Position numbers and translations under genes: made by a program. A stretch of 64,000 nt of DNA from Rubellicoccus peritrichatus (lineage in GTDB: Bacteria > Verrucomicrobiota > Verrucomicrobiia > Opitutales > Cerasicoccaceae), in assembly GCF_033100135.1 (NCBI RefSeq), contig NZ_CP136920.1, positions 3,219,001 through 3,283,000 of the forward strand. The letters are read 5' to 3'. This document shows positions 1 through 64,000 of the stretch, piece after piece (position 1 is the stretch's first letter; each line of letters opens with the position of its first letter). The notes below the pieces were generated by a model. The model saw only the letters and a list, made by a program, of their open reading frames with translations, did not search any database and was not told where the DNA came from.

Positions 1-1
1 C

Positions 2-589
2 TATGAGCTCGAAGCGGGTTCATGTACCTTTGGTGATTTGCTTTATGGTCTTTGCGGTGGACCTTTGCCAGGTCGCAAGTTTAAGGCATTAATCCCCGGT
101 GGCTCTTCTACCAAGATTCTTCGTTTTGGCGAACGCTTTGAGGGAAAATTACCTGATGGCACCCCTTTCGACTGGGCCGTTGAAGACATTCCTCTGGATG
201 CCAACAGCATTGGTCTTTGTGGAACCTTCCTGGGAACCGGTGGTTCGATCGTCATGGACGATTCGACTGATATGTTGGAAGCACTCGCCAACCTGAATGC
301 ATTTTATGGACATGAAAGTTGTGGTCAGTGCACACCTTGTCGTGAGGGCTCACTCTGGCTTCAAAAGATGACAGGTCGCATGTGTTCCGGCAGTGCTCGT
401 GAAGAGGATGTGCCTTTACTCAAGGATATTGCAGATCAAGTCGCCGGACGCACCATTTGTGCACACGGCGAAGCTGTTGCCTGGCCCGTCCAGAGCGCGG
501 TTCCTAAATTTAAGGATGAATATTTGGAGAAAATCAAGAATCAGGCTAGCGGCCAACGCTTTAACCCGGCAGGCTACCCGCTGATTTAA
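2..589 (+). CDS. nuoF: NADH-quinone oxidoreductase subunit F, C-terminal part
   Basis: This is the 3' part of the FMN- and NADH-binding subunit of complex I; the reading frame is open from base 2, so the N-terminal Rossmann-like half lies outside the window. What remains is the end of the SLBB region and the iron-sulfur domain. The N3 4Fe-4S cluster motif is visible as CGQCTPCREG (about bases 320-349), with the fourth cysteine in RTICAHGEA further on. The subunit passes electrons from FMNH2 to this cluster and on to NuoG. It is followed after 7 bases by nuoG, the normal order. Identification is firm; only the length is unknown. Confidence 0.95.
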   Translation, partial: YELEAGSCTFGDLLYGLCGGPLPGRKFKALIPGGSSTKILRFGERFEGKLPDGTPFDWAVEDIPLDANSIGLCGTFLGTGGSIVMDDSTDMLEALANLNAFYGHESCGQCTPCREGSLWLQKMTGRMCSGSAREEDVPLLKDIADQVAGRTICAHGEAVAWPVQSAVPKFKDEYLEKIKNQASGQRFNPAGYPLI

Positions 590-596
590 TTGACCC

Positions 597-2306
597 ATGC
601 CCGAAGAAAAAGAACAGAAACTCGTCAATATCAACATCGACGGCCAGGACTACAAAGTTCCGTCGGGTATGAATCTGGTTGATGCTGCCGAAAGCGTAGG
701 GGTCGAGATCCCGCACTATTGCTATCACCCCAAACTATCTGTCGCAGGTAATTGTCGGATGTGTCTGGTGGAAATGGGGACTCCGATGCGCGACCGTGCC
801 ACTGGTGAACCGGTACTTGATGAAGACGGTGTACAGAAGATTGGGTGGATGCCAAAGCCAGCTATTGCCTGTGCCTCCAATGCAACTCCTGGTTTGCATA
901 TTAAAACCCAGTCGCAGTTGACGAAGGACTGTCGCGAGGGAGTGATGGAATTTCTCCTCGTCAACCACCCACTGGATTGCCCGATTTGCGACCAGGCAGG
1001 TGAGTGCAGATTGCAGGAATTTTCAACGGATTACGGCCGTGGCTTCAGTCGTTTTATCGAGGATAAGAACGTTAAGCCAAAGCGCACAGAGCTTGGGCCA
1101 AGGGTTACTTTGGACGACGAACGATGCATTCTCTGCTCACGTTGTGTCCGCTTTGCCGATGAAATCGACGACAATCCTGTTCTTGGTTTTATTGACCGTG
1201 GAAGTCACTCCACTTTGACCTGCTATCCAGGGAAGGAACTTAATAGCAACTATTCTCTCAACACTGTTGATATCTGTCCGGTTGGAGCTCTGACCAGTAC
1301 GGATTTTCGCTTCAAAATGCGCGTCTGGTTCCTGAAGTCAGTTAAGAGCATTTGCACGGAAAGCAGCGTTGGGGTTAACACGGAAGTTTGGAGTCGCGAA
1401 GGTAAGATTTACCGTATCACGCCACGCCGTAATGATAAGGTGAATGACACTTGGATGCCTGATAGTGGTCGGGCAATTTATAACGAAGTCGAAGCTGAGA
1501 GCCGCTTGCGGCTTTTCCGGGTCAATGGCAATCAGGTGAGCCTTGGTGAAGCTATTGAGCGTGCCCGTGAGTTGGTTAAGGCTGGGACAGTCGCCTATGT
1601 TGGCTCTGGTCACATGAGCGTTGAGGAACAGTGGATGCTTCGCTCAATAACCGAGGCAGCACCCGGTAGTGTTCATTTTGTGAGCCATACGGCTGTGGGG
1701 GATGGTCGATTGATTTCCAATGATCGCACTCCGAATCTGCGGGGCGGTTTGTTGACTGGTCTGATCAAAGAGTTACCCGAAGCGAAACTTGACGGATTGG
1801 CTGAAAAGATCGCTGCTGGTGAGATCAAGACCGTGGTATCATTTGGGCAGGATTTAATTGCTGCAGGTATTGGCCCCGATCTTTTAAAGAAAGTAGAGTT
1901 AGTTTACTTCGGAACACACCGGAATGAATGCAGTGATTTGGCTCAGGTGGTTTTGCCAACGCTGATGGTATTTGAAAAGACCGGTTCTTTTGTAAATCAA
2001 CAGTTTCGACTCCAGCGTTTCCAGCAGTGCGTCCCTGGGCCAGCTGGTTTATTGCCCGATATTATTTTGCAAAGCCGCCTTATTGCTGAAATTAAAGGAG
2101 AAAACGCTGCAGATCCAAGTCTAGCTGCTATCTGGAAGGAGATTTCTGCGGAACTCCCTGTTTTCGAAGGATTGTCCTATGCCAAAATACCGGATCTTGG
2201 GGTCTTGCTGGATGGCTCTGCCTTTGATGCGCTTCCTTTTTGCGAAGGTAAGAGCATGTATTATGAACCTAAATTTGAGTTAGCTGCTTCAGGCTCTCAT
2301 TTCTAA
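597..2306 (+). CDS. nuoG: NADH-quinone oxidoreductase subunit G (short form)
   Basis: This is the large iron-sulfur subunit of the peripheral arm of complex I. The N-terminal ferredoxin-like domain carries the 2Fe-2S cysteines C42, C53, C56 and C92. The next domain has the His-Cys3 cluster (H124, C128, C131, C137), followed by a 4Fe-4S motif C177, C180, C183 and C227. A molybdopterin-oxidoreductase-like region follows. At 569 residues the protein is much shorter than the roughly 900-residue enterobacterial NuoG, so the molybdopterin-like part is reduced; no frameshift is evident and the stop is followed normally by nuoH. The start at 597 is the first ATG after nuoF. Confidence 0.95.
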   Translation: MPEEKEQKLVNINIDGQDYKVPSGMNLVDAAESVGVEIPHYCYHPKLSVAGNCRMCLVEMGTPMRDRATGEPVLDEDGVQKIGWMPKPAIACASNATPGLHIKTQSQLTKDCREGVMEFLLVNHPLDCPICDQAGECRLQEFSTDYGRGFSRFIEDKNVKPKRTELGPRVTLDDERCILCSRCVRFADEIDDNPVLGFIDRGSHSTLTCYPGKELNSNYSLNTVDICPVGALTSTDFRFKMRVWFLKSVKSICTESSVGVNTEVWSREGKIYRITPRRNDKVNDTWMPDSGRAIYNEVEAESRLRLFRVNGNQVSLGEAIERARELVKAGTVAYVGSGHMSVEEQWMLRSITEAAPGSVHFVSHTAVGDGRLISNDRTPNLRGGLLTGLIKELPEAKLDGLAEKIAAGEIKTVVSFGQDLIAAGIGPDLLKKVELVYFGTHRNECSDLAQVVLPTLMVFEKTGSFVNQQFRLQRFQQCVPGPAGLLPDIILQSRLIAEIKGENAADPSLAAIWKEISAELPVFEGLSYAKIPDLGVLLDGSAFDALPFCEGKSMYYEPKFELAASGSHF

Positions 2307-2323
2307 ACGCTGCTGCTATTTCA

Positions 2324-3490
2324 ATGGATATTGTCGATATTCTCCTAAAACTGCTTTACGCGATCCTGGTTGTGGTCGTGGTCATGTCGATGGCCGCATA
2401 CACGGTTTTGGCCGAGCGCAAAGTAGCCAGTTGGATACAAGGGCGTCTGGGACCAAATCGTACTGCACTTCCTGGAATTTCTGCTATTCCTGTTATTGGA
2501 ACGCAGCTCATTCGGATGGGCATGTGGCAGCCACTGGCCGACGGGGTTAAGTTTCTTTTCAAGGAAGACCCGATTCCGGGGCATGTTAAGAAGTTTTATT
2601 ACTGTCTGGCTCCTGCCGTTTCCTTGATTCCGTCGCTGACTACAGTGGCAGTTCTTCCATTTGGTGTCTACTGGACTGTTGATGAGGCTGGCCAATCGAT
2701 CGCCCAACCACTCGTTCTGGCCAATGTCGATATCGGCATCCTTTTTATTTTGGCGATCAGCTCACTCAGTGTCTACGGCATTGTATTGGCTGGCTGGTCG
2801 GCCAACAGTAAATACCCGTTTTTCGGTAGTGTTCGCTCATCCGCCCAGATGATCAGTTATGAGCTGGCCATGGGGATGAGCATTCTTCCGGTCTTTATGT
2901 GGGCTAGTGGCACGGGTGATTTAGGGACGCTGACCCTTTTCTCAGTGGTGGAGGCTCAGAAGGAATTATGGCTGGCGATTTGGATGCCGGTTCCCGCCTT
3001 TATTTTCCTCGTCGCGCTTTTTGCGGAAACCAACCGTTTGCCATTTGACATGCCTGAATCTGAAACCGAACTGGTTGGTGGATTCCATACCGAATATGGC
3101 TCATTCAAGTTTGGACTTTTCTTCGTTGGCGAATACGCAGCGATGATTATTGGTTCCGCCGTCTTCACCTTGTTATTCCTTGGTGGTTGGAACTTCCTGC
3201 CGACTTTCGGCTTTTTGCCGGATTGGGTAGCTGATCCATGGAAGACTATGGGATGGTTCGGCAGCGTCCTGAGCGTCCTCTGGTTTATTGGAAAGACAAC
3301 CTTTTTCATCTTCCTCTTTATCTGGGTTCGTTGGACGCTTCCACGCTTCCGTTATGACCAGGTAATGAATCTGGGGTGGAAGTATCTGATTCCAATGGCC
3401 GTTGCCTGCATCGTCATTTACGCATTCATCATTGGCCTTTGGGACACCGCTGTCACGATCGACGAAATAAAACCGGACGTAACGAAATAA
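2324..3490 (+). CDS. nuoH: NADH-quinone oxidoreductase subunit H
   Basis: This polytopic subunit anchors the peripheral arm to the membrane arm and forms part of the quinone-binding cavity. It has about eight hydrophobic segments in 388 residues. Two conserved family loops are visible: the first cytoplasmic loop AERKVASWIQGRLGPNR and the acidic loop ETNRLPFDMPESETELVGG. The acidic residues of the second loop are part of the proposed link between quinone reduction and proton pumping. The gene lies 17 bases after nuoG and 20 bases before nuoI in the same operon. Confidence 0.96.
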   Translation: MDIVDILLKLLYAILVVVVVMSMAAYTVLAERKVASWIQGRLGPNRTALPGISAIPVIGTQLIRMGMWQPLADGVKFLFKEDPIPGHVKKFYYCLAPAVSLIPSLTTVAVLPFGVYWTVDEAGQSIAQPLVLANVDIGILFILAISSLSVYGIVLAGWSANSKYPFFGSVRSSAQMISYELAMGMSILPVFMWASGTGDLGTLTLFSVVEAQKELWLAIWMPVPAFIFLVALFAETNRLPFDMPESETELVGGFHTEYGSFKFGLFFVGEYAAMIIGSAVFTLLFLGGWNFLPTFGFLPDWVADPWKTMGWFGSVLSVLWFIGKTTFFIFLFIWVRWTLPRFRYDQVMNLGWKYLIPMAVACIVIYAFIIGLWDTAVTIDEIKPDVTK

Positions 3491-3510
3491 TTTTAGCTTA
3501 TTATATAACA

Positions 3511-4056
3511 ATGGCCAAGGTCATAGAACGCAAGCCACTCACTTTTGCCGAGAAAACCTATATCCCGCAGGTTCTCGGAGGGCTCAAAATTACGCTGAAA
3601 AACATGTTCAGCGAGAAGGTCACCCTCGAGTATCCAGAAGAGCGGCCGGATATCCCCGATGGATATCGAGGAGTGCCGACCTTGGTCCGTGACCCAAACG
3701 GTCGTGAAAAATGCGTATCCTGCCAGCTTTGCGAGTTTGTTTGTCCTCCCAAGGCGATCCGTATCACTCCTGGTGAAATTGCAGAGGGCGACGAAAGCGA
3801 GCATGTTGAAAAGAGGCCTCAGGATTTCGAGATCAATATGCTCCGTTGCATTTATTGCGGCATGTGCCAGGAGGTTTGCCCGGAAGAGGCTATTTTTCTG
3901 CAGGATATTTATTCAGTGGTTGGCACTTCGAGAGAAGAGCTGGTTTACCATAAGCAAAAGCTTTATGAACTAGGTGGAACGCGTCCTGATGATCACTACA
4001 AGTGGGACAAGAAAAAGGAAGCCGAGGAATTGGCTGCCTCTGGAGGTCACCACTAA
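3511..4056 (+). CDS. nuoI: NADH-quinone oxidoreductase subunit I
   Basis: This ferredoxin-like subunit carries the two 4Fe-4S clusters (N6a and N6b) that lead electrons towards N2 and quinone. Both cluster motifs are present: CVSCQLCEFVCPPKAI and CIYCGMCQEVCPEEAI. The open frame extends upstream to 3376 inside nuoH, but that extension is frame-shadow sequence. The ATG at 3511, giving MAKVIERKPLTF, matches normal family N-termini and yields 181 residues. It is followed by about 126 bases before nuoJ, the largest gap in the operon. Confidence 0.96.
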   Translation: MAKVIERKPLTFAEKTYIPQVLGGLKITLKNMFSEKVTLEYPEERPDIPDGYRGVPTLVRDPNGREKCVSCQLCEFVCPPKAIRITPGEIAEGDESEHVEKRPQDFEINMLRCIYCGMCQEVCPEEAIFLQDIYSVVGTSREELVYHKQKLYELGGTRPDDHYKWDKKKEAEELAASGGHH

Positions 4057-4185
4057 GCGCTCCTTTGGGAGATAACTTATCAATCTACCGGGACTAAGAA
4101 TCAGAGAATCATACTATTCTCACGATTTTCTTCTTGAACCGCTTTGACGCTGAAACGAGAACTGACCCGCTAAAAAAACTACTTG

Positions 4186-4749
4186 ATGGAGAACTTCTTA
4201 TTTTACCTGTTTTCGATTCTCACCGTGATGTCGGCGTTGCTGGTCGTGGTGAATCGTGACGCGGTAAACGGTGCGATGTTTATGATACTGAGCCTCGTTG
4301 GAATGGCGGCTCTCTTCCTTCTGCTGGAAGCCTACTTCATCGCAATCCTGCAGATCCTCGTCTATGCTGGTGCCGTCATGGTTCTATTCCTCTTTATCAT
4401 CATGCTGATTGATGTGGAGAAGACTTCAAAACGGATGCCGGATCGAATCACGCTGGTTGCAAGTTTAGTCGGATTTGGACTTCTGGTCTTCGGTTGCATG
4501 TATCTTTTCATTGACGGCGACGCCCAGCCGCTTGAGGCGGTCAAGCCACTGCCGGAAGGAGCCACTACGGATAACGTCCCGTTTGCCACTGCTTCGCGCT
4601 CTTTGGGATACTTACTTTTTACGAAATACATGCTGCCTTTTCAAGTAACAGGCTTTCTCCTGCTTATTGCGATGATTGGTGTTATCGTGGTCAGCAAGAA
4701 AATCTCAGCATCCGGTGATGCTGAATCAGAAAGGCCCAAACGCGCCTGA
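4186..4749 (+). CDS. nuoJ: NADH-quinone oxidoreductase subunit J
   Basis: This is a membrane-arm subunit with about five transmembrane helices, next to NuoK and NuoA. The segment [20 protein letters not shown] is the conserved third helix, which contains the pi-bulge implicated in coupling. I chose the ATG at 4186; a TTG one codon earlier (4183) is also possible and would only add one Met. A charged C-terminal tail (SERPKRA) follows the last helix. At 187 residues the length is normal. Confidence 0.95.
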
Positions 4750-4772
4750 TTGGTCAGTGTGTTGAAATCGAA

Positions 4773-5078
4773 ATGACTGTTGGACTAAACGCTTTTCTTA
4801 TCGTCTCCGGTTTACTTTTTACAATCGGGTTTTTTGGCGTCCTTTTACGTAGAAATACGCTCGTGATTTACATGTGCCTGGAGTTGATGCTCAACGCGGT
4901 CAACCTGGCGCTTGTTGGATTTTCTCGCTACAACAACAATCTGGATGGCAGCGTATTTGTTTTTTTTATTATCACAGTTGCTGCTGCAGAAGTTGCGGTT
5001 GGCCTCGCTATTATTGTCGCCCTCTATCGTCGTCGCCAGACGGTGATGGTGGATCAACTTTCAGCCATGCGCGACTGA
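4773..5078 (+). CDS. nuoK: NADH-quinone oxidoreductase subunit K
   Basis: This small antiporter-like membrane subunit has 101 residues and three transmembrane helices, related to MrpC. The family core is visible as [20 protein letters not shown], with the conserved membrane glutamate of helix 2, and [20 protein letters not shown], with the glutamate of helix 3. These two glutamates belong to the chain of charged residues along the membrane arm. The gene starts 23 bases after nuoJ and is followed 8 bases later by nuoL. Confidence 0.96.
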
Positions 5079-5086
5079 TCTGAAAT

Positions 5087-7039
5087 ATGGAACCTAGCCA
5101 AATATTGACTACGATCCTGCTCGCGCCACTTGTTTCTGCCGCGATCATTTGTCTTTTCCTGCGCCGGGGCGGTTACGCTGCAGCAGCGGTATCCGTGGTG
5201 GCAGCAGGTGTCATCATGGTGTTGTCGCTTTACTGGTTGCTGATTTGGGATGGCGTGACTGTCCACTATTCAACTACCTGGCTTCAGTTCGGATCTTTTC
5301 ACATCGATATCGGTTACCTCTTCAATTATGAAGCGGCAACGATGCTGTTCATCGTCGCTTTTGTCGGCTTCTGGATTCACTTTTTCAGCGTCGGTTACAT
5401 GGATGATGACAAGAACAAGGGCCGTTTTTTCGGAGGCTTGTCGATCTTCATGTTTTCCATGCTGGGGATCGTTCTGGCGGACAATCTCTTCATGATTTTT
5501 ATATTCTGGGAGCTGGTCGGTTTCAGTTCCTACATGCTCATTGCCCATTATTGGGACAAAGGGTTTGCCGCGGATGCTTCGAAGAAAGCTTTTATCGTTA
5601 ATCGTATCGGTGACTTTGGATTCCTTATCGGTATCGTCTGGGCTTATCATTACTATGGCACGGCTGATCTTTCGACCATCACCAAGATGATCCAGAGCGG
5701 CTCTGCGGATGCTCTCACGGGCATTGGCCTGTTGTTGATGTGCGGTTTTGTTGGAAAGAGTGCGCAGTTCCCACTTCAAGTTTGGCTAACGGATGCGATG
5801 GCGGGACCGACTCCAGTGTCAGCGCTGATCCACGCAGCGACAATGGTTGCAGCTGGCATCTTTTTCATGGTCCGCATCTTCTTCATGCTGACTCCGTTCG
5901 CCCTTGAGTGGATACTCTGGTCCGGGGCGATCATGACGACGTTTGCTGGTTTTTGCGCACTGGGGCAGACGGATATCAAGAAGAGTCTGGCTTATTCAAC
6001 TCTGGCTCACCTCGGGTATATGGCGACTGCCATCGGTCTTGGCTTTCCCGGACTGGCCATCATGCACATGGCGATGCATGCCTGCTTCAAGGCCACGCTT
6101 TTTCTTTGCTCCGGATCTGTCATCCACGCCTGCCACCACGAACAGGACATGTTCAAGATGGGAGGCTTGTTCAAGAAGATGCCAATCACGGGTATCGCAT
6201 TTTTCGTCGCAACACTTTCGATTTCAGCAGTTCCATTCACTGCGGGTTATTACAGCAAGGACACCATTATTGCATCCTCATGGGGACTCTACGCGCAGGG
6301 CTTGGGTGATCAATATCTCTGGGCATTCATTCTGACTATGGTTGGTGCCTTGCTGACCGCGCTTTACATGGGGCGCATGTTCTTCGTCGTATTTCTGGGC
6401 AAACCGAATTCCGAAAAAGCCGAACATGCCAAGGAAAGCAGTTTCTGGATGTTTGTTCCGCTTATTGTTCTCGGGTGGTGCTTGTCTCTCGGAGCCGGCT
6501 GGTTCGTATATGATATGAATTGGGCCAATGGTGAGATGAATGCGATGCTTCCATCGGATACAGCCACATTCATGGTCGATGGTTATGATAAATTAAGTGA
6601 TGACCACAACCTTGTCGGTGGTGGTTGGGCCGCAGCGCATCACGTCTACGAAGAAGCACATGCACCCTGGGTTGAGTGGATCAGTTACGCCTGTATCCTT
6701 GGTGGTTTTGTTTTCACTTTTTTCTTCTATGGGCTTGGGGCTTCGGAGGACCGCCTCCAAAAGAAATTCCCAAGCATCTACAAAGTGTTCGAACGCCACG
6801 GTTGGTTTGATGATCTCTACGATTGGTATGTGGCCAAGGTGCAGCAGCGTTTTGCCGACTTCATAGGCTTCCTTGATTTGATTTTGATATCCGGATTGGC
6901 GGTTCGTGGAACTGCAGGTGTCACTGGTCTTGTTGGCCTGGTCTGCCGCTCTCTTCACGTTGGCAGCCTTCACGCTTATGTTTACTGGTTCCTGCTTGGA
7001 GTCATCATCTTTGGAGCCTTTGCGCTAGGGCTGTTATAA
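5087..7039 (+). CDS. nuoL: NADH-quinone oxidoreductase subunit L
   Basis: This is the distal antiporter-like proton-pumping subunit. It has 650 residues with many transmembrane helices and a C-terminal extension ending in a last hydrophobic helix, consistent with the lateral amphipathic helix of NuoL. Family signatures include FWELVGFSSYMLIAHYW, GKSAQFPLQVWLTDAMAGPT and SALIHAATMVAAGIF. The lysine and histidine residues in these helices line the proton path. The stop codon overlaps the nuoM start by one base, indicating translational coupling. Confidence 0.96.
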   Translation: MEPSQILTTILLAPLVSAAIICLFLRRGGYAAAAVSVVAAGVIMVLSLYWLLIWDGVTVHYSTTWLQFGSFHIDIGYLFNYEAATMLFIVAFVGFWIHFFSVGYMDDDKNKGRFFGGLSIFMFSMLGIVLADNLFMIFIFWELVGFSSYMLIAHYWDKGFAADASKKAFIVNRIGDFGFLIGIVWAYHYYGTADLSTITKMIQSGSADALTGIGLLLMCGFVGKSAQFPLQVWLTDAMAGPTPVSALIHAATMVAAGIFFMVRIFFMLTPFALEWILWSGAIMTTFAGFCALGQTDIKKSLAYSTLAHLGYMATAIGLGFPGLAIMHMAMHACFKATLFLCSGSVIHACHHEQDMFKMGGLFKKMPITGIAFFVATLSISAVPFTAGYYSKDTIIASSWGLYAQGLGDQYLWAFILTMVGALLTALYMGRMFFVVFLGKPNSEKAEHAKESSFWMFVPLIVLGWCLSLGAGWFVYDMNWANGEMNAMLPSDTATFMVDGYDKLSDDHNLVGGGWAAAHHVYEEAHAPWVEWISYACILGGFVFTFFFYGLGASEDRLQKKFPSIYKVFERHGWFDDLYDWYVAKVQQRFADFIGFLDLILISGLAVRGTAGVTGLVGLVCRSLHVGSLHAYVYWFLLGVIIFGAFALGLL

Positions 7040-8643
7040 TGGAAAGTGATTTAAACAGTATTCTTCTGCAACTTGCGATCTATGTCCCGCTGGTCTGTGC
7101 CATCGTGTTGATATTTGGCAAGTCACTTGGTGAGACTCCAATTAAAGGAATCGCGGGGATTGGTTTTGTCTTTCCAGCGATTGTCGCAATATATCTTTGC
7201 TTTCAGTTTGCCTGTGCGACCAAGGACCCAAGCGGTTATGCTTTCTTGAGTAACTTTGATACGGGACTGCAGGCCTCTGTTGGGATCAGTCTTATGTTAG
7301 GGCTGAATGGTATCTCAATGCCACTGTTCCTGCTTGCTGGTCTGGTGGGACTGGCTGCCGGGATTCATGCCATACAGTCTAAGGCTGAACGGTTACCACT
7401 CTATCTGCTCTTGCTTCTCATTATGCAGGGCGGCCTCATGGGTGTCTTTGCATCGGTTGATATTTTCTTTTTCTATTTTTTCCACGAGCTGGCATTGATC
7501 CCAACCTTCATCATGGTTGGAATTTGGGGCGGGCAGGGGAGACGCTCCTCGGCGATGGAGCTGACGATTTACCTGACCTTGGGAGCTATGCTTTCGCTGC
7601 TTGGTTTGATCTATCTGTCAACTGCTTCAGATCTGAATACTTATAACCTCATCGAGTTGCGTAAGTTAGTGGCTGAAGTTCCTTTGAGTCAGGTGATTCA
7701 GGAGAATATCTTCGGGCTGCTTTTGTTCGGTTTTGGTATTCTAGTATCGCTCTTTCCATTTCATTCATGGGCACCACGCGGTTATGCTGCCATGCCGACT
7801 GGTGCCGCGATGCTTCACTCCGGGGTTCTGAAAAAGTTCGGCCTCTATGGATTGATTCAAGTGGCTGCCCCACTTGTGCCTCAAGGTGTTGCTCATTGGA
7901 GTGAACTCTTGGTTTGGCTGGCGCTTGGTAATATTGTGATTATCGGTTTTGTTACGATATCACAGCGTGACCTGAAGCAGATGATCGGTTATAGTTCGGT
8001 CATGCACATGGGTTACATCTTCCTCGGATTTGCAACCATGTCCGTGATTGGCGTTGGGGGAGCGGTTCTTCTGATGGTAGCCCACGGTCTTTCCGTCGCA
8101 CTCATGTTTATGCTGGCGACTGCCGTTTTCAATCGCACACGGACTTACGACATGCATGAGATCGGAGGTCTTGGACCGCATGCCCCGATTCTGGCAGGGT
8201 TCTTTGTTGCAGCCTCTCTGGCTTCGGTCGGACTTCCAGGATTCGCTAACTTCTGGGGCGAGTTTACCGTCTTCATCAGTTTGTGGGAAAAATACGCATG
8301 GGCTGTCGCTCCGGCGGTGTTGGGAGTCATCATCTCGGCAGTTTACGGCATGCGTGCCATCGCTCGGGTTTTCTTTGGTGAAGAGACTGAGCCCTTTAAG
8401 AAGACAGTTGCCGAAGGGAAGATATCGGACATCACAATGGGGGAACGTATCCCTGCATCGATCTTGGTGATTGCATTGGTTGTGATTGGTATTTGGCCAC
8501 AATCAATTTCGACACCGATTAATAATGCGGTGACTGAGATTTCCGCCTTTACTGAGACACCGACGAAGGTGGCTGATACAGAATCAGAAACAGACAAAAT
8601 TGCCTCCGTGCAGATTCAAGACGAGGAGGACACCACTTCATGA
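7039..8643 (+). CDS. nuoM: NADH-quinone oxidoreductase subunit M
   Basis: This is the central antiporter-like subunit of the complex I membrane arm. Visible signatures are FYFFHELALIPTFIMVGIWG, with the key glutamate, then FPFHSWAPRGYAAMPTGAAM and HSGVLKKFGLYGLI. At 534 residues the size is typical. The C-terminus is an acidic and polar tail after the last helix, which is a little longer than usual. The start overlaps nuoL by one base and the end overlaps nuoN by four (ATGA), so L, M and N are tightly coupled. Confidence 0.96.
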   Translation: MESDLNSILLQLAIYVPLVCAIVLIFGKSLGETPIKGIAGIGFVFPAIVAIYLCFQFACATKDPSGYAFLSNFDTGLQASVGISLMLGLNGISMPLFLLAGLVGLAAGIHAIQSKAERLPLYLLLLLIMQGGLMGVFASVDIFFFYFFHELALIPTFIMVGIWGGQGRRSSAMELTIYLTLGAMLSLLGLIYLSTASDLNTYNLIELRKLVAEVPLSQVIQENIFGLLLFGFGILVSLFPFHSWAPRGYAAMPTGAAMLHSGVLKKFGLYGLIQVAAPLVPQGVAHWSELLVWLALGNIVIIGFVTISQRDLKQMIGYSSVMHMGYIFLGFATMSVIGVGGAVLLMVAHGLSVALMFMLATAVFNRTRTYDMHEIGGLGPHAPILAGFFVAASLASVGLPGFANFWGEFTVFISLWEKYAWAVAPAVLGVIISAVYGMRAIARVFFGEETEPFKKTVAEGKISDITMGERIPASILVIALVVIGIWPQSISTPINNAVTEISAFTETPTKVADTESETDKIASVQIQDEEDTTS

Positions 8644-10169
8644 CCTTTGAAGCTTTTAGAGCATTCTCGGCCTCAAACGAATGGGGCCTTCTGTGGCCGG
8701 AAATATCAATGGCGCTGCTCGCCTTTGTTATATTAGGCCTGGATATCTTTGTTGCACCGTTGAGGCGTTCAGTTATACCCGCTTTGGTTTTTGCCGGGCA
8801 GTCTGCGCTGCTCGTGATTCACTTGTTGAGCATGGGGTGCGTCGCAACCGACAGCATGTTCTTTTCCGGAATGATCGAACTCACGACATTGGGTGAGACC
8901 ATGCGTGCGTTCTTCATGCTGTCATCACTGCTGGTTTGTTATTTGGGGTGGATATATTTCCAAAAACAGAACCTGCCGCGTTCAGAGTTCTTTGCTATCG
9001 TGATCCTTGTCTCGTCGGCGATGATGTTGCTCGCTCAAAGCTCCAATTTTGTGATGCTTTTTGTTGCTCTGGAAACGGTAACGATCGGTTTTTATATTCT
9101 GGTCGCTTATTGCCGTTACAGTTCTTTCTCGCTCGAAGGAGGTCTGAAATACCTGATCCTTGGAGCGCTGAGCTCAGCCATTTTGCTTTTTGGAATCGTT
9201 TTACTTTACGGTGTTTCAGGAGATTCAATGCTCACCGCTTCAACTGGTGACGGAATGAACTTTGCGGCTTTGGGAGAATTCATTGCCGCGAATAAGTACA
9301 ACCCGATTGTCTTGGTTGGCACAATTTTGGTCATTTGCGGAATTGCGTTTAAGATCGGTGCCGTTCCATTCCAGATTTGGATTCCCGATGTTTATCAAGG
9401 TGCACCGACACCTGTAACAGCATTCCTCGCCGTTTCCTCCAAAGCTGCCGGATTTGTTGTTCTGATTAATTTGCTCAGAGTTCCTTTTGCCTCACTTACT
9501 GAGCTCACTTATCCGCTGCTTTCCGCAATTTGTGCCGTTACTATACTGTTTGGTAACGTCACAGCGATTGGCCAGCGCAACGTCAAACGCGTCATTGGCC
9601 TTTCCGGAATCGCGCATGCTGGTTATCTGCTTCTTGGCGTCATTGCTTTCCTCCAAGGGATTGAGTGGGCTATTTGGGCAATTGTCTTCTACTTGTTCAC
9701 TTACCTTTTTGCATCATTCACTGTTTTCGGAGTGATGGCTCACATTGCTGGTCAGGAAGACGAAAATCAGGAGCTGGATCACTACCAGGAGTTGTCCAAG
9801 AAACAGCCTTTTCTGGCTGGTGTGTTGGCCATTGGTTTGGGGTCGCTTGCCGGAATTCCGCCACTTGGTGGTTTCATCGGTAAGTTGCTGATCTTTATCA
9901 CAGCTTTCCAGGCACAACTCTACACCTTGCTTGGTGTAGCGATTATCGGTGTTGTCATATCGATCTATTATTATTTTGGCTGGATACGGGAGGCCTTTTT
10001 CAAGGTGTTGCATGTGTCAAGGGAGGATGGTGTTGCTCAAACGGCTCCATCTCGCTCGCTATCTTCACTTCGTCTCAGTGTGGTCCACCGTTTTATGTTG
10101 GGACTATTAGCAGCAATCACAGTGCTGCTTGGCGTTTATCAAGGTGCTTTCGGAAGCAGCCCATTTTGA
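8640..10169 (+). CDS. nuoN: NADH-quinone oxidoreductase subunit N
   Basis: This is the proximal antiporter-like subunit and the last gene of the nuo operon here. It has 509 residues. The conserved region FKIGAVPFQIWIPDVYQGAPTPVTAF with the following SSKAAGF (core written in two parts: FKIGAVPFQIW and DVYQGAPTPVTAF) identifies it, and ETVTIGFYILVAY contains the membrane glutamate. The gene ends six bases before the end of a convergent copper ATPase gene, so the operon stops here with no room for a separate terminator between the two genes. Confidence 0.96.
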   Translation: MTFEAFRAFSASNEWGLLWPEISMALLAFVILGLDIFVAPLRRSVIPALVFAGQSALLVIHLLSMGCVATDSMFFSGMIELTTLGETMRAFFMLSSLLVCYLGWIYFQKQNLPRSEFFAIVILVSSAMMLLAQSSNFVMLFVALETVTIGFYILVAYCRYSSFSLEGGLKYLILGALSSAILLFGIVLLYGVSGDSMLTASTGDGMNFAALGEFIAANKYNPIVLVGTILVICGIAFKIGAVPFQIWIPDVYQGAPTPVTAFLAVSSKAAGFVVLINLLRVPFASLTELTYPLLSAICAVTILFGNVTAIGQRNVKRVIGLSGIAHAGYLLLGVIAFLQGIEWAIWAIVFYLFTYLFASFTVFGVMAHIAGQEDENQELDHYQELSKKQPFLAGVLAIGLGSLAGIPPLGGFIGKLLIFITAFQAQLYTLLGVAIIGVVISIYYYFGWIREAFFKVLHVSREDGVAQTAPSRSLSSLRLSVVHRFMLGLLAAITVLLGVYQGAFGSSPF

Positions 10170-10175
10170 TAGCGT

Positions 10176-12413
10176 CTATTCCATCTTGAAACGCTTCAGC
10201 CTGAGCGCGTTCAAGATCACAGATACAGAGCTAAGGCTCATAGCCAGAGCGGCAAACATCGGGTGCAGTAACATGTGGAAGAAAGGGTAGAGGATACCTG
10301 CTGCGATTGGCACTCCAACCCCATTGTAGATAAAGGCGAAGAACAGATTTTGCCGTATGTTGCCCATTATGCCGCGACTCAAGCGAACCGCTTTGGCGAT
10401 GCCGCGAAGGTCGCCTTTCACCAAGGTGATGCCCGCACTCTCCATCGCCACGTCGGTACCGGTGCCCATGGCGACGCCGACGTCGGCTTCGGCCAATGCG
10501 GGTGCGTCGTTGATACCATCTCCGGCCATGGCGACACGTTTTCCTTCTGCTTTGAGAGATTTTACCTTTTCGATTTTCTCTTCAGGCTTCACTTCGGCCT
10601 TGAAGTCATCAATGCCCAGCTCGTTGGCAACGTGTTTGGCTGTCCCCGCATTATCGCCTGTCAGCATGATGATTTTCAAACCAAGTGCATGTAGCTCGCG
10701 CACTGCAGCTTGAGAAGTTTCCTTGATTGGATCTGAGACCGAGAGCGTTCCCGCCATTTTGCCATCGATTGATACCCACATGACGGTTTGCCCTTTTTCC
10801 TGTTTGGCCTCCACTTGCTCAATGACGTTTGATGCGACTTCGATTTGGGCATCTTCAAGCAGCGCACGCTTACCAACCAGAATTGATTTTCCGTCAATCT
10901 TGCCGCGGACACCACCTCCGGTCACCGATTCAAAGTCATCGACTTTTTTAAGCGAAAGTCCGCGATCTTTCGCTGCATTGACGATTGCTGTTGCCAGTGG
11001 GTGTTCACTCGATTGCTCAAGGGAAGCGGCGAGTGAAAGAAACTCATCCTCCGACATTCCATTGCTGATTGTCACATCGGTAAGGCTCGGCTTTCCTTCG
11101 GTCAAGGTTCCTGTCTTGTCCACGCAAAGGACATCGACTTTCTCCAGTCGCTCCAGGCTCTCAGCGTTTTTGACCAAAACACCTTCGCCTGCTCCTCGAC
11201 CAACCCCAACCATGATTGAAATAGGCGTTGCCAGCCCAAGGGCACAGGGACATGCGATGATCAAAACGGAAACCGCATTGAGAATGGCATACGATAGACG
11301 TTGGTCGCCACCCCAGATCATCCAGCAGACAAAAGAAATGATTGCCGCAATCATAACCAGCGGGACAAAAATACCTGCGACCTTGTCCGCGACTTTTTGG
11401 ATCGGGGCTCGGCTTCGTTGGGCATTAGCCACCATATTGACAATTTGAGAGAGCATAGTGTCATCGCCGACTTTGCTTGCTCGCATCAGAAAGCTGCCCG
11501 TTGAATTCAGGGTTCCGCCTGTGACTTCGTCGCCGGATGTTTTCTCAACTGGCACCGGCTCTCCTGTGATCATGGATTCGTCAATCGTACTGCGGCCCTC
11601 TGTCATCTCTCCGTCCACTGGAACTTTTTCACCAGGCTTGACGCGGAGGATATCACCTTCGTGCAACGCATCGACTGCGACTTTTTCTTCCTCACCATTA
11701 TCAGAGACACGCCATGCTTCGTCGGGAGCTTGCTGCATCAGTAGTTTCAGCGCTTCTCCGGTTCGGCCTCGTGCATTGGCTTCAAGCATTTGCCCTAATA
11801 TGACAAGGGCAACGATGACGGCGGCAGACTCGAAGTAGACCTTGACCATGCCATTGTGCTGGAACTGCTCCGGAAACAATCCGGGTACCAACAAACCAAC
11901 AACACTGAAAATGTAGGCCGCACTTACGCCTAGGGTAATCAACGAGAACATGTTCAGGTTCCAGGAGAGGAACGATTTGATTCCACGTGAGAAGAGGAAC
12001 CATCCGGGCCAGAAAAGAGCGACGCTAGTGAGGATGGACTGAGCCCATCGATTGGCTGATTCGGGGATAACTTTCTCCAGTGGAACCCCAAGCATTGGTA
12101 GCATATCGAGCAATAGCACTGGAAGCGCCATAGCCAGTGACAGATAAAACCGGCGAGTCATGACCTGCGCTTCTTTGTTTTCATCGTCTTCTTCCTCGAC
12201 GACCCCCTCTGGTTCCAGATCCATGCCGCATTTCGGACATTGTCCAGGATGGTCCTGACGAACCTCTGGGTGCATTGGACAGGTGTAAATCAGGCTTTTT
12301 TTCTGTTTTGTGGCCTTCGGCGGGCCTTTGGGCTCAAGGTCCATACCACATTTCGGGCATTCACCAGGATGGTCCTGTTCTACCTCTGGATGCATCGGGC
12401 AAGTGTAGGTCAT
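10176..12413 (-). CDS. copA: Copper-translocating P1B-type ATPase with two N-terminal metal-binding motifs
   Basis: This is a P-type heavy-metal exporter of the CopA/CopB type, in the inner membrane. Two copies of the heavy-metal-binding motif [19 protein letters not shown] lie within the first 65 residues, replacing the usual ferredoxin-like HMA domains. The catalytic core is complete: actuator loop TGEP, transmembrane metal site [11 protein letters not shown], phosphorylation site DKTGTLTEG, nucleotide-binding SSEHPLA and hinge [12 protein letters not shown]. The CPC motif points to copper or silver. The open frame reaches 12545, but the ATG at 12413 starts directly at the first metal motif and leaves the upstream tRNA free. 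Product length is 745 residues. Confidence 0.93.
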
Positions 12414-12546
12414 AGCGCTGTTACTCGTCGTATTGTAGTTACATTGAGAAAACCAGCTAAATCCTTGCTCGAATTTATTCGCGGTGCGATATGATTTTTC
12501 GCTTTCTAAATCCTGATTTTTCTGTCTATATACGCCGCTTCGCAAT

Positions 12547-12634
12547 GGATGGGTGGCAGAGTGGCCGATTGCGGCGGTCTTGAAAACCGCTGACGGGCAA
12601 CCGTCCGGGGGTTCGAATCCCTCCCCATCCGCCA
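12547..12634 (+). tRNA. tRNA-Ser (anticodon UGA)
   Basis: The 88-base sequence folds as a class II tRNA. The acceptor GGATGGG pairs with CCCATCC, the discriminator is G and CCA is encoded at 12632-12634. The anticodon stem GCGGT/ACCGC (approximately) encloses CTTGAAA with anticodon TGA. There is a long variable arm and the T-arm is GGGGGTTCGAATCCCTC. The long variable arm and TGA anticodon give serine, reading UCA. It lies divergently from copA, with its 3' end towards the secretin gene of the pilus/secretion cluster. Confidence 0.96.
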
Positions 12635-12846
12635 GTAAGTTTTAAGCGAAAACCCCCATTATTGCTGATCTTGAGCCAGATGGTGTAAGTTAGATTCTTG
12701 GTTTCTTGGAAAGGCACATTGACTTACATTAATCCACTTTGTTACCGCATTTGGACATTCTGTGGGCATCGAATGATGGTAGCTGCCTGACAGTAGTAAG
12801 ATTTTCGTGAGTAGGAAAATACCATTCATGCATAGCAAATCTGGAC

Positions 12847-15045
12847 TCACCTCCTGGGCCCATACCGATCATGCAATAATGCATCCACTGTTTCAGATGG
12901 GTCATCATGCTCTGGGACGCCGGGTATGAGGACATCTTTTTTATCGTAAACGTTTAGGTTGCCATCCTCAGGCATAGGATCCGGGTGGAGAGATTGTTGT
13001 TTAATGTAGTCTCTCGTGTAGTTCGGATCATTGGCTGGGTTTTGAAGAATTATTGGCGTTACTAAAAGTATGATTTCATCACGTCTGCGTGTCGTCGCCT
13101 GATTACGAAAGAGCCTGCCAAGGAGAGGAATGTCGCCCAGAACTGGAATCTGTGAACGTTGATCTTCGATGGATTCCTGTATGAGCCCACCAATAGCAAA
13201 GGTTTGATTATTGGCTGCAACAAAAGTGCCACTTACAGTTTGGGCCGCAACAATATCAATAGCCCGTTCATCAAAGCCGCCATCTCCATCTGGCACGAGT
13301 AGATTTGCTCCGTTCCTGACAATTTGAGATTCTTCCTGCAGTAAGCGCAGCTCGACCGTATTGTCGTCATTGATATTTGGTGTAATCAGTAGGGTAGAAC
13401 CAACATCCTGATCTACGTATTCAGGATTGGCAAAGTTGACTGTGTTACCAAAGTCAGTTACAACTGTTGTGTTATCGCCAAACCCCGTCAATATTGGTAC
13501 TTGTTCACCGATAAAAATACGGCTAACTTCATTGTTTGATGTCATCAAAGATGGCTGGCCTAGCACGGTCAACTTGTCTCTGTCTTCCAGGAGCCGTAAA
13601 TCAGCTTGAAAATTCTCATTGAGAAAGCTGAAGACTAGGTTCCCATTCACAGTAGGGTCACCACCAGGAGAAAAACGTCCGGAAAAATCGCCTGACTGGA
13701 ACTGCCAGTTGAAAGCCGTATCCAAGCCATCATCCAACTGTACCCTTAAAATACGAATTTCCAGAAATACAATCTGAGCGGGCAAGTCCAGCTCTTTAAT
13801 TAGTACAGCAATTTCATCCATGGTCCGTTGGTCACGGGTGCGAATAAGTAACTTATTTAATCGATCAATAACCGAAACGAAGATATCAGCACGAGCGTCT
13901 CGAATGGCTTCTATACGCTCCGCATCGAGCGCACTAAGCTGTTTTAACTCCTCATCGGTCAACCTGCTAAAGTCAGAACTGTTATTAGACTGACTGTCGT
14001 TTCTGCTACGATTACTTGAACTATCTGAATTCCTGTTGCTTGTTGAAGAGAGCCGATTTGAAGATGAACTAACACTGCTTTGTGAATCACTGTCTGATAA
14101 TCCAAGTCCTTGACTGCGGCCTGCAATGATATCAAAGCGCTCCAGTCGCTGTTCGAGGTTTTCGGTCAAAAACGCATCGGGTTCTTCACTCTCATCAATA
14201 CGTTCAGACAAACGAACGCGCTCTCCGAAAAGATCACGAATTGACAGAGCAATATCACGTGCATTTGGGAAGCGAAGGGTAAATACCCGAGTTCGCTCTT
14301 CTCGATAGGCCGCCGATCCTTGAGCAAACTCTTCTACTGTCTGAAGCCTAATGATATCTGAGTCTTCAACTAGACTTGAATAGAGTTGGTGTGTTGCGAC
14401 GAGTGTCTCAAGTGCCTGTTTGGGTGTAACGTCGCGAAGAAATAGAGTCACATTTGTATTCAGTGCTTCCTGCGATACAGCAATGCGTAAATCAGTCACA
14501 TAAGAGAGGGCTTGAGTTGCAAGTGAAAGTGGTACCGATTGCAACTCTACCAGTGTCAGCACATTATCGCCAGTTGAATGGGCCTGGCCATAACTACGAA
14601 GAGTATGTGTTTTACCGCTAATATTATCCCTTACGCGCACGCCATCAAGATCGACCTGCAAAGCTGTTATACTATAGCCTGTTGCGTGTATTGTCTGCCC
14701 TTCGACCGCTAAATAGGTCTTATCTTCAATTTTAATTAAGACGACTGCGTCCTGTTTTTCCTTACTTTCCCCAACTACCAAACCGGCAAAAGAAATTTCG
14801 AAGTCTCTGTTGGCTTTGCGTGGCTGGGGGTCGAATCCGTTTGCCTGTCGGAGTGCTTCTAAAGCATTTGCCGTTTTCTGATTAGGTTTAGTTGGATCGA
14901 CCAAAACAGTTCTGTCGACTTGTGCCCAAACAGGTTGTGTGGTAACAATAATTGCGAAAGTGACCAAGAGTTGCGTTAATCGAGAGAGGGAATTACTCAT
15001 CCCTTTTTTTAGGCCATTTCGTTGATGAATATGCAGTGATTTCAT
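12847..15045 (-). CDS. Secretin (GspD/PilQ family) with N-terminal GspC-like domain
   Basis: This is the outer-membrane channel of the pilus/secretion cluster. An N-terminal signal sequence ends near QPVWA (residue 41). Residues about 82-152 look like the periplasmic HR domain of GspC or PilP (FAGLVVGES...VVLIKIEDKTYLAVEGQ). Residues about 160-235 are an STN/N0-type domain, and about 252-295 an N1-like module. A Ser/Asn-rich linker spans 315-360. The secretin core is at 420-670, with VPILTGFGDN and the hallmark IPVLGDIPLLGRLFR. The start is uncertain: ATG at 15045, or ATG at 15000, which gives a more classical signal peptide. It is the last gene of the cluster, 18 bases after the gspF-like gene. 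Confidence 0.88.
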   Translation of the reverse strand: MKSLHIHQRNGLKKGMSNSLSRLTQLLVTFAIIVTTQPVWAQVDRTVLVDPTKPNQKTANALEALRQANGFDPQPRKANRDFEISFAGLVVGESKEKQDAVVLIKIEDKTYLAVEGQTIHATGYSITALQVDLDGVRVRDNISGKTHTLRSYGQAHSTGDNVLTLVELQSVPLSLATQALSYVTDLRIAVSQEALNTNVTLFLRDVTPKQALETLVATHQLYSSLVEDSDIIRLQTVEEFAQGSAAYREERTRVFTLRFPNARDIALSIRDLFGERVRLSERIDESEEPDAFLTENLEQRLERFDIIAGRSQGLGLSDSDSQSSVSSSSNRLSSTSNRNSDSSSNRSRNDSQSNNSSDFSRLTDEELKQLSALDAERIEAIRDARADIFVSVIDRLNKLLIRTRDQRTMDEIAVLIKELDLPAQIVFLEIRILRVQLDDGLDTAFNWQFQSGDFSGRFSPGGDPTVNGNLVFSFLNENFQADLRLLEDRDKLTVLGQPSLMTSNNEVSRIFIGEQVPILTGFGDNTTVVTDFGNTVNFANPEYVDQDVGSTLLITPNINDDNTVELRLLQEESQIVRNGANLLVPDGDGGFDERAIDIVAAQTVSGTFVAANNQTFAIGGLIQESIEDQRSQIPVLGDIPLLGRLFRNQATTRRRDEIILLVTPIILQNPANDPNYTRDYIKQQSLHPDPMPEDGNLNVYDKKDVLIPGVPEHDDPSETVDALLHDRYGPRR

Positions 15046-15063
15046 TAATTATAAAAAAATAGA

Positions 15064-16302
15064 TTACATGGCGCCGTATAGACCGACAAAGAAAGCAATG
15101 TAAATGTAGCCAACAAGTCCTCCTACGATGAGAACAATGGCAGGCTCAATCATCGCGCTGAGTTGTTTGATGAGTGTTTGCAGTCGCTCGTCATGGAAGT
15201 CGGCTACGTTTTCGAGCGTTTCGACAAGGTTGCCCGAGGATTCTCCAACACCAACCATCTTAATCATCATTGGAGTATAGGCATTACCACGACCCAGACT
15301 GTCTGCGAGTGTCCCTCCCTCAAGTACGCGATTGCGTGCTGAGTCAACCACTTGAGCAAAATATAGATTTCCATGTATTCTTGATAGAATGCGGAGACCT
15401 TCAACCAGCCGTATTCCGCTTTCCAGAAGTGTAGCCATCGAACGAGCGAACAGAGCTGTTCCACCGCACCGAAGAATCGTTCCAATAAGGGGTAAGCGCA
15501 GCAAAATACGGTCGATCCCCAACCGCCCAGGTGGCCATAGCCAGACAAAAGTAAAAGCAATGACGATGGTCACTAAGACAACGAAAAAGTGTGGGCCGTA
15601 AGTGACAACTAATTCGGACAGGTCGAGTAGTGATTGCGTCATTGCAGGTAGGGGCCGCCCAAGTGCATCAAGCGCTTGTTTCATTGGGGGGATTACCGCG
15701 ACAATCATGTAAACGCAGATACCGAGCGCAAACAGGAGCGTGAACGTTGGGTAGAATAATGCCGTAATCATGGCATTACGATTTTGCCTTATGCTCTCCA
15801 TGGACTCTGCGGAGCGTCGCATAACGACATCCAGGTTGCCGCTCTCTTCACCCAGTCCAACCATGGCGACGACCGATTTAGGAAAGCCTTTGTGTTCTGA
15901 AATCGCATCAGCCAAAGAACTACCACTCTCCACTTTCTCTCTGATATCGAGATAGCACCGGCGAACTGCCCGGGAGGGAGGTAACTCAATGATGGTGTCA
16001 ATGGCGGACAAAAGATTCAAACCACTGCGTAACATGACGGAAAGCTGACGCAAGGTTAGCTCAATATGCACGGATTTAACCCGGCCCCAGTTACGTGGGT
16101 CCAGTTCACTGAGAAGGCCAGTTTTTCCTTGAGCGTTCTGTTGGGTCTGGCTTTGCGTGGCCGCTTGTAGTTGCTCCGGCCGCAGGCCTTTTTCGAGTAG
16201 CAACCACCGTGCGGCGTCAATGCTTTCGGCTTCGATGACTCCTTGTCTGCGTTCGCCTGTAGGCAAGCTGGATGTGTAAAAAAACTGGCTCATCTTAGAC
16301 AA
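15064..16302 (-). CDS. Type II secretion/type IV pilus inner-membrane platform protein (GspF/PilC family)
   Basis: This polytopic inner-membrane protein carries two repeats of the T2SSF domain, at about residues 70-195 and 275-400. Each is followed by membrane helices; the last one is ALIEP-type sequence written here as AMIEPAIVLIVGGLVGYIY. The family motif GEESGNLDVVMRRSAE occurs in repeat one and GVGESSGNLVETLENVA in repeat two. The N-terminus FFYTSSLPTGERRQGVIEAES is shortened to the usual GspF start. It is the platform on which the GspE-like ATPase acts. The gene overlaps the gspE-like gene by eight bases. Confidence 0.92.
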   Translation of the reverse strand: MSKMSQFFYTSSLPTGERRQGVIEAESIDAARWLLLEKGLRPEQLQAATQSQTQQNAQGKTGLLSELDPRNWGRVKSVHIELTLRQLSVMLRSGLNLLSAIDTIIELPPSRAVRRCYLDIREKVESGSSLADAISEHKGFPKSVVAMVGLGEESGNLDVVMRRSAESMESIRQNRNAMITALFYPTFTLLFALGICVYMIVAVIPPMKQALDALGRPLPAMTQSLLDLSELVVTYGPHFFVVLVTIVIAFTFVWLWPPGRLGIDRILLRLPLIGTILRCGGTALFARSMATLLESGIRLVEGLRILSRIHGNLYFAQVVDSARNRVLEGGTLADSLGRGNAYTPMMIKMVGVGESSGNLVETLENVADFHDERLQTLIKQLSAMIEPAIVLIVGGLVGYIYIAFFVGLYGAM

Positions 16303-17869
16303 AATCTGCAGTCGCTTTAATAACCTCTTCTATCGTTGTTTTTCCGGTGTTTACCTGTTGCATACCATTGGCCATCAAAGAGGGATTGCCTTTGGAATCC
16401 CGAAGTTCGGTCAGTTGACTTTCCAGCGAATCCACACTCGAAGCATTCCCGATCAAATGAGATTCATCCCTCCCAATCGGGAAGACTTCAAACAGTCCAG
16501 ATCGGCCGACAAATCCTTTGCCTGCGCAGTGGAGGCAGCCGTTTGCACGCCGACATGGTTCCCCTTCCAAATTGAGTTGATGTAATAGCATGGCCTCCGC
16601 CTCAGTGATCCTATCTTGAGTGCAGCAATGTGGACATAGTTCACGGACAAGTCTTTGTGCGGCAACGAGACGAAGCACAGTAGCAATGAGGAAGCGATCC
16701 ACTCCCAGGTCGAGTAATCGTGTGACAGCGCCGACGGCTGTATTGGTATGAAGCGTACTAAGAACAAGGTGCCCGGTAAGTGCAGCGCGTACGGCCAGCT
16801 CAGCAGTTTCGCGATCACGAATTTCTCCCAGCATGACAACGTCCGGGTCATGACGCAGGATACTGCGAAGCGAAGAGGCAAAGGACACTTTCTCGCGTCT
16901 CGCGTCGACCTCGGTTTGGGTCACGCCATCGATTTCATATTCAACCGGATCTTCAACTGTCATCACATTTACAGTTTTCTGAGCCAACAGATGCTTAATG
17001 GCGGCATACAAGGTTGTGCTTTTGCCACTTCCGGTTGGGCCGGTTATTAGAATCATGCCGTGTGAGAGATTGATCGCCCGTGAGAACTGTTCACGGTGTT
17101 GTTCCGAAAAACCGAGTCGGTCCAACGTGAGACCATTGTCTTCCCTGATGAGTAGTCTTAGGGTAATGCGTTCACCGTGCCTCGCCGGAATTGTGGCCAT
17201 GCGAATCTCAGCTCTTGGTAAAATCCCTCCCGGCTCGAAGGCAAATGAGCCGTCTTGGGAAGCGCGCTTCTCCGAGATGTCCAAGCCGCCAAGAACCTTT
17301 AGGCGATTGAACAATGCCAAGTGAAGCGTCTCTGGTAAGACGAACTCTTCACTCAAAACACCATCGATCCGGAGTCGTACTTGCACCGAACCGTCCCGTT
17401 GAACATTGAAGTGGATATCGGAAGCACCGCGTATCAGCCCTGTCTTGAGCAGTTGATCGCACACGCTAATTGCTTCCTCAGAGTTACCGTCCCGTCCGGT
17501 TGTTCTGGTTGATGAAGATTCAATTATGGGACGGTCTTGCCCACTGGCAGAGCGCAGATTTCCAAATAGCCGAGTTTGTAGCGAACGAATAGACTCCGCT
17601 GTGGCAATCACTGGTACCGGTGTAAAGCCGGAAAGGCGCTGCAATAATTTTGCCGAAGCAGGGTCCAGGGTCTTTTCGACGGCGACATGCAGTTTACCGT
17701 CAAGCTCGACCAATGGAAGGATACGCCTGCGAATCATTACGCTTGGAGGTGTCTGAAGCGCCCAATGTGGATCAAACTTGATCTGTTCCAAATCCAAGAC
17801 TTTGGGTTTAGTAACGGTTTCCTGACCTGTATTTTGAGGCAGCGGAGTGGGACTATGGGCTGTCGGCAT
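16295..17869 (-). CDS. Assembly ATPase of GspE/PilB family
   Basis: This is the cytoplasmic hexameric ATPase that drives pilus or pseudopilus extension. The N-terminal N1E-like domain covers about residues 25-105, and the CTE begins near 150. Walker A GPTGSGKST is at about 277-285, and the Asp box/Walker B region DPDVVMLGEIRDRETAE follows, with the His box HLVLSTLHTN. The tetracysteine zinc motif is intact (CPHCC and GCLHCAGKG), which points to the assembly ATPase rather than PilT. The gene lies 7 bases after the pilT-like gene and overlaps gspF. Confidence 0.93.
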   Translation of the reverse strand: MPTAHSPTPLPQNTGQETVTKPKVLDLEQIKFDPHWALQTPPSVMIRRRILPLVELDGKLHVAVEKTLDPASAKLLQRLSGFTPVPVIATAESIRSLQTRLFGNLRSASGQDRPIIESSSTRTTGRDGNSEEAISVCDQLLKTGLIRGASDIHFNVQRDGSVQVRLRIDGVLSEEFVLPETLHLALFNRLKVLGGLDISEKRASQDGSFAFEPGGILPRAEIRMATIPARHGERITLRLLIREDNGLTLDRLGFSEQHREQFSRAINLSHGMILITGPTGSGKSTTLYAAIKHLLAQKTVNVMTVEDPVEYEIDGVTQTEVDARREKVSFASSLRSILRHDPDVVMLGEIRDRETAELAVRAALTGHLVLSTLHTNTAVGAVTRLLDLGVDRFLIATVLRLVAAQRLVRELCPHCCTQDRITEAEAMLLHQLNLEGEPCRRANGCLHCAGKGFVGRSGLFEVFPIGRDESHLIGNASSVDSLESQLTELRDSKGNPSLMANGMQQVNTGKTTIEEVIKATADFV

Positions 17870-17876
17870 TGTAATC

Positions 17877-19070
17877 TCAGTTCTTTAGTCGTCGATGTGG
17901 TCGATTACCGTTGTTAATTGAAGCAACATGCGAGTGACTCAATTCCCGCTCAAAACGTTGCTCCAGGACTTTTGGGTTTCGAGTGCAGGCAAGTGCTGTC
18001 GAACGCTGAAGGAATCCACTCCTGACCCACTTGAGCAAGCACTCCTCAAGAGTTTGCATTCCGTATTTTGAACCTGTTTCCATAAAAGAATACAGGTTTT
18101 GGAACTGGCCTCGGGCGATCAGGTTCGCTGCGGCAGGTGTGATCTGGAGCACTTCGCTGATTGCGACCCGAGGTCGTTTACCCATGCCTCGTCCAGGTTT
18201 TACAGCCGCCGGACCATCCGATGGAACCAAGTGCTGGGTAAGGACACCTCGTAGATTCATGCTCAATTGCCGAAGTATTCCGGTCTGCTCGTCCGCTGGA
18301 AAAACGGACGATATACGCTGGATTGCTCCGGCACAATCGGGCGCGTGAACCGTTGCAAAGACCAAGTGCCCCGTCTCGGCTGCGGTTAAGGCAGTTCGGA
18401 TTGTTTCACGCTCACGGATTTCCCCAACGAGAATTACGTCCGGGTCCTGGCGCAGGCTGGAGATAAGAGCCGCCTGGAAATCGGGTGCATGTGTGCCAAT
18501 CTGACGTTGGTCGATACGGCCCTTATGAGAGATGTGTAAGTATTCGACAGGGTCTTCAATCGTAATGATATGTGCGGCACGAGATCGGTTTATGTGATCG
18601 ATAAAAGTCGCCAGTGTGGTACTCTTACCAGAACCTGTCGGCCCGGCCACTAAAACCAGTCCATCCGATAAGTCACACCAATTCAGTAAGCTGGCTGGCA
18701 GCCCGAGTTCACCCAAACTACGGAAACGACTTTCAAGCCGGCGAATGGCAATCGCGAAACCTGGCAAGCGCTGGTAGATGTTGTATCGAAAACGCTTGTC
18801 TTCAGACAGGCTTACCGCTCCATCCACAGAACCAGAGTCCTGCGTGGCAGGAAGTGCGTCGTCGCCCAGCAGTTTGTTAGCGAAGGCCTCGACTTGTTCT
18901 GCGCTAATGTTCGTGGGAAATGCATCCGAGGCTTGTAAACGACCATCTATTCGAAAGAGAGGCCTATGGTCAGGTGCAATATGCAAATCGGATCCGCCGG
19001 AATCGAACAAGGTAGTGAGTAGTTCCTCCAGATAACAGCCATCGCTGCAGTTTGAGTCGGTGTGCATCAT
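17877..19070 (-). CDS. pilT: PilT-type retraction ATPase
   Basis: This is a secretion ATPase of the PilT/PilU branch, 397 residues. Walker A VAGPTGSGKST lies at about 141-151, the Walker B-type segment DPDVILVGEIRERETI follows, and the C-terminal PilT signature is present (ANLIARGQFQNLYSFMETG, then GMQTLEECL). No tetracysteine zinc motif is seen, unlike GspE. PilT depolymerises pili, so its presence argues that this system makes retractable pili or a retractable pseudopilus rather than a plain type II secretion system. The start overlaps the end of the upstream gene by four bases. Confidence 0.92.
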   Translation of the reverse strand: MMHTDSNCSDGCYLEELLTTLFDSGGSDLHIAPDHRPLFRIDGRLQASDAFPTNISAEQVEAFANKLLGDDALPATQDSGSVDGAVSLSEDKRFRYNIYQRLPGFAIAIRRLESRFRSLGELGLPASLLNWCDLSDGLVLVAGPTGSGKSTTLATFIDHINRSRAAHIITIEDPVEYLHISHKGRIDQRQIGTHAPDFQAALISSLRQDPDVILVGEIRERETIRTALTAAETGHLVFATVHAPDCAGAIQRISSVFPADEQTGILRQLSMNLRGVLTQHLVPSDGPAAVKPGRGMGKRPRVAISEVLQITPAAANLIARGQFQNLYSFMETGSKYGMQTLEECLLKWVRSGFLQRSTALACTRNPKVLEQRFERELSHSHVASINNGNRPHRRLKN

Positions 19071-19639
19071 CTATATATCCAGAGGTTCCAGCGACGCAGA
19101 TTGGATTGCGTTTGCAGGCTGGCGTCCATTTCCACAGCGACGGGTGTCAACGGAAGTTCAGTTTTCCCCAGAGCTGCCAGCAGACCAGCAAGGTTCCGGT
19201 AATTTCCGGCAAGCTCGACGTTCCAGAGCGCCGTTCCCGGGCTACTACTAGTGATACGCTTGAAAGATCTTGCGTCGGTAGTTTCGGCCAGAGCCTCACT
19301 CATCAATATTACTTGGTAATCTTCAAGTAGTGATTCGAAATAGGCATCTGCCTCAATCATTGATTCGTTGGAAGGAGCAGCCGTTAGTGACAGTGCCTTG
19401 CCTTCGGATTGCTGGAGGCGCAATTTTTTTAGTTGGGCCTTTAACTTAGCAAGCTCGCCTCGAACACTCGCTTGCTTGGCCTGGCTGGGCATAAGCGATT
19501 GAAGGCTTCCTGATTTGCGTTGCAGATCCTTTAATTCATTACTTGAAGGCTTCGCGAAGAAGAAGCCGTAGATCAGCAATATCAAGATTGCTGGCAAGCC
19601 AGTTAGTAGTATCCTATCCCTTTTACTCATAGTATTCAT
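19067..19639 (-). CDS. PilO/GspM-like inner-membrane assembly protein
   Basis: I assign this 190-residue protein by architecture rather than by strong motifs. A short cytoplasmic N-terminus is followed by one membrane helix (ILLTGLPAILILLIYGFFF), a coiled coil (LKDLQRKSGSLQSL to about residue 85, rich in Leu, Lys and Gln), and a small periplasmic domain at about 95-190. That is the PilO/GspM plan. It sits between the PilMN-like and PilT-like genes, overlapping each by four bases, which is where PilO or GspM is found in related clusters. Confidence 0.7.
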   Translation of the reverse strand: MNTMSKRDRILLTGLPAILILLIYGFFFAKPSSNELKDLQRKSGSLQSLMPSQAKQASVRGELAKLKAQLKKLRLQQSEGKALSLTAAPSNESMIEADAYFESLLEDYQVILMSEALAETTDARSFKRITSSSPGTALWNVELAGNYRNLAGLLAALGKTELPLTPVAVEMDASLQTQSNLRRWNLWIYR

Positions 19640-21048
19640 TTTGGCACGCCATCCTTCTTCGTTTGAGCAATCATTGCAGTTTCAGCTATGGGTGTCAGCT
19701 TGACTACGAAAGTCCAAGGTCCACCGTCTGAATCGATTAGAGTCGCTTTTCGGCCGGCTAAAGTCGCACGCCACCCGGTATCACTCGTCCCTTCATTTAA
19801 AAAACGAACATAATTAGCAGCACCTTGCGATGTCGCGGAAACGCCTTTCACTAGAACATTCATACCATTGCTTTCGATTTCCTGCATAACCACATCTTCG
19901 TTGATAGCTTGGGCCAGGGCGTGAAGCATCGAGGCCAATCGAACGCGGTGTGCTTCCAGATCAAAAGGAACTTCGATTGAACCATTTTGAAGTATGCGTA
20001 ATTGGCGCTTTAACTTTTTGATTTCCTCATTCGAACTGCTGACCTCGCTAACAGGGATTTGCATCGTTTCTATGTCCTTTTCGAGCCTGCTGATGGAAGT
20101 ACTTAGATAAAATGAATGCCCGATAACTATGCAGATGGCAGCTGCTGTAATCCCTGCACCAACGAGAACGATTTCCCGGTTTGACATCTCAGGCTTAGGA
20201 ATTTCCAAGTGAGGAATCATTTCAACCTTTTGAGTGAAAGAATCCAATCCAAGTGCTAGCTGCTCAGCCCAACGTGAACGTCCTGATTCGTCATCGAGCC
20301 TCAGAACCGTAGACTCAAGTGCTTCGTAAGGTAGGCGCCCAGTAGTCATCAAGGTAAGTAATACTTCCCGGTTCAAGGCATCGATCACGACTTCATCAGC
20401 CATAGCGAGTTCTTTTGCATCATTACCATTCCATGCACGAAGCCCGGGTGCCTCTGATTCCGTTTCATAAAAGAACGCGAAACCTGGCCAAAGCTCAAGC
20501 TGACAGTCTGCCTGCAGCGGCATGCCCGCTGGATGAGATATTGCCGAAAGATAACAGCCGCGAATTGCTGAGACGGCTTGACGCCATATCATGAGCTGTT
20601 CAAAGGAAGCCTGAATGGCCCAAACTCTGAGCAAGCCTTCTTCACTGGCTAATCGCTTCCATGTGAATTGTGCTTCATCTGCCGCCAGCCCATTTAAACT
20701 CTCAAGTTCCATTGAGACAGCCTCATCATCACTTTCACCTCCGAGTATTGGAATATCCGTGATTGCGCTGAATACGTAAGCGCTCAGCAAGGTGATCTCA
20801 CGTGCGGGACTTGCTTTTTCTTTCAGTAGGTTTGTGATCCAAGCACCATCATCTTTGGTTCCCTGTCCAAGGTAGTCGTCGGCCAATTCGCCCATACTAT
20901 TGTCAACAGCCGATGAATCTTCGTCTGTGATAACGCGAAGGACAGTGAATCTGCCTTCTTTACGTATTAGGTCTACACGAAAGTGGACCGATCCGGTATC
21001 GACTAGGTAAGTTTTGTTAGGGCGTCTGGATATTAAAGAAGTCATCAC
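19636..21048 (-). CDS. PilM-PilN fusion / GspL-like protein
   Basis: The 470-residue protein has a large cytoplasmic N-terminal region (about 1-300) in the position of PilM or the GspL actin-like domain. One membrane helix follows (IVLVGAGITAAAICIVIGHS, near 305-327), then a coiled coil and a PilN-like periplasmic domain (about 340-450). GspL has the same layout and links the ATPase to the periplasmic ring. The actin-like motifs are weak, so the domain call is from topology and context. It overlaps the neighbours on both sides by four bases. Confidence 0.68.
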   Translation of the reverse strand: MMTSLISRRPNKTYLVDTGSVHFRVDLIRKEGRFTVLRVITDEDSSAVDNSMGELADDYLGQGTKDDGAWITNLLKEKASPAREITLLSAYVFSAITDIPILGGESDDEAVSMELESLNGLAADEAQFTWKRLASEEGLLRVWAIQASFEQLMIWRQAVSAIRGCYLSAISHPAGMPLQADCQLELWPGFAFFYETESEAPGLRAWNGNDAKELAMADEVVIDALNREVLLTLMTTGRLPYEALESTVLRLDDESGRSRWAEQLALGLDSFTQKVEMIPHLEIPKPEMSNREIVLVGAGITAAAICIVIGHSFYLSTSISRLEKDIETMQIPVSEVSSSNEEIKKLKRQLRILQNGSIEVPFDLEAHRVRLASMLHALAQAINEDVVMQEIESNGMNVLVKGVSATSQGAANYVRFLNEGTSDTGWRATLAGRKATLIDSDGGPWTFVVKLTPIAETAMIAQTKKDGVPK

Positions 21049-22043
21049 CTTGTAAGAAGAGTCAGTGTTATGGCATCAGTGCGGCCTCTAAGGTTTTTAT
21101 GAGTTGCAATCGATGCTCGATCCGCTGTGGGTGCAACGGCTGGCTGTTCGGTCAGGTCATCGTTATTTGCTGGAAGGGTAGTGTCGTCGACCTGATAAGC
21201 CCGGAAAATTTTTGGTCCATACGGCAGACCGCTCAATGTGAATGATAGGGAGGCAACCTCTGTTGCGCTTCCAGGGTTATCAGTGGAGTCCGTAAAGTCA
21301 AATTTCGCTTGCACTAGTGTTTCTAATCCGCCACTGCCGTTTGCGGCATAATTCGCACCGTAGACTCGGACGAGAATATACTGTCCATCGCTTTGAAGAA
21401 TATTACCTGAATCATTCTGAACGACTACAGCGATATCCTCGCTTATATTAACCTCAACATTGGATAAACCATTTGTAACCGCCCCAGTGGTAGCCTCTAG
21501 CACAATAGCCGTATCCGCATTAACACCGGTACCACCCGAAGCGCCATCAACACCGAGGCTCTGTAGAATGGCCACACTCTCTCCATTGGAAACAGGGTCG
21601 CCATTCGCTTCGTAATGCACCAATGCATCGCCAAAGCCGTCTGTTAGCTCGTCTCGATTGATTCCGAGATTCAAGTATGGTCCGCGCCAACCCACTCCCA
21701 GTCTGACCTCACTATCGCCCGCCGGTGTTTGAATCGAATAACCCGGCAAGGATCCACCGTCCCAGAGTTCGGATAGTTGTTCTTCCGCAATAGAACCTTG
21801 TGCTATTGGCAAGCGCCCAATGTCCCCAATGAAACCAACCGTTTCTCTATCACCCAAGACTGCTTCTTCAATGTTTTCGAGTTGGGCAATGTTTGCGTCA
21901 TAACGCTTCTCTTCCGTTATTTGGGCTACACTTCTTAATGCGACAGTGGAAAGAACTGCGAGTATACTGAGCACGACGAGAAGTTCGACAAGGGTCAATC
22001 CCTGACGAGCAACTGGTAATTTTCTTGTAGTCGATTTTAGCAT
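21045..22043 (-). CDS. Prepilin-like protein 1 (long)
   Basis: This type IV prepilin-like protein has a leader MLKSTTRKLPVARQG, then LTLVELLVVLSILAVLSTVA, with Glu at position +5 after the predicted cleavage at Gly. The rest (about 300 residues) is a large secreted domain with many Asp, Asn and Gly residues, longer than a major pilin, so it may be a minor pilin or adhesin. The open frame extends to 22106 over the end of the upstream gene; the ATG at 22043 gives the proper short leader. No prepilin peptidase gene is in the window. Confidence 0.85.
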   Translation of the reverse strand: MLKSTTRKLPVARQGLTLVELLVVLSILAVLSTVALRSVAQITEEKRYDANIAQLENIEEAVLGDRETVGFIGDIGRLPIAQGSIAEEQLSELWDGGSLPGYSIQTPAGDSEVRLGVGWRGPYLNLGINRDELTDGFGDALVHYEANGDPVSNGESVAILQSLGVDGASGGTGVNADTAIVLEATTGAVTNGLSNVEVNISEDIAVVVQNDSGNILQSDGQYILVRVYGANYAANGSGGLETLVQAKFDFTDSTDNPGSATEVASLSFTLSGLPYGPKIFRAYQVDDTTLPANNDDLTEQPAVAPTADRASIATHKNLRGRTDAITLTLLTR

Positions 22044-22047
22044 GACT

Positions 22048-22668
22048 CTACAGGTTTGGGTCAGTATCGCGTAAGAACTGCACAATGTCATCGCCCCGGT
22101 CAGCATCTATTGCGTTGTTCGGATCAGTTTCAATTACTTGATTGGGACCGGCAGAGACGATCCGTGCATCACTTGTATCAGACTCTTGCAAGATAATAGG
22201 TTTGCCCCAGCCATCAAGGATTGCGGGGTCAGAGTCTAACCCGTAAGTGGCGATGAAGTTATCTGTATCGCCAGCTTCAGTCGAAGCTCCGTAAGTTGCA
22301 CCTGAATCAAAAAGGTATGGGCCATTCCAGCCGCGCTTTGTTGCAAAATTGTAAGCTCCAAGGCTGTCAACATCTGTCAACAATCCTGCAATGCGTGTCG
22401 GTAATTCTAGTGCGTGGCTATAGTAACCAGCTTCAGCACCGTTACCCATTAGGGCTTTCTCAATCTCCAGAAGGGTCGCCCGGGTTGCCACTTCCTCATG
22501 TGTAATACTGCGACCAGTACCATCGACAATACTCATTCCATTTGAAACCGTCATGACAACCCCACCGCCCACGGCTGCCAGTATTGTAAGCACGACAAGA
22601 AGCTCCATTATTGTGAAGCCACGTCTAACCCTAATCGGTAAGGTGAATTGTGTTAACTCATTCGGCAT
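22048..22668 (-). CDS. Prepilin-like protein 2 (GspG/H type)
   Basis: This 206-residue protein has the prepilin signature RRG/FTIMELLVVLTILAAVGGG, with Glu at +5 of the mature form. Note the variant FTIME, where its sisters have LTLVE. The mature part contains GspG-like phrases such as RGWNGPYLFDSG and LDGWGKPI, which in major pseudopilins surround the calcium-binding loop. The gene is 4 bases upstream of prepilin 1 and 46 bases downstream of prepilin 3. Confidence 0.87.
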   Translation of the reverse strand: MPNELTQFTLPIRVRRGFTIMELLVVLTILAAVGGGVVMTVSNGMSIVDGTGRSITHEEVATRATLLEIEKALMGNGAEAGYYSHALELPTRIAGLLTDVDSLGAYNFATKRGWNGPYLFDSGATYGASTEAGDTDNFIATYGLDSDPAILDGWGKPIILQESDTSDARIVSAGPNQVIETDPNNAIDADRGDDIVQFLRDTDPNL

Positions 22669-22714
22669 TAATCAGCAGTGTTTGATTTTATTCACAGAGC
22701 AAATGGTCAAGCAT

Positions 22715-23467
22715 CTAGAAAGCATTATAAAAATCGTTCAGATGAAAATTAATACCCTGTAACTCATTGTCATCAAGGCCGGCGACTGTCGAGAGACGTA
22801 GGGTTTCATCATCGAAAACAGTAAAAATCACAATCCAGCGTGCGTATTGGGTCGACGGGTTGTCTCCACCACTGAGGAATTTAACAGGCGCATCCGCCAT
22901 TGTTCGCCCAATCATCGTGCTGTTGTTCCCGAGGCCGAAGGCAACATATCTGACAATATCCCCGCCACTAGCGTTGAGTCCTAGAGCCGTCTCACCATCA
23001 GTTGTCAGTACGGCGACATTACCTGCTCCCAGTTCGTTGACCGCGTTCATGCCGTCGAATGTTTGATTTACGTCCGTATCTGTAAAATCGACATGCTGAA
23101 ATGTTTGCGTTATACTTGCGTTTGCAAGGGCGTTCGCGATTGCTTCTTCGTCAGAACCGCTGATCGGCGAACTAATATCGAGTACTGCGAGGTCAGCTGG
23201 GGCTGTTGTTGGCAAAATAACACCATTGGAATCAATCAAACTGTCCCAGTTTTCAGGGTAATCACCCGTAGCTCCACGATGAGTCTCTACCGCCTTAATC
23301 ACCTCCCGCATATTGCCCGATCCGGTCGAACCACCAGAAATTTGATTCGTATTTGGAAGAATTGGTATAATGATTGTGGCCACGGCAGTGATGATCGTGA
23401 GCACCACAAGTAATTCCACGAGAGTGAGACCGCGCCGTTTCGTGTAGTGTCTAAATGTGTAATACAT
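22715..23467 (-). CDS. Prepilin-like protein 3
   Basis: This 250-residue protein begins with leader MYYTFRHYTKRRG and continues LTLVELLVVLTIITAVATII, the hydrophobic pilin helix with Glu at +5. The globular part starts with NMREVIKAVETHRGATGDYPENW, written here shortened, typical of the region after the helix where pseudopilins cover amino-acid stretches about sample dates and text wrap. No further motif is recognised. It lies downstream of prepilin 4, separated from it by a GC-rich hairpin at 23492-23520. Confidence 0.86.
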   Translation of the reverse strand: MYYTFRHYTKRRGLTLVELLVVLTIITAVATIIIPILPNTNQISGGSTGSGNMREVIKAVETHRGATGDYPENWDSLIDSNGVILPTTAPADLAVLDISSPISGSDEEAIANALANASITQTFQHVDFTDTDVNQTFDGMNAVNELGAGNVAVLTTDGETALGLNASGGDIVRYVAFGLGNNSTMIGRTMADAPVKFLSGGDNPSTQYARWIVIFTVFDDETLRLSTVAGLDDNELQGINFHLNDFYNAF

Positions 23468-23491
23468 GATGAGTTTAATTAAAAAGGTAAA

Positions 23492-23520
23492 GGACGCGCC
23501 TGGTATTTCCTGGCGCGTCC
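23492..23520 (-). terminator. GC-rich hairpin between prepilin genes 4 and 3
   Basis: GGACGCGCC (23492-23500) pairs perfectly with GGCGCGTCC (23512-23520) over an 11-base loop. On the minus strand the stem is followed by an interrupted run of U (TTTACCTTTTT). This suits a leaky terminator or an mRNA-stabilising 3' end for the first gene of the cluster, which would raise prepilin 4 expression above that of the following genes. Confidence 0.7.
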
Positions 23521-23560
23521 CGTGAATAAGGGTTAGCGAGTGTACTAAGTTAACTTATTC

Positions 23561-24364
23561 TTAACTTTCGTTCAATTCCTGCCAGTAAACTTCGATATGG
23601 TTGTCAGCGGTTTCGAAGGCATCACCGTCGATGCAGTAGCTGATACGCTTGAACTCAGCAGGGGGAGAGTCGGCGGGAGTTACAGTGTCTTCGAAGACTT
23701 CCACAACGACACCAAAACGGGAATGAACTTGGTCGGGAAGTGCACCTGGAGTGTCGCCGAAGTGGACGGGAGGCTCAGGAGCAAGGTTGCCAAGTAGGCT
23801 CCAGTCACGGCCTATGCCGAGCCAGACATACTTTTCACCATCAGCAGTGGGGAGGAAGAGCGCATCCGCTTGACCTGTTGTCAGCGTGATGAGTTCGTCA
23901 CCGGTAGCAAGAACGCGTTGAACTCCGCCAATATCAAAAGTGACATTATTTGGTGCAGCGGCATGATCCACAACAGAAGTGATTCCGAGTCCAGCGAGTG
24001 AGACTACTTCACCAGCGGTCAGGGCATCTGTCGTCAGAGCGCCGGTACCATTGGCACCCCCTTCAGTCGCGGTAAACGTAGTGGTTGAGTTGTTAACCGG
24101 GTCTGTTCCTCCTGTATAGATGCCAGAGTCAAAGTCGGTGCCGAGGCTACTAGATTCCAGCAAAGCTCTTTGAACCATATTGTGGACTTCCGGGAAAGAG
24201 GTCGCACAGGTGGCTACATGGCTACGGCTGAGAGAGCTGGAGATCGTTGGGACAAGCAAACCGCCGACCGCGACGAGGATGACGAGCACGACGAGTAGCT
24301 CGACAAGGGTTAGCCCCTTGCGCATTTTCATGCGCTTAGAGAAAGATTGAGTGTAATGATTCAT
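23561..24364 (-). CDS. Prepilin-like protein 4, first gene of the cluster, possible major pilin
   Basis: This 267-residue prepilin has leader MNHYTQSFSKRMKMRKG, then LTLVELLVVLVILVAVGGLL with Glu at +5. Two cysteines near the start of the mature domain (ATCATSF) and one near the end (ISYCIDG) could allow a disulfide, although pairing is inferred. It is the first gene of the minus-strand cluster, with more than 360 bases of non-coding sequence upstream and a hairpin directly downstream. That is the arrangement expected for the most abundant subunit. Confidence 0.86.
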   Translation of the reverse strand: MNHYTQSFSKRMKMRKGLTLVELLVVLVILVAVGGLLVPTISSSLSRSHVATCATSFPEVHNMVQRALLESSSLGTDFDSGIYTGGTDPVNNSTTTFTATEGGANGTGALTTDALTAGEVVSLAGLGITSVVDHAAAPNNVTFDIGGVQRVLATGDELITLTTGQADALFLPTADGEKYVWLGIGRDWSLLGNLAPEPPVHFGDTPGALPDQVHSRFGVVVEVFEDTVTPADSPPAEFKRISYCIDGDAFETADNHIEVYWQELNES

Positions 24365-24455
24365 TTTTCGTTATTTAGTTTATATGTAATACAGCAGTGC
24401 CCTTATTGCGCCTGCGTCTCAATAGCAATTTGCAAATGAGACTGAGTTGCAATGG

Positions 24456-24482
24456 AAAATTTTACAAAAGGAGTAAAATTTT
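24456..24482. promoter_or_regulatory. 10-bp perfect inverted repeat upstream of prepilin 4
   Basis: AAAATTTTAC (24456-24465) and GTAAAATTTT (24473-24482) are exact reverse complements around AAAAGGA. The repeat lies about 92 bases upstream of the prepilin 4 start. It could be an operator for a dimeric regulator; AT-rich composition means a chance origin is not excluded. Confidence 0.4.
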
Positions 24483-24649
24483 ACTTATATTAGCAGTGTG
24501 TTTCCGGGGGATTAGTCAGGCTACTGGGAAGGTGGCGGAGTTTGGCTAATATCGATTTCTACTTCTATCCCCATATTGCCAAGACTCGTTGGCGTCAGAT
24601 TCGGAAATCGCCATGATTGCAATCTTCAATAGCACGTGAAAGAAATAAT

Positions 24650-24687
24650 CTGGGTTCGACCCCTTCCTTATCCGTCAGTAGGTTTGA
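24650..24687 (+). repeat. Decayed tRNA-Ser-like 3' sequence
   Basis: The stretch containing GGGTTCGACCCC and then ATCCGTCAGTAGGTTT resembles the T-arm, acceptor end, CCA and 3' flank of tRNA-Ser at 12611-12645 in the same orientation (roughly 27 of 37 positions by eye). Stem pairing is broken, so it is not a functional tRNA. It lies just beyond the far end of the pilus/secretion cluster. Confidence 0.45.
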
Positions 24688-24732
24688 GAATCTTACTATC
24701 ATCGACTGTCCTTCTACAGTTCTCCTCGAGGG

Positions 24733-26157
24733 TTATGTTGAGCTGCTATCATACCCATAATAGTTCGCGATTGCCAGTCCAGCCGCTATCCCAGTGAAAG
24801 CATCGTGACGGATTATGGGTATGTGAAGCAAGGCTTCCAAATGATTTCGAATTGCTGGTATCTCAGAAGAGCCGCCAGTGCACACCACACCCGTGAGTTC
24901 GTCTTTGCTCACATTTGCTTTTGATAATACGTCTGATAATAACGTATCTATGTCTTTTAATGGAGCCTTGAGGATTTCGTCAAAATCCTGGCGAGTGAAT
25001 GGCACTTCTAGGTCTATGCCGGGAACTGATATTATGGTCTCCGTTTGATTTGATAATTCGATTTTTGCTGACTCAATGGCTCGGAGGATTTCATAGGAAA
25101 GGTTGTCAACAATAATGCCGCGAAGACGCTTCAATTTGATCTCAGCTTCGCCGCCTTCTTTCATGCCTACATTAATTTGATTCCTTAATCGAGGTGTGTT
25201 GAGCTGGTAGGCATTTTGCCAGTCGATAAGTCGTTCGGCATAGTCGCTGAATCGGAAATCAGTCTTTTCTTGTTTGGCATTGGCATTGCGTGAAACCTTC
25301 ACACCTAGACCGATCTCAGGAAAAATCATCTTCTTGTAAATCATACAATCAATCATGTTTCCACCAAGGCCGATTCCTCCTGTTGCCAAAACACTAAAGC
25401 CATTTTGGGTAATAGACAAGACTGTCAGGTCCAAGGTGCCTCCGCCAAAGTCAAAAACCAGATACTTTGAATCAACCTCCACGGAATGCGTATGCAGGAA
25501 ACTCATTGCCGCAGCAACTGGCTCTTCGCAGAAAATAGGATTTTTAATTTCAGCAAAGCGACACGAATCTGTTAAACGTGATATTGCCTGTCTGTTTGAT
25601 TCTTGGCTGTCTCCTACAAAATTGACTGGTCGGCCAACATGTATGTCGATTTTACTTTCTGCAAAAGGACTATATGTTTCCTTCAGCTTAAGCAGGATTG
25701 GAGTGATGAGGGCGGTAATGTTGAATGACTTGTTGAAGATTTTAACGCGATCGACATCGCTGTTACCTAACCAACTTTTTATCCCCCTGAAAAGGCGCCC
25801 GGGGATATTTTGATCGGTCCATGCATTTGCTTGAACCGTAATTGTTTGGGCATCACCATCGCCTCCAAATCCCAAAGTCATATCAAAAGCTCCAACACTT
25901 TCCTGCTTGAGTTTAATCTGACGGTTTCTGTTGTCCTGCAAATATTGTTCTATTCCCGAGAGGCCAATTGTGGGTAATAAATCTTTCGAAATGTAGATGG
26001 CGGTGGGAATGAGTTTAAGGGCATGGTCGCCTTCCTCTATCGTTAAACAGCGCAATTCCTTGCCATCAAATATGGCAACGGATGAGTTCGACGTTCCAAA
26101 GTCGACGCCAATTCCAATTTGTCCTTCTTCTATCCTTGAAAATGAAAACTTCTGCAT
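24733..26157 (-). CDS. Hsp70-family protein (YegD-like), short
   Basis: This is an actin-fold ATPase of the Hsp70 superfamily. Phosphate-1 motif IGVDFGTSNSSVAIF lies near residues 16-30, phosphate-2 YLVFDFGGGTLDLTVL near 225-240, and the adenosine motif GVVCTGGSSEIPAIRN near 425-440. At 474 residues it consists of little more than the nucleotide-binding domain, like YegD, and lacks the substrate-binding and lid domains of DnaK. Its client is unknown. It points the same way as the pilus cluster but is separated from it by 368 bases, so a shared function is not shown. Confidence 0.85.
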   Translation of the reverse strand: MQKFSFSRIEEGQIGIGVDFGTSNSSVAIFDGKELRCLTIEEGDHALKLIPTAIYISKDLLPTIGLSGIEQYLQDNRNRQIKLKQESVGAFDMTLGFGGDGDAQTITVQANAWTDQNIPGRLFRGIKSWLGNSDVDRVKIFNKSFNITALITPILLKLKETYSPFAESKIDIHVGRPVNFVGDSQESNRQAISRLTDSCRFAEIKNPIFCEEPVAAAMSFLHTHSVEVDSKYLVFDFGGGTLDLTVLSITQNGFSVLATGGIGLGGNMIDCMIYKKMIFPEIGLGVKVSRNANAKQEKTDFRFSDYAERLIDWQNAYQLNTPRLRNQINVGMKEGGEAEIKLKRLRGIIVDNLSYEILRAIESAKIELSNQTETIISVPGIDLEVPFTRQDFDEILKAPLKDIDTLLSDVLSKANVSKDELTGVVCTGGSSEIPAIRNHLEALLHIPIIRHDAFTGIAAGLAIANYYGYDSSST

Positions 26158-26405
26158 AGAGCTTTAATATCTGATCCTTCAGCTTTTTATAGGTGGAGGA
26201 GAGAAGTAGCGGGGGATTTGTTTTTATTTCAAGGGAAATATGAAGCTGCGTCTATTAATTGAAGGAACATTCTTTCTGTGCCTCATCGTTAATATCTTGT
26301 TAAAGAATAGTATTTGGTGGTCTGGGGCAGCTCTTTCATCGACTGAATGTAAGGAAACCCAGCGTACTGCGACATAGTTGATCTAAACAAACAGTGGAGA
26401 AATAC

Positions 26406-27785
26406 ATGAAGCTCATTTTACCGTTACTCCCGTTTCTGCTTTTAACTGGATTAGCATCCTGGGCAGGGAATTCATCCGATAATGGCAAAACAGAGAATGC
26501 GAATAGCAATGCTGACCTAATCGCCTTCTTCCAGTTGTTCTCGCCATCGTTGGAAACACGAGAAGAGGGGCTGGTCTATATCAAGAATGAATGGAAGCCC
26601 GAATTTGCTGTTATGGCTGTGGAGACACTGTTTTTTGTTCGAGATCAGACAACCTCTGATAGCTTAAGAAAAATTCTTGAGGAAAAAACAGGCAAGGATT
26701 TTGGCTATGATACAAATGCCTGGTATCGTTGGATATGGAGTAAGCCAGAAGCGACATTGAGTAAATACCCGGATTTTAAAGGGCATCTTTACAAATTTAT
26801 TGATCCGAAGTTTGAAAAATATTTTGCCAATCGCTATAACAGCCAGATTAGGCTGGATGAGGTCCGTTGGGGCGGAGTGGTGCAAGATGGTATTCCTCCG
26901 CTTAGGAATCCGAAGATGATCCCCGCGGCCAAAGCATCCTATTTGAACGATAATGATGTTGTTTTTGGGATTGAGTTAAATGGCGATTTACGGGCTTACC
27001 CTAAGCGTATTTTAGCCTGGCATGAAATGTTTGTTGATACTGTAGGTGGAGTTCCGGTTGCTGGCGTCTACTGCACACTATGTGGGACAGTGATTTTATA
27101 TAAGACGGAGTTCGAAGGGGTTAGCCATGAAATCGGTACCAGTGGTTTTCTTTATCGCTCCAACAAAGTGATGTATGATAAGGCGACCCAGTCATTGTGG
27201 AATACATTTTCAGGAGAACCCGTTCTGGGACCCCTTGTTGGAAAAGGTATTCAACTCGACACTTATAGTGTTGTGACTACGACTTGGGGTGAGTGGAAGA
27301 AAAGGCATCCGAAGACACTGGTTCTTTCATTAGATACGGGACATCGTCGGGATTACGGTGAAGGGGCTGCCTATCGAGATTATTTTGCTACAGACGAGCT
27401 AATGTTTACCGTGCCTGTGCTCGATACGCGTCTGAAAAATAAAGACGAAGTATTAGCCTTGAGAGTGAATTCTCCGGATGAGCAACTTGCTATATCGGTG
27501 GACTTCTTAAGGAAAAACCCAATATATCACGATCAAATTGGAGAAGAGCGGTTTGTTGTCTTAACTGATAAGAGTGGAGCTAATCGCGTCTATGAACGTG
27601 GAGGGAATCACTTCGTCACTTTTGATGGTGAATTTGCTTTGATCGATAAACAAGGCCACGAATGGGAAATGTCTGAAGATCGTCTTGTGAGTGAAGACGG
27701 AATAATTTTAGAGCGCCTGCCTTACCATCGAGCCTTCTGGTTTGGTTGGTACGCGCAATTTCCTGATACACGTTTGGTGATGTGA
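26406..27785 (+). CDS. DUF3179 domain-containing secreted protein
   Basis: The product has a signal peptide (MKLILPLLPFLLLTGLASWA) and a DUF3179 domain. Family marks are the CxxC motif in VYCTLCGTVILY, the phrase DKATQSLWNTFSGEPVLGPL and RHPKTLVLSLDTGHRRDYG. The biochemical role of DUF3179 is not known to me. I start it at the ATG at 26406, which has GGAGA five bases upstream, rather than at the GTG at 26394 where the open frame begins. It is divergent from the Hsp70-like gene and convergent with a PEP-CTERM gene. Confidence 0.85.
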   Translation: MKLILPLLPFLLLTGLASWAGNSSDNGKTENANSNADLIAFFQLFSPSLETREEGLVYIKNEWKPEFAVMAVETLFFVRDQTTSDSLRKILEEKTGKDFGYDTNAWYRWIWSKPEATLSKYPDFKGHLYKFIDPKFEKYFANRYNSQIRLDEVRWGGVVQDGIPPLRNPKMIPAAKASYLNDNDVVFGIELNGDLRAYPKRILAWHEMFVDTVGGVPVAGVYCTLCGTVILYKTEFEGVSHEIGTSGFLYRSNKVMYDKATQSLWNTFSGEPVLGPLVGKGIQLDTYSVVTTTWGEWKKRHPKTLVLSLDTGHRRDYGEGAAYRDYFATDELMFTVPVLDTRLKNKDEVLALRVNSPDEQLAISVDFLRKNPIYHDQIGEERFVVLTDKSGANRVYERGGNHFVTFDGEFALIDKQGHEWEMSEDRLVSEDGIILERLPYHRAFWFGWYAQFPDTRLVM

Positions 27786-27841
27786 AACTATCGCTTTTAA
27801 AAGATGGATTTATTTCTATGTGTTGTCTTCTGCCGTATTCT

Positions 27842-28513
27842 TTACCTGCCTCTGTTTTTACGGCATCGCAGAATTACGAATAAGACAAATGTGCTTAACA
27901 AAAGTGTATAGATGGAGGGTTCCGGAACGGTGCTAACCACGATGTTATCCAGATAGAAATTTTCTGCTCCTGCGCTTGAGTTTGTATTGAATTGCATGGC
28001 GAAAGTTGATGCTGCCCCATACTGCGTGGCAGGAATGGTAATCGTGTAATTGAAGAAGTTGATGTCACCTCCGGCATCATTAGGGAGAATTATGGTTGAG
28101 CCGGAATACGGGCTTACATTTGCGTAGCCATTTGTTTGGCCTTCGTCATTCAGTATGGTTGTAAAGCCGCTTCCAAAATCCAGATTAAATCCGATCAGCC
28201 CTTCGCCGGTCTCCGTAGTCGACGCCAGGGCAAAATCGAATGAAAACTGAAGATCGGCCCCACCATCGGGAATACTGATTGCGGTGCTTTGGGTGACCAG
28301 GCGATTGGGGCCATTTCTTATGAAAAGGCTTTGAGAGCCTGCTGATGCACGTGAGTCCGTGACGACAATTTGACTGTTGCTAACAGTCCAGTTCACCGGG
28401 TTCGCTCCAGCAACATCTGGAGGGTTTTCGAAACTATCGGAAAAGAGGATCGTGCCAAAAGTAGGGTTAGCGAGGATAAGGAATGTCAAAATAGTGGGGT
28501 ATCGGATATTCAT
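27842..28513 (-). CDS. PEP-CTERM sorting domain protein
   Basis: This 223-residue exported protein has a signal peptide (MNIRYPTILTFLILANPTFG), a beta-rich middle region that looks like a carbohydrate-binding jelly-roll (SFENPPDVAGANPVNWTV onwards), and a C-terminal sorting signal. The signal is VPEPSIYTLLLSTFVLFVIL followed by an Arg/Lys cluster. Such signals are recognised by exosortase, whose gene is not in the window. The function of the mature part is unknown. Confidence 0.85.
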   Translation of the reverse strand: MNIRYPTILTFLILANPTFGTILFSDSFENPPDVAGANPVNWTVSNSQIVVTDSRASAGSQSLFIRNGPNRLVTQSTAISIPDGGADLQFSFDFALASTTETGEGLIGFNLDFGSGFTTILNDEGQTNGYANVSPYSGSTIILPNDAGGDINFFNYTITIPATQYGAASTFAMQFNTNSSAGAENFYLDNIVVSTVPEPSIYTLLLSTFVLFVILRCRKNRGR

Positions 28514-28620
28514 ATCATTATCTTCTAAGATTTAGCCTCCTAGCTCAACGGTTTTGTTGTTTCTCGTACTGCGCAAATTAATACACATAATTCAGCCAGG
28601 GTTTCATTGTTAAATAAGAA

Positions 28621-28760
28621 CGGGGTGCGACAAAACCGGAAAAAGCAAATGTAGCTCACGCGTTTCTTCAAATCCGATATTGAGTTAATAAACAATATCG
28701 TAGGACCATTAGTGATCCTGCGCAGAAGCTCCTGTCGCTTTTCCAATATGCCGCACCCCG
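28621..28760. repeat. Nested inverted repeats, possible structured RNA or palindromic element
   Basis: CGGGGTGCG (28621-28629) is the exact reverse complement of CGCACCCCG (28752-28760). Inside it, GGAAAAAGC (28638-28646) pairs with GCTTTTCC (28737-28744) with one bulged A, and CGATATTG (28675-28682) pairs with CAATATCG (28693-28700) over a 10-base loop. Together they could make a closed multi-helix fold of 140 bases. No known RNA family is recognised. Confidence 0.4.
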
Positions 28761-28906
28761 GAAAATTGGATTTTGGAATGAACGAGAATTCTTGGGTAAT
28801 AGGAGCAGCGGACTATCTGGTTCATTCCTAACGGGATTGTTAAAAGTCGGTGACAGGCGCGTTTACCGCCTAAAATTGAGGTTTATGAAAGAAGATTTGC
28901 TTTCCA

Positions 28907-28921
28907 GGCGATATTATCGCC
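28907..28921. promoter_or_regulatory. 15-base palindrome just upstream of transketolase
   Basis: GGCGATATTATCGCC is a perfect palindrome with one central base, ending 15 bases before the transketolase ATG. It is followed by a partial repeat, ATATTATCCGCC. It could be an operator that blocks transcription or a hairpin over the ribosome binding region. Confidence 0.4.
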
Positions 28922-28936
28922 ATATTATCCGCCATT

Positions 28937-30943
28937 ATGCCTGAAACAATGGAACTGAATACAGAAGCACTAGCTCAAGCCTGCACCGAAGCCCGTGGTC
29001 TCGCCATGGATGCTGTCGCCGCCGCTGCCTCCGGGCACCTCGGCCTGCCACTTGGTTCAACCGAGATTGGCGCCGTGCTATTTGGCAAAGCGCTCAGCTT
29101 TAACCCGGAAGCCCCTGAGTGGATCAATCGTGACCGCTTTGTTCTTTCCGCTGGCCATGGTAGCATGTTTATTTACACATGGCTGCACCTTGCTGGCTAC
29201 GACCTGTCTCTTGAGGAGCTAAAGAACTTTCGTCAATTACATTCAAAAACCCCGGGACACCCTGAATTTGGTGAAACTGTTGGTATTGAAGCAACTACTG
29301 GTCCGCTGGGGCAGGGGACTGGTAATGTCGTCGGAATGGCTGTTTCGGCCAAAATGGCAGCGGCTCATTTCAATACCCCTGAGCATACCATTTTCGACCA
29401 CCATATCGTAGCGCTCGCCGGTGACGGTTGCCTTCAGGAAGGTATTGCCGCTGAAGCAGGTTCGTTCGCTGGTCGTTTCGGTCTCGATAATCTGATCATG
29501 TTTTATGACAGCAATGACGTCACACTCGACGCTATGGCTGACAAAACTCAGAATGAGGACACCGCTCAACGCTATGAATCCTACGGTTGGGATGTGGTCA
29601 CACTGGCAGACGGTCACGATTTAACTGCACTGCTTGACGCTTATGAGAAGGCAAGAGATGACGACAATGGTCGCCCCAAGCTTATTATTTGCAAAACCGA
29701 AATTGGCCGCGGTATCCCACAAGTTGCCGGAACGCAAAAGGCACACGGCGAAGGTGGAGTAAAGTTTGTCGATGAAGACCGCAAGCTGCTTGGCTTACCC
29801 GAAGAGAAGTTTTATGTGAGTGAAGGCACTCGCGAATACTTCGCAGATCGCAAGGCTACTTTGGTTGAGGAATACAAAACCTGGGAAGCAACTTATACGG
29901 CATGGAAAGCTGCAAATCCTGAAAAAGCTCAGCTACTCGAAGACGGCTTTGCTCACAAGCATGCAAGCGAGGAAGAAATTCTTAAGGCGATTCCAACTTT
30001 TGATCCTGAAAAAGCATCGGCTACGCGCGCATCCGGTGGTGAAGCGCTTAACGCAATTGCCAAGCAAGTGCCACTTCTGCTTTCCGGTTCTGCTGACCTG
30101 CATGGGTCGACCAAGAATTACATTAAGGACGCTGGTGACTTTGACATAGATACACCTACTGGTCGTAATCTCCACTTTGGTATTCGTGAGCACGCCATGG
30201 GCGCGATTATGAATGGCATGGCTTATTACGGTTTGTTCAAGGCGTCAGGTGCGACTTTTCTTACCTTTTCTGATTATATGCGTCCATCCGTGCGCTTGGC
30301 TGCGTTGGCAAATCTTCCTGTGTTCTACATTTGGACACATGACTCCATTGGTGTTGGTGAAGATGGTCCAACTCACCAGCCTGTTGAAACGGTTACAGCT
30401 TTACGCACGATTCCTAATCTTGACGTATATCGTCCAGGGGATGCAGAAGAAACCGCTGCTGCTTTTGCTGCTGCGATTGAACGTTCTGAGGGGCCAACTG
30501 CTCTTATCCTCAGCCGTCAGAATCTACCAAACTTAAAACAGATTTCAGTTGAAGATCGTCGCAACGGGGCACTTAAAGGTGGTTATGTTGCCATCAAGGA
30601 GACAAGTGAGCTAGAAGCAATCATTCTTGCTACAGGCAGTGAGCTTTATCTTGCGGTCGAAGCTGCTGAAAAACTGGGCAGTGGAGTTCGTGTTGTTTCA
30701 CTTCCTTGCTGGGAGCGTTTCGAGCGTCAATCACAGTCTTATCAGGACGAAGTCCTGCCACCTTCATGCACCAAGCGCGTTTCCATTGAAGCCGGAGTTA
30801 CTCTGGCTTGGGCACGTTTTGTTGGTTCACAGGGCAAAAGTATTGGTGTTGATCGCTTTGGTATTTCCGCTCCTGCACCTCAGATTTACAAAGAGCTTGG
30901 GGTGACTGCAGACGCTGTTGTTGAGGCTATTAAGGCGCTGTAG
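28937..30943 (+). CDS. tkt: Transketolase
   Basis: This thiamine diphosphate enzyme moves two-carbon units between ketose and aldose phosphates in the pentose phosphate pathway. It has 668 residues, full length. The cofactor motif is GDGCLQEG, with the family partner segment at SNDVTLD. The pyrimidine-binding domain contains [18 protein letters not shown]. The first substrate-loop signature is [18 protein letters not shown], where proteobacterial enzymes have SGHPGAPMG; I recall this form from chlamydial and verrucomicrobial enzymes. A strong terminator follows at 30985-31020. Confidence 0.96.
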
Positions 30944-30984
30944 TTTTTAAGCCTGATTTCGGATATATCCGAAAAACATTTCTT

Positions 30985-31020
30985 GAGCCGGTGATTCGAA
31001 AGGATTACCGGCTCTTTTTT
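30985..31020 (+). terminator. Rho-independent terminator of transketolase
   Basis: GAGCCGGT (30985-30992) pairs with ACCGGCTC (31007-31014), followed by TTTTTT. It lies 42 bases after the stop codon. Confidence 0.88.
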
Positions 31021-31097
31021 ATCTTTGATTCATGCTTAGCTTAACTGAGTAAGCAGTCCTAATTCATTGGCTGCCGGTGCCTATATCGTTTGATGAA

Positions 31098-31129
31098 AAA
31101 AGCCGAAGGAATTTACTCCTTCGGCTTTT
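31098..31129. terminator. Bidirectional terminator of the trypsin-fold gene
   Basis: AAAAGCCGAAGGA (31098-31110) and TCCTTCGGCTTTT (31117-31129) are perfect reverse complements around ATTTAC, giving a U-run on both strands. It is 56 bases past the stop of the minus-strand gene that ends at 31185. Confidence 0.88.
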
Positions 31130-31184
31130 GTTTAATTTAAAAGTAAGTTTCAGATGAGATCGATCTACCTTTGAAATCTTATGA

Positions 31185-32498
31185 TTAAGATTCCCACTCG
31201 ATCACTGTGAATGCGAGATCACCGCGCCATGCAAATGGTAGGACATCTCCTCTGGTCCAAAGCCATGCTCTTAGATCACGTGACCACATCCAAATACCAT
31301 TTGGATCATCGATATTCTGCCCCGGCACTACATAGAGATAACCACGTTGAGCTTGGTAAATCCATGGGAGAGTATCTGGATTATAGAATCCAAAGCCTTC
31401 GCGGTAAAGCCATCCGTTACCAGCTGAAAAGCTATTTGGAATGGTGTCTTCGAGAAGTTTAGGAACAATCCAATCTGCGAAGTTAGCTACACGCGTTGCG
31501 ACTGAGATATCACCATACAGACCCTTATCTGAATTACTGAATGACGTAACTCCTGCGACTAGAAAGCCTCTGCTGTTAGGAAAACGAACGATCCATGGCC
31601 CACCTGTGTCGCCCATAAGCGGTGTACCTTCTAAATTGGTCGGTATTTCATTGCTGTTTCCATCTCCGAGGTAGCGCATGTCAAGCTCATCACCTTCTGG
31701 AGCATCAGGAACTCCGTTGAGCGTATTATCCCTGAGACCTTCATTTATTGTTAAATCGAAGGATGGATCAAAATCGGCTGCCAACTGACCACCAACAAGA
31801 TTTTCGTATCCCGGTACTGTTACTTGGATATTTAAAATGCGATCGACTGTATTTTGAACTGAACGCTTAAATTTATCGTTTTCAATTACGCCATCCTTAC
31901 CATTTCCGAAGTAGCCATAACCACTAATGAACAATGCTCCAAGTTCAGTGGAATCTGCTCTTGTGTCGATAGGGTAGTTGCGGATGTCATCGATTGGTTC
32001 GGAGAGTTTCAAGAGAGCAATATCGACACCTTGTGTGAGAAGCTCCTGATCGTCTTCGGCCGCAAGTAGTGCTGCGGTCCAAGCTGGATGCACATAAACT
32101 GCATCAACTGCTGCTAGTTTAATAAAATCACCATTTACACCGCCTTTACCAAAGAAAATGCGAATGTTTTCAGCCCTGGGCTCTTCCACAGTGTCTTCGT
32201 CTTCTTCGGTTTCGCCCTCGACGACCGTATTTTGAATGACACTCGCAGCTGTTAGCACCCATTGTGGAGCAATCAGTATACCTGATCCACTTTGGCCAGT
32301 GATAATGTTTTTAATATAACCAACTCCAGCGAAATCAGGTGTTGTTTGTTTGGCTGGATCAAAAACGTAGTCACCTTCGTTATTACCAAGGTCCAAGTAT
32401 TTCTCATCATCTACATCCTCGCGGATGGATGAGGCGCTCGCGCACAGCGCAAGTGAGAGGTTTAGTATCGTTAGCAGAAGTATGTTACTGATTTTCAT
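31185..32498 (-). CDS. Secreted trypsin-fold protein, probably catalytically inactive
   Basis: After a signal peptide (MKISNILLLTILNLSLALCA) the protein follows the S1 serine protease fold. The positions of the catalytic triad are clear but two are changed. The normal TAAHC region reads WVLTAASVIQN, with Ser86 in place of His. The Asp is kept (GVDIALLKL, D159). The normal GDSGGP reads GDTGGPW, with Thr298 in place of Ser. Residues about 365-437 form a Trp/Tyr-rich C-terminal module (GWLYREGFGFYN, then WIYQAQRGYLYV and IWMWSRDLRAWLWT) like those on other secreted Opitutales proteins. The frame is open to 32621; the ATG at 32498 gives the signal peptide. Confidence 0.8.
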   Translation of the reverse strand: MKISNILLLTILNLSLALCASASSIREDVDDEKYLDLGNNEGDYVFDPAKQTTPDFAGVGYIKNIITGQSGSGILIAPQWVLTAASVIQNTVVEGETEEDEDTVEEPRAENIRIFFGKGGVNGDFIKLAAVDAVYVHPAWTAALLAAEDDQELLTQGVDIALLKLSEPIDDIRNYPIDTRADSTELGALFISGYGYFGNGKDGVIENDKFKRSVQNTVDRILNIQVTVPGYENLVGGQLAADFDPSFDLTINEGLRDNTLNGVPDAPEGDELDMRYLGDGNSNEIPTNLEGTPLMGDTGGPWIVRFPNSRGFLVAGVTSFSNSDKGLYGDISVATRVANFADWIVPKLLEDTIPNSFSAGNGWLYREGFGFYNPDTLPWIYQAQRGYLYVVPGQNIDDPNGIWMWSRDLRAWLWTRGDVLPFAWRGDLAFTVIEWES

Positions 32499-32602
32499 TA
32501 AACTGCAATTAAGAACAATTTTGGGTGAAGTCGCAAGTAATTCCTTAGACAAGGCTTGCAGATATATGTAGTTGAGGCGCCAGACGTTTATTTTATTCCA
32601 CA

Positions 32603-32638
32603 AAAAAGACCGAAGGAGCAACTTTAGCCCCTTCGGTC
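32603..32638 (-). terminator. Rho-independent terminator of the GH114-type gene
   Basis: GACCGAAGGAGC (32608-32619) pairs with GCCCCTTCGGTC (32627-32638) with one mismatch. On the minus strand the stem is followed by a run of U from AAAAAA at 32602-32607. It is 56 bases beyond the stop of the minus-strand gene ending at 32694 and uses the same CCGAAGG core as the terminator at 31098. Confidence 0.85.
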
Positions 32639-32693
32639 CTGATTTTGATTTGTAAGTTGTTCTTAAACTGTTACTTCTGCGCGGTGCTTGCCT

Positions 32694-35609
32694 CTACTGA
32701 ACTTCATAGAGGAAGCTTTTGCCACTAGCGGCTTCATCCGGGTAGAAGTCGTAAACACCTGGATGATCGTAGAACTCGTTGTTTCCGAAGCAGAAGAATC
32801 GGAAGGCTGATGGATTTCCGATCCAGGAATTGAAGAAGAAAACTTCTCCTACATTCCCAACCCAAATGCGGCCAACGTCGTTACCGGTATCAGTCCAGGT
32901 GAAGTCTGTGCCGGTTCCATTATATTCATAGACGTTGATTCCTTCGATCAGATAGTCTGCGCCAATTGGCATATTGATGCCGCCAAATGCACCACTGAAT
33001 CCAGTTCCAGCATCAAGGTCTGTGTCGAGAAAGATCTGGAAACCCCAACTGATGTAGATGGAAGTGTCATTTTCGTAGGCCATGTAGATTTGGCCACTGT
33101 CGGTTGTATGAGCGACTGTGATCTTTCTCCAATCAGCCTGATTGCCAGGGCCGGATATGTTGCCAGCACCACTGACTACTGAAATGTCATCAGGATCTGT
33201 GGTGTATGAGGTCAGGGATGACCATTCAGTGAGCAAGCCATCAACAGTGAAGAAGCTATTGAGAACAGGATTGGTAATCGCCAGGGAATTGAAGATTTCA
33301 TAAGTGAAGTAGCGTTCACTTGATCCACCCGTAAGTGCGGTATCCGGGTAGTAGTCAGTGCCTGATCCACCGTAGAATGCAGCTGATGCGGCGAGCATTA
33401 CGCGGAAGCTTGTGGCGTTGCCAAGATTGGCCAGATTGACAGCAAGCTCTACGACGCCCGTTGTTGTATTAATACTGGATGTTGCAAAAACACCAGTAAA
33501 GACCCAGTTGCCAGTTCCATTCAAGGTCGGATCCCATGAGAAGATCGCAGCTCCCTGGATCAAGTAATCAGCACCAATAGCCCACTGACCGAAATCACTG
33601 AATCCTGTTCGGATGTCGTTATCTGTGTCCAAATACAGATTTTGACCCCAATTGGGCAGGGTGTTGCTTGCGTCTGCTTCCCACTCAAGTCCAATATAGA
33701 GATTTGTTGTATCGTGGGCAAAGCGCATACCGAGGATGTCGTTTTGCAAACTGGTTCCAGCAACATCAGCACTGTCTGAAGGGAATGCCTGTAAGCCGGC
33801 CCAGTCTGCTAAGTCACCATCGATGGTTAACGGAGACGAAACAGTGTTTTTATATGGATTACTGACTACGATTGATTTCGCTACAATGTTTGTATCTTCA
33901 TTGGCCAGTGCATCTTCGGCGCGGACCCAGAAGTAGTAACTGTTGCCTGGAGTGAAACCGGACAGGATGGTTTCATTGGCGTAGTGAGAACCAGTATTGA
34001 GATTATAACCTTCTGCTGGTCCAGAACTGGCTGCAGGAATTGCGACCTTAGTTGCCGTAGCGATGTTGTTTGTGGTGTTCCAGTAAACATTATATGTGAT
34101 TGGATTCGTTTGGTCCTGAGCAACATCCCAACGGACAATAACTTCGCCAGAGTGTGGCCCTTGGGCGAGTTCCTGAACACCTGTGCGTGGAGTCAAAGTT
34201 GGTTCAGGTGCGGTTGTGCTGATGAATCCAATGCTTGTATTGTTCCAGGTTGGCGCTTGAGTGTCTGCAGCGACTGGCAAGACATTGGGCAAGCCGAGGT
34301 CCACTGTATTCAAGTCCCGGAATGCAGCCAAGGAGGTGGTTGCACCAAATCCTTTTATATCTTCGTCAACGACCAGATTAATAAGGGCAGTTGAGATGTT
34401 GCTGCCAACAGTCCCTAGGCGTTCTTCTGCGTACTCGAGTGTGAATACAGTGAAGCCATCCTCACGATTCGCCTCAGCAAGGATTTTGGGCATTTGGTTG
34501 TACTTATTGTCGTAAAAGAATTCGCTTTCGCCATTTGTCTTTTCGGCTTGTCCCTCTGTGGGGTAGGGGCCGCTGTCATACATATAGCTTTCGAAAAGAA
34601 AGGCGTTTACATATGGACGAATGGTGTAATCGATGGGATATTCGTTGGTGAGATTGCTTTTCAAGCCAGCCTGATAGTAGAATCCTCCTCGATTAGCGTA
34701 TACCGTCTTGGTCGGATAGTTATCAGAGATGTATTTTACCGTCTCGGTCATTTCCTGAATAGTCCAAGGATACCAGCCTTCCTGGTCGAATGGTCCGGAT
34801 GTATCGATTGTATCAAGGAAAAAGCCATCAAAGCCGAAATTTTCAGTCCGGTCTCTTTGTAATGATGCAATCGGTCGTGCACCAGCTAGCTGTGCGAAAC
34901 CGGCTTTTAGCGTGCGGTTTGGCATTCCTGTTGTGCCGCCAATTCGCATGTCGTTGAGTAGTGTTCTCCAAGCCAGGTCCGGGTTCACCATGTAGCCCTT
35001 GAAAATCGGGTTAAGGTCGGGTTTGCCATCCGGGGTGAAGCGAGCGGTCGTTGTGATCCCCGTGATAGAAGAGATGACATCGGAACCAACGGGTAATGTG
35101 TCTTCATCATAGGGAGCGACCACGCTGAGTGTTTGGGAGTCTACATCGACGTAGAATGAAGCAATACCACCATTGGTTGGGACCAAAACTCCGTTTTCCA
35201 GTTTGACTGGACCGGTGCCATCGCCAGCAAAGTAATCCTTGTAGGGCTGAAAATCCTCTCCAATACTAATATAGCCGAGTACGTAGTCGACGCCGTTAGC
35301 CTTCAGGTAGTTGACTACTTCAGGGGTACAGTGCGGTTGGTTGGGTTGCAGTACAACCACATCGAAGAGAATCAATTCATTGAGGGTTGTGTAGTTCAAG
35401 GTCCAGGTGGAGGGATCACTGCTACCGGTATTTAGGTAATAGTCATCTCCATAATAGACGATGAATTTACTGTTGGCATCAATGCCTGCCATCGGTCCGC
35501 GTGCGGCTTGAATACCGGATGTGGTTACCGCCATTGTCGTGGCTGCAAGCAAGCCGAATTTACTTCGACTGAGTAAGCTGCTTATTATCGCTTTGAGTTT
35601 GGTTTTCAT
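32694..35609 (-). CDS. Secreted GH114-type glycosidase with Fn3 and two CBM9-like domains
   Basis: The N-terminal catalytic region (about residues 45-420) resembles the GH114/TM1410 TIM-barrel family, which includes endo-alpha-1,4-polygalactosaminidase. Marks are FIVYYGDDYY, VDYVLGYISIGE, and the strand end NFGFDGFFLDTIDT, where the Asp residues are candidate catalytic groups. A fibronectin type III-like domain follows (GEVIVRWDVAQD to YYFWVRAED), then two tandem modules of about 190 residues, each starting with a (T)IDG-L-W motif and containing LDTD and IGADYLI, resembling CBM9/DOMON. The ATG at 35609 is preferred over the one at 35651, because the latter overlaps an operator-like palindrome; both keep a signal sequence ending near GIQAA. 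Confidence 0.8.
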   Translation of the reverse strand: MKTKLKAIISSLLSRSKFGLLAATTMAVTTSGIQAARGPMAGIDANSKFIVYYGDDYYLNTGSSDPSTWTLNYTTLNELILFDVVVLQPNQPHCTPEVVNYLKANGVDYVLGYISIGEDFQPYKDYFAGDGTGPVKLENGVLVPTNGGIASFYVDVDSQTLSVVAPYDEDTLPVGSDVISSITGITTTARFTPDGKPDLNPIFKGYMVNPDLAWRTLLNDMRIGGTTGMPNRTLKAGFAQLAGARPIASLQRDRTENFGFDGFFLDTIDTSGPFDQEGWYPWTIQEMTETVKYISDNYPTKTVYANRGGFYYQAGLKSNLTNEYPIDYTIRPYVNAFLFESYMYDSGPYPTEGQAEKTNGESEFFYDNKYNQMPKILAEANREDGFTVFTLEYAEERLGTVGSNISTALINLVVDEDIKGFGATTSLAAFRDLNTVDLGLPNVLPVAADTQAPTWNNTSIGFISTTAPEPTLTPRTGVQELAQGPHSGEVIVRWDVAQDQTNPITYNVYWNTTNNIATATKVAIPAASSGPAEGYNLNTGSHYANETILSGFTPGNSYYFWVRAEDALANEDTNIVAKSIVVSNPYKNTVSSPLTIDGDLADWAGLQAFPSDSADVAGTSLQNDILGMRFAHDTTNLYIGLEWEADASNTLPNWGQNLYLDTDNDIRTGFSDFGQWAIGADYLIQGAAIFSWDPTLNGTGNWVFTGVFATSSINTTTGVVELAVNLANLGNATSFRVMLAASAAFYGGSGTDYYPDTALTGGSSERYFTYEIFNSLAITNPVLNSFFTVDGLLTEWSSLTSYTTDPDDISVVSGAGNISGPGNQADWRKITVAHTTDSGQIYMAYENDTSIYISWGFQIFLDTDLDAGTGFSGAFGGINMPIGADYLIEGINVYEYNGTGTDFTWTDTGNDVGRIWVGNVGEVFFFNSWIGNPSAFRFFCFGNNEFYDHPGVYDFYPDEAASGKSFLYEVQ

Positions 35610-35632
35610 GAGTTTAGTTGGATGAAATACAT

Positions 35633-35650
35633 TGCGTAACTGTTTACGCA
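35633..35650. promoter_or_regulatory. Operator-like palindrome, proximal copy
   Basis: The 18-base sequence TGCGTAACTGTTTACGCA has 7-base perfect arms TGCGTAA and TTACGCA around CTGT. It lies just upstream of the preferred start of the GH114-type gene. A near copy (15 of 16 core bases) sits exactly 110 bases further upstream. Size and symmetry suit a LacI-family or similar dimeric regulator. Confidence 0.65.
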
Positions 35651-35742
35651 TGCCTGGTTTGGGAGTTCGTATTTAGAGATTGGATGGGAGATGGCTTGGC
35701 TACTTGTTTACAGTTTCAGTGAAGAAGGATTCAAAATGTTAA

Positions 35743-35760
35743 AGCGTAACTATTTACGCA
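35743..35760. promoter_or_regulatory. Operator-like palindrome, distal copy
   Basis: AGCGTAACTATTTACGCA repeats the proximal site in the same orientation, with arms GCGTAA and TTACGC. The 110-base spacing is close to ten and a half helical turns. Two such sites upstream of one secreted glycosidase gene suggest cooperative or looping repression. Confidence 0.65.
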
Positions 35761-35965
35761 ATACAATTGAAAATTATCTATCAGTGTCAACAAAAAGATG
35801 GCTTCACGCCGAAGCATTCAGAAGAGTTAAACTTACCTGTGAGATTATAAAAGCCTGATTTGGAAGATCTTAAAGCGAATCACGTTCTATCTGAAAAATA
35901 TCGCTTTTAGATGTTTTTTACAGCCAATCAAGATTGACCTTCAAGGATATCTTAAACCTCGTAGC
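35761..35965. other. Remaining intergenic sequence between GH114 gene and MTHFR
   Basis: No gene is seen. AAAGCGA and TCGCTTT (about 35871-35909) form a loose 7-bp inverted repeat that could be part of the 3' end of the minus-strand methylenetetrahydrofolate reductase transcript, but no clear U-run follows. Confidence 0.4.
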
Positions 35966-36850
35966 CTATTGGTCTGGTGCCCAGTAATCGAGCATCTCAG
36001 CAAAAGTCTCGAATGCAGGTTTTGTAAAGCCATAAGGGGCTTCCAGGTGGATGCTCACCGGAAAACCAAGTTCAAGAACACCATCAATAACACGACGGTA
36101 AAGATCGACCAGGATTTTCTTTTTCTCAGCAAAAGGTGTTTCTGATAGTCTAGTGACGAGTTCCTGTTCGGCAGCTACCTTGCTATTGCCAGGGTCTTGA
36201 ATCAGCCAGTTGATCAAGCCTACGCGTTGTTCAGCTTTGGGGACAAATCCAAATGAGAGTAGCACCTCCGGGCGGTGTGTATGTTGTTTCGCAAAATCTT
36301 TTAAAAAGCCAACAATTGCATCAGAGTAGAGAAGTTGGGTTAGGGCGAAATTCGCCCCTCTGTCGCACTTGAAGTTGAAGCGACCGTCTTCTCCTTCACG
36401 TGTTGGAATAAGGATTGCGCCGCGATTGGGCACTTTTTCTTTAAAAATATCCAAAGCATCCGTTGGAGCGACGCCATCGCCATCGCCATCGGCCATTGTC
36501 CTGGGGACACCAACAAAAATGATTCCGTCCATGCCTGCATTTTGCATTTCATCAAAGCGCCGACCAAGTGCCTCTTGATCCATGAATGCGGTTACCTGAG
36601 TGCAAAGGCCTTTGACTCCAGGCAGTTCTGGGCTGACAGCATTCCACGTTTCCAAAGTATCAAACTTCGGTTTCATCGTCACAGGACGATCCGGATCTTC
36701 TTCGATCATGCCTGGGATCATCAAATGACGAATCCTGTTCTCAATTCCGCATACTTTTGAAAGCTCCAGAATTTTCTGGGCTTCTTCAACCGCTCTGGCG
36801 GTTCCATCTTCACGATTGGGGGGGACAAATTCGAGGGCGATTGTGTTCAT
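35966..36850 (-). CDS. Mycobacterial-type methylenetetrahydrofolate reductase
   Basis: The 294-residue protein matches, from memory, the divergent reductase family described in mycobacteria, which replaces MetF. Shared phrases are NTIALEFVPPN, HLMIPGMIEED, GVKGLCTQVTAFMD, FVGVPRTM, GVAPTDALDIF and QLLYSDAIVGFL. It reduces 5,10-methylene-THF to 5-methyl-THF, the methyl donor of methionine synthase. A cobalamin-dependent methionine synthase is encoded 10 kb away (46654-50884). A 27-base motif 36 bases upstream of this start recurs immediately before that gene. Confidence 0.85.
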   Translation of the reverse strand: MNTIALEFVPPNREDGTARAVEEAQKILELSKVCGIENRIRHLMIPGMIEEDPDRPVTMKPKFDTLETWNAVSPELPGVKGLCTQVTAFMDQEALGRRFDEMQNAGMDGIIFVGVPRTMADGDGDGVAPTDALDIFKEKVPNRGAILIPTREGEDGRFNFKCDRGANFALTQLLYSDAIVGFLKDFAKQHTHRPEVLLSFGFVPKAEQRVGLINWLIQDPGNSKVAAEQELVTRLSETPFAEKKKILVDLYRRVIDGVLELGFPVSIHLEAPYGFTKPAFETFAEMLDYWAPDQ

Positions 36851-36885
36851 TATTTTAGAAATTCAAAGTATGTCGAAATGGACGC

Positions 36886-36912
36886 ATCATTATATCTTGA
36901 TGTGTTGATATG
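36886..36912 (-). promoter_or_regulatory. Candidate methionine-cycle operator upstream of MTHFR
   Basis: On the minus strand the site begins CATATCAACACATCA and continues with AGATATAATGAT. It matches the site at 46622-46648 before metH at 24 of 27 positions. Half-sites TATCAA and an imperfect TTGAT-like end, with ATATC/GATAT inside, make it nearly dyad symmetric. The arrangement recalls sites for ArsR-type SAH-responsive regulators (SahR), an attribution that is my inference. Confidence 0.7.
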
Positions 36913-37006
36913 TTTTCTTGGAGATGGGTCAAGCGTAATTAAGTGAAGCTTAAGTCTTTGTCTTTGACAGAAATAACGAATGCCTTAGCTACTTCTACTG
37001 AAGCCT

Positions 37007-38419
37007 ATGGCGAACGATCTACCTGAAGACTCTCCAACGTGGAAAGACTCCGTATTCAGCATGCGGGCTTGGCATGGTTACGTCGTGTTTTTTATTGGTG
37101 CGGTTTGTTCAGGGCTGGGAGCACTTTTCTTCGCAGTTATGGACCGCTACTCGGGCAACCTGTTAGATTGGATGGGAGGTTCCGCCCGTTACCTTGTCTT
37201 TCTTATTATACCTGGCGGCCTGACCTTGATCATTTGGTTGCGTGACAAATATTTTCATGGCACTGACGGAACGGGGATTCCTCAAACCATTGCGGCTTTG
37301 AAAATGGGCGAGTGCCCGGCTCGGGGTGGCTGCTTGTCCATGCGAATAGCCATTGGTAAAATCATCCTCACGACGATGGGGCTCTTTTCCTTTTTGTCGA
37401 TGGGGCGCGAAGGACCTTCTGTGCAGCTTGGAGCATGCTTCATGCATTTGACGACCAAGTTCCACAAGTTTCCTCAGCATCTGGTTCAGCGCGGTCTAAT
37501 CCTTGGCGGTGGTGCTGCCGGTATCGCTGCTGCCTTTAACGCACCTGTTGCTGGCATTGTTTTCAGCATGGAGGAAATTGGACGTTCCTTTGATAAGCGC
37601 AGTATGGGAACGATTGTCAGGACGGTGATTCTTGCCTGCATTGTATGTGTTTTCGGACTCGGTAATTATTTCTTCTATGGCGATATTAATGCTGGTCGCA
37701 ATCCACTGCAGTTTACAAACCTGCTTCAATGGGCCAGTGTCATCATTGTTGGTGTCGTCGGTGGTTTACTTGGCGGTTTATTTTCCACCGTTTTACTTTG
37801 GACGACTCCAAAGATCGCCCGTTTGCTCAAGACACATAAGATTCAAACTGCGGTCGTGATCGGATTGTTGATCGCCCTGATATCACTGATCTCCGGTGGG
37901 GCTTCTTTGGGGAGCGGCTACGATGAGGCGAGGGCGATTATTCTCAACGGCAGTCCGGACTATGTAGAAACACTTTCTCTGGAAGATCAGCAAAGACTCC
38001 AGAGGGATCATGAAAAAGTTACGCCGATGTATCCTGTATATCGGGCGGCTGCCACTTTTCTTGTTTTAATCACGAGTATTCCGGGTGGGCTTTTTGATCC
38101 ATCGTTTTCTGTTGGTGCTGGAATTGGGCAATACCTTGCACCGCTGTTTGCATGGACCGGCGTGGGGACACAAGGTATCGTGTTGTTATTTATTGTGTCG
38201 TACTTTTCCGGAGTTGTGCAGAGTCCGATGACCTCTTTTATTATTTTGATCGAGATGACGGGAGCCGTTATGTTTGCACTGCCTTTGGGCTTTGCTGCGA
38301 TCATTGCTTATGAAATGTCGCGTCTGGTTTGTCCAAATGCGCTCTACGAGGCCCTGGCTGAGAAGTTTCTTGCTGCCAGTAGCTGCCAAAATGAATCTGG
38401 AGGGAAAACGAAGCATTAA
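37007..38419 (+). CDS. ClC-family chloride/proton antiporter, no CBS domains
   Basis: This 470-residue polytopic protein has the four ion-binding signatures of ClC: GTDGTGIPQTI (in place of GSGIP), GREGPSVQLGA with the gating glutamate, GGLFDPSFSVGAG for GxFxP, and a conserved C-terminal Tyr region. FSMEEIGRSF holds the inner proton-transfer glutamate, so H+/Cl- exchange is expected rather than a channel. The GTGIP variant changes the residue that helps select chloride, so another anion is possible. It is followed 37 bases later by a second ClC gene. Confidence 0.9.
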   Translation: MANDLPEDSPTWKDSVFSMRAWHGYVVFFIGAVCSGLGALFFAVMDRYSGNLLDWMGGSARYLVFLIIPGGLTLIIWLRDKYFHGTDGTGIPQTIAALKMGECPARGGCLSMRIAIGKIILTTMGLFSFLSMGREGPSVQLGACFMHLTTKFHKFPQHLVQRGLILGGGAAGIAAAFNAPVAGIVFSMEEIGRSFDKRSMGTIVRTVILACIVCVFGLGNYFFYGDINAGRNPLQFTNLLQWASVIIVGVVGGLLGGLFSTVLLWTTPKIARLLKTHKIQTAVVIGLLIALISLISGGASLGSGYDEARAIILNGSPDYVETLSLEDQQRLQRDHEKVTPMYPVYRAAATFLVLITSIPGGLFDPSFSVGAGIGQYLAPLFAWTGVGTQGIVLLFIVSYFSGVVQSPMTSFIILIEMTGAVMFALPLGFAAIIAYEMSRLVCPNALYEALAEKFLAASSCQNESGGKTKH

Positions 38420-38456
38420 GCCGTAGTTTTGCTCTTTTGCGACTTCGCATTGTTTT

Positions 38457-40280
38457 GTGAAGTGCATTTACCGTATTGTGAAAAACTTCGTCGACAGATT
38501 TCCCGATTGGTTGCGCAAGCGTTTTACGGATGGTCAACGTTTTCTGATCCTCTGCATTGCAGCGGGTGTTCTTTGTGGACTGGCAGCGGTCGCCTTTCAT
38601 CTCTCGATTCACTATACCTTTGATATGGTCTGGGAGTGGGCCCGTCATCAAGGAAAGTGGTTCTGGTTTGTCATGCCGCTTGCTCCTGCAGTCGGCGGTC
38701 TAATCGTGGGCATTATTTTGGCAAAGCTGGCCCCCAATGCAGCAGGTAGCGGTATTCCGCAAACCAAGGCGGCATTTTATAATGACTTTGGTGTCATCAA
38801 GTTCCGGGAAGGTGTCTATCGATTTGTTCTTGGGACGATCTTTATTGGCTTTGGTAACTGCCTGGGTCGCGAGGGACCAACGGTTCATATGTGCGCCGCG
38901 ATTGCTTCAAAGCTCGGCCAGCTCTTCGGTTTGGCCAAGGCCCGCATTCAAGCCATGGTGCCGATTGGTATGGGGGCTGGAATTGCAGCTGCCTTTAATG
39001 CACCGCTTTCCGCCATCACATTTGTTTTTGAAGAACTGCTTGATGATTTCAGCACAAAAGCGCTCGGCGGTTTGGTTGTGGCTGTTGTCATTGCTGCGGC
39101 AATATCACGAATTATTCTGGGTGAAGATCCCGTTCTAACGATTCACATCGGTGATGATATTACGACGGCTCCGTGGATGCTGGTTTCGATTCCTCTAGGC
39201 CTCGCATCAGCTTTTATTGGACATGTTTTTGTGGTCATTCTGTTAAGAGCCCGTGCGAAGTCTAAGGCCTTCAAGGGGGTTCCGGTCTGGTTGAAACCTG
39301 CTGCTGGAGGACTTGCCGTTGGTGTTATTGCAACGATTGCCTTTGCCTTGACCAGTTTGCTCGGCGAAGCACAGAACGGTGTTTTTAGTATTGGCTACAA
39401 CAGCTTGTTAGTTGCTTTTGAAGGGCAGTTGGTTCTAGGAGTTCTGCTTATCCTCTTTGTCTTCAAGTTTGCCGCCACGCTCATCAGTTACTCAACAGGA
39501 GGCAGTGGCGGGCTTTTCTCTCCGACCTTGTTTCTTGGAGGTATGCTTGGCGGAATATTTGGTGTCGCCATGGTTTGGACTCACGAAAACTTTGGTGGTT
39601 TTATTTTGGAAGAACCGAACCAGGTTGTCGGTGGTTGCGTTCTCTTGGGAATGGGAGCTTTATTTGCCTCGATTGTGCGCTGCCCGTTTACTTCGTTGCT
39701 TATCATATTTGAGATGACCCGGAATTACTCGCTTATTCTACCGCTGATGGCGGGGAATATGATATCCTATTTTGTGTCAGCACAATTGCTCAAAGTCCCG
39801 CTTTATAATTCTCTATTGCTTCAGGATGGAATCAACCTGCGCAAGCTACCGGCTTATCAGGGGTTGCAGGATTATCGAAATCTGCCTGTCAGTACAATTA
39901 TGACATATGATGTCATCACAGTTGATGGCACCTTGAGCTCGGCAGCAGTCTTGGAAAGGATCATCGATGGCAAACAACACCATGGTTATCCTGTCACGGA
40001 TGCTGAAGGAGCGCTTTATGGCATGGTCATGCATCACGAGCTGGAGGAGTTCCGCGAGGCAGGTAACGAAGATTCGCTTATAACTATTCTGGCTCACCAG
40101 AAAGTCATTTCGACAAATCCCGACATGTCGATTCGTGCTGCTGCTAATCTCCTTATCCGCGAAGATGTCCTGCAAATTCCCGTGGTTAGCCCCAAGGACG
40201 AGAAGAAGCTACTAGGTATCCTGACTTTACATGATATCGCTCGCCAGCAAAATGCTGCCAATGAGCAAATGGGGCGCTAG
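38457..40280 (+). CDS. ClC-family antiporter with C-terminal CBS pair
   Basis: The 607-residue protein has a ClC membrane domain (about residues 20-440) and two CBS domains (about 470-600; PVSTIMTYDVITVDG and VISTNPDMSIRAAANLLIRED). Signatures are AAGSGIPQTKAAF, GREGPTVHMCAA, FVFEELLDDF and GGLFSPTLFLGGMLG, so both the gating and the inner glutamate are present. CBS pairs usually bind adenine nucleotides and adjust transport. The start is a GTG at 38457; the gene probably shares a transcript with the preceding ClC gene. Confidence 0.9.
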   Translation: MKCIYRIVKNFVDRFPDWLRKRFTDGQRFLILCIAAGVLCGLAAVAFHLSIHYTFDMVWEWARHQGKWFWFVMPLAPAVGGLIVGIILAKLAPNAAGSGIPQTKAAFYNDFGVIKFREGVYRFVLGTIFIGFGNCLGREGPTVHMCAAIASKLGQLFGLAKARIQAMVPIGMGAGIAAAFNAPLSAITFVFEELLDDFSTKALGGLVVAVVIAAAISRIILGEDPVLTIHIGDDITTAPWMLVSIPLGLASAFIGHVFVVILLRARAKSKAFKGVPVWLKPAAGGLAVGVIATIAFALTSLLGEAQNGVFSIGYNSLLVAFEGQLVLGVLLILFVFKFAATLISYSTGGSGGLFSPTLFLGGMLGGIFGVAMVWTHENFGGFILEEPNQVVGGCVLLGMGALFASIVRCPFTSLLIIFEMTRNYSLILPLMAGNMISYFVSAQLLKVPLYNSLLLQDGINLRKLPAYQGLQDYRNLPVSTIMTYDVITVDGTLSSAAVLERIIDGKQHHGYPVTDAEGALYGMVMHHELEEFREAGNEDSLITILAHQKVISTNPDMSIRAAANLLIREDVLQIPVVSPKDEKKLLGILTLHDIARQQNAANEQMGR

Positions 40281-40748
40281 CCCAAAGTCATCCATAGAAG
40301 GTAAGCTTTCCTGCCCAGGGTGTTGTCATGCATAGAGTGCTCACTCAGCATTGCGCACTCAGCGTTCAGCGTTCATAACTTGACTGTCAAAGAACGTTTA
40401 CCGTCCGGTGATAAGCTCTCGTCGAGTGCAACCTCCAGCTTTTGTTCGTCTAATCGTTTAAGACTTGGGCGGTCCCACACTTGCGCACCTGGGCAAGCGT
40501 GGCTGATTTCTCGGAGCTATGAACAGCTCCTGCGACGACAGCCGAAAAACCACTCGTGGAAAAGTCTTCCTCACATTAACCTGGTCCTTGATTTAGATAC
40601 TGAATCGAGTCCGACCCCGCCGAAGCAGAATCGCATGATGGAAAACCGTTAATCACCATTCGTGTTTTCGGACCAAGTCTTTAGGGCGGTTTGTATATTC
40701 GATGTGTGTTCATGCCACCGATTATAACACACCGAAAGAATCCGTCAA

Positions 40749-40829
40749 TTGATCGGTTTGATACCTTTGATCTGTTTGATCATTTGGATCATTTAGTTCC
40801 CTTTGATCGTTTTGATATATTGGATTAAA
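40749..40829. repeat. Nine tandem 9-base units, consensus TTGATCNNT
   Basis: The units read TTGATCGGT, TTGATACCT, TTGATCTGT, TTGATCATT, TGGATCATT, TAGTTCCCT, TTGATCGTT, TTGATATAT and TGGATTAAA, end to end with no gap. On the minus strand each unit would encode three residues of the type (N/T)DQ. The array is intergenic and no ORF of convincing quality uses it. Confidence 0.8.
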
Positions 40830-40867
40830 GGAGTTGCTGAAATGAGTGAAGACAGCTGCAACAAAAA

Positions 40868-40890
40868 GCCTCCGCAAATAATGCGGAGGC
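40868..40890 (-). terminator. Rho-independent terminator of the secreted esterase gene
   Basis: GCCTCCGCA (40868-40876) and TGCGGAGGC (40882-40890) pair perfectly around AATAA. On the minus strand the stem is followed by TTTTTGT. It is 54 bases after the stop of the gene ending at 40945. Confidence 0.88.
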
Positions 40891-40944
40891 CTTGTCGGGG
40901 TGAGCAAAGGAGATAAAGTATGTCTCCAGGAAATTCAGTGGGTG

Positions 40945-43900
40945 TTAGTCAACATAAAGGATCAACTCATAGTCGGCGAAAGTCGCCTGAGCGGTTGCGG
41001 AGCCACTGCTGACAAAGAGGCCGACTTGGATGTCGTTTGCGAGCCCGTTGAGTGTGACAACATCTGCCTCTACAAAAGTCGAACCATCGGAAGAGATCGC
41101 GACGCTTATGTGGTCACCTTGTCGTTCAAGCAGGACCCAGGCATTCGGATAATCATAAGTGTCTGCTAGTGTGTTCCAGTCCAGTATTTCCCCTGTGCTA
41201 AGCCGAGAGGCAGCTTGATAGGCATTGCCGGAGTTCGTGGCGATGGCCACGACTCTTGAATCTGCATCCAATGACTCGCGCAGTATCAAACCAGCCTGTG
41301 GTGTGCTGCCACCCGATAATGTGCGGACATTAACCAGCGCCTGGAAGTCACCACTGACAACCTCGATTTCGGAATAAACACTGTCAGCCGTTCCTGCCAA
41401 ACCGGCCGCTGAACCATTGACTTCCCATTCACCATTTTGCAGTATTCTGCTATAGCCGGATGCCGCCACGCCAATCGGGTTGGTCGTTAACCCGCCCGAA
41501 GTAAGGTCGTTGGCGATTGAGGTATCAAGAGGAGCTGCAGCTGAAACAGCCTGACTGCTCACAGTTCCAGCCAATTCCAGCGTATTGATGAAAACGAACC
41601 CAGTGCTGTCGGAAGCGTGCAAGCCAAGAACAATGGTGCCATTTGAATCAGGCTGAATGCCATTGAAAGTAATCGTCTGGTTGGTGTTGTTTTCGGCATC
41701 CAGTGTTAAGGTGGTCGTTCCGATTGTATATTCGCCCACGGCATCCGTTGAATTCGCTGATGCGAAAATCGTAATGTCATAAGTAGATTGTGCATCCAGA
41801 TTTTCCAGAGTCAGCTCCGCCAGATTGCCAATGTTAGTGAAGAATGAATCGTAAGTCGCATTGTCAGGGTGGAGCCCTGTGTTCTGTGCTCCAGTTGTAT
41901 TACGGCCTTTGAAATCATCTGTTACGCGGATGCCGATGCCGGTTGCATTTCCATCTGTGTCGATGGCATCTGTCACACCGTCATTCACTCCAAAGTAGCG
42001 AACCAGATTCCAGTTGCCAGTTGAGGGTGTTGCTTGACTGCCAAAGTCAAAGAGGACTTGTTGTGTGGCTGGAGGGGGAGGGGGCGGAGCCAGCTGTGTC
42101 AGCTCAACAACATTGAGGAACACTCTTCCAGCTTCACCTGAGGAGATACAGTGTAACGCTATCTTGCCGGAGCTGTCCGGAGCGATATTGGTAAAGGTGA
42201 CCGTGTTGTTTGCATTGTCAGCGGCATCGAGTGTCAATGTTGTAGAACCAACAGTATAAGCACCGACTCCGGAATTGTTTGCATCAAACGCCGCCGATGC
42301 AAATACCGTGATGTTATAATTTAATGAAGGATTGAGACCTTCGAAAGTTACTTCACCGGCTTTATTGAGATTTGTATGGAATGAATCATTCGTCGCCTGA
42401 TCTGGGTATAGGTTTGTTCCAACGGACCCGGTTGTGTCACGACCCCTAAAGTCATCCGTGATGCGCAAGTCAAACGGCGTTGGGTTGCCATTTATATCCG
42501 TTGCATCCAATACCGTTTCATCAAATCCGGAATAGCGAACCAGGTTCCAGTTCCCGCTGGATGGAAGGCTTTGCGTTCCGAAATCATATCGCACCGTTAA
42601 CTGTTCTGGTGGTGGTTGATTGTTGACGGTGATGGTTACTGAGTCGGAACTGTTTAATTCTCCATCACTTGCAGACAACTGAAGCACATAGGAGCCTTCG
42701 ACGGAGAAGGTTGCCGTTGTTACTGCCATATTAGCGTCTCCAAAAGTGACCATGCCGGGACCGCTGATGGTACTCCACGTTGTTGTCAGTGTGGAGTTGT
42801 CCGGTAAACCATCATCCGAGACAGTGCCGTTAAGCGAGGCTCCATTGGCAAGCAGAACGGTTTGGTCTACGCCTGCATCGACAACGGGCGCGGTGTTGAC
42901 GGGTTGTTCGGTCACGGTAATCGTCACTGAATCGGAACTGCTCAGCACACCGTCGGTTGCGGTTAATTCCAGCTCATACGTGCCAGTTGCCGGGAAGGTC
43001 ACTGTCGTATCGACAGCGTTGGCATCTGCGAAAGTCACCGTTCCTGGGCCGCTAATTTGAGTCCATGTCGATGTGGGAGTCGGGTCTCCAGGTGCCAGTC
43101 CGTCGTCGGTGACGGTTGCATCCAAAAATGCTCCGTTGCCAATGATGACAGACTGATCAGGGCCGGCGTCTACGGTTGGTGCACTATTGACTGGTGGGCC
43201 GGTATAGGCTTCCTGAACGAGGATACCACAGAGCAAGGGACTGTTTTTGACCACATGCATGCGCACATCAAGTGTGCCATCATTGATCGTAACACGAAAT
43301 GAACGATCAAGCGCAACATTCCTTTCCACATGAGCCCGCACATCGAAATCGTTTAAGACACGATATCCCTCAATATAATAATCTCCAATTCGATTGTTGA
43401 TGGCGTTGTTAGGGTTAACCATTTTGAGGGTGACGACATACTCTCCATTTGGCAGAACAATATCTCGCCAATACACTGAGCCACGCGGGAAGTAACCCTT
43501 TTGGTAAATTGTCGAATCGGAAGTATTTGTAACCGTGGTGTTACCGGTATGACGCCCACCACCAAGGAGGAAGCCTGCCTGATTGTCGGCCACATACTGC
43601 GTGCCATCCGAGGCAAGATACGCATCGCCACCGCAGTTGATTCCAAGGACACCGGGGCCGGCAACGGGGACTGATTCTTCTGTAACGATGACAGTTATTT
43701 CGTCATAATCGGTTAGTAGCGTGTCGTCGGCAGTCAGCCTAAGCACGTAAGTTCCTTCACTGGAAAATGTGGCTGTGGTGTCAACTGCATTGGCATTAGC
43801 AAATGTAACCGTTCCCGGGCCGGAGACTTTTGTCCATTGCAGGTTTGCTGCGACCGGAAGACCATCATCACCAAGTGCTGCGTCAAGATCGACGGTGTTG

Positions 43901-45369
43901 TTTGGCATCGAAGTCAACAGATCCGAGCCAGTAAGAACGCGCGGTGCTTCGTTAACCACTGGATCGATTTTAGTAACGTAGAATATTTGACGCCGTATGT
44001 TTCCTGAAACATCAGATGCAGTTATGGTTAGGCGGTTCAAGCCATCAACCAGGGGAACATCCGCCGACCAAGAGTCTGTGCCAGTGGCGGTTCCACTTTG
44101 ACCGCGATCTGTCTCCCAAGTCACGGAATCGAGTGCTGTTTCATCGGAAGCAGTTCCGCTAAAGGTCAGGACCGTTGATTCGGTGCTGATTGCAAAATCG
44201 CTATGAGCCGGGCTTGCTGTTATCAGTCCCGGTGGAACTGCGTCGCCAGTAGGTATTGAGTAATCAACCTCGATGCTCTGGCTGAAAACTGTGTATCCTG
44301 CTTCAGGTCTGTCGGCGTCTTTAGGGTTAAATTCGTAGTAGGGATTTGTTGGGTCAAAGGACCAACCTTTGGCAATGATGCTGGTGTTGCTTTTGCCTGA
44401 AGAAAGTGGGATATCTGTTGCAGACCATTGATAGGTTCCGGATGCGTTGCCGGTCTCTGTTACTGTCCCTGCTTTCTGAGACCAGGTCACTTCGAAAACC
44501 TGGGCGCGTTCATCTTCCATAATCCCGGATACATCAAGATCGCTTCCGATGCTGTATTCGGTGATTCTTAGCAAGGGGGCTGGCTGGTGAGCCTCATTGA
44601 GGCGTTGCTGCATTAACCACTCATAGAGATCAAAAATGCTTCCAGATCTTGGAGCAACTGAATGGCCTACATTATGGAAAAAAGTGAATATAGGTGAAGC
44701 GCCCAGTTCACGCAACTTATCGACTCTGGCAATTGTTGTGCCCGGTGGCTTGACTCTTTTATCAGCCGATCCATGAAAAAACCACATGGGAACATGTTTT
44801 ATGGATTCAGCGCCATTCGCGTTGCCGGCAGCCGCAAAGAAATAGGCAGCCGCAAATTTGTCAGGTTGCGCGATCAAATGCTTCCAGGTTCCGAGACCAC
44901 CCATTGACATACCACCGATGTAGATGCGATCTTCGTCAATGTTTGGAAATTCGGCTATGACTGAATCAATCAAGTCTATTAGAAGCGTCTTTACTGGCTC
45001 ACTTTGCCAGTGTTGGGGCCCCTGCGGTTCCTGAGGAATAAGCACGAAGGAAGGTTGCAGGGCCTGCTGTTCGTCATCGGCGAAATACATACCACCGATA
45101 CCGTGATCACTCATCTGAGTGATGTTATTCCCATTTCCTGCACCCAGTCCATGTAAGTGAATTATCAGAGGATACTTTTTTGTCGTATTACTGGGATCCT
45201 GTCCCTTCGGCTTGAAGATTCGATTGGGCATGTTTTTCGTTTGCGGATTATTGTCCGGGTCAAAAAGACGTGCTTCGAAGTCGTCAATCGAAACGGCAGC
45301 GAACGTTTGAGCGAAAGTATGCACAAAATACGCTACGATTATCGCGATGGATATTCTTTTGTTTCTCAT
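40945..45369 (-). CDS. Giant secreted multidomain esterase (alpha/beta hydrolase, PKD-like, malectin-like)
   Basis: The 1474-residue protein has a signal peptide ending near FAA (residue 25). An alpha/beta hydrolase domain of the PHB-depolymerase/feruloyl-esterase type (about 30-270) has Ser155 in GMSMG, Asp203 in GSADK and His236 in NVGHS. PKD/REJ-like beta-sandwich repeats follow (phrases WTKVSGPGTVTF, WTQISGPGTVTF, WSTISGPGMVTF), then a malectin-like domain (INCGGDAYLASDG onwards). Two tandem modules of about 150 residues follow, each starting VRYDFGTQS or LFDFGSQAT and sharing NWNLVRY, and a C-terminal concanavalin-like domain. The domains suggest an extracellular polysaccharide or ester-linked side-chain substrate. 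The first ATG is used. Confidence 0.82.
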   Translation of the reverse strand: MRNKRISIAIIVAYFVHTFAQTFAAVSIDDFEARLFDPDNNPQTKNMPNRIFKPKGQDPSNTTKKYPLIIHLHGLGAGNGNNITQMSDHGIGGMYFADDEQQALQPSFVLIPQEPQGPQHWQSEPVKTLLIDLIDSVIAEFPNIDEDRIYIGGMSMGGLGTWKHLIAQPDKFAAAYFFAAAGNANGAESIKHVPMWFFHGSADKRVKPPGTTIARVDKLRELGASPIFTFFHNVGHSVAPRSGSIFDLYEWLMQQRLNEAHQPAPLLRITEYSIGSDLDVSGIMEDERAQVFEVTWSQKAGTVTETGNASGTYQWSATDIPLSSGKSNTSIIAKGWSFDPTNPYYEFNPKDADRPEAGYTVFSQSIEVDYSIPTGDAVPPGLITASPAHSDFAISTESTVLTFSGTASDETALDSVTWETDRGQSGTATGTDSWSADVPLVDGLNRLTITASDVSGNIRRQIFYVTKIDPVVNEAPRVLTGSDLLTSMPNNTVDLDAALGDDGLPVAANLQWTKVSGPGTVTFANANAVDTTATFSSEGTYVLRLTADDTLLTDYDEITVIVTEESVPVAGPGVLGINCGGDAYLASDGTQYVADNQAGFLLGGGRHTGNTTVTNTSDSTIYQKGYFPRGSVYWRDIVLPNGEYVVTLKMVNPNNAINNRIGDYYIEGYRVLNDFDVRAHVERNVALDRSFRVTINDGTLDVRMHVVKNSPLLCGILVQEAYTGPPVNSAPTVDAGPDQSVIIGNGAFLDATVTDDGLAPGDPTPTSTWTQISGPGTVTFADANAVDTTVTFPATGTYELELTATDGVLSSSDSVTITVTEQPVNTAPVVDAGVDQTVLLANGASLNGTVSDDGLPDNSTLTTTWSTISGPGMVTFGDANMAVTTATFSVEGSYVLQLSASDGELNSSDSVTITVNNQPPPEQLTVRYDFGTQSLPSSGNWNLVRYSGFDETVLDATDINGNPTPFDLRITDDFRGRDTTGSVGTNLYPDQATNDSFHTNLNKAGEVTFEGLNPSLNYNITVFASAAFDANNSGVGAYTVGSTTLTLDAADNANNTVTFTNIAPDSSGKIALHCISSGEAGRVFLNVVELTQLAPPPPPPATQQVLFDFGSQATPSTGNWNLVRYFGVNDGVTDAIDTDGNATGIGIRVTDDFKGRNTTGAQNTGLHPDNATYDSFFTNIGNLAELTLENLDAQSTYDITIFASANSTDAVGEYTIGTTTLTLDAENNTNQTITFNGIQPDSNGTIVLGLHASDSTGFVFINTLELAGTVSSQAVSAAAPLDTSIANDLTSGGLTTNPIGVAASGYSRILQNGEWEVNGSAAGLAGTADSVYSEIEVVSGDFQALVNVRTLSGGSTPQAGLILRESLDADSRVVAIATNSGNAYQAASRLSTGEILDWNTLADTYDYPNAWVLLERQGDHISVAISSDGSTFVEADVVTLNGLANDIQVGLFVSSGSATAQATFADYELILYVD

Positions 45370-45761
45370 TGTTTGGATTATTATAAAGCTGGTTGGTTAG
45401 TGGGATTAATCGTTTAGCTGTTTCTTACTGAGTGATTTCTCTTCAATGCATTACGCTGAGAAAAATGTTTTGGATGTGGGTTTGAGCGAATTCCTTTTGC
45501 AGTTCAGATAATCCGAATGCATCAAGAGCAGAATAAGCGCACCACACATCAAAAGTAGTGTATGGACAACCGATCGTGGTACTAAACCATTTGAATCTTT
45601 GATTTGATACGTTCTATTAAAATGCCAATGGATCGCCGTATCTCTGATCAGTGCTGGCGATAGCAGTGCAATACGATGCTTCAGGCCATGAGCGGCGCAA
45701 TTAGCCTTTTACAATGTTTTAACGAAAGGGTTTTAACTTTCTTTTATGCTGCAGTTCAGCA
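45370..45761. other. Intergenic region upstream of the esterase
   Basis: These 392 bases lie between two minus-strand genes. They should hold the promoter of the esterase and the 3' end of the methyltransferase transcript. I see no gene, no long repeat and no clear terminator. Confidence 0.5.
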
Positions 45762-46481
45762 TTACTTATGTGTCAGCTGCAGTAATGTTCCGCTGCCTTG
45801 AATGACGGCGTAGTCGACATCAATCATCCGGCTTTCAATACCCTGGTCCAGCAATTCTGAACGAAGTTCCTTCAGCTGAGGATACTCTTTCGTATCTGTT
45901 CCAACGAGAGGGTACAGTCGGACATCTCTGGCCACGCGACATAGTTCAATCAAACTATCACGATGAAAAGCATAATCCAGTCGGTCGGAAAACAGAAAAA
46001 GAAAGTGGCCACACAGAGCCAGGTCGAAGGTGTTGTCTTCGAACGAAAGTTTTGGAAGGGTTTCTGCCAGGTAACGTCCGGATTGATATTGAGCTTTGTA
46101 GTCAACCAGGAACTTCTCGGTCGCTCCCCAGCGCATTTCTGCAAGTTCTTCCAATGACTTGAATGTCGTTTTGACGAGATAGTCTTGCTTGCCACGAATG
46201 GAAGCCATGACCATGTCAAAATCCTCTTTTGCTCTTGTATGCGCTGCGGTTGGATCGAGCGCATAACAGGGATCAATCGCGGTTACTTTTGCACCGAATA
46301 TTGATGCCTCTGAGGCGAAACTTGATGTTCCGGCGGCAACGTCCAGGATTTGTTTGTTAGAATAATCCGATGTCGAGAAATTGAAAAAGCATTCGTACTC
46401 TTTCAGGCGTCTTCCGAAGAAAGCGATATGGTCAAAATGAACAGCTGGTGCATTTTCCTGAGAATCGGATTTCTGGCTCAT
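45762..46481 (-). CDS. Class I SAM-dependent methyltransferase
   Basis: The SAM-binding signature is visible as QILDVAAGTSSFASEASIFGAKVTAIDPC (motif I core ILDVAAGTS and acidic ID of motif II). The post-motif SFEDNTFDLALCGHFLFLF corresponds to motif IV. The substrate is unknown; proteins of this kind often carry names from uncharacterised families. The open frame starts with a GTG at 46499; I use the ATG six codons later, but neither has a good ribosome binding site. It is divergent from metH, so the 27-base site at 46622 may also affect it. Confidence 0.78.
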   Translation of the reverse strand: MSQKSDSQENAPAVHFDHIAFFGRRLKEYECFFNFSTSDYSNKQILDVAAGTSSFASEASIFGAKVTAIDPCYALDPTAAHTRAKEDFDMVMASIRGKQDYLVKTTFKSLEELAEMRWGATEKFLVDYKAQYQSGRYLAETLPKLSFEDNTFDLALCGHFLFLFSDRLDYAFHRDSLIELCRVARDVRLYPLVGTDTKEYPQLKELRSELLDQGIESRMIDVDYAVIQGSGTLLQLTHK

Positions 46482-46621
46482 GTTGATGGGATTCTTCACG
46501 TGGCTTTTTTCAAGGCAAGAGGCTTTATCGGCGCTTGCCTGCCAATAGGAGTATGAACATTCATCAGTTGAACAGATTCCAATGCTGTGTTTGTCTACAA
46601 AAATGGAATTATCGCTTGAAA

Positions 46622-46648
46622 CATATCAACAAATCAGGATATATTGAT
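46622..46648 (+). promoter_or_regulatory. Candidate methionine-cycle operator at the metH start
   Basis: The site begins CATATCAACAAATCA and continues GGATATATTGAT. It is identical at 24 of 27 positions to the site upstream of the MTHFR gene (36886-36912). It has dyad character (ATCAA and TTGAT at the ends, ATATC and GATAT overlapping). It ends five bases before the metH ATG, so a bound regulator would block translation-proximal transcription or the ribosome binding region. Confidence 0.72.
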
Positions 46649-46653
46649 CGGTT

Positions 46654-47736
46654 ATGTCGAAGTCCGTTTTTAATTACACACCAGCAGGTAAACGCATTGC
46701 AGAGCTGTTGAGCGAACGCATTGTCTTTATTGATGGTGCGATGGGCACGACAATCCAGCGCTACAAGCTTGAGGAGGCCGATTTCAGGGGGGAACGTTTT
46801 GCTGATCTGGAGAAGGACCCCAAGGGTAATAATGACCTTTTAACCATAACCCGGCCCGACATTATCCGCGACATTCACCTCGCTTTCTATCGTGCCGGCT
46901 CGGATATTGTTGAGACCAACACCTTTTCGGCCACCTCGATTGCGCAGGCGGATTACGGCCTGGAGGCTTTGGCTTATGAATTGAATGTCGAGTCGGCTAA
47001 ACTGGCGCGTTCAGCCGCTGAAGAAGTTATGAAAGAGGATCCTGGGCGCGAGTGTTTTGTTGCCGGAGCTTTTGGGCCAACCAATCGGACGGCTTCCCTT
47101 TCCCCGGATGTTAACCGTCCAGAGTATCGTAATGTCACATTTATGGAACTCAAAGACGCTTACTTGGAGCAAGCCCGTGGCTTGTTTGACGGAGGTGCGG
47201 ATGTGTTTCTGATTGAGACGATTTTTGATACTTTGAATGCCAAGGCCGCCATTTTTGCGGTTGAGGAGTTTTTCGAAGACAAGACTGAGCGTTTGCCAGT
47301 CATGATTTCCGGGACGATCACCGACCAGTCGGGTCGAACGCTTTCAGGGCAGACAACCGAGGCTTTCTGGAATAGTGTGCGTCATGCTAACCCATTATGT
47401 GTTGGAATGAATTGCGCCCTGGGTGCCGATTTGATGCGCCCTTACATTGAGGAGCTTTCGCGTATCGCCGAGTGTAATGTATCCTGTTACCCGAATGCAG
47501 GTTTGCCTGATCCCCTTTCTCCAACCGGTTATCCTGAAGGTCCGGCAGACACCGCCGGCCACCTTGAAAGTTTCGCCAAGGATGGTTTGCTCAATATGGT
47601 TGGCGGTTGCTGTGGAACCACGCCCGATCATATCGCCGAGATTCAAAATGTGCTTTCACAATATCCGAAACGAGAGATTCCCGAAATCGAACCGGCACTC
47701 CGCCTGAGTGGTCTTGAACCACTGAATATCAGCTGA
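46654..47736 (+). CDS. metH: Methionine synthase, homocysteine-binding part (split MetH)
   Basis: The 360-residue product equals the N-terminal module of cobalamin-dependent MetH, a TIM barrel that binds homocysteine through zinc. Zinc ligands are in GMNCALG and [11 protein letters not shown]. The N-terminus [15 protein letters not shown] is a family signature. The protein ends at [12 protein letters not shown], which in one-piece MetH is the linker leading into the folate domain, so the break is at a natural domain border. The stop codon directly abuts the left arm of a GxxExxY cassette. The remaining MetH domains are encoded at 48197-50884. Confidence 0.93.
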
Positions 47737-47760
47737 TTTTTTACCACGGAGGCACGGAGA
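47737..47760 (+). repeat. Left inverted-repeat arm of the GxxExxY cassette
   Basis: TTTTTTACCACGGAGGCACG with GAGA following is the reverse complement of 48141-48173, except that the right arm has an extra nine-base unit (GGCACAGAG). The arm begins immediately after the TGA of the homocysteine-binding MetH gene, and its last base is the A of the GxxExxY start codon. Confidence 0.85.
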
Positions 47761-48134
47761 TGTTAGAGGAAGACTTAACGGAGAAGATCATTGGTGCTGC
47801 TATTGAGGTCCACAAATATTGGGGGCCTGGCTTGAATGAGAGCATCTATGAGTTAAGTCTTTGTCAGGAACTTTCAATGCGTGGACTCTCTTTTGAGCAC
47901 CAACATTATCTTCCCTTAATATATAAGGATGTTCGGATTGGAGATGACTTACGATTGGATCTCTGGGTTGAGAAAAAAGTAGTGGTCGAGAACAAATGCA
48001 TTTCAAACATTTTACCAGTCCATGAGTCTCAATTATTAACTTATATGCGCCTTACCAAATCTCGTGTAGGGCTCCTAATTAACTATCACGTTCCTGTCCT
48101 GACAAAGGGAGGAATTAAACGCATGGTCCTCTAA
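47760..48134 (+). CDS. GxxExxY family protein (PD-(D/E)XK-like)
   Basis: This 124-residue protein has the family signature GPGLNESIYE and the end SRVGLLINYHVP..GGIKRMVL. The family is placed in the PD-(D/E)XK nuclease-like superfamily in Pfam, and the pattern LDLWVEKKVVVENK fits the D...ExK active-site line. Its biological role has not been established to my knowledge. It is bounded on both sides by arms of an inverted repeat and lies between the two halves of methionine synthase, in the same direction. The start codon overlaps the left arm and uses GGAG within it. Confidence 0.9.
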   Translation: MLEEDLTEKIIGAAIEVHKYWGPGLNESIYELSLCQELSMRGLSFEHQHYLPLIYKDVRIGDDLRLDLWVEKKVVVENKCISNILPVHESQLLTYMRLTKSRVGLLINYHVPVLTKGGIKRMVL

Positions 48135-48140
48135 GTAATC

Positions 48141-48173
48141 TCTCCGTGCCTCTGTGCCCTCCGTGGTAAAAAA
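48141..48173 (+). repeat. Right inverted-repeat arm of the GxxExxY cassette
   Basis: TCTCCGTGCC and TCTGTGCCCTCCGTGGTAAA form the reverse complement of the left arm at 47737-47760 with one extra nine-base unit. The arm lies seven bases after the GxxExxY stop. It resembles the longer arms at 61111 and 61305, which use the same pattern CCACG-purines-GGCACA. Confidence 0.85.
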
Positions 48174-48196
48174 GTAACATAAAAAATTTCATAAGT

Positions 48197-50884
48197 ATGT
48201 CTAACGCAGCACAGCAATTTATCCTCGTTGGGGAACGAACCAACGTCACCGGTTCGCCACGTTTTCGTAAGCTCATTAAGGAAGACCGCTTTGACGATGC
48301 CCTCGAAGTCGCGCGTCAGCAGGTTGAGAGTGGTGCCCATGTCATTGATGTGAACTTCGATGAAGGGTTGCTTGATTCTGAGGCTTGCATGCATCACTTC
48401 CTGAATTTGATGGCGGCTGAGCCGGATATCAGTCGCATACCGGTCATGGTTGACTCTTCGAAGTGGAGTGTGATCGAGGCCGGGCTTCGTTGCCTGCAAG
48501 GAAAGGGAATCGTCAACTCCATCAGTTTGAAAGAGGGCGTAGAGGTTTTTAAAAAGCATGCACGCTTGATTCAGCGCTATGGCGCTGCCACTGTGGTGAT
48601 GGCTTTCGATGAGGAAGGTCAGGCTGCGACAAAGGAAGACAAAGTCCGCATTTGCAAACGTGCCTACGATATCCTCGTTAACGAAGTCAATTTTGATCCG
48701 CAGGATATTATCTTTGACCCCAATATCCTCACCGTGGCGACCGGGATGGATGAACACAATAACTATGCGGTCGATTTTATTGAAGCGGTAACCGAGATCA
48801 AGCGGCTCTGCCCGGGTGCTCGATGCAGTGGTGGCGTCAGTAACATTTCCTTCTCATTCCGTGGTAACAATCCGGTTCGTGAGGCAATGCATAGTGCTTT
48901 TCTGTATCATGCCATTCGTGCCGGCCTTGATATGGGAATCGTGAACGCGGGAATGGTTGGTGTTTATGATGACATCGACAAGGAACTCCTTGAGCGCGTT
49001 GAAGACGTTTTGCTCAATCGCCGTGATGATGCCACCGAGCGACTCATTACTTTTGCAGAAACCGTAAAAGGCGAGGGCAAGAAGGAAGATGATTCAACCA
49101 AGCTGGCCTGGCGTGAGGGATCGGTTGAAGAACGTATCAGCCACGCACTCGTCAAAGGTATCGCCGATTACATTGAAGCCGATACGGAGGAAGCACGTCA
49201 AAAACTGAACCGGCCGCTGGAAGTGATTGAAGGGCCGTTGATGGACGGGATGAAAGTCGTCGGTAAGCTTTTCGGTGATGGCAAAATGTTCCTTCCGCAA
49301 GTGGTTAAAAGTGCGCGTGTGATGAAGAAAGCTGTCGCCTACCTGACGCCTTTCATGGAGAAGGAGAAAGAAGGGCAGGAGGGTAATGCTCAGGGTGTCT
49401 TTGTTATCGCGACGGTTAAAGGTGATGTTCATGACATCGGTAAGAACATCGTTGCTGTGGTTTTGGCCTGTAATAGTTGGAAGGTGGTCGATCTTGGTGT
49501 GATGGTTTCCTGTGACCAGATTCTGCAGAAGGCCAAAGAGGAAAATGCTGATATTGTCGGTATGTCAGGATTGATTACACCATCCCTGGATGAAATGATT
49601 CATAATGCGCAGGAGATGAAGCGTCAGGGCTTTGATGTTCCGCTTTTACTTGGAGGCGCAACCACGAGTAAGGCGCATACTGCGATTAAGATTGCTCCAG
49701 AGTATGATCATCCGGTTGTCCATGTCGCAGATGCTTCTCTGGTTGTTAATGTGTGTGCGGATCTTGGAAGTCCAGAGCGTCGTGACGCTTACATTTCAGA
49801 GTTAAACGCAGATCATGAGCGTCAACGTGAACGCTTTGCCCGCAACCAGAACAAGACGAAATTTCTGAGCATTGGTGAAGCCCGCGAAAAGTCTGTCAAA
49901 ATCGATTGGTCGAACTACGAAGCACCGAAGCCCAGTCGTTATGGTATTGTGCATTGGGATCAAATCGACCTTGGGCGCATCGCGGAATACATTGACTGGT
50001 CGCCTTTCTTTTGGACGTGGGAGCTCAAAGGTGTTTTCCCAAAAATCCTTAGCCACGATAAGTACGGTGCGGAGGCAACCAAGTTGTATGATGATGCACG
50101 TCGTCTCATTGATGAGATCGTTCGTAACAAGCGTTTCCGCTGTCGTGCGGTGACCGGTATCTGGCCTGCGAATTCCATTGGTGACGATGTTGCGCTTTAT
50201 GGAATCGATGGGAATGGGGACCAGGAGCTCGCGCGTTTTCACTTCCTGCGTCAGCAAAAGGAGAAGACCGGGAATGATCAGACATATCGCTGCCTGGCTG
50301 ATTATGTTGCTCCCAAAGACTCGGGCAAGGCAGACATCATGGGGGCTTTCGCCTGCACCTCAGGTGAGGAAGTTGATACCTATGCCAAGACTTTCGAAGA
50401 TAAGGGTGACGATTATACCGGCATCATGATTAAGGCAATCGGAGATCGTTTTGCAGAAGCTTGCGCGGAGTGGTTGCACAAACAAATCCGTGACGATCTT
50501 GGCTTTGGTGCGGAAGAGGGTTTTTCCGGCAAGGCAGGACTCTTGCACAAACCGGGTGAGGTCAATGAGCATGTTGCCTGGATGGTGAAGGAGCAATACC
50601 AGGGCATTCGCCCAGCAGCAGGCTATCCGGCATGTCCTGACCACACCGAGAAAGATGGTTTGTGGGAATTGCTCAATGCCGAGTCGCTAACAGGAATTTC
50701 TTTAACCGAAAGTCGTGCTATGAATCCACCGGCTTCAGTGAGTGGATTGTATTTTACGCATCCCGAGGCCAAATACTTCAACGTGGGCACAATCGACCGG
50801 GATCAGGCCGAAGAGTACGCCAGACGCAAGGGCGTGGAAATTCCCTTTATGGAGAAGTGGCTCCGGCCCAATCTCGAAGGCTGA
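48197..50884 (+). CDS. metH: Methionine synthase, folate-, cobalamin- and SAM-binding part (split MetH)
   Basis: The 895-residue product holds the rest of MetH. The pterin-binding domain (about 1-260) begins [20 protein letters not shown]. The cap and cobalamin domains (about 300-560) include the cofactor His motif in [10 protein letters not shown]. The reactivation domain (about 575-895) has [15 protein letters not shown], which contacts SAM. Together with 46654-47736 the two proteins add up to 1255 residues, about the size of one-piece MetH. The start at ATG 48197 adds about seven residues not found in one-piece forms. The gene is separated from its partner only by the cassette. Confidence 0.95.
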
Positions 50885-50930
50885 GTAACGGGTTGAATAT
50901 TGTCCAATCCGCTGTAGCTTAACGCGAATA

Positions 50931-51929
50931 ATGTTTGTAGACGAAGTCAGTGTGAGCCTCAAGGCGGGCGATGGAGGGAATGGTTGTGTGAGCTTCCGGC
51001 GTGAGCGTCATCGGCCCAAAGGAGGACCCGACGGTGGTAATGGTGCCCGTGGTGGCAGTGTCATTCTCGTTTGTGATCAGAATATTGATGATCTGACAGA
51101 CTATAAATATGTGCCGCACGCCCGGGCTGATAATGGTGAGCCTGGCCGCGGAAATGACCAGAATGGCAAAGCAGGCAAGGACAAGCGGCTTTTGGTGCCA
51201 CCAGGGCTTGTCGTTATCGACGAGGAAACTGGCGAAGTCGTGACCGAACTGCTTGATTTGGAGACAGAGTATGTCCTGCTCAAAGGTGGAACCGGAGGCA
51301 AGGGCAACGCGAGTTTCAAAAGCTCGGTTGATCAGGCTCCGCGCAAATTTACCGCTGGCACCGAGGGTGAAGAGGGCAGCTATAAATTTGTTCTCAAAAC
51401 CATTGCAGACGCCGGCCTTGTCGGGTTGCCCAATGCTGGCAAGTCGACTTTGACAAATCGCCTGACCAAAGCGCGTCCGAAAATGGGGGCTTATCCTTTT
51501 ACGACCTTACAGCCAAGCGTTGGAATCCTCGATTATCCGGAAGAACATGCCCGCGCCAGCATTGCGGATATCCCGGGATTGATTGCCGGTGCTCACAAGA
51601 ACAAGGGGCTGGGGCATCGCTTTCTGCGTCATATCGAGCGTTGCAATCACTTGCTCTTGATCATCGATTTCGCAGGAGTCGATGGACGATCACCCACGGA
51701 TGACTACAAGACGCTGATTAATGAATTGGGTGAGTATGATCCTGCGTTGTTGGAGAAACCACGGACGGTTCTGGCCAACAAGATCGATTTACCGGCGGCA
51801 ACGGATAACCTGAATGCTTTCCGCGCGGAATTCCCGGATATCGAAGCGATGCCGATGTCGTGTCAAAACGGGGAAGGTCTGGAGCAATTGAAGCAGCATT
51901 TACGTCCACTGGCTAAGCTGCTGAAGTAA
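50931..51929 (+). CDS. obg: GTPase Obg/CgtA
   Basis: This is the conserved ribosome-associated GTPase. The glycine-rich Obg fold lies at about residues 1-158 (MFVDEVSVSLKAGDGGNG and KGGPDGGNGARGG). The G domain follows with G1 GLPNAGKST, G3 DIPG and G4 NKID. The C-terminal OCT domain seen in some family members is absent, giving 332 residues. The gene starts 46 bases after metH and is convergent with a TPR gene. Confidence 0.95.
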   Translation: MFVDEVSVSLKAGDGGNGCVSFRRERHRPKGGPDGGNGARGGSVILVCDQNIDDLTDYKYVPHARADNGEPGRGNDQNGKAGKDKRLLVPPGLVVIDEETGEVVTELLDLETEYVLLKGGTGGKGNASFKSSVDQAPRKFTAGTEGEEGSYKFVLKTIADAGLVGLPNAGKSTLTNRLTKARPKMGAYPFTTLQPSVGILDYPEEHARASIADIPGLIAGAHKNKGLGHRFLRHIERCNHLLLIIDFAGVDGRSPTDDYKTLINELGEYDPALLEKPRTVLANKIDLPAATDNLNAFRAEFPDIEAMPMSCQNGEGLEQLKQHLRPLAKLLK

Positions 51930-51976
51930 TAGAGATATAGTCGGTATGATGGCTGATTTGACATATGAGCCATTGC

Positions 51977-52354
51977 CTAAGTGTCTTCTTTTTCTTCAGC
52001 TTGCTCTTTTAGCTGATCTTTCCAGCCGAGGATTCTCGCCTGTGCGCCGAAATGTTCGGCTGTTTTTTTGTCGCCTTTCTCCATCCAGATACGGGACAGG
52101 CTGGTATTGATGTGCACATCGTTTGAGCGAATTGCGTGGGCTTTCTCTGCTGCGGCGAGGGCTTCGTCATACTTTTTTTGCGAGAAGTGAACTTCAGTCA
52201 TGGCGTGCCAGGCTTCAAAGCAATTGGGATCCTGCTCGACCGCCATGCCAAGCTTGCGAAGGGCTTCGTCGTTGTCGCCCATCGTATAATCAAAAGTGGC
52301 TTCCTCAACCAGAGCCTGGATGTCATTTACGCTTTCCTTTCGGTAATCCGCCAT
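51977..52354 (-). CDS. Small tetratricopeptide-repeat protein
   Basis: The 125-residue protein contains about three TPR units (residues 14-46, 48-80 and 82-113). TPR consensus positions are visible in NDEALRKLGMAVEQDPNCFEAW and YDEALAAAEKAHAIRSNDVH, with the WxxxG/A-x-A-x2-P pattern shifted to CFEAWHAMTEV. There is no signal peptide, so it is probably cytoplasmic. The partner is unknown. It is convergent with obg. Confidence 0.78.
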   Translation of the reverse strand: MADYRKESVNDIQALVEEATFDYTMGDNDEALRKLGMAVEQDPNCFEAWHAMTEVHFSQKKYDEALAAAEKAHAIRSNDVHINTSLSRIWMEKGDKKTAEHFGAQARILGWKDQLKEQAEEKEDT

Positions 52355-52401
52355 AGTCCACCCACAGTAGCATGCGGTTTGGGGAAATCACGCAAAAAGC
52401 G

Positions 52402-54804
52402 TTAAACGATTTTGTTGTGCGGCAATGTGCTCGATAGCTCCTCAGGCTGGGCCTTGCGTCGTTTCAACCAATATCGTGTTCCCACGAACAAGCTGAGCAA
52501 GATGCCGGAAATGACAGTCGAGGGTTCCGGGACGGCTGGCACGACTTCTCCGCTTGAGAGAATTCTAGCGAAGTAAGTTCCCGGGGTGAATCCGGCTGGA
52601 TTGATGAAACGAATTGAGTCAACTTGCGCCAGGGTTAAACCGGCTGCACTGCTGCCAAAAATGAGTTGTGTGGTGCCGCCACCATTTTCATCACCATTCC
52701 AGTTTGTGACTGTGAGTGTGCCGCTCCATGATTCGCTGATGCTGGCGTCGTAGTCGAGGACAGACGCACTGCCAAGATCGATTGTTGAGCTTGACGAAAG
52801 GGTGAGTGTTCCAAGCGACTCGTTGTTACCGTTTGTATCAAAAGTGCCGCCACCCAGAGTCATGTTGGATATGTCGGCGATCTGATTCGCAGCCGATAAC
52901 AGAAGGGTGCCACCGTTGACGACGACGTCGCCAGCAATTGCATTGGTCCCCGCAGTTTTGCTTAATTCAAGTTCACCCGCAGTTACTGTTGTGGTGCCGG
53001 TGTAGGTATTGGCATTAGCCCCGGATAAAGTCAGGTTGCCAGCCCCGGTCTTGGTCAGACTGCCGTTGCTGATGGTTGCTGTGATTTCCAGGTCGCTCGC
53101 CGCTGTGCTGTCGGCAACATCAAAGCTGCGTGTCCCGGCACCAAGGTCAAGATTCCCCGCAATGGTCGCCGAAGTGTTGCCTGCCACTGAGCGGGTGACG
53201 TTGCCATTGAGGACAATGCTGGCCACACTGGATGCGCCATCAATGGTTTGAACCAGTGCTCCCCCTTCAAGTGCCAATCCACCGATGGTTTCAGCGATGT
53301 CATTATCATAAACCGTTGAGTCGATTTGGAATACACCAGAGCTGTTTACGGTAACTGTGGTTGAGTCTCCGATGTTATTTTGCCACTGGGAGCTGAATGT
53401 ATCTGTTCCAACTCCATCACCGATGGTGATCGCGCCAGTCAGTGGAGTAAGAACAGTAGCAGCATCATTACCCAGATCAGTGACAAGTGTGCCTGCGTTA
53501 ACGGTTGTGGTGCCACTGTAAGCAGAGAGAACACCGTCTGAATTATTACCAAAGAATAAAGTGGCTGTGCCTTCTCCATTTTTAATCAAGCCACCGGTGC
53601 CAGAGAGCTGAGAGTTGAAAAATGTATCGCCGGCGCCATCGATGGTGAGCGTGTTACCGCCGTTGACCAATGTGTTGTCACCTGCATCAGCACCAATCGT
53701 GAGTGTGGTGCTGGCAGTTTCCGATGTGATCGTTGCATCATCCGCAAGTGTGATGTTGCCTTCCCAATTGTTGCTGCCGGAAAAGCTGCGCAACGCGCCC
53801 TGACTATCATGTCCCGCTCCAGCAAGACTCAGGGTTTCATCCGCTACGGTAATTCCGCCTGAAAGATCCAAAGTTCCGCCATCCGTGACGGTTGTTCCTC
53901 CAGAAGTACTTCCTAGTGCGGTGGCATTGGTTATCCGCAGTGTGCCATCTTCCACCGTTAGTGTTCCATCACCACTGGAAGTTTTTTCGATGATCATCGT
54001 TCCGTCACCTTGTTTGACAAATGCACTGGAGGCATTGGCCCAGAGAAGAGCGTTACCCGCGCCATTGACGGTGAAAGTTATTCCATCAGATACCTCGATA
54101 TAGCCCGTGTCGTTCGCTTCTGCTTGAAGGAATCCAGTGAAGGTTTGATTGTTGGTTGAAATACGAAGGGTAGGGGTGCGGCTGATTCCTCCCTGGTCAT
54201 CTTCAAAACGGATTTCCGGGGCATCGATTGCATTGCTGTTGGTTGATTCCAGGACACCACCACGAATACGAATGCGACTAGTAAACTGGTTATTACCGGA
54301 GAGGATGAGGGTATGTTCGCCAAACTTGGTCAGTTGGCCCGCAGCTGTTACTGGATTGATGTCACCGGAAAGCGTCAGCGTGCCACCGTTTTCACCACGG
54401 AACTGCATGTTTCCCGTTGTGATGAAATCATTTGAAATTGAGGCTGTCCCCGTATGAAGGATGTCAATATCGCGTGTCCCGCGAAAATCTATCTGGTTCC
54501 CGGTAATCGCAAAGTCGCCACTGCCGAGTGAAGCTTCAAAAGTAATCTTTTCAATGATGAAGCCTGCAGCATTGTCATTGTTGGAGCTTGTTCCTGTCCC
54601 GAATTCGAGTTCTGTCGTCGTCGCACTGGGCGGAGCAACATCGCCGACCCAGTTCAATCCGGTTGACCAGTCATCCCCAGTCCCGCCGTCATCCCAGACG
54701 AACTGGGCGGAAAGAGGGGCGATGCCGACACAGGTAATTCCTGCAAACGCAAACAGGATGTTTCGCGTCTGGACCTGAGACAAAGGATTTACGGCCCAAA
54801 ACAC
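52402..54804 (-). CDS. Autotransporter-associated beta-strand repeat protein with PEP-CTERM signal
   Basis: This 800-residue secreted protein has a signal peptide (ending near APLSAQ) and then many beta-strand repeats with phrases such as LTKFGEHTLILSGNN, LIKNGEGTATLFFGNN and LTKTGAGNLTLSGANANTY. These are the passenger-type repeats usual in Verrucomicrobia, followed by a conserved region near FDTNGNNESLGTLTLSSSS. The C-terminus has VPEPSTVISGILLSLFVGT, a basic cluster (WLKRRK), and then an unusual extra tail of about 17 residues. A GTG at 54804 is the only reasonable start. Confidence 0.85.
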   Translation of the reverse strand: MFWAVNPLSQVQTRNILFAFAGITCVGIAPLSAQFVWDDGGTGDDWSTGLNWVGDVAPPSATTTELEFGTGTSSNNDNAAGFIIEKITFEASLGSGDFAITGNQIDFRGTRDIDILHTGTASISNDFITTGNMQFRGENGGTLTLSGDINPVTAAGQLTKFGEHTLILSGNNQFTSRIRIRGGVLESTNSNAIDAPEIRFEDDQGGISRTPTLRISTNNQTFTGFLQAEANDTGYIEVSDGITFTVNGAGNALLWANASSAFVKQGDGTMIIEKTSSGDGTLTVEDGTLRITNATALGSTSGGTTVTDGGTLDLSGGITVADETLSLAGAGHDSQGALRSFSGSNNWEGNITLADDATITSETASTTLTIGADAGDNTLVNGGNTLTIDGAGDTFFNSQLSGTGGLIKNGEGTATLFFGNNSDGVLSAYSGTTTVNAGTLVTDLGNDAATVLTPLTGAITIGDGVGTDTFSSQWQNNIGDSTTVTVNSSGVFQIDSTVYDNDIAETIGGLALEGGALVQTIDGASSVASIVLNGNVTRSVAGNTSATIAGNLDLGAGTRSFDVADSTAASDLEITATISNGSLTKTGAGNLTLSGANANTYTGTTTVTAGELELSKTAGTNAIAGDVVVNGGTLLLSAANQIADISNMTLGGGTFDTNGNNESLGTLTLSSSSTIDLGSASVLDYDASISESWSGTLTVTNWNGDENGGGTTQLIFGSSAAGLTLAQVDSIRFINPAGFTPGTYFARILSSGEVVPAVPEPSTVISGILLSLFVGTRYWLKRRKAQPEELSSTLPHNKIV

Positions 54805-55060
54805 TATAATATTAGAATTGGATTAATATTCGGTGTTTTTAAGGAGATCTTAACAACGAGCACACTATGAAGTTACTTACAACCGTTGTTTTACATTTCT
54901 TTGACGACTTTGTGATTTGAACGTTTGAGCATATGATTGGCAGTGTTTTGGAAGTAGAAGTGAATGCCTACCTGAGTAGAAACACTCAAATCCGTGTATG
55001 GATTTGGCCTTGTCGCTTTTGGAGGTAGCAGATATCTATTTCAGCTAATAGCTGATTTCT

Positions 55061-56023
55061 ATGAAACTCCACAAACCTACTCCAGAACAGGCACCTTATG
55101 GCCTTCGTGCGTTGAAAATGGTTGCAGAGGCCGCAGGTGAAATTCATCGGTCAGCCCGTAAACTGATCATGGCAGCACAGTCACATTTGATTGGAACGGT
55201 GATCGAATTAGACGATTTAAAGCCGATTACTCCGGAGGAGTTAGCGCAGCATATCGACACACCTGAGCTTCGCTTACAACTGATTCATGGGATGGTTGCC
55301 ATTAGCCTGGTTGATGAGTTTCCCACCGATGCGCAAATGGAGCAGATTCATCGTTTTGCGGCAGCGTTTGAAATTAAGTCTGAGTTGCTCGATACAGTTC
55401 AAAAAGCGGTCGATGGACATATGGCTGTCTTTCGAATGTGTTATCTGCGCCGGACGCACTTCAAGGATTTTATAAAAACTCAGGTAAAACACTCTGGGGC
55501 CATAGGTACAGCTAAGGCGTTGGCAGGGTTTACTGGATTACGTGAAGATAAGGAGCTTTCAGCCCGTTACGAAGCTTTTAAAGATTTACCCCCAAATACA
55601 CTTGGGCGAACGCTTTACGATTATTACATCGAAAATGGCTTTGGCTGGCCGGGGCAGAAGCATGGTTTCCCTGAAGCTGGTGTTTCCCATGATGTTTCTC
55701 ATATCATCAGTGGTTATGGAACGACGCCTGTGGGCGAAACATTGGTTGCAGGATTTGTGGCTGGATATCGTCAGGATCCGAATGCTTTTTTCACGGCCTT
55801 GTTCGGAGTCATAATTTTCGGCACAGGCTTTCAACTGCCGCCAGGTTCGATGGCTGGCCACTTCGATCCAATTGGCCGGGAAGGAGTGGCGGCGCGTCTC
55901 TTTCGCGCAATTGAGCGTGGCTCACTCATGAACATTGATATTTCTGTCGACTTTCTCGTTTGGCCTTATGTTGAACGTGACTTGGATGATTTACGCAAAG
56001 AGTGGAATGTGGTTCCGGAATGA
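55061..56023 (+). CDS. Coq4-like protein with an N-terminal TerB-like helical region
   Basis: The 320-residue protein has two parts. Residues about 20-130 are helical with acidic pattern and look like TerB or another tellurite-type domain (weak). Residues about 150-310 resemble Coq4, the ubiquinone-biosynthesis organiser. The Coq4 zinc motif HDxxH-x11-E is exact: H210, D211, H214 and E226 in SHDVSHIISGYG..VGE. The preceding DLPPNTLGRTLYDYYIENGF matches the Coq4 LPxxSLG region. Verrucomicrobia usually use menaquinone, so the substrate is uncertain. It stands alone with its own promoter region. Confidence 0.7.
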   Translation: MKLHKPTPEQAPYGLRALKMVAEAAGEIHRSARKLIMAAQSHLIGTVIELDDLKPITPEELAQHIDTPELRLQLIHGMVAISLVDEFPTDAQMEQIHRFAAAFEIKSELLDTVQKAVDGHMAVFRMCYLRRTHFKDFIKTQVKHSGAIGTAKALAGFTGLREDKELSARYEAFKDLPPNTLGRTLYDYYIENGFGWPGQKHGFPEAGVSHDVSHIISGYGTTPVGETLVAGFVAGYRQDPNAFFTALFGVIIFGTGFQLPPGSMAGHFDPIGREGVAARLFRAIERGSLMNIDISVDFLVWPYVERDLDDLRKEWNVVPE

Positions 56024-56069
56024 TTGGTGATATCTTTTTATAGCATATGATTTCAAAAGCAACAGACGT

Positions 56070-56200
56070 AAATTATCTCAGGCAAAGGCGCAGAGACGCA
56101 AAGAAGAGAAACAAGAAAAATGCTTGGCGTCTTAGCGTCTTGAGCGAAGCGGGCGAGAGGATTACTTGTATATTTGTAGGTGTTTGGAACCTTGAACCTA
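56070..56200. repeat. Palindromic intergenic repeat, copy A
   Basis: The stretch begins AATTATCTCAGGCAAAGGCG and includes GACGCAAAG and, facing it, CTTAGCGTCTTGAG. It aligns by eye with 61156-61282 (copy B): shared blocks are ATCTCAGGC, AAAGAAGA, AAATGC-TGGC, GCGTCTTGA-CGA and TTGAAC. The copy lies between the convergent coq4-like and rhodanese genes. Confidence 0.7.
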
Positions 56201-56206
56201 TCTCTT

Positions 56207-56734
56207 TTAATTGTTCCACGGCATTTTTGCCAGCATCATACCCATTCCACAGGTATCGGTGATTCCTGCAAATGTCAGGCCGGCTCCAATGAAGCCAGGA
56301 ATGATTAAAAACCATGGGCTGACAAATACCCCGAGCAAAGTTCCAATGAAGACAAGGCTGCCAGCCGCTATGCGAACTTGTCGCTCAATCGACATGACTT
56401 CTCCCTGGCCTTTTTCCAATGATAGCCCTTCGGCTTCCCAGGCATTAAGTCCGCCATCGAGCTCATCAGCATCGCTGAAACCTGCTTTTTTCCAGACGTT
56501 CAACGATAGTTTGGATCGCTTACCTGATTGGCAGATAAAACACACCTTACGATCCCCTGCTGCAGCTTTCACGGCTTTGGCTTCTTTTTCATTGAAGCGA
56601 TCCACTGGCCGCAAGTCACTATTGGGCAGATGTTTTGCACGATGCTCAGCAGGAGTACGAACATCGACTAAGTAGATTTGGCTGCTGTTTTCAAGCAGGT
56701 GCGAATTTAAAACCGATGGTGCAAGTGAAGCCAT
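56207..56734 (-). CDS. Rhodanese-like protein with membrane anchor (YgaP-like)
   Basis: The N-terminal rhodanese domain (about residues 1-105) has the persulfide loop CQSGKRS with the catalytic Cys, as in VCFICQSGKRS. The C-terminal part has two membrane helices (IRIAAGSLVFIGTLLGVF and FLIIPGFIGAGLTFAG), of the DUF2892 type. This combination is that of E. coli YgaP, a membrane sulfurtransferase. Nothing nearby indicates a particular sulfur acceptor. Confidence 0.87.
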   Translation of the reverse strand: MASLAPSVLNSHLLENSSQIYLVDVRTPAEHRAKHLPNSDLRPVDRFNEKEAKAVKAAAGDRKVCFICQSGKRSKLSLNVWKKAGFSDADELDGGLNAWEAEGLSLEKGQGEVMSIERQVRIAAGSLVFIGTLLGVFVSPWFLIIPGFIGAGLTFAGITDTCGMGMMLAKMPWNN

Positions 56735-56851
56735 GATGCGACATAGTTAATTAATAATTACGTCGTTTTTCAAATGGAAACCTTGCAATGATCAGTCTGT
56801 TAATGAATGGAATTAGCATTGCTATGACAAATGAGAGTATCGGTTTCGTTT

Positions 56852-57304
56852 TTACTGAATGACGTATCGTAGTTTGGGTAGCATACGGTTTTGTGGGATG
56901 CTTTCAACTTCGCCTATTTTGATTGCACCTTGGTGTAGATAAAAGCCTTCTGCATCAGGGTCGGAAACGATGACGAAACTGCTGATTTCGAGAAGGCTAC
57001 ACTCTTTTTCAATCTCTCTGAAAGCTTTTGAACCAATCCCTTGTCCAATTGCTTTGGGAAGTAGCCAAAGGTGGTCCAGAATAACTTCTTTTTCCTCTTT
57101 AATTGCAAAGAAACCAACTATTTCAGAGTTTCTCCAAATGGTGCGAACCGTATTTTTCTCAATGTATTCTTTTTCTATGTGTAGATCTTTTCTCCAAAGA
57201 TTGAGCAGTTCCGCAGGATAACCCCAATAGCCTTTTGACTCGATTGCGATATCGCTAAGGAGATCAGCTTCTTTGAGTTGTGCCTTACGGAAATCGATCA
57301 CCAT
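56852..57304 (-). CDS. GNAT-family N-acetyltransferase
   Basis: The 150-residue protein has GNAT motif A with the acyl-CoA pyrophosphate loop in LLPKAIGQGIGSKAF (Q-x-x-G-x-G) and motif B near AEGFYLHQGAIKIGE. The substrate cannot be read from the sequence. It ends 27 bases before the proA stop-distal side, on the same strand, so it may be expressed independently upstream. Confidence 0.85.
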   Translation of the reverse strand: MVIDFRKAQLKEADLLSDIAIESKGYWGYPAELLNLWRKDLHIEKEYIEKNTVRTIWRNSEIVGFFAIKEEKEVILDHLWLLPKAIGQGIGSKAFREIEKECSLLEISSFVIVSDPDAEGFYLHQGAIKIGEVESIPQNRMLPKLRYVIQ

Positions 57305-57330
57305 TTTCCGAAGAGGTTATGATGCTATCC

Positions 57331-58605
57331 TTACTTCACCTGTCCATCGCCGGTGATGACATATTTGTAACTGCAGAGCTCGTTCAAGCCCATTGGGCCG
57401 CGAGCGTGGAGGCGGTCTGTTGATATGCCGATCTCTGCTCCAAGGCCGAACTCGAAACCATCGGTGAAACGGGTCGAAGCATTCCAGTAAACGGTTGCTG
57501 AATCCACGCCGGCAAAGAACTGTCTCGCAGTCACTTCATTGGTTGTGATGATTGAATCTGAATGACCACTGCCGTATTTGTTGATGGCATTCATGGCGTC
57601 TCTGACGGAATCAACGACTTTGATTGCAATGATGTAATCCAGATATTCTTCGTAGAAGTCATCCTCACTTGCGGGCTCGGTATCGAAGTCTCCAAGGATA
57701 TCGCCAGCTGTTGAATCCACACGCAGTTCTACATTCTTATCGGCAAGTGCTTTTGCCAGTTTGGGCAGAAGTGTTGTCGCTGCGTCCTTGTGGACAAAAA
57801 GATTTTCGATTGTGTTGCAGACGCTGACGCGTTGGGTCTTCGCATTAATGACAACACTTTCAGCCAGCTCGGCATCTGCATCCTTGTCCACGTAAACCGA
57901 GCACACGCCAGTGTAATGTTTGATCACAGGAATGCGGCTGTTTTCCGCGACAAAGCGGATGAGGCTCTCACCACCGCGTGGAATAATGCAATGGATGTAC
58001 TGATCGAGTTTGAGTAACTCGTTCAAAGCCCAGCGGTCCGTTGTTGGAATGATTTGGACAGCATCAGTGGGCAGGCCGGAAAGCTCAAGGGCCTGGGTGA
58101 TGTACCCCGCGAGTGCCGTGTTGGTATGGAAGGCTTCCTTGCCTCCACGAAGAATTGCGGCATTGCCGCTCTTCAGACAAAGGACGGCACAATCCACGGT
58201 TACGTTGGGGCGTGACTCGTAGATGATGCCAACGACGCCGATGGGCACACGAATCTTGTCAATTACAAGCCCGTTTGGACGTGTTTTGCTTTCCAGAACT
58301 TCACCTACCGGATCTTCCAGTGCAGCGACCTGCCTGACCCCTTCCGCCATTTTGCTGATGCGTTCCGGGGTAAAGGTTAGCCGCTCGATCATGGGTTTTG
58401 CCAGCTCCAGAGCTTCAGCTGCAGCGAGGTCTTTCTTGTTTTCAACAATGAGGGCATTTGCGTGTTCTTCCAGGATATCAGCCAGTGCATGAAGTGCCTG
58501 GTTTTTGGCGGCTGTGTCAATCGTCGCCAGGGAAAGCGATGCCTCGCGGGCGCGCTTGGCGATGTCCGTTACCAGTTTGTCCAGATTGTCTTTCTCAGTA
58601 TCCAT
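57331..58605 (-). CDS. proA: Gamma-glutamyl phosphate reductase (glutamate-5-semialdehyde dehydrogenase)
   Basis: This enzyme reduces gamma-glutamyl phosphate to glutamate semialdehyde in proline synthesis, with NADPH. Family phrases include [32 protein letters not shown] and the catalytic Cys in [11 protein letters not shown]. The open frame begins at 58740, but the ATG at 58605 ([12 protein letters not shown]) gives the normal 424 residues. proB is not in the window. Confidence 0.95.
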
Positions 58606-58666
58606 AGGGAAAGCGAAGTAAAGAGACAGATATTGTCTGCAATTGCAATACCCGCCAATGTTTAGA

Positions 58667-59569
58667 TCAGAGCGTCTTTCGCCGAGCTTCCACTTCGGCA
58701 AGGCTGACGGACGCAAGTCTTTCCGCTGAAAAGGACTCAATGGTAAAGCTCGCCGCTGCAGCCCCCCAGGTCATGGCTTCTTTGATCGATTCGAAGCCGG
58801 CATCGGCCCTGGAAGTGATGTAACCGAGGATGGTTCCAGCATAAGTATCCCCAGCGCCGGTGGGATCGATGATGGCTTCAGCTGGGCAAATACCGACTTT
58901 ATGTTCGCCCTCAGGATGAAACAAATGGCTGCCTTTGTCGCCTTGTTTGATAATGACAGCTGCGATTCCCCAATCGAGCATCATTTGGCCGGCTGCCTTA
59001 ATGTCTTTTGTTTCGGTCAGCTTTTCCGCTTCCTGATTATTGATCACCAGTAATCCGCATTGAAGTGCTAATTCAAGAAAGGCACTTCGTTTCTCATCTA
59101 TCCATTTCTCAATCGTATCGAGTAGAAAAAAACGATCTGCAGGGAGTTTATTGATCGCTTTAGCCTGAACATCCGGGTCGAAGTTACAGATCAGGGCAAA
59201 TGGACAATCTGCTGCCTCTTTGGAGATCGTTGGTTCGAAGTAATCCAGGGCGTTATTCTGAAGGTCATCCGTATCGCGCTCTTCAAAGCCTTCTGTATAA
59301 CGCCCATGCCAGGTGAAAGTAGGGCGGGCAGGGTCACAATAAACCCCATCCAGATTAATCACTTTTCCAGCAAATGCCTGTTGGTCTTCCTCGGTGAAAT
59401 CGTAACCCGCCGAGGCAACCAGTCTGACAGGCGCAAAGAGCGATGCTCCAATTGCGCTGAAATATGCCGAGCCACCCAACTGTCGCTTACGCGTTTCGCT
59501 GGGTGTCTCGACTGTATCGAAGCCCATCGTGCCAACAATGAGGCATTCCATTGTTTTACGAGGCTCCAT
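58667..59569 (-). CDS. PfkB-family carbohydrate kinase (short)
   Basis: This 300-residue ribokinase-fold kinase has the N-terminal region [12 protein letters not shown] and the C-terminal PfkB signature with catalytic Asp in [16 protein letters not shown]. The substrate is not clear. ATG 59569 is used; MECLIVG at 59551 is an alternative. It is followed on the same strand by proA and preceded by an adenosine-kinase-like gene, both within 62 bases. Confidence 0.88.
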
Positions 59570-59602
59570 CGTCTTGGTGCTTATCTGAAATTTGTGAGCA
59601 GC

Positions 59603-60601
59603 TTAGACGTGTGCTTCGCTACCCATTTCATTTGATAAAGTTTTCCAGCGGTCATCTGAAAGGGCGGCACCGATCACCTGAACCACCTCGGCACCAAGCT
59701 TGGATCCAAACTCACCGCACTCAGCCAGTGAGTTCCCGGAGAGCCAGCCGTAAAGAAAACCACCGGCCCAGAGATCGCCCGCACCTGTTGTATCGACGGC
59801 TTGTTCGATTACAATTGGTTCCACTTTGTGGATGGTTCCGTTTTCGGCGATGAGTGAGCCTTTGGCACCAATTTTGACGACAGCGATAGAGCAAAGTTCT
59901 CCGAGCTTCAGGGCCATGGCTTCGTAATCTTCGCCAAGTCCGGTGAATGCATTGCCTTCCTCTTCATTGGCGAAAACGATGTCGACATACTTTTTGAGCA
60001 AACCTTCAAGGATATCCTTGGTCGCTCCCACGACTTCAAAAGAGGCCAGATCCAGGCTGATTGTGCAGCCGGCTTCTTTGGCTGAGTCGAGAACCTTATA
60101 CATCAAGTCGCGGTTGAAGAGAATATAACCCTCAATGTGTGCATGTTTGCACTCAGCAAAATCGGCTGCACTGACTTCATCCGGAGCCAGCGTCATGGCA
60201 GCACCAAGATTGGTTCGCATGGTGCGTTCCGAATCCGGCGTAATCAAAGACAGGCAGCGTCCATTCTCAACTGTGCCTATTTTAAAACGCGAGCCATCAC
60301 CACCCAGGGCGACAAAGCGGTCGCGATAAAACTCACCGCCGACGTCATTGCCGATTTTGCCAAGGAAAGTCGTTGGCAAGCCAAGCCTCGCTACAGCAAC
60401 TGCGGTGTTACCAGCCGAACCGCCTGGTGCCTCAGCCATATTATCAAGTCTGGCCATCATTGCTGCCAACTGTTCGCCATTGACCAGCTCCATTCCGCCT
60501 TTGGCACCTTCAATTGATTGCACGAAAGCTTCGTCGACTTGTGCGAGTGAATCCACAATCGGAGAGCCAACTCCGATCAGTTTATATTTCTTCTCTGCCA
60601 T
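59603..60601 (-). CDS. Adenosine kinase-like PfkB kinase
   Basis: The 332-residue protein has [20 protein letters not shown] in the N-terminal half and [17 protein letters not shown] with the catalytic Asp in the C-terminal half. Adenosine-kinase features are the region [13 protein letters not shown] and [12 protein letters not shown]. Adenosine produced from SAH in the methionine cycle would be a fitting substrate, given the methionine synthase and MTHFR genes in the window; this is inference. Its start is 36 bases from the DUF6941-like stop. Confidence 0.85.
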
Positions 60602-60636
60602 AGATTTATTGGTAAAAGCTGAATACGCTTAGTTCG

Positions 60637-61020
60637 TTATTGTGTGACCCCAAAGCTGGTTACGAGGATTGGTTCATCATCCACTTCGACAACAGCACCG
60701 TAGTCGCCTGCCTTTTCGAATTTCAGGTTCTTGATTTCGTTAATCAGATGGATGCGATGAAGTGGGCTTTTTGACTCAAAAGGACGTTCAATATGCATGA
60801 CCGGCTCTTCACCGGGAATCCCAAGCGAGACTTTGAGTGTGTGCTCACCAACAGCAACGTCTGTCAGCACAATGAACCAGAACATCTGCGGATGTATGAC
60901 CGGAAACTGTCTGCCTCGGATATTTGAGAAAATGCCTAAAAGGTAATACTTGCCTGAACCGTTGTCCAAATGAACACCATCGCAGGTGACAAAGCTTAAT
61001 AATAGCGGTTTTGAATTCAT
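60637..61020 (-). CDS. DUF6941-like protein
   Basis: The 127-residue protein matches my memory of DUF6941: CDGVHLDNGSGKYYLLGIFSN near the start and a beta-rich body (HTLKVSLGIPGEEPVM). There is no signal peptide or membrane helix. The role is unknown. It lies first in a minus-strand run with the two PfkB kinases and proA. Confidence 0.65.
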   Translation of the reverse strand: MNSKPLLLSFVTCDGVHLDNGSGKYYLLGIFSNIRGRQFPVIHPQMFWFIVLTDVAVGEHTLKVSLGIPGEEPVMHIERPFESKSPLHRIHLINEIKNLKFEKAGDYGAVVEVDDEPILVTSFGVTQ

Positions 61021-61110
61021 GAATAGGTCAAAAACCTATCCATAGAGCGGAGATTCTTTCGTTTAGCAATGGTCTTTTCTCTAGTAAACTGACGTTAAGA
61101 ATTTTGCATA

Positions 61111-61141
61111 GCCACGAAAAGGCACAAAAATTCACGAAAAG
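61111..61141 (+). repeat. Left arm of 225-bp palindromic element
   Basis: GCCACGAAAAGGCACAAAAA followed by TTCACGAAAAG is the reverse complement of 61305-61335 with one mismatch in 31. The arm shares its pattern with the GxxExxY cassette arms: CCACG, purines, then GGCACA, purines, then CACG. Confidence 0.9.
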
Positions 61142-61155
61142 CCTGTGTTGCGAAA

Positions 61156-61282
61156 TTGAGTTAATCCAAATAAATAATCTCAGGCCAAGCCGCAAAGAAG
61201 ATAAACGAAGTAAATGCCTGGCAACTTTGCGTCTTGATCGAGGTAGGCGTGAAGAATGTTTCATACTTACGTTTGTACTTAA
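61156..61282. repeat. Palindromic intergenic repeat, copy B (core of the nested element)
   Basis: The core lies between the two 31-base arms. It starts AATAATCTCAGGCCAAGCCG and contains CGCAAAG and the facing CTTTGCGTCTTG. It is homologous to copy A at 56070-56200. No open frame of note is inside, so this may be a nonautonomous relative of the GxxExxY cassette. Confidence 0.7.
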
Positions 61283-61304
61283 GATTTTGAACTCACCACA
61301 CTCG

Positions 61305-61335
61305 CTTTTGGTGAATTTTTGTGCCTTTTCGTGGC
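61305..61335 (+). repeat. Right arm of 225-bp palindromic element
   Basis: CTTTTGGTGAATTTTTGTGC followed by CTTTTCGTGGC pairs with the left arm at 61111-61141 (30 of 31). Fully base-paired, the arms would extrude a hairpin with the copy B core at its tip. Confidence 0.9.
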
Positions 61336-61399
61336 TAAATAGAATTCATTTTTGTGTCTTGGCGCGAGCCTCGTTTTCGTGGCACCCTTTTTAGATAGA

Positions 61400-62419
61400 A
61401 TGGGTAGTGTATCCGCAGATCAAGCACGTTTGGAGGCCGCAGCGGCTGAGCTGGGTTTTGATGCCTTTGGCGTGGCTTCGATTGAACCAGAGCTGCGACG
61501 TGAGTATTACCTGCGCTGGATCAATGATGGCCAGCATGGCGAGATGTCATGGTTGGAGCGGAACAACGAACGCCGCTTACAGCCTTCGGCTATTCTGCCC
61601 GAGGCCAGGTCGATTATTTGTCTGGGGTTCAATTACTATCAGCCGGATCCGCCACGCCGGGGACGGATTGCAAAATACGCCCTCGGCAAGGATTACCATA
61701 AGCTGATTCTTAAAAAGTTGAAAAGTTTGTGTACTGTGATGCGGGAGGAGTTTGGCTCAGACCAGAAGCCCTATGTCGATACTGGGCCTGTCCTGGAGAA
61801 ACCAATTGCTGAGCAGGCGGGACTTGGTTGGCAGGGCAAAAGCACTATTCTGCTAAATGCCCGGCATGGAACGTGGCTCTTTCTTGCGAATATCCTGACC
61901 ACACTCGAATTGGAACCGGATACTCCGGCCAAAGATCGGTGTGGCACTTGCACCCGCTGCATTGATGCATGTCCGACCGATGCGATCACCGCTCCCTACA
62001 AGCTCGATGCTCGCCGGTGTATTGCCTATCTTACGATTGAACACAAGGGAGCGATTCCGATTGAGTTTCGTCGTGGCATTGGTGATCGGGTTTATGGTTG
62101 TGATGAATGTCTCGATGTCTGCCCCTGGAATCGTTTTGCCAAGCTGACCCGTGAAGCGAAGTTTACACCAATGCCGCATCCTGATTTGATTGAGTCACTG
62201 GAGTTGACTCAGGAGCAGTTCGACGAGCAGTTTGCCGGCACGCCCATTCGGCGTTTGGGCTTATCACGCTGGAAGCGCAATACCTGTGTTGTTTTAGGGA
62301 ATGTAGGAAACACGGATGATCTAGTGACGCTTAAGAAAATGGCTTTAAGCGATGATGAACTGGTAGCTGAACACGCCAGTTGGGCAATTCAGGAAATTGA
62401 AGAGAGAAACAGGCATTAG
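61400..62419 (+). CDS. queG: Epoxyqueuosine reductase
   Basis: This cobalamin- and iron-sulfur-dependent enzyme makes the last step of queuosine formation on tRNA. N-terminal cobalamin-binding region (about residues 1-180) is followed by two 4Fe-4S motifs, CGTCTRCIDACPTDAI and CDECLDVCPWNRF. C-terminal HEAT-like repeats finish the protein (WKRNTCVVLGNVGNTDDLVTL). The open frame reaches 61352 within repeat DNA; the ATG at 61400 gives MGSVSADQARLEA and 339 residues. It also depends on cobalamin, as does MetH. Confidence 0.94.
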   Translation: MGSVSADQARLEAAAAELGFDAFGVASIEPELRREYYLRWINDGQHGEMSWLERNNERRLQPSAILPEARSIICLGFNYYQPDPPRRGRIAKYALGKDYHKLILKKLKSLCTVMREEFGSDQKPYVDTGPVLEKPIAEQAGLGWQGKSTILLNARHGTWLFLANILTTLELEPDTPAKDRCGTCTRCIDACPTDAITAPYKLDARRCIAYLTIEHKGAIPIEFRRGIGDRVYGCDECLDVCPWNRFAKLTREAKFTPMPHPDLIESLELTQEQFDEQFAGTPIRRLGLSRWKRNTCVVLGNVGNTDDLVTLKKMALSDDELVAEHASWAIQEIEERNRH

Positions 62420-62483
62420 ATTCAGTTAATGAAACCTCATCAGACATTTGATTTCAGTTTCAAAGGTAATCTCGTGACGTTGT

Positions 62484-62558
62484 TTTTTGACAGAATTTAC
62501 GGAATTAACAGAATTAGCTTACTAAAAATTCCTTTAATTCCGTAAATTCTGTCAAAAA
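62484..62558. repeat. Long hairpin repeat (GACAGAATTTACGGAATT type)
   Basis: TTTTTGACAGAATTTACGGA with ATTAACAGAATT (62484-62515) faces AATTCCTTTAATTCCGTAAA with TTCTGTCAAAAA (62527-62558): about 29 of 32 positions pair over an 11-base loop. Sequences like this are common between genes in several bacterial phyla and occur beside GxxExxY genes, as I recall. The element sits between queG and amt, which are convergent. Confidence 0.85.
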
Positions 62559-62590
62559 GGCACCCTCGGATACTCATACCCGAGGGTGCC
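62554..62590 (-). terminator. Rho-independent terminator of the ammonium transporter gene
   Basis: GGCACCCTCGG (62559-62569) and CCGAGGGTGCC (62580-62590) pair perfectly around ATACTCATAC. On the minus strand a TTTTT run follows, shared with the long hairpin repeat next to it. It is 29 bases past the stop of amt. Confidence 0.88.
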
Positions 62591-62618
62591 TCACATAAAC
62601 CCCATAAACCAAATCGTA

Positions 62619-64000
62619 TTATCCGTTGGCTGGCTCTTCGGCTTCCGGCATTTCGTCAGCATACACTTGGAAGTCGGCATAAGCTTCGTTTCCATGCTCG
62701 ACTATATCCAGGCCGCTTAGTTCGTCCTCTGGCTTCACGCGAATACCAACGGTTTTGCTCAATGCAGAAAAGAGAATGTAAGCTGCTGCAAAGGTGAAGG
62801 CGAATACCGATGCCACACCGGCAGCCTGAACTAGCAACTGGTCCATGCCTCCACCGAGAAAGAGACCGTCCTTGATAGCCGTTTCGGAATCCCAGTAAAG
62901 CACATCGATTGCGCTGCTTCCAAACAGTCCTATGCTAAGTGTGCCCCAGGCTCCGCAAACACCATGAACACTGATGGCACCGACAGGGTCGTCGACCTTC
63001 AATTTGTTTTCGATGAAGAGCGCGGAGAAGACCACAAGAACGCCACCGACTGCACCGATGATTGCGGCGGACGTTGTCGAAACACTCGCGCATGGCGCGG
63101 TGATGGAAACGAGTCCGGCCAGGCAGCCGTTGATCGACATGGTAAGGTCGGGTTTTCCAAACTTCCACCAGGTGGTGAGAGTGGCGGCAGCGGCACCGGC
63201 GGCAGCCGCAAGCAATGTCGTCACTGCCACGTGAGCCAAACCATCTGTGGCTGCCAGGGTTGATCCTGCGTTAAATCCGAACCATCCAAACCAAAGGATG
63301 AAGCAACCCAGACTGGCCATTGGGAGATTGTGTCCGGGGATTGGGCGAGGGCGACCTTCCTTGTCGAACTTTCCGGCGCGAGCACCGAGGATGATTGCAC
63401 CGGCCAGTCCAGCCCAGGCACCTACGGAGTGAACCACCGTGGAACCGGCAAAGTCACGCATCCCCATGGCGGCCAGCCAACCGTCGCCAGCCCAGATCCA
63501 GTGACCGGAGATTGGATAGATCAGTGCTGAGATGAAAATCGAATAAATCACGTATCCGATAAACTTCGTTCGCTCGGCCATGGCACCGCCAACGATGGTT
63601 GCTGCCGTGCCACAGAACACGACTTGGAATAACCAGCCGGCACTGAGTAAATTGTCCTGACCGTTGTTTGCGGTATCCAGAAAAACCAGACCTTTGTCCC
63701 AGCCGATGAAGGTGTTTCCCATTTCCCCATACATGAATGCGTATCCGATGGCCCAGAAGGCGAGGGCGGCAAAGGAGAAGTCGAGAATGTTTTTCATCAT
63801 GATGTTACACGCGTTCTTGGCGCGCGTCATTCCCGATTCCAACATCGCGAAACCAGCTTGCATGAAGAAGACGAGAACAGCTGCCAAAACCAGCCACAAT
63901 ATATCACCGGTTACTTGAGACATCCCGGGAGCGGCTGCTTCAGCTTCCTCTTCCACGGCAATTGCTTCCTCTGCCGGCAGCTCCGGCACTGCTTCCATTG
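62619..64000 (-). CDS. amt: Ammonium transporter (Amt family), N-terminus beyond window
   Basis: This polytopic trimeric ammonium transporter has 11 expected helices. The family start FFMQAGFAMLESGMTRAKNA is clear; the twin histidines of the pore lie in TVVHSVGAWAGL and ISVHGVCGAWG. The visible N-terminus is a long Ala/Glu-rich stretch (ELPAEEAIAVEEEAEAA) before the first helix. An ATG at 63998 is possible, but such stretches commonly follow a signal peptide in this group, so I take the gene as running past the end of the window. Confidence 0.93.
   Translation of the reverse strand, partial: MEAVPELPAEEAIAVEEEAEAAAPGMSQVTGDILWLVLAAVLVFFMQAGFAMLESGMTRAKNACNIMMKNILDFSFAALAFWAIGYAFMYGEMGNTFIGWDKGLVFLDTANNGQDNLLSAGWLFQVVFCGTAATIVGGAMAERTKFIGYVIYSIFISALIYPISGHWIWAGDGWLAAMGMRDFAGSTVVHSVGAWAGLAGAIILGARAGKFDKEGRPRPIPGHNLPMASLGCFILWFGWFGFNAGSTLAATDGLAHVAVTTLLAAAAGAAAATLTTWWKFGKPDLTMSINGCLAGLVSITAPCASVSTTSAAIIGAVGGVLVVFSALFIENKLKVDDPVGAISVHGVCGAWGTLSIGLFGSSAIDVLYWDSETAIKDGLFLGGGMDQLLVQAAGVASVFAFTFAAAYILFSALSKTVGIRVKPEDELSGLDIVEHGNEAYADFQVYADEMPEAEEPANG

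Follow-up and report, generated by a model that had tools for sequence, protein, structure and literature searches.

The genes of the methyl-donor (SAM) cycle of Rubellicoccus peritrichatus appear, on the evidence of sequence comparison, to be controlled by one repressor acting through three near-identical operators. Two of the operators are predicted in the window, by which we mean the whole analysed stretch of 64,000 nucleotides (C1:3219001-3283000 of the host genome, which is one contig of 5.8 Mb). They precede metH and the gene of a mycobacterial-type methylenetetrahydrofolate reductase (MTHFR_2), and the third precedes a metK-ahcY pair. We assign a probability of roughly 0.88 to the reading that the sites are operators of a SahR-type repressor, released by SAH, over metH, MTHFR and metK-ahcY. 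Repressors of this kind are known from other phyla, and Verrucomicrobiota would be a new phylum for the SahR type. The freshest point is that a flavin-independent MTHFR is predicted to stand in place of metF behind the same operator. These observations name, for the methyl cycle of Verrucomicrobiota, a regulator with its operator and targets that can be put to the test, and suggest a SahR-type circuit spanning phyla. Outside mycobacteria, they also link a non-canonical MTHFR by its regulation to the methionine cycle; this link supports the function of the enzyme, and the observations offer a possible case of an enzyme that was swapped while its operator was kept.

Table 1. Positions of the genes and predicted control elements in the window
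Feature	Position	Strand	Evidence or remark
MTHFR_2, mycobacterial-type methylenetetrahydrofolate reductase	35966..36850	-	PF19345 MTHFR_2, E 1.1e-144
MTHFR operator (predicted)	36886..36912	-	core 36886-36909, ATCAACACATCAAGATATAATGAT, 1/16 mismatches
Possible sigma-70 promoter of metH, TTGAAA-18-TATATT	46616..46645	+	under operator; 1 found vs shuffle mean 0.8
metH operator (predicted)	46622..46648	+	core 46625-46648, ATCAACAAATCAGGATATATTGAT, 0/16 mismatches
metH first part, homocysteine-binding domain	46654..47736	+	
GxxExxY-family gene between metH parts	47760..48134	+	TIGR04256, E 1.7e-39
metH second part, remaining methionine synthase domains	48197..50884	+	

Three near-identical sites in the host genome

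The first-pass annotation had described a 27-bp motif with dyad-like half-sites, placed in the same orientation upstream of metH and of the MTHFR gene. The two sites are indeed present where it had put them (Table 1), with 24 of 27 bases in agreement. From the end of the site to the start codon of its gene there are 5 nt at metH (ATG at 46654) and 35 nt at MTHFR (ATG at 36850). When all 27-mers of the window were compared with each other, nine distinct pairs with at least 23 matches were obtained, among them the metH/MTHFR pair; six of the remaining eight consist of copies less than 600 bp apart. With the pattern ATATCAANNNATCANGATATANTGAT and up to three mismatches, the metH and MTHFR sites were the sole matches in the window (none of 100 shuffles gave a match), and the same two sites were the only matches in the 5.8-Mb genome.

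The half-sites form the inverted repeat ATCAA-N3-ATC-NN-GAT-N3-TTGAT. Searching with the symmetric core ATCAANNNATCNNGATNNNTTGAT added a third, perfect site upstream of metK-ahcY (C1:1016661, 0 mismatches). The asymmetric 27-bp pattern was rejected as a tool for regulon searches, as it missed the metK site that the symmetric core recovers. At one mismatch or less, the core is found at three places in the host genome, namely metK-ahcY (0), metH (0) and MTHFR (1), compared with 0.08 expected from base composition. Three more places with exactly two mismatches correspond to the chance level (1.8 expected from base composition at up to two mismatches; 1 with the reversed-pattern control). The motif is not spread over many unrelated loci, all three places at one mismatch or less being at SAM-cycle genes. 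The proposal that metK or ahcY might carry the motif was borne out by the perfect site upstream of metK, with ahcY behind it. These two genes are on the same strand with about 70 bp between their aligned parts, and probably form one operon. Taken together, the three sites span the steps that make SAM, hydrolyse SAH, form 5-methyl-THF and methylate homocysteine.

A candidate regulator of SahR architecture

The host genome encodes one protein with an ArsR HTH and a methyltransferase domain (311 aa, C1:4908602-4909534, outside the window); other ArsR-domain genes gave weaker matches. Judged by its domains, the protein has the SahR architecture: the N-terminal ArsR HTH was recognized by PF01022 (E 1.4e-12) and, above its cut-off, by NF033788, and the C-terminal methylase-related domain by PF13847 (E 1e-22) and by other methyltransferase families. 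Residues D152, G154, G156 and G158, in a stretch that we take to be the SAM-binding loop, are invariant across 29 aligned SahR-type sequences. An AlphaFold2 model of the protein had a mean pLDDT of 88.7 and a pTM of 0.57, and the arrangement of the domains is therefore uncertain. In a Foldseek search with this model the best 50 matches were all of the methyltransferase fold, with TM-scores to the query of about 0.4-0.5, and several of the nearest solved folds carry SAM or SAH.

No site was found in the upstream region of the host sahR gene, and an autoregulatory site was absent at 29 of the 30 sahR loci examined, the host among them; the exception, G031, has a site upstream of its own sahR. 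At the host sahR locus (L259 19-2538, outside the window), 10 nt separate the start of sahR from a greA-like gene ahead of it, and a greA-like gene is present in 23 of the 30 sahR loci. Its position ahead of sahR may explain the missing operator.

Sites, target genes and regulator occur together in relatives

In a search of 54 related genomes (host included) the 27-bp pattern matched in 28. The contexts among the matches listed were metK, metH, canonical metF and, in G031, the gene with ArsR and methyltransferase domains, and a few matches had no such neighbour (L014, L016, L017 and L020). A weight matrix was trained on 42 sites of the relatives, excluding these four loci, whose neighbours are unlike methionine genes. 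It gave scores of 38.6, 35.3 and 32.0 for the host MTHFR, metH and metK sites, respectively. The next non-overlapping place in the scanned stretches scored 11.7, and the best place near the host sahR scored -6.6.

Relatives of the SahR-type protein at E <1e-60 were found in 31 of the 54 genomes, host included (in G035 as two pieces on two contigs). A site, defined in the relatives as at most two mismatches over 16 fixed positions in the roughly 350 nt ahead of the gene, was present in examined genomes with SahR at metK in 26/30, at metH in 28/30 and at metF in 21/23, compared with 1/13, 0/6 and 1/9, respectively, in examined genomes without SahR. Genomes with a gene match but no locus were left out (6/42 for metH, 3/46 for metK and 8/40 for metF). 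The Fisher p values, which ignore kinship, were 1.4e-6 (metK), 1.4e-5 (metH) and 3.6e-5 (metF). Among the genomes without SahR only G026, a 50% complete assembly, has a site, and it has one at metK as well as at metF. Most relatives that carry SahR thus have the motif ahead of metK, metH and metF, and the shared ArsR-type, SahR-like regulator envisaged in the first-pass annotation is well supported by comparative genomics.

The association was also examined in 194 genomes of Verrucomicrobiota, where a SahR-type protein was called at E 1e-40 or better and considered close at 46% identity or more. Such a protein was found in 73 genomes, 52 of which had a close one. Sites of one mismatch or none were present in 28 of the 52 genomes with close SahR, in 1 of the 21 with distant SahR and in 7 of the 121 with no SahR (kinship ignored). 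Among the 24 close-SahR genomes without a site at this threshold, 14 belong to family f14; two of these, G022 and G043, have weaker sites (2-3 mismatches) at metH and metK. Of 30 returned site loci, the 23 that were new were inspected, one per genome, also where a genome has a second or third site (e.g. G187, G214 and G156). In the close-SahR genomes metK or metH adjoins the site in 15/15 loci; in the other genomes none of 8 loci had metK, sahR, ahcY, metH or metF.

Motif and regulator are most strongly linked by the arrangement in genus g56 of family f29. Of its 10 SahR-bearing genomes, 9 have a site 25-31 nt ahead of the first codon of sahR in the alignment, and no site was found in the 7 genomes of this genus without SahR. 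In the six of these nine genomes that were inspected, sahR and metK-ahcY diverge from a short gap, and the site is in that gap. As to the earlier question whether an ArsR-type regulator gene itself carries the motif, the host sahR does not, and sahR in G031 and in nine genomes of another family does.

Relation to known SahR and SamR systems

The founding SahR paper is reportedly that of Novichkov and others (2014), and proteobacterial SahR presumably has a methyltransferase-related domain besides the ArsR HTH. According to passages of PMC4239095, SahR responds to SAH, is found mostly in alpha- and deltaproteobacteria and in two gammaproteobacterial groups, has a core regulon that includes sahR, ahcY, metH, metF and metK, and recognizes in Proteobacteria a 20-bp palindrome. 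The same passages describe SamR of Xanthomonadales, a SahR relative with a 24-bp palindrome and a regulon of metK, metE, metF and metH genes from which ahcY is absent; as SAM-cycle genes other than metK are missing from it, SamR was proposed by these authors to sense SAM. SamR sites and the SahR sites of gammaproteobacteria are said there to share the element ATC-10 nt-GAT. By inspection, it occurs twice in the 24-bp core studied here.

The host system resembles that of proteobacterial SahR in its protein of ArsR HTH and methyltransferase-related domain, in its targets (metK, ahcY, metH and an MTHFR gene as the counterpart of metF) and in its palindromic site. It differs in belonging to another phylum, in having MTHFR_2 as a target instead of metF and, by description, in its 24-bp core with outer ATCAA/TTGAT arms, compared with the published 20-bp palindrome. 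Moreover, sahR is a core target in Proteobacteria, whereas in the order examined here it is mostly without a site. SamR, as described in the passages cited, is likewise a SahR-like protein with a 24-bp palindrome at methionine genes; in contrast to its regulon, which is without ahcY, the host metK-ahcY pair carries a site. Judged from the listings, there was no report of SahR in Verrucomicrobiota among the matches listed from openly licensed PMC papers.

Sequence records of Sinorhizobium meliloti and Rhizobium leguminosarum contain a homologue, 30-33% identical, directly before metF. In both rhizobial sahR-metF upstream regions a site with 2/16 mismatches was found, and 0 of 500 shuffles of each region were as good. 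The best match of the S. meliloti protein in the host genome is the SahR-type protein (E 1.5e-35; next 2.1e-8), and the two are best matches both ways, the S. meliloti side of the comparison being one replicon. The identification of the S. meliloti protein as SahR rests on its position before metF and on passages of a paper on Ensifer aridi.

Proposed mechanism and alternative explanations

From this pattern we infer binding by the SahR-type protein, repression, and SAH as the signal. A dimer of the protein would bind the 24-bp inverted repeat at the metH, MTHFR and metK-ahcY promoters and, while bound, keep the expression of these genes low. Build-up of SAH would fill the methyltransferase-like pocket and make the protein leave the DNA. 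ahcY, MTHFR, metH and metK would then be induced together, so that SAH would be cleared, and methionine and SAM remade. The position of the metH site over the possible promoter TTGAAA-18-TATATT would fit repression by blocking of the polymerase.

The main rival, which we consider unlikely, keeps the regulator and the operators and takes SAM to be the signal, as proposed for SamR. It could draw on the SamR precedent of a 24-bp palindrome and a regulon with metK, metE, metF and metH in the passages of PMC4239095, and on the fact that the nearest solved folds hold SAM or SAH; however, the SamR argument rests on the missing SAM-cycle genes beyond metK, and in the host metK-ahcY pair ahcY stands behind a site. 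It is still less probable that another ArsR-type or an unrelated regulator binds the sites and that the SahR-type gene merely co-occurs with them. The further ArsR-domain genes of the host genome (weak matches) and the distance of the host sahR from its presumed targets would suit such a regulator, but in 10 genomes from two families sahR itself has the site, and this and the similar site at the rhizobial homologue argue for the SahR-type protein.

It is very improbable that a strong promoter (-35/-10), and no operator, accounts for most of the shared 27 bp. In favour of this, the metH site overlies TTGAAA-18-TATATT and the MTHFR site contains TATAAT. The number of promoter matches at metH, one compared with a mean of 0.8 in shuffles, is weak evidence alone, and the promoter scans at metH, MTHFR and metK showed no gain over shuffles. 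For MTHFR the scan flagged a different place, between the site and the gene, and at the perfect repeat of the host metK it flagged none. Besides, the presence of the site tracks that of the sahR gene, and the sites of the relatives, whose aligned consensus is ATCAACATATC-AT-GATATGTTGAT, are symmetric about their centre, with a mean of 8.94 of 12 pairs in 79 sites, a value favoured by the selection of these sites with a symmetric pattern. Shifting the centre by 4 bp in either direction gave a weaker symmetry of 6.8-6.9, which arises because ATATC is repeated, and most other centres gave 2.9-4.1. Operators of the 12-2-12 form are known from the ArsR/SmtB family, and the layout of the motif is similar. 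Least probable of all is that the leaders contain an RNA element, either a riboswitch or an attenuator. Inverted repeats can fold, and at 36881-36906 there is a hairpin that was flagged as terminator-like; it lies on the strand that does not encode MTHFR. Nevertheless, neither in the window nor at metK-ahcY did any Rfam riboswitch reach the gathering threshold, and the 5 nt between the metH site and the ATG leave little room for a leader after the site. In relatives without SahR, neither an Rfam riboswitch at gathering threshold nor the site was found at 12 metK and 6 metH loci.

An MTHFR of the mycobacterial type behind the predicted operator

The identity of the MTHFR gene was as given in the first-pass annotation: its product covers positions 2-295 of the 295 of PF19345. 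It is near the solved chains 8bgr, 8qpj and 7wmw, which are named MTHFR and which we take to represent the flavin-free type, and, judged by its family, it probably has a flavin-free, NADH-dependent activity. No match to TIGR00676 (metF) was found in the host genome. According to passages of PMC11094777, flavin-independent MTHFR (Mfr) has been identified only in mycobacteria. The window protein resembles Mfr (MSMEG_6596, MSMEG_6649 and Rv2172c) in its whole-length match to PF19345; the difference is that the gene is found here in Opitutales-like genomes, at three loci behind a predicted SahR-type operator.

Among the 54 genomes, MTHFR_2 is present in three (G000, G032 and G049). TIGR00676 matched in none of these three, and 11 further genomes have neither MTHFR_2 nor TIGR00676 metF. 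Seven verrucomicrobial MTHFR_2 loci were compared (host, L032-L036 and L082), the protein of G032 being identical to that of L036 and the protein of G049 to that of L035. An operator ending 33-35 nt before the ATG is present at three of the seven (host, L032 and L033). The other four loci, a single clade, are without it, as are the remaining 74 MTHFR_2 loci compared, mostly of Mycobacterium. Of 80 MTHFR control loci, 78 had at least six mismatches to the site. MTHFR_2 was also seen in records labelled as Phycisphaeraceae and Alcanivorax MAGs.

In L032 and L033, both from Opitutaceae MAGs, the operator is preceded by rlmN and followed by MTHFR_2; G040 and G047 have the same order with metF as the last gene. 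rlmN was seen in 2 of 32 metF genomes, most of the loci spanning just about 1.5 kb upstream. The shared order suggests that MTHFR_2 replaced metF in place at the rlmN locus. The host MTHFR_2 is located elsewhere, adjoining two ClC channel genes. We tentatively propose, at somewhat less than even odds, that in Opitutales a flavin-independent MTHFR displaced the unrelated metF behind a resident SahR operator and later moved together with the operator to its present place in the host, and that the operator was lost in a sister clade. If this is true, SahR control of the SAM cycle is old in Verrucomicrobiota and the regulatory slot outlived its enzyme.

The metH locus and other features of the window

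The gene downstream of the site at 46622-46648 is metH, as annotated at first, except that it is split into two frames around a GxxExxY-family gene. The break in metH (46654-50884) falls between the homocysteine and folate domains, and the GxxExxY gene lies in the gap. Short frames of the metH first part (361-385 aa) are also present in G001, G002, G022, G043 and G047, and in G002 the two metH parts are 17 bp apart. Most of the other metH frames listed have 1,212-1,352 aa, and a few are of intermediate length, perhaps cut or frameshifted.

A methyltransferase-like gene (45762-46499) diverges from metH across the operator, and a gene of similar start (L114 4195-4899) is found near metH in G002. 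The metH operator might serve both directions.

Elsewhere in the window there are a perfect 27-base inverted repeat at 61109/61311 (61109-61337) and an inverted pair at 62489/62527 with 25 of 27 matches (62489-62553), both of which are possibly parts of repeat or mobile elements.
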